Assembly (NCBI GenBank): GCA_002179805.1
Contig: NAVB01002728.1
Location: 1 to 11,822, forward strand
Direction: 5' to 3'
Length of the DNA: 11,822 bases
Source: Acanthamoeba lenticulata
Taxonomy: Eukaryota; Discosea; Longamoebia; Acanthamoebidae
In this document: positions 1-11,822 of the stretch, piece by piece
Layout: each line of letters begins with the position of its first letter
Numbering within the stretch: the first letter of the stretch is position 1
Made by a program: the position numbers and the translations under genes
The notes under the pieces: generated by a model
The model's database searches: none
What the model saw: only the letters and a program-made list of their open reading frames with translations
Told to the model about the DNA's origin: nothing

Positions 1-1193
1 AACCGCTGCAGCTCGGGGGCCTCCTCGTCCGTCCGCGTGACGATGTGCGACACGAGCGCGCGGACGCGGTCCATGTACTTGTCGTGGCCCTCTGGGTGGA
101 CCTCGCGCTTCACGGGCGTCATTCCCTGGTCGATGCCCACCACGCTCCACTTGGTCTTGCCGCCCTCCTCGCATCGCTGCAGGAACAGGTTCCTAAAGTT
201 GCCTGTTTTTATTTTTGTATTAATGATAAAACAAAATAAAAAAACTACAATAAAAATAAAGGCAAGGTACCCTCGTTGTCCCAGATGATGGGGAGTCGGT
301 CCCAGTTGTTGGTGACAATGTCGAGGCACACAAGGCGGCCCATCTCGCGGAAGAGGCGACGCCCATCGTCACCCTGGAACAGGGACTTGGCGCGCGGGCC
401 GAGTTGCTCCAGGTCCTTCCCCTGGACAAACTCCATCACCATGATGAAGGCGCGGTCGAGCTCCTTCTCCACCTTTTGGGCGTCCACGCCGGTCGGGTCG
501 GACGCCTCGGCCTTGGCGTGGATGACCCGCTTGGCTTCGCGCCACTCCCGGTTCGTGTACTCCAACACGCGCACGCGCGGCACGCGGATGCCCACGCGCT
601 GTTGTGTCGTGTCGACAACAACGATCAGCTCAGCGTGGCCATCAATGGTGATGATGCTGGTAATGATTGCTGGTACGGATGTTACTAAGGGGAGGCGCAC
701 CTCGGCAAGGAGGGCCACAAAGACCTCTTCGACGATGGAGTCACAGCCCTTGACCACGGCCACGCCCTCGGGCACCTTGACAAAGAACACGCCTGCGTGT
801 GTGCGCACGCGGAAGGTGAAATGCGGCTCGAGGCGGCAGAGGAAAGGACTGGCGTTTGTTGTTAGAGGGAAACGCGGTACCGGCCGAGCCGGCGCTGGAG
901 CGGCAAAAGGCCGAGACTTTGTTCCACTGCAGCCGGTGGATATCGGCCGCTTGGGCTCGGGCGAGCTCGGCCGGTGTGATCCTGGTTGTGCGGTGGAGAA
1001 GAAAGAGCCCCAGGGACGGTGATGGATCGTTAAACACAAGGAAAACGAGAGGGAAGGGAGGAGGAAAGCGGTACTCGTGGGGAGAGGGCGTCTTGTTGTC
1101 GAGGACGTCCAGGGAAGTGGGCAGCCAGTTTTTCTTATTCTCGTCTTCGCCCTCAGCGACAAACTTGACGACGCCGGCCTCGACTTTCACCAT
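1..1193 (-). CDS. Actin-fragmin-kinase-like protein (5' part, partial)
   Basis: Inferred exons on the minus strand are 1193-1075, 981-881, 792-701, 598-271 and 202-1, giving 280 residues before the window edge. All phases match across the four introns (93, 88, 102 and 68 bp). Joining them restores the atypical-kinase core seen in actin-fragmin kinases: GVFFVK at 74-79, VAVVK with candidate ATP-binding Lys88, RVGIRVPRVR at 105-114, MEFVQG at 159-164, the catalytic stretch DIVTNNWDRLP around Asp197-Asp204, and GIDQG with a metal-binding-type Asp238. Family knowledge: Physarum actin-fragmin kinase phosphorylates actin; HipA and PI4K-type kinases share this NxDR logic. Actin as substrate here is inference. 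The 93-bp and 102-bp introns are multiples of three without stops, so an unspliced reading looks falsely open. The start is the first in-frame ATG, at 1193. An out-of-frame ATG in a better context lies 7 nt upstream. Domains beyond the kinase are outside the window. Confidence 0.84.
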
Positions 1194-1547
1194 GCGCCAT
1201 GGTCGAAATACACCACCTTGATGAGCCAAGGAAGAGGTGGCAGAGAGTGGTCTGAACTCAGGGGAGGGGAAGAGTACCGGCAACTTGGGGTGGTGGGGGC
1301 GGGGGCAAGGCTGCCATGTGTGCTTTTTATGCGTGTATCGGGTGTGTAGATGGGTTTTGCTTCTTCTAAGTCTTCTTGCCGATGAGTGCAGGTGGACAGC
1401 AAGGTAAGTTGTTATGAAGTAAACGGTTCCTGCGCCGGGAACAGCGTCACGACGCTGAGCGAGTGGAAAGAAATTCAGCGAGAAATGCCGCCAGATTTTG
1501 CCGGAATAAAAGGTGCCGCATATCTTTTTTAATGATTTATTGATTTA
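1194..1547. promoter_or_regulatory. Divergent intergenic region between kinase and F-box repeat gene
   Basis: These 354 bp hold no supported gene and must carry both promoters. A TATA-like element, CATAAAAA on the minus strand, lies at about 1323-1330, some 130 bp before the kinase ATG. An AATAAAAG element on the plus strand lies at 1505-1512, 36 bp before the F-box gene ATG. A three-codon upstream ORF (ATG ATT TAT TGA, 1532-1543) ends 4 bp before the plus-strand start; it matters only if transcription starts before it. No E2F-type site was seen here, unlike the two divergent promoters further right. Confidence 0.45.
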
Positions 1548-2852
1548 ATGGATGCACCAGAAGGGGAGCCCTCGAAAAAGAGGCTCAAGGTCACGAGCTG
1601 CACGGCTGAATCTCCGCCTCAGGCCAGTGTGATTGTGCCGGCTCCCATATCTGCAGCTTCGACTTCAGCGGCGACGGAGGGCGTGGGTGGCCTCATGGTG
1701 GAGCTTGTCGCCTTCATCCTCAGCTTCGTCCGGCCCCTTGCCCTGCCCGCCTGCCGCGCTGTGTGCCGCACGTGGGTCAATGCCCTCCGGCACCACTGCG
1801 CTGTTGTGGCGCCCTATCCGGTCGTGGGCGGGCACGCTCGCTTGACCACCAACACCGCACGACAAAGGGGAGGTGTTGTCTTTGCTCGGAGGCTCGCTGG
1901 CGAGGGCTGGCTCTCTGTGCTTCAGTGGGCTCGCGCCAACGGCTGTCGGTGGGACGAGGAGACGTGCGCCAAAGCAGCGCGGGCAGGCCACCTGGACGTA
2001 CTCTTGTGGGCGCGCGCCAACGGCTGTTCATGGGACAAGTGGACCTGCGCCAAGGCGGCCGAAGGGGGTCACCTGAAGGTGCTCCAGTGGGCTCGTGCAA
2101 AGGATTGCCCATGGGATTCGTGGACTTGCGCAGGTGCAGCGCAACAAGGCCACTTGGAAGTGCTCCAGTGGGCCAGAGCCAACGGCTGCCCGTGGGAGTT
2201 GTGGGACACGACGCTCTGCGCCAAGGCCGCCGAGGGGGGCCACCTGAAGGTGCTCCAGTGGGCCTGCGCGCACGGCTTCCCGTGGGATTCGTGGACGTGT
2301 GCCTATGCGGCCAGGGAAGGCCACTTGGATGTCCTCGAGTGGGCGCGCACCAACGGCTGCCCGTGGGACGAGTGGACTTGCACCAGCGCCGCCAGAGGCG
2401 GCCGTTTGGACGTGCTCCGGTGGGCCAGAGCCAACGGCTGTCCGTGGGACAAGAACACCTGCAGTGCAGCGGCCGAGGAAGATCACCTGGAGCTGCTCCA
2501 GTGGGCGCGCGCCAACGGCTGTCCATGGGACAAATGGACCTGCGCCAAGGCCGCCGAACGAGGTCGTCTGGACGTGCTCCAGTGGGCGCGAGAGCACGGC
2601 TGCCCGTGGGACAAAGAAACGTGTGGATACGCAGCCAGGGGCGGCCACCTGGACGTGCTCCAGTGGGCCAGAGCCAACGGCTGTCCGTGGGACCACTGGG
2701 TGTGCGCACAGGCGGCCAAGGGAGGCCATCTTGCTGTGCTCCAGTGGGCGCGTGCCAACGGCTGCCCGTGGCGCAAGGAGACTCGCGTCTTTGCAGCCCG
2801 GCACGGACATCTGGAAGTCCTCCACTGGGCCCGAGCCAACGGCTGCCCTTGA
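1548..2852 (+). CDS. F-box protein with 27-residue ankyrin-type WARANGCPW repeats
   Basis: This is an intronless frame of 434 residues. Residues 1-46 are a polar, Ser/Ala/Pro-rich leader with a basic patch (KKRLK at 10-14). Residues 47-82 look like an F-box: LMVELVAFILSFVRPLAL, then CRAVCRTWVNAL. From residue 120 to the stop there are eleven full repeats and a half repeat with consensus GHLxVLQWARANGCPWDxxTCAxAAxx. Repeat 4 carries three extra residues (WELWDTT). F-box proteins of this form are known to join Skp1-cullin-type ubiquitin ligases through the F-box and to bind targets with the repeats; the target here is unknown. Such proteins are abundant in Acanthamoeba and in giant viruses that infect it. 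The gene has no intron while every other gene seen here does, and it ends in mid-repeat. An origin by retroposition or by exchange with a virus is possible but not shown. Confidence 0.88.
   Translation: MDAPEGEPSKKRLKVTSCTAESPPQASVIVPAPISAASTSAATEGVGGLMVELVAFILSFVRPLALPACRAVCRTWVNALRHHCAVVAPYPVVGGHARLTTNTARQRGGVVFARRLAGEGWLSVLQWARANGCRWDEETCAKAARAGHLDVLLWARANGCSWDKWTCAKAAEGGHLKVLQWARAKDCPWDSWTCAGAAQQGHLEVLQWARANGCPWELWDTTLCAKAAEGGHLKVLQWACAHGFPWDSWTCAYAAREGHLDVLEWARTNGCPWDEWTCTSAARGGRLDVLRWARANGCPWDKNTCSAAAEEDHLELLQWARANGCPWDKWTCAKAAERGRLDVLQWAREHGCPWDKETCGYAARGGHLDVLQWARANGCPWDHWVCAQAAKGGHLAVLQWARANGCPWRKETRVFAARHGHLEVLHWARANGCP
1905..2849 (+). repeat. In-frame 81-bp coding tandem repeat, 11.5 units
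   Basis: Ten units of 81 bp and one of 90 bp (repeat 4) are followed by a 45-bp half unit. The best conserved DNA is the block coding LQWARANGCPWD (for example CAGTGGGCGCGCGCCAACGG). The near-identity of these blocks suggests recent duplication or gene conversion between units. Because the period is a multiple of three, several other frames also stay open through the array. Confidence 0.93.
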
Positions 2853-3031
2853 AGTCCCACTGACTCGAAAAACAACTGAACACACCAATTGCGCAAGATG
2901 AGTCAAGCGTGTCTGCATTGCTCTTGCCACCCCTTACATCCCGTCCTAGGCACGCGACTTTTTTGCGGTTGCAGACAACACCAACACGAAGTTTGTGAAA
3001 CCTCACTAGTACCCTTTGGTGAGCTTTTTTA
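2853..3031. other. Convergent 3' intergenic region
   Basis: These 179 bp lie between the stop of the F-box repeat gene (plus) and the stop of the cysteine-rich gene (minus). They must contain both 3' UTRs and poly(A) sites. No exact AATAAA was seen and no further gene is supported. Confidence 0.5.
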
Positions 3032-4117
3032 CTACAGAGCCCAGCCAAAAGCGTCCTGGGAAGGTTGTGGTGAGACGTAGTGCAAGGCAGTGCCAAAAGA
3101 AGCGGCTGATTTCGCCTACCTCTGGTTTGCAAGAAGAACAGCACCACACTTCGTCCCATCGGGTGGGCACAGGGACTGGTCGGTCGGCTGCAATCCACTC
3201 GTCCTCTGTGCACGTGGGCACCTGCATACTGCGATTTGGCCAAGAACGAGAGCAAGTTTGAGGCTTGACGTTGCACTCAAGCAACACATGATAAGCGCCA
3301 CATACTCAATCGACCAGCCACAGGCAGAACACACCAGGTCTTCGCAATTCACACACTGGTGAAGATGCTCATCTGACCAGCCACAAGCGGAGTGTCAAGA
3401 GGGGTTGACTATCCGAATAGCAAGCGATGTACCGCAAGCAATCTTGAAGCACTGAGAACAGAAGTAGCCGCGGTTGTTGGGCGGGATGTTAAACTTGAAG
3501 TGGTACCACTCGTGATCATCTTCACATGTCTGAACATGCCATGATTGAGACGAGCAACCATACAATGCCCACGCAAAGTCAAAGACAGCCGCACCAATCG
3601 GCAGTGTTGAAGTAGAGAGTAGGGAAAGAAGAGATGAAGCCTGCCTCGTAACGACCTGTTGTGACACACGCGCGCGTGTGTTTGCGTGCCAAAACACCCG
3701 AAACGACTCTGCAGAGGTCATGTACTTTAAGGGGAACCTGTTCGTATTGCTCTTGCTGAAGAGAGACTCAACAAAGCGAATCGCGGTAGCGCGGGGCAGT
3801 CGGATGATGTAGTTCTCCACGAGGGCGTCCAGCTGAGAGACAGAGACGTTGTTGCCAAGAAGCACCATTTGCTCCAGTTTGAGCCGGCAGCAATCAAGCA
3901 GCGAAGGCGGCTGTGTTTGGAGTGCATCCCACCAATTGTTTCCCTCTACAGCCTTCATGCAGCTCCCGTCAAGCCGCGCGATGAGCGCCAACGACAGGTA
4001 GGGGTGCAGGTCGCTGCCGTCCGTCGGCCTGCACGCACCGCAGAACGATGGGCCCGCAAGCACGAGAGGTGTCCTATGGGGAAGGCCACACCCAGAGCAG
4101 TGGTCTCGCTTGGCCAT
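3032..4117 (-). CDS. Cysteine-rich, probably zinc-binding protein of unknown function
   Basis: Inferred exons are 4117-3433, 3372-3306, 3228-3120 and 3055-3032 (685+67+109+24 nt), giving 294 residues and a TAG stop. The introns are 60, 77 and 64 bp and all phases match. The N-terminus has C7-x2-C10 and C26-x2-C29, a likely zinc ribbon. The middle is helical-looking without a recognised domain. The C-terminus, built by splicing, is dense in cysteines: FCSQC at 219-223, C228, C235-x2-C238, C243-x2-C246 followed by GW, C257 and WCCSSC at 279-284. Without splicing the first exon would stop after NPS and lose most of these, which supports the introns. The last exon codes only DAFGWAL. I do not recognise the family; a protein- or nucleic-acid-binding zinc protein is a guess. 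The start is the ATG next to a TCAA-repeat leader. Confidence 0.66.
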
Positions 4118-4121
4118 GTAG

Positions 4122-4141
4122 ATCAATCAATCAATCAATCA
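4122..4141. repeat. (ATCA)5 microsatellite
   Basis: Five exact copies of ATCA lie 5 bp upstream of the ATG of the cysteine-rich minus-strand gene, so they fall in its leader or core promoter. Length polymorphism here could affect that gene's expression; this is inference. Confidence 0.9.
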
Positions 4142-4165
4142 AATCCGGCTAAAAGTTGTTCTTGG

Positions 4166-4181
4166 AATTTAGGCCTAAATT
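4166..4181. repeat. 16-bp perfect palindrome between tandem genes
   Basis: AATTTAGGCCTAAATT is a perfect inverted repeat with no spacer, in the 83 bp between the stop of the GS-DxD gene and the start of the cysteine-rich gene (both minus). It could be a dimeric transcription-factor site for the downstream gene, part of the 3' end of the upstream one, or chance. The flanks are AT-rich (TTAATAATAATAAAG). Confidence 0.8.
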
Positions 4182-4200
4182 TAAGTTAATAATAATAAAG

Positions 4201-6128
4201 TCAGCGAGCAAACAAGGGCAGGTTTGTTCGGCGGGCGATCTCCTGCACAACGGCATACGGCTGCAGATCGTTTGTGAATCGGTGGCGCGCCCCGAACAGG
4301 TCGAAAGACTGCTCCTCTGCAGATGACGAGTCACGAGCCGCGAAGACGAGCGTGTAGCGCCGCAAGACTTGGAGCAGGTCGTCCTCGGAACCTACAGTCG
4401 TCGTGGCGTGCGTCGCTGTGTTGGCGGCGATGAGGTCGTCCCATCGGCGAGCAACCGAGGGCGGCACGTCGAAGCCACGCTCGCCGGCCAGGCTCGGTCG
4501 TCGCGTCTTCGGGTCCACGAACGCAGTGAAGAACGCAAGCCGCTCAGCATCGCCGTCGTCATTGTCCTCACCAGGCGAGGAGGAACTGGATTTCATCGTC
4601 GTTGTCGTAGTGGTCACTACACGACCGATGTCCTCCTGACGCAGGAGGTCCTCGTCGGTAGGCCAGCCAGGAGTCGCCACCGCGAAGTAGTGCTCAAGTG
4701 GATAGGCCAAGCATTGCTCGCGAATGCAATCGACGATGAGGCCTCTGCCATCACAGGACACCGTAGTTGAGGATGATGGCTGGTGGGTGGGAGCATAAGT
4801 GGAGCGAGAAGGAGAACCTTGAGGCATAGTTGAGCATGTTGAAGTGGCCATCACACAGCGCTGGGTCGGCATAAAAGAGGAGAAGCGAACCGCGCGTAAC
4901 GACGGCTGTCGAAGCCATCAGCGTCGTGAAGGCGTCGCGATACTGGTTGAGCACCTCGAGGTTGGCTGTCGCGTCCTCGGCCCTGCACGTACGTGCAGAT
5001 CGCCAGCATCAGTGACCCGCAGATCGAGGTACAGAGATGTAAATGAAAATGAGCCGCTCGAACCGATAGAGAAAGGGCTTGAGGTCAGGGAAGGCGGCGG
5101 CCAGGTCGGCCTTGGTGAAGAACTCACGCCCGCTGGCGAGTCCGATCAGTTGAGCAAAGTGGAAGGCCACCGTCTTGAACTGCGACGCGCTCAGCTCGTC
5201 CTTGACCTCCCTGAACACCAAGCGGATGAAAAATAAAATGTTTAACGCAAAAATTTGAAAATGCGTACCGAAAATCGACCTGGAGCAGACACTCGCGCCG
5301 AGCCGTGAACGTATCAGCGGCTTTGAGGGCAGCCTTGGCGAGTTGGCGGTACTTGGTCTTGCTGAGGAGTCCCATCAAGTCGCGGGTGGCCTTGACCCAG
5401 CGCAGCGGCACATTGCGGTGCACCAACCTTCATTGGCCAGCAATAACGCAGAAACAGTGGTCAACGTTTGTTGTTGGGTCTTGTCGGGTAGATGGGCCAC
5501 GAGGTAGTACCTGTGAGCCACGGGCGAGGGATGGTCCTGCTCGTGCAGGGAGTAGGTGTAGTAGACGCAGTTCTGAATCGCATCGGGAATGCCCTGAGAC
5601 GAGGTCGAGAACGGGTTCGCATAAGAACTAACCCATGGACTAATTTGAGTTGCAGTGATGCCATACCTTGAAGCAGTCACAGACGATGCCGTTCTCGTCA
5701 AGCACGATAATGTTCTTGTTCTCGGGCTTGTGCCGCAGCTGTCGTTGGAGGTGCGTCAGCGAGCATTCGACTTCATCACCGACGCTCGCTTCGGTTGTGT
5801 GGTGCCCTTGCTCTTCTTCTTCCTCTTCATGGTCCTCTTCGTGAAGCTGGTCGGTGGATGAAGCGAAATCGCAGAATTTGTAGCAGAGTTGCGTGGATGG
5901 CAAGCGATCGAAGACGTACAAAGTGTCCAAATCAGTCGAGTCCTGAGAGCCAATGATGAGGTACACGTAGTGGTTCGCATCTAAATCGATCGAGTCATCA
6001 CCTTGGCCAAGTGAAAGCGCTAGATCGGTCTGCCCATTCCGCCTCAACTTGTTGCGCAAATTCCTACGTTTCCTTCCTCGGCCACGCTTTGTCAACACCT
6101 TCTCCTCTTTCGTGGCCACTCCTTCCAT
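4201..6128 (-). CDS. Putative nucleotidyltransferase-like protein (GS...DxD), unknown function
   Basis: Inferred exons are 6128-5667, 5593-5511, 5427-5269, 5210-5064, 4982-4818 and 4744-4201 (462+83+159+147+165+544 nt), giving 519 residues with matching phases. Introns are 73, 83, 58, 81 and 73 bp. The fourth junction is the least certain: a donor at the GTACCT at about 5030 is an alternative. Residues 15-31 are strongly basic, like a nuclear signal. Then comes LIIGSQDSTDLDTLYVF with Gly60-Ser61 and Asp66/Asp68, which resembles the GS...DxD signature of nucleotidyltransferase folds, though the spacing is shorter than usual. An acidic run follows (about 93-115), then IVLDENGIVCDCFKG, YYTYSLHEQDHP and a basic, helical stretch (RNVPLRWVKATRDLMG). 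The C-terminal third is Ser/Thr/Asp-rich and ends NLPLFAR. The enzyme class is inference. It shares a 96-bp divergent promoter with the GINS subunit gene. Confidence 0.68.
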
Positions 6129-6224
6129 CTTGCTAGCTTACACCGAAATGGTTTGAAACTTTTGCGTGAAATTCTGCACTGGTCCGATTTTGGCGCCAAA
6201 GCCGGAAACACAAACGTTTAACGA
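6129..6224. promoter_or_regulatory. Compact divergent promoter of GS-DxD gene and PSF3
   Basis: Only 96 bp separate the two start codons. No TATA element was seen. The main feature is a 12-bp palindrome (6189-6200), listed separately. The two genes probably share regulation. Confidence 0.7.
6189..6200. promoter_or_regulatory. E2F-type site TTTGGCGCCAAA
   Basis: This perfect 12-bp palindrome matches the E2F/DP consensus TTTSSCGC (TTTGGCGC) on both strands. It lies 24 bp before the PSF3 ATG and 60 bp before the ATG of the divergent gene. E2F control of replication-fork genes, GINS included, is known in animals and plants. That this organism uses it here is inference from the motif and its position. 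Confidence 0.75.
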
Positions 6225-6903
6225 ATGAACCCCTACGATCCGAACAGCATCGAGAGCCTTTTGGCTGAGGAGGAACGAGTGCCCGTCCGCATCCGCTGTC
6301 TCGAGGAGCTGCAGGATGTGCCGTACTGGCTTGCCAAGGTTCGATTTACGCCAATGATTTACGCTTAAATCGTTGATCAACCTGGCTTTTTGTCCAGGAG
6401 GTGGACGAGTCAAGGGTCGGAAGGCTCAAGGTGCCTCCACAATACCAAGAGAAGTTCATGACCGCTATTGGCACCGACCCAATGTCCACCACGCTCAAGC
6501 GTACCCCTTACTACTTCCCTATCGGCCTCCAGCTCAGCCGACCAAAGCCCTTGTACCTACGCCTCGGCCCGACTCTTGCTCGTTCACTTCTAACGGTTCA
6601 TGGCATAGGGACTATTATGACGACGATGAGGGACTTGAAGACGACGAACCAGATACCCCACCGCCTTACCTCGACCTGATTCGTGTCTTCCAAACGCGCT
6701 ACATGAGCGTCGTCGACCGAGCAGTCAACTGGCGACATGAGGACACGGCCTTTGCGGCCAAGCTCTCGGCCAAGGAACGCGACATCTACTACGCGGCACA
6801 CGAGGCCACCACGCAATTTGCCTTGTGGCGCAGCGGGAAGGAGGCCAAGCCCACAGCCACCATCCACGCAACAAGCGGCAAGCGCAAGCGCCACGACGCC
6901 TAA
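6225..6903 (+). CDS. PSF3: DNA replication complex GINS subunit Psf3
   Basis: Exons are 6225-6338, 6398-6552 and 6609-6903 (114+155+295 nt), giving 187 residues, within the usual size of Psf3. Introns are 59 and 56 bp; the second has a clear branch-like CTTCTAAC. Family landmarks appear in order: SIESLLAEEERVPV (8-21), matching the N-terminal 'DDIL..EE.vPV' block; DVPYWLAK (31-38), the hallmark of Psf3; VPPQYQEKF; then an acidic linker (DYYDDDEGLEDDE) and the helical C-terminal part from YLDLIRVFQTRY to a basic end (KRKRHDA). Psf3 is one of four GINS subunits and acts with Cdc45 and Mcm2-7 in the CMG helicase and with DNA polymerase epsilon in the nucleus. The start is the first ATG and gives the expected N-terminus. 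An E2F-type site lies just upstream. The gene converges on PrimPol. Confidence 0.94.
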
Positions 6904-7027
6904 TGACGCTTGTAGTTGTCGTTCTGAGGCCTTGTAGGCCGACAGGAGGCATCAAGCCGTTTAATTTTTAATACAAAAATAACTACCTTTTTTTTTTTTA
7001 CAAAATTTAACTTTTTTAACCAAAATA
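6904..7027. terminator. AT-rich convergent 3' region of PSF3 and PRIMPOL
   Basis: These 124 bp separate the two stop codons. After about 6959 the sequence turns very AT-rich, with a run of 12 T on the plus strand (6988-6999) and further T and A runs. It must hold both poly(A) sites. No exact AATAAA was seen. Confidence 0.5.
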
Positions 7028-9726
7028 TTAAGGCCAAAGGGAAGGGTCATCAAGGATGGCTTGGTACAACGACTCATCCGTCCAGAAGTCGTCGACCTCT
7101 CCTCCTCGTTCTTCCTGCTTGAGCGATGACACCGTCTGCGACTGAGGAAGGTGCAGCTGAGGCGGGGCAGCGGCAGGCCGGACGGCACTGGCGGCGGGCG
7201 GCCGCGCTGGGCTGACGACGGTCGGACAGATGTCGGGCGGGAGCGGATACGAAGGAGAGCGGTAATCGACGGCTTGGCAATCTGGGTCGAAGCACTTTTG
7301 GTAGAATGTTGCGCTTCGCAGGTCCACCACGATCATGATGTGGTTGCTCTTGTGCTCGCGGCCAATGTTCTCGCAGTAGCGGTTGCCAGAGATGTTATAC
7401 ACCAGAAGCGAGTTGTTCCACTTGCGCACGCTGCGAAAGCCGCCGCGCCGGCCGGGCCGTTCGCCGCTCACATGGCGAGCCACGAACTCGTCGATGGCCG
7501 GCAGCCCCGAGCCCCAGGACGATGATGATGACGAAGAGGACGACGAAGTCGGTGATAATTGAAGCGATAAAGAGTATGAAGTGTAGGAAGAGGAGGCAGG
7601 AAGGGCGTAGAAGGGGAGAACAGGCTCATGAGGCGACGTGAAAAGGGGCGAGTAGAGGGCCGAAGCGCGGTCCGGCGACGCGTCGGTGCAGGGGGAGCAT
7701 TCGGGCGTGACCCGAGGCAGCGTCCTCGGTGGCAGCATCAGTCCTAGCCCAGCCGAGGCTGAAGGAGGCGGAGGGGAGAAGGTGAGACTCGGGACTGGCC
7801 TTGTGCCGCTCGTCTCCGCCTTGATAGGCGGCGAGGATAAACCAAACAGGCCGGGGACCAAAGTCGGCGGCAGCGTGACAGGCGTGAGATAGTGTGAGTA
7901 GAACAAGGTGTCTCTGCCGTCCTGTGTTGTTCACATGTAGTGCAACATGTTAGCCATAAAACGCAAATATACAACGACTGCCAGAGGAGGAAGCGTGCCT
8001 CGGACGGTACGGGCTCGCAGGAGAGAAGATACACGCGCTTCGACTCGGTCTCCTTCTCTTCGCCGATCCGAGTCACCAACGAGCTCATAAACCACGCATA
8101 CGAGATCTCGGAGTCGTTCTCGTCGTCCTTTGACTCGGTCTTGATCACCTGCGGGCCTGTCTCTTCGTCTTCCATTTTCTCCAACTTCACACGGCGCAAC
8201 AGGTCCGCCTCAGGCTGGCTTGCTTCCGCGTCAGCGGTCGTGCTCGTGGACGTTGTTGGCAGCTGTTCTACCGGTTGATGACGGGATGGCTCCTCGCTAG
8301 GCGGTGCGTAGGCGTTGATGCTGCTGGGCCGAAGGAACAGACGCTTGCCCATCTTCGTGGAGTAGATCAGCCGAAAGTTGCGATTGCGTGTGTAGACGCC
8401 CATGTCCGCGATGAACACTTCCTTGCCCTTGTCTGGTGGTGAGCATGATCACGTGCAAAGAGACGTAAGCAACTGTCTGTTCGTTCGCCTTTCCCATTCC
8501 AAGGTCGTACCGTTCATGACGAAGAAGCGGTCAAGCATGTCGGCATTGATGTAGGGCGGGAGCAGCGATGGTGGTGGCGTTGACGGTTCAAGGTCATCAG
8601 ACTCAACATCGTCGCCTGTAGCGGAAGAAGCCTGATCGCGTTGGCGCTCTCGCTCGCGAACGAGCAGCTGGCGAAGAAGGACTATTTTGTGGAGGAGCAT
8701 GCGGACAAAGTGGCCGCAGTGGAGATTATTAACAAAGGCATAGTTGTCAGGTAGCCGGAGGACGAGGTGGCGCGAGAACTTGCGCCCGTCGGAGCTGTCG
8801 AGATCGATGAAATGGCGACGGCGCACACGAAAAGGTAGCGCGAAGAAGAGCTGGATCTCGCGGCCGACGAGCTTCATGAAGGCCCGCATCAGTGCTTCTT
8901 CATGCCCACCCGACACGATGTGTTGGTTCTCCGCCTTCAAGAACTCAATATCAAAATAGAGATTGCAGCACAGGCCCTCGCGGATCTGTCAACAAGAAGT
9001 GAGTGCGGCTTCTCGATGATTAAAAAAGATCTACGTGAGTGGGCGGAAGAGAGTACCATCTCGTAGTAGTTGCGGTCAGCTGGATCGAGTTGCATGTAGC
9101 GTTTCCAGAACTCTTTGTAGGTCGTGACGATGTAGGAGCGTAAGCCTGTCCCCGCCAAAAGTATAAGCTTGTATATATGAACACACGAAACGTTAGGGGC
9201 ACATACCACTTTCATCATCCTTACGTCGCTCGCGCGCAAAGACATGCAGCCCCTCTCCAGGTCGCCCGTCGGCACAGCGAAAGGCCAGCTCCTGCCGAGG
9301 GAACTCCTCATATGTGTCACTGTTGCGAGGCATTGGTATATTTGGACCACACTAGGCTTTCTGTTACGTTTGTCTGGGCAGGTACCCAACAGGCGTACGA
9401 AGAACGTCCAGCTTTTGCTTCCAAGCAGCACCCTGTTGCTGGTCGCCGTCGTAAAAGCGCTCGGGAGGGATGGCCCGAATCACCGGCCGCTTCACAGGCG
9501 ACCTGTAGACCTCGCGTGGCCGTTCTGCGCCCCACTCTCGCTTCGCACCACTCACTTAAGGGCTTTGTAAGTGCTTTTCAAAAGTAAAACAAATTTGGGA
9601 CATACATGGGCTTGGGGAGCGCAGGTCAGTTACGCTGTCGTCGATGAATGCGCGCTTTCGTTTGAGTTGATTTTGAAATTCCTCGATTTCCGCATCAAGA
9701 GACGAAAGGTTCACGAACCGCGCCAT
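7028..9726 (-). CDS. PRIMPOL: PrimPol, DNA-directed primase/polymerase
   Basis: Seven exons (9726-9606, 9554-9386, 9319-9207, 9145-9057, 8985-8511, 8432-8011, 7921-7028) give 760 residues; all phases match over introns of 51-89 bp. PrimPol is the archaeo-eukaryotic primase family enzyme that reprimes stalled forks and bypasses lesions in nucleus and mitochondria. Seen in order: EEFPRQELAF, SYIVTTYKEFW, LYFDIEF with catalytic Asp176 and Glu178, LDSSDGRKFSRHLV with Ser235 and His237, FIADMGVYTRNRNFRL with Asp332, and LLSCEP. The UL52-type zinc knuckle has Cys646, His653, Cys673 and Cys678, with the same spacing (C-x6-H-x19-C-x4-C) as human PrimPol. Unusual points are an acidic insert at about 275-320, a second one at about 350-420, and a Pro/Ser-rich stretch (about 470-600, with ten serines in a row) before the zinc domain. 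The acidic tail (EVDDFWTDESLYQAILDD) resembles an RPA-binding motif. Several upstream ATGs lie between the start and the E2F-type site. Confidence 0.96.
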
Positions 9727-9802
9727 GGCCCTCGGTGGGGCGGTGAACAATCAGTGCGTTTCGTTGCATTACATGCATCTTGTCATGCGCCCAACGTTCA
9801 GG

Positions 9803-9814
9803 TTTCCCGCCAAA
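9803..9814. promoter_or_regulatory. E2F-type site TTTCCCGCCAAA in the PRIMPOL/PIP-box divergent promoter
   Basis: TTTCCCGC on the plus strand and TTTGGCGG on the minus strand both match or nearly match the E2F/DP consensus TTTSSCGC. The site lies 76 bp before the PRIMPOL ATG. It is 99 bp before the assigned ATG of the plus-strand gene (9914), or 7 bp before an alternative ATG at 9822. No TATA element was seen. It parallels the site at 6189-6200. Confidence 0.7.
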
Positions 9815-9913
9815 GCCAAAAATGAAAATTGACAGAAAACGAAAACGCAGGCAAGTTGTGCAACGAGATGAGGAGGCAGACATGTGGCGGCAGTCGAAGT
9901 GCCGCGAGGCTCC

Positions 9914-11495
9914 ATGCCTATGGAAGGCGAAGAGGATACACGTGAAGTGATTCGCCAACTCCCGCCATCTCGTCCCACTCGGTGGGTACAATTCATGTTC
10001 AAGCCCACCAATGCTGGTTTGCCCAAGTTCGTTTATCCACCCGCACCCCAGAGAGGTAAGAACAAGCGATCCAAAAGAACCAAGGATTGGACCGCATCAC
10101 CAGATAAGCAAAAGCAGACTCAGATCGATGCGTTCTACCCATCCACGAAGCCGAAATCTCGCAACGCTTTTCAACTTGACCGCTTCCCGCCCGGCGAGGA
10201 TCCTGCCCCACAGTCGACCGTGCCGCTTCGACGAACGCTTCCCCCACTGCACGTGCAACCGGTCGGCCTTCCCTCGCAGCCAGCAGTAGCTCCTGCACCG
10301 CGGACGCCAACCCTGCCCGCCCCTCTGCCCGAATTGTTGGCTTGGAGTACGCCTCGCACTAGAGGATCTACGAAGCGGGCGCGCTACCTGGCTCCGCTGC
10401 CCACCGCGACCTCGGCGGCTTTGCCCGATCCCACGCCGAAGCCTCTTCGCACGCCAACCGAGGGTGCTTGTAACACAAGAAGCCGTGAGAGCGTTTTGCC
10501 CGACGCCGCCAGAACTCAGCATCGTCCGCAACAGTTGAGCAAGAAGAGTTCTGTCCCAGCCATAGCACCTGTAACTGACGTCGAGATGTACGCGCTTCCC
10601 GATGACGAGTGGCGTCGTCTCTGCAAGGCGCCCGTCGTTACCACCCCGGCGGCACAGCGGCAGGCGGCCAGGGCAAGCCCGCGGCTGGCCGCTGGACACG
10701 CAACGAGGAACCAAGCCTTTGCCACGACAACCGCCGGCGATGCACACCCACATCAGCAGCAGCCACACGGTGGACCCGTTCGGACCTTGTTGCCGCCGCT
10801 TATGCGCTGTCCACACAACGCAAGACTTTTCGCCCCATCGACCGCTACGACGGCACCGCTGCCGCCTCTGCCGCCGCTTGATCCGAGTCTTGCGGTACGC
10901 TTCAGTCTCTGCAAGCTCGATCATGCATTTTGTGACGAAGATGATGACCGGCTGCGCATGTAACAGGTGGAGGCAAAAGCAATACTGATGAGGAAAAAGC
11001 TCGCCTCGACCCCGCTGCATAACGTGGCACCCAAGTCAGTGGTGCAAGTCGTTCGCGAAGGAACGTTGCCTGGGGCGGCCATGCCGCGCGACAAGGTCAG
11101 CCTCATCGACCCGCAGACCCAGACCGCTCGTGACTTCCCACTCTACCGCGAGGAGGACGTCTTTGTGCTCTCACCTGCCATCAAGCAGCTCGAACGTCTT
11201 CCGTTGCCCTCACGTATCCTTGTCCCATCGCATACCCGAGCAACATCACCGTCAACATCTGATGCATGTGCTTGGTGCTGTTCTTTTGTGCGTCGCAGAG
11301 GAGGCACTCATAGATGACGACGCTCCTACGACGCGCGAGCAGTTTGAGGATGGCCGGCGCCGGGTCCTGAAAGCGCGTCAGCAGTGTGTGCGGTTCCTCC
11401 AAGCTGTGGCCAAGGACCAGCCCGAAGTCTTTTCGGTCGAACGCCGGATGGCCTTCCTGCGCCAGCGCATGACAGCCGCCACCAAGGAAGAGTAG
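9914..11495 (+). CDS. PIP-box (PCNA-binding) protein of unknown family
   Basis: Exons 9914-10894, 10967-11213 and 11299-11495 (981+247+197 nt) give 474 residues; introns are 72 and 85 bp with matching phases. Residues 46-66 are basic (KNKRSKRTK). Residues 68-75, QTQIDAFY, fit the PIP consensus Q-x-x-[ILM]-x-x-[FY]-[FY] exactly, followed by PSTK. Known PIP boxes dock proteins on the PCNA clamp. Residues about 85-325 are Pro/Ala/Thr-rich, with several S/T-P sites and basic patches (TKRARY), and look disordered. The C-terminal part, from VEAKAILMRKKL to TAATKEE, looks folded and partly helical (EDGRRRVLKARQQCVRFLQAV), but I do not recognise it. Without the first intron the frame stops at 10963. 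The N-terminus is uncertain: ATGs at 9822, 9868 and 9882 precede it in another frame, and the 9822 frame could join by a roughly 77-bp intron. It shares an E2F-type promoter with PRIMPOL. Confidence 0.7.
10115..10138 (+). other. PIP-box coding segment (QTQIDAFY)
   Basis: All anchor positions are present: Gln, a hydrophobic Ile at +3, and Phe-Tyr at +6/+7, with a Lys four residues after the Tyr. The last point, with the Asp at +4, is partly like a PIP degron (recognised by CRL4-Cdt2), but the usual Thr-Asp pair is missing. This supports PCNA binding more than regulated destruction. Confidence 0.75.
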
Positions 11496-11528
11496 AACTG
11501 TATGTTGGCTTCTTCGCGCGGGTGCGTT
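11496..11528. other. 33-bp convergent gap between PIP-box gene and right-edge gene
   Basis: The stop codons are 33 bp apart, so the 3' ends of the two transcripts must overlap. On the minus strand an AATAAA hexamer (11533-11528) overlaps the TAA stop of the right-edge gene. If it is used as a poly(A) signal, cleavage would fall close to or inside the last coding exon of the PIP-box gene. Confidence 0.6.
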
Positions 11529-11822
11529 TTATTCGACTGTTTTTCTCCCTTTTTTTGACTGGGCGGGAGGAGCAGGGGCCGAAGGAGACTCTTCGATCGG
11601 GATGGCGTTGACGCCGATGGTTTGGAGGGCGTCGACCAAGGTGCGCTCGAACACGCGTGGGTCGATGCGGAACGGCTCGTACTTGGATCCGTGTGCGCAG
11701 TTCCCGCCTGCTCGCCAAGAATTTAGTTGACGTTCACATGTGCGAGTGATGGAGGGCAATGAAGTGGGGAGAGGGAGGGGGAGCATACGAGTGAACTCAG
11801 GCGCAGCGGCATCGATGCACAC
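11529..11822 (-). CDS. Unrecognised gene, 3' end (partial)
   Basis: Two exon pieces are inferred: 11822-11789 (continuing beyond the window) and 11707-11529, split by an 81-bp intron with GTATGC at the donor and a GAGCAG acceptor (phase 1, codon CGC restored). The visible protein reads CIDAAAPEFTR, then GNCAHGSKYEPFRIDPRVF, a short amphipathic segment (ERTLVDALQTIGV) and a Pro/Ala-rich, basic tail ending KKGRKTVE. I do not recognise the family, and the N-terminus is outside the window. The unspliced reading also stays open (81 bp is a multiple of three), so the intron rests on its splice sites and pyrimidine-rich stretch. Confidence 0.55.
   Translation of the reverse strand: MCIDAAAPEFTRMLPLPLPTSLPSITRTCERQLNSWRAGGNCAHGSKYEPFRIDPRVFERTLVDALQTIGVNAIPIEESPSAPAPPAQSKKGRKTVE

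What the first reader, a model, noticed from the sequence alone, without database searches (positions are those of the whole stretch)
4201..11495. Symmetrical replication neighbourhood: two divergent pairs, each with an E2F-type site
The order is [GS-DxD protein] - E2F site - [Psf3], then [PrimPol] - E2F site - [PIP-box protein], with Psf3 and PrimPol tail to tail. Psf3 (CMG helicase) and PrimPol (fork repriming) are certain replication proteins, and the third member has a PIP box. Finding three fork-linked genes, plus one unknown, in 7.3 kb under two copies of the same element is unlikely in a random stretch of a eukaryotic genome. It predicts that the two unknown proteins act in replication or in the response to stalled forks.
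Basis: partly seen in the sequence, partly recalled or inferred. Interest (0 to 1): 0.85.

Follow-up and report, generated by a model that had tools for sequence, protein, structure and literature searches.

The report
Twin E2F-site promoters, four amoeba genes
Four neighbouring genes of an amoeba-like genome sit back to back around two copies of a DNA switch that in this genome marks replication genes; two are known replication proteins, one may bind the replication clamp, and the fourth is unexpectedly a nuclear-looking relative of bacterial RNA-repair enzymes whose joining half has lost its active site.

Summary
In order: gene 1 (4201-6128, -), TTTGGCGCCAAA (6189-6200), Psf3 (6225-6903, +), PrimPol (7028-9726, -), TTTCCCGCCAAA (9803-9814), PIP-box protein (9914-11495, +). 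Psf3 and PrimPol are confirmed by homology, and both sites are unchanged in a 97%-identical second haplotig. The element is enriched genome-wide: 342 sites against 32 for the reversed pattern and 48-81 expected. It stands upstream of 8 of 12 replication genes and 0 of 9 chaperonin genes, and the genome encodes E2F/DP-type and RB-type domains. S-phase co-regulation is well supported, without expression data. Clustering itself is weak evidence: about 8.5 stretches of this size with two sites are expected genome-wide.

The main correction is gene 1. It is not a recognisable fork protein but a Pol-beta-type nucleotidyltransferase joined to a T4 Rnl1-like RNA-ligase region lacking the catalytic KxDG. 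It belongs to an unnamed family (47 of 48 bacterial-type relatives keep KxDG) with stand-alone cousins in two large viral contigs. The amoeba form has a basic, NLS-like N-terminus. The PIP protein has no detected relative. Novelty: new variant of a known kind.

The parts
4201..6128 (-). Gene 1 ('GS-DxD protein'): 6 exons (6128-5667, 5593-5511, 5427-5269, 5210-5064, 4982-4818, 4744-4201), 519 aa; basic NLS-like N-terminus, Pol-beta-type nucleotidyltransferase with helical domain, then degenerate T4 Rnl1-like ligase region
   Evidence: Splice model open in both haplotypes; relatives P0001 (54% identical, 93% of query) and P0002; 48 bacterial-type family members; fold matches; no KxDG, GSQDSTDLD present
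6189..6200 (.). Palindromic E2F-type site TTTGGCGCCAAA in the 96-bp interval between gene 1 and Psf3 start codons
   Evidence: identical in haplotig C32
6225..6903 (+). GINS subunit Psf3, 3 exons (6225-6338, 6398-6552, 6609-6903), 187 aa
   Evidence: dN/dS 0.14 between haplotypes
7028..9726 (-). PrimPol, 7 exons (9726-9606, 9554-9368, 9319-9207, 9145-9057, 8985-8511, 8432-8011, 7921-7028), 766 aa, AEP polymerase domain and UL52-type zinc finger; tail to tail with Psf3
   Evidence: dN/dS 0.14
9803..9814 (.). E2F-type site TTTCCCGCCAAA in the 187-bp interval between PrimPol and PIP-protein start codons
   Evidence: identical in haplotig C32 although the interval around it differs at 10 positions plus 13 inserted bases
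9914..11495 (+). PIP-box protein, 3 exons (9914-10894, 10967-11213, 11299-11495), 474 aa, much low complexity; PIP motif QTQIDAFY at residues 68-75
   Evidence: no homologue found; dN/dS 0.29

Best explanation
The 7.3 kb holds two compact bidirectional promoters, each built around one E2F-type site, so all four genes are probably switched on together at entry into S phase by E2F-DP and held off by an RB-type protein. Psf3 and PrimPol act in DNA replication. The PIP protein probably docks on PCNA. Gene 1 is a nuclear nucleotidyltransferase derived from bacterial/phage-type RNA-repair fusion enzymes. Its Pol-beta-type domain probably adds nucleotides to nucleic-acid 3' ends, while its former RNA-ligase domain survives as a non-catalytic, perhaps substrate-binding, module. 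Shown: gene structures, sites, conservation in two haplotypes, genome-wide link of the element to replication genes, predicted domain folds, absence of the ligase active-site motif. Inferred: binding, timing of expression, nuclear location, substrates.
Confidence: 0.6

Rival explanations
1. Asymmetric promoters: the sites serve Psf3 and PrimPol only. Gene 1 and the PIP protein are passengers on short divergent intergenic regions and are not cell-cycle genes.
For: CDT2-INTS7: an E2F-responsive bidirectional promoter drives only CDT2 on E2F (PMC2194621, abstract). Gene 1's homologues are RNA-repair-like. A strict palindrome is found near a sugar-transporter-like ORF.
Against: Gene 1 (60 bp) and PIP (99 bp) have site-to-ATG distances inside the roughly 53-100 bp seen at MCM and polymerase genes. 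The first site is palindromic. The PIP motif suits a replication role.
Confidence: 0.27
2. Gene 1 is itself a replication-fork or fork-rescue protein, for example an end-processing enzyme acting on primers beside PrimPol.
For: Shared palindrome with Psf3; NLS-like N-terminus in both amoeba proteins; the similar fold HalB has a structure with oligodeoxyadenylate, i.e. a DNA-handling nucleotidyltransferase (entry titles).
Against: Closest relatives by sequence are fused to RNA ligases, and a viral stand-alone relative lies about 1.6 kb from a class-I tRNA-synthetase-like gene. No fork-protein family was listed for gene 1 in Pfam, NCBIfam or PHROGs beyond a sub-threshold ORC3_N match that I take as chance.
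Confidence: 0.12
3. The two sites are chance matches without function.
For: About 8.5 stretches of this length with two sites are expected in the genome under uniform placement.
Against: Only two places in 11.8 kb match TTTSSCGCS and both fall between divergent start codons; both are unchanged between haplotypes; enrichment at replication genes.
Confidence: 0.05

Closest known systems
E2F-regulated bidirectional promoters (e.g. CDT2-INTS7, PMC2194621, abstract read)
   Same: Short divergent intergenic region with an E2F-responsive sequence; a replication gene on one side and an RNA-related gene on the other
   Different: Here two such regions lie 3.6 kb apart with Psf3 and PrimPol tail to tail; the direction of E2F action is untested
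Bacterial-type nucleotidyltransferase-Rnl1 fusion proteins (P0002 type; Planctomycetaceae locus L007)
   Same: GSxDSxDxD domain plus helical domain, followed by a T4 Rnl1-like region; P0002 is 30% identical over 60% of gene 1
   Different: The amoeba form lacks KxDG and the C-terminal motifs, ends early, and has a basic N-terminal extension and an acidic insert
[quoted passage not shown]
   Same: Pol-beta-type nucleotidyltransferase working beside RNA ligases, predicted to restore lost nucleotides before ligation
   Different: No RlaP family match listed in the Pfam scans; here the domain is fused to the ligase region, and the ligase lacks its active site in the amoeba
HalB (Hailong) and AadA/AAD(9) nucleotidyltransferases
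   Different: 8-14% identity; no evidence of an antibiotic or signalling substrate
PrimPol; eukaryotic GINS Psf3
   Same: Clear sequence homology
   Different: Ordinary divergence

Membership tests
E2F-regulated promoters | Match to the E2F consensus close to the start of transcription | tested here: met
   Two strict sites 24-99 bp from four start codons; transcription starts themselves unknown; the consensus is recalled
E2F-regulated promoters | Element linked to replication genes in this genome and not to unrelated genes | tested here: met
   8 of 12 replication genes against 0 of 9 CCT genes; not exclusive,
E2F-regulated promoters | Genome encodes E2F/DP and RB proteins | tested here: met
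   PF02319 at 2 loci, PF01857 at 1
E2F-regulated promoters | E2F binding and G1/S expression | not testable with these tools
   needs ChIP and synchronised RNA-seq
GINS Psf3 | Sequence homology over most of the protein | tested here: met
   8q6o_O E 9.5e-10, residues 30-183 of 187; no Pfam family listed
PrimPol | AEP polymerase domain and UL52-type zinc finger in one protein | tested here: met
   5l2x 4.7e-30; PF03121 1.9e-14; one spliced frame in both haplotypes
PCNA-binding (PIP-box) proteins | QxxhxxFY-type motif | tested here: met
   QTQIDAFY at 68; 127 of 20,000 shuffles hold this strict class
PCNA-binding (PIP-box) proteins | Binding to PCNA | not testable with these tools
   no homologue to lean on
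Pol-beta nucleotidyltransferase superfamily (gene 1, N-terminal) | Fold | tested here: met
Pol-beta nucleotidyltransferase superfamily (gene 1, N-terminal) | G-S followed by DxD metal ligands | tested here: met
   GSQDSTDLD in both haplotypes, GSKDSTDLD in P0001; GS..S.D.D in 42 of 48 relatives
Pol-beta nucleotidyltransferase superfamily (gene 1, N-terminal) | Third catalytic acid | tested here: inconclusive
   not assigned; E160, kept in 46 of 46 aligned relatives, is A in both amoeba proteins
T4 Rnl1-type RNA ligases (gene 1, C-terminal) | Nucleotidyl-lysine motif KxDG | tested here: not met
   absent from the whole of gene 1 and P0001; present in 47 of 48 relatives
T4 Rnl1-type RNA ligases (gene 1, C-terminal) | Sequence match to a ligase family model | tested here: not met
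   no PF09511/PF09414 match for gene 1 or P0001 up to E 1, though relatives match
T4 Rnl1-type RNA ligases (gene 1, C-terminal) | Ligase-type fold | tested here: met
RlaP nucleotidyltransferases | Sequence match to the RlaP family model | tested here: inconclusive
   no such family listed in Pfam scans

The most novel reading that the evidence does not exclude
An RNA-repair nucleotidyltransferase-ligase fusion of bacterial or viral origin has been converted, in an amoeba lineage, into an S-phase nuclear nucleotidyltransferase. Its ligase half was kept as a dead nucleic-acid-binding module, it was placed under the same E2F switch as the CMG subunit Psf3, and it acts on primer or broken 3' ends at stalled forks together with PrimPol and a new PCNA partner.
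Probability: 0.1. Interest if true: 0.85.

Novelty: new variant of a known kind. Interest (0 to 1): 0.5.

Why it matters
It gives a sequence-based candidate E2F regulon for an amoeba-like genome (342 sites) that can be read for unknown S-phase genes, and two concrete candidates. One of them shows a bacterial/phage-type RNA-repair enzyme in a eukaryote with a nuclear-looking N-terminus and its ligase half apparently switched off. If gene 1 proves to be S-phase expressed and active, it links nucleic-acid end processing to replication in a lineage whose fork-rescue factors are, to my knowledge, little studied.

Tried and rejected
Frameshifts in gene 1 and Psf3: my first models jumped frame and carried an X. 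Comparison with P0001 and a look for GT-AG pairs showed ordinary introns (5428-5510 and 6553-6608). Rejected. My first PrimPol model (782 aa) kept a piece of intron: the haplotig has a 2-base gap at 7979-7980 that breaks that frame. With the donor at 8010 the frame is open in both haplotypes (766 and 768 aa).

ORC3_N match of gene 1 (E 0.029; 0.18 for the spliced protein): falls in an acidic insert and is far below the cut-off. Rejected as chance.

Sld5-family locus C325 as an E2F-positive GINS gene: the site lies before a zf-PARP-looking ORF (resemblance recalled), so I moved it from positive to negative in the count (8 of 12, not 9 of 12).

PIP protein identity: no match among 7995 scored candidates, in PDB (only a designed protein at E 0.75) or above chance in Pfam. 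No further protein search was left.

Viral relatives: a first viral scan with P0002 confirmed none of 7 stretches; a second with the family alignment confirmed 2 of 29.

Reversed-pattern control: it changes CpG to GpC, so I also computed Markov expectations. Enrichment falls from 10.7-fold to 4-7-fold and stays clear.

Rows dropped before the count: of 16 CCT regions, L048 and L054 (cut by contig ends); of 20 replication-side regions, the two E2F-gene loci (no site with at most one mismatch there); haplotig duplicates on both sides, judged by near-equal family scores. One CCT locus (C37) has a one-mismatch site inside the gene, not upstream. Fold families not listed by the structure searches are not treated as excluded.

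Literature: none of the papers listed (titles and abstract starts seen; one search lists 10 of 28, five of 6) appears to describe this locus or such a protein in Acanthamoeba. Most subscription papers are not held.
Full report
What is there. The window lies on contig C1473 of a 48.48-Mb, 1825-contig genome. A second haplotig, C32:130555-137855, is 97% identical over the whole 7.3 kb. The gene order is as reported. Spliced models with GT-AG introns of 48-89 bp are open from start to stop in both haplotypes. dN/dS between the haplotypes is gene 1 0.40, Psf3 0.14, PIP protein 0.29 and PrimPol 0.14; few substitutions, so rough, but consistent with four real genes under constraint.

Identity of the known pair. 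Psf3 matches PDB Psf3 8q6o at E 9.5e-10 over residues 30-183. It matches no Pfam family up to E 10, and the genome search with the GINS/Sld5 family found only another locus, so it is a divergent member. PrimPol matches PDB 5l2x at 4.7e-30 and has the UL52-type zinc finger (1.9e-14).

The sites. TTTGGCGCCAAA (6189-6200) and TTTCCCGCCAAA (9803-9814) are the only TTTSSCGCS places in the window. Each lies between two divergent start codons, with 60 and 24 bases to gene 1 and Psf3 and 76 and 99 bases to PrimPol and the PIP gene. Both are identical in the two haplotypes, although the second interval differs at 10 positions plus 13 inserted bases. Genome-wide, TTTSSCGSSAAA occurs 342 times against 32 for the pattern read backwards. 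Markov models of order 1-3 trained on 36 fetched loci predict 75, 81 and 48.

Is it an E2F element? I fetched the 5' regions of genes found by family search: MCM, DNA_pol_B, Sld5/GINS and, as control, CCT chaperonins. After collapsing likely haplotigs there are 12 replication genes and 9 control genes. A site with at most one mismatch, about 53-100 bp before an ATG-initiated ORF, was found for MCM 5 of 8, polymerase 3 of 3 and the Sld5-family locus 0 of 1. CCT genes had such a site upstream in 0 of 9. Fisher p = 0.005; the distance range was read off after the search, not set before. The genome encodes two E2F_TDP loci and one RB_B locus. In Dictyostelium the RB orthologue represses gins1-4, mcm2-7, pcna and polymerase subunits (PMC3386910, passages). 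Of two further strict palindromes examined, one has a BRCT ORF 0.94 kb downstream and one a sugar-transporter-like ORF 0.46 kb downstream. The site is therefore strong but not exclusive evidence of an S-phase gene.

How surprising is the cluster? With 342 sites, P(two or more in a given 7295 bases) is 0.0013, but about 8.5 such stretches and about 8.7 pairs as close as these are expected in the genome. Of the 50 distinct strict sites listed, out of 342, the only pair within 5 kb is this locus's own haplotig copy on C32. I did not measure how often replication genes neighbour each other. C325 may be another such case: an E2F-type site before a zf-PARP-looking ORF upstream of a GINS-family exon (resemblance recalled). 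The cluster is therefore not shown to exceed chance.

What changed in the amoeba form. GS..S.D.D is present in gene 1, its haplotype and P0001, and in 42 of 48 relatives. KxDG is absent from the three amoeba sequences and present in 47 of 48 relatives, the exception being P0049. C-terminal conserved columns (E, G, K, K; 44 of 44 aligned relatives) fall beyond the amoeba protein's end. The first 32 residues hold 12-13 K/R against 1-5 in 43 relatives over 500 aa, and none of the 48 has an NLS-like run by my pattern in its first 60 residues. Against activity: E160, conserved in 46 of 46 aligned relatives, is alanine in both amoeba proteins. Against the ligase label: gene 1 and P0001 hit no ligase model in Pfam. 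The genome has seven PF09511 matches elsewhere, so a working ligase elsewhere is possible.

PIP protein. Its only PIP motif is QTQIDAFY at 68, kept in the other haplotype. No relative was found; low complexity limits that search. A PCNA-docking role is plausible and untested.

How it most likely works. E2F-DP binds each central site and drives transcription both ways at S-phase entry, an inference from the element's genome-wide company. Psf3 joins the CMG helicase and PrimPol reprimes forks (established functions of these families, recalled). Gene 1 is best read as a nuclear nucleotidyltransferase with a dead ligase domain. RlaP enzymes give the working model: they are predicted to restore nucleotides at RNA ends before ligation (PMC7824862, passages). 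Whether its substrate is RNA or DNA is open. The main rival is that E2F acts in one direction only, as at CDT2-INTS7 (PMC2194621, abstract).

Verdict. The regulation is a new instance of a known kind; gene 1 is a new variant of a known kind.

Noticed in passing
G000:C78, C588, C825, C35, C1320, C1078, C155: Seven PF09511 (T4 Rnl1) matches elsewhere in the genome, the C78 one over the whole model in a 2428-aa open frame
   Followed up: no
L041 (G000:C325:8500-13500): One-mismatch E2F-type site before a zf-PARP-looking ORF (recalled) that lies upstream of a GINS-family exon: perhaps another repair/replication neighbourhood
   Followed up: partly
L006 (G000:C5:7308): Strict E2F palindrome with a sugar/MFS transporter-like ORF 0.46 kb downstream on the same strand: possible non-replication target
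   Followed up: partly
L004 (G000:C4:41535): Strict E2F palindrome 30 bp before an ORF without Pfam match, with a BRCT-domain ORF 0.94 kb downstream on the same strand
   Followed up: partly
window 1536-2852 (+): Ankyrin/F-box-like gene of a large family, with many related places in the genome
   Followed up: no
window 245-1186 (-): Actin-fragmin kinase catalytic domain, PF09192 E 6.7e-21
   Followed up: no
window 7028-7110 (-): PrimPol ends in an acidic/aromatic stretch EVDDFWTDESLYQAILDDPSLWP that resembles the RPA-binding motifs of human PrimPol (recalled, not tested)
   Followed up: no
P0049: A relative of gene 1 from a 32.7-kb contig that also lacks KxDG: ligase loss may have happened more than once
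   Followed up: no
G000 assembly: Uncollapsed haplotigs, e.g. C1473/C32 at 97%, and 6 of 8 MCM genes apparently in pairs; counts of sites and genes are inflated accordingly
   Followed up: partly
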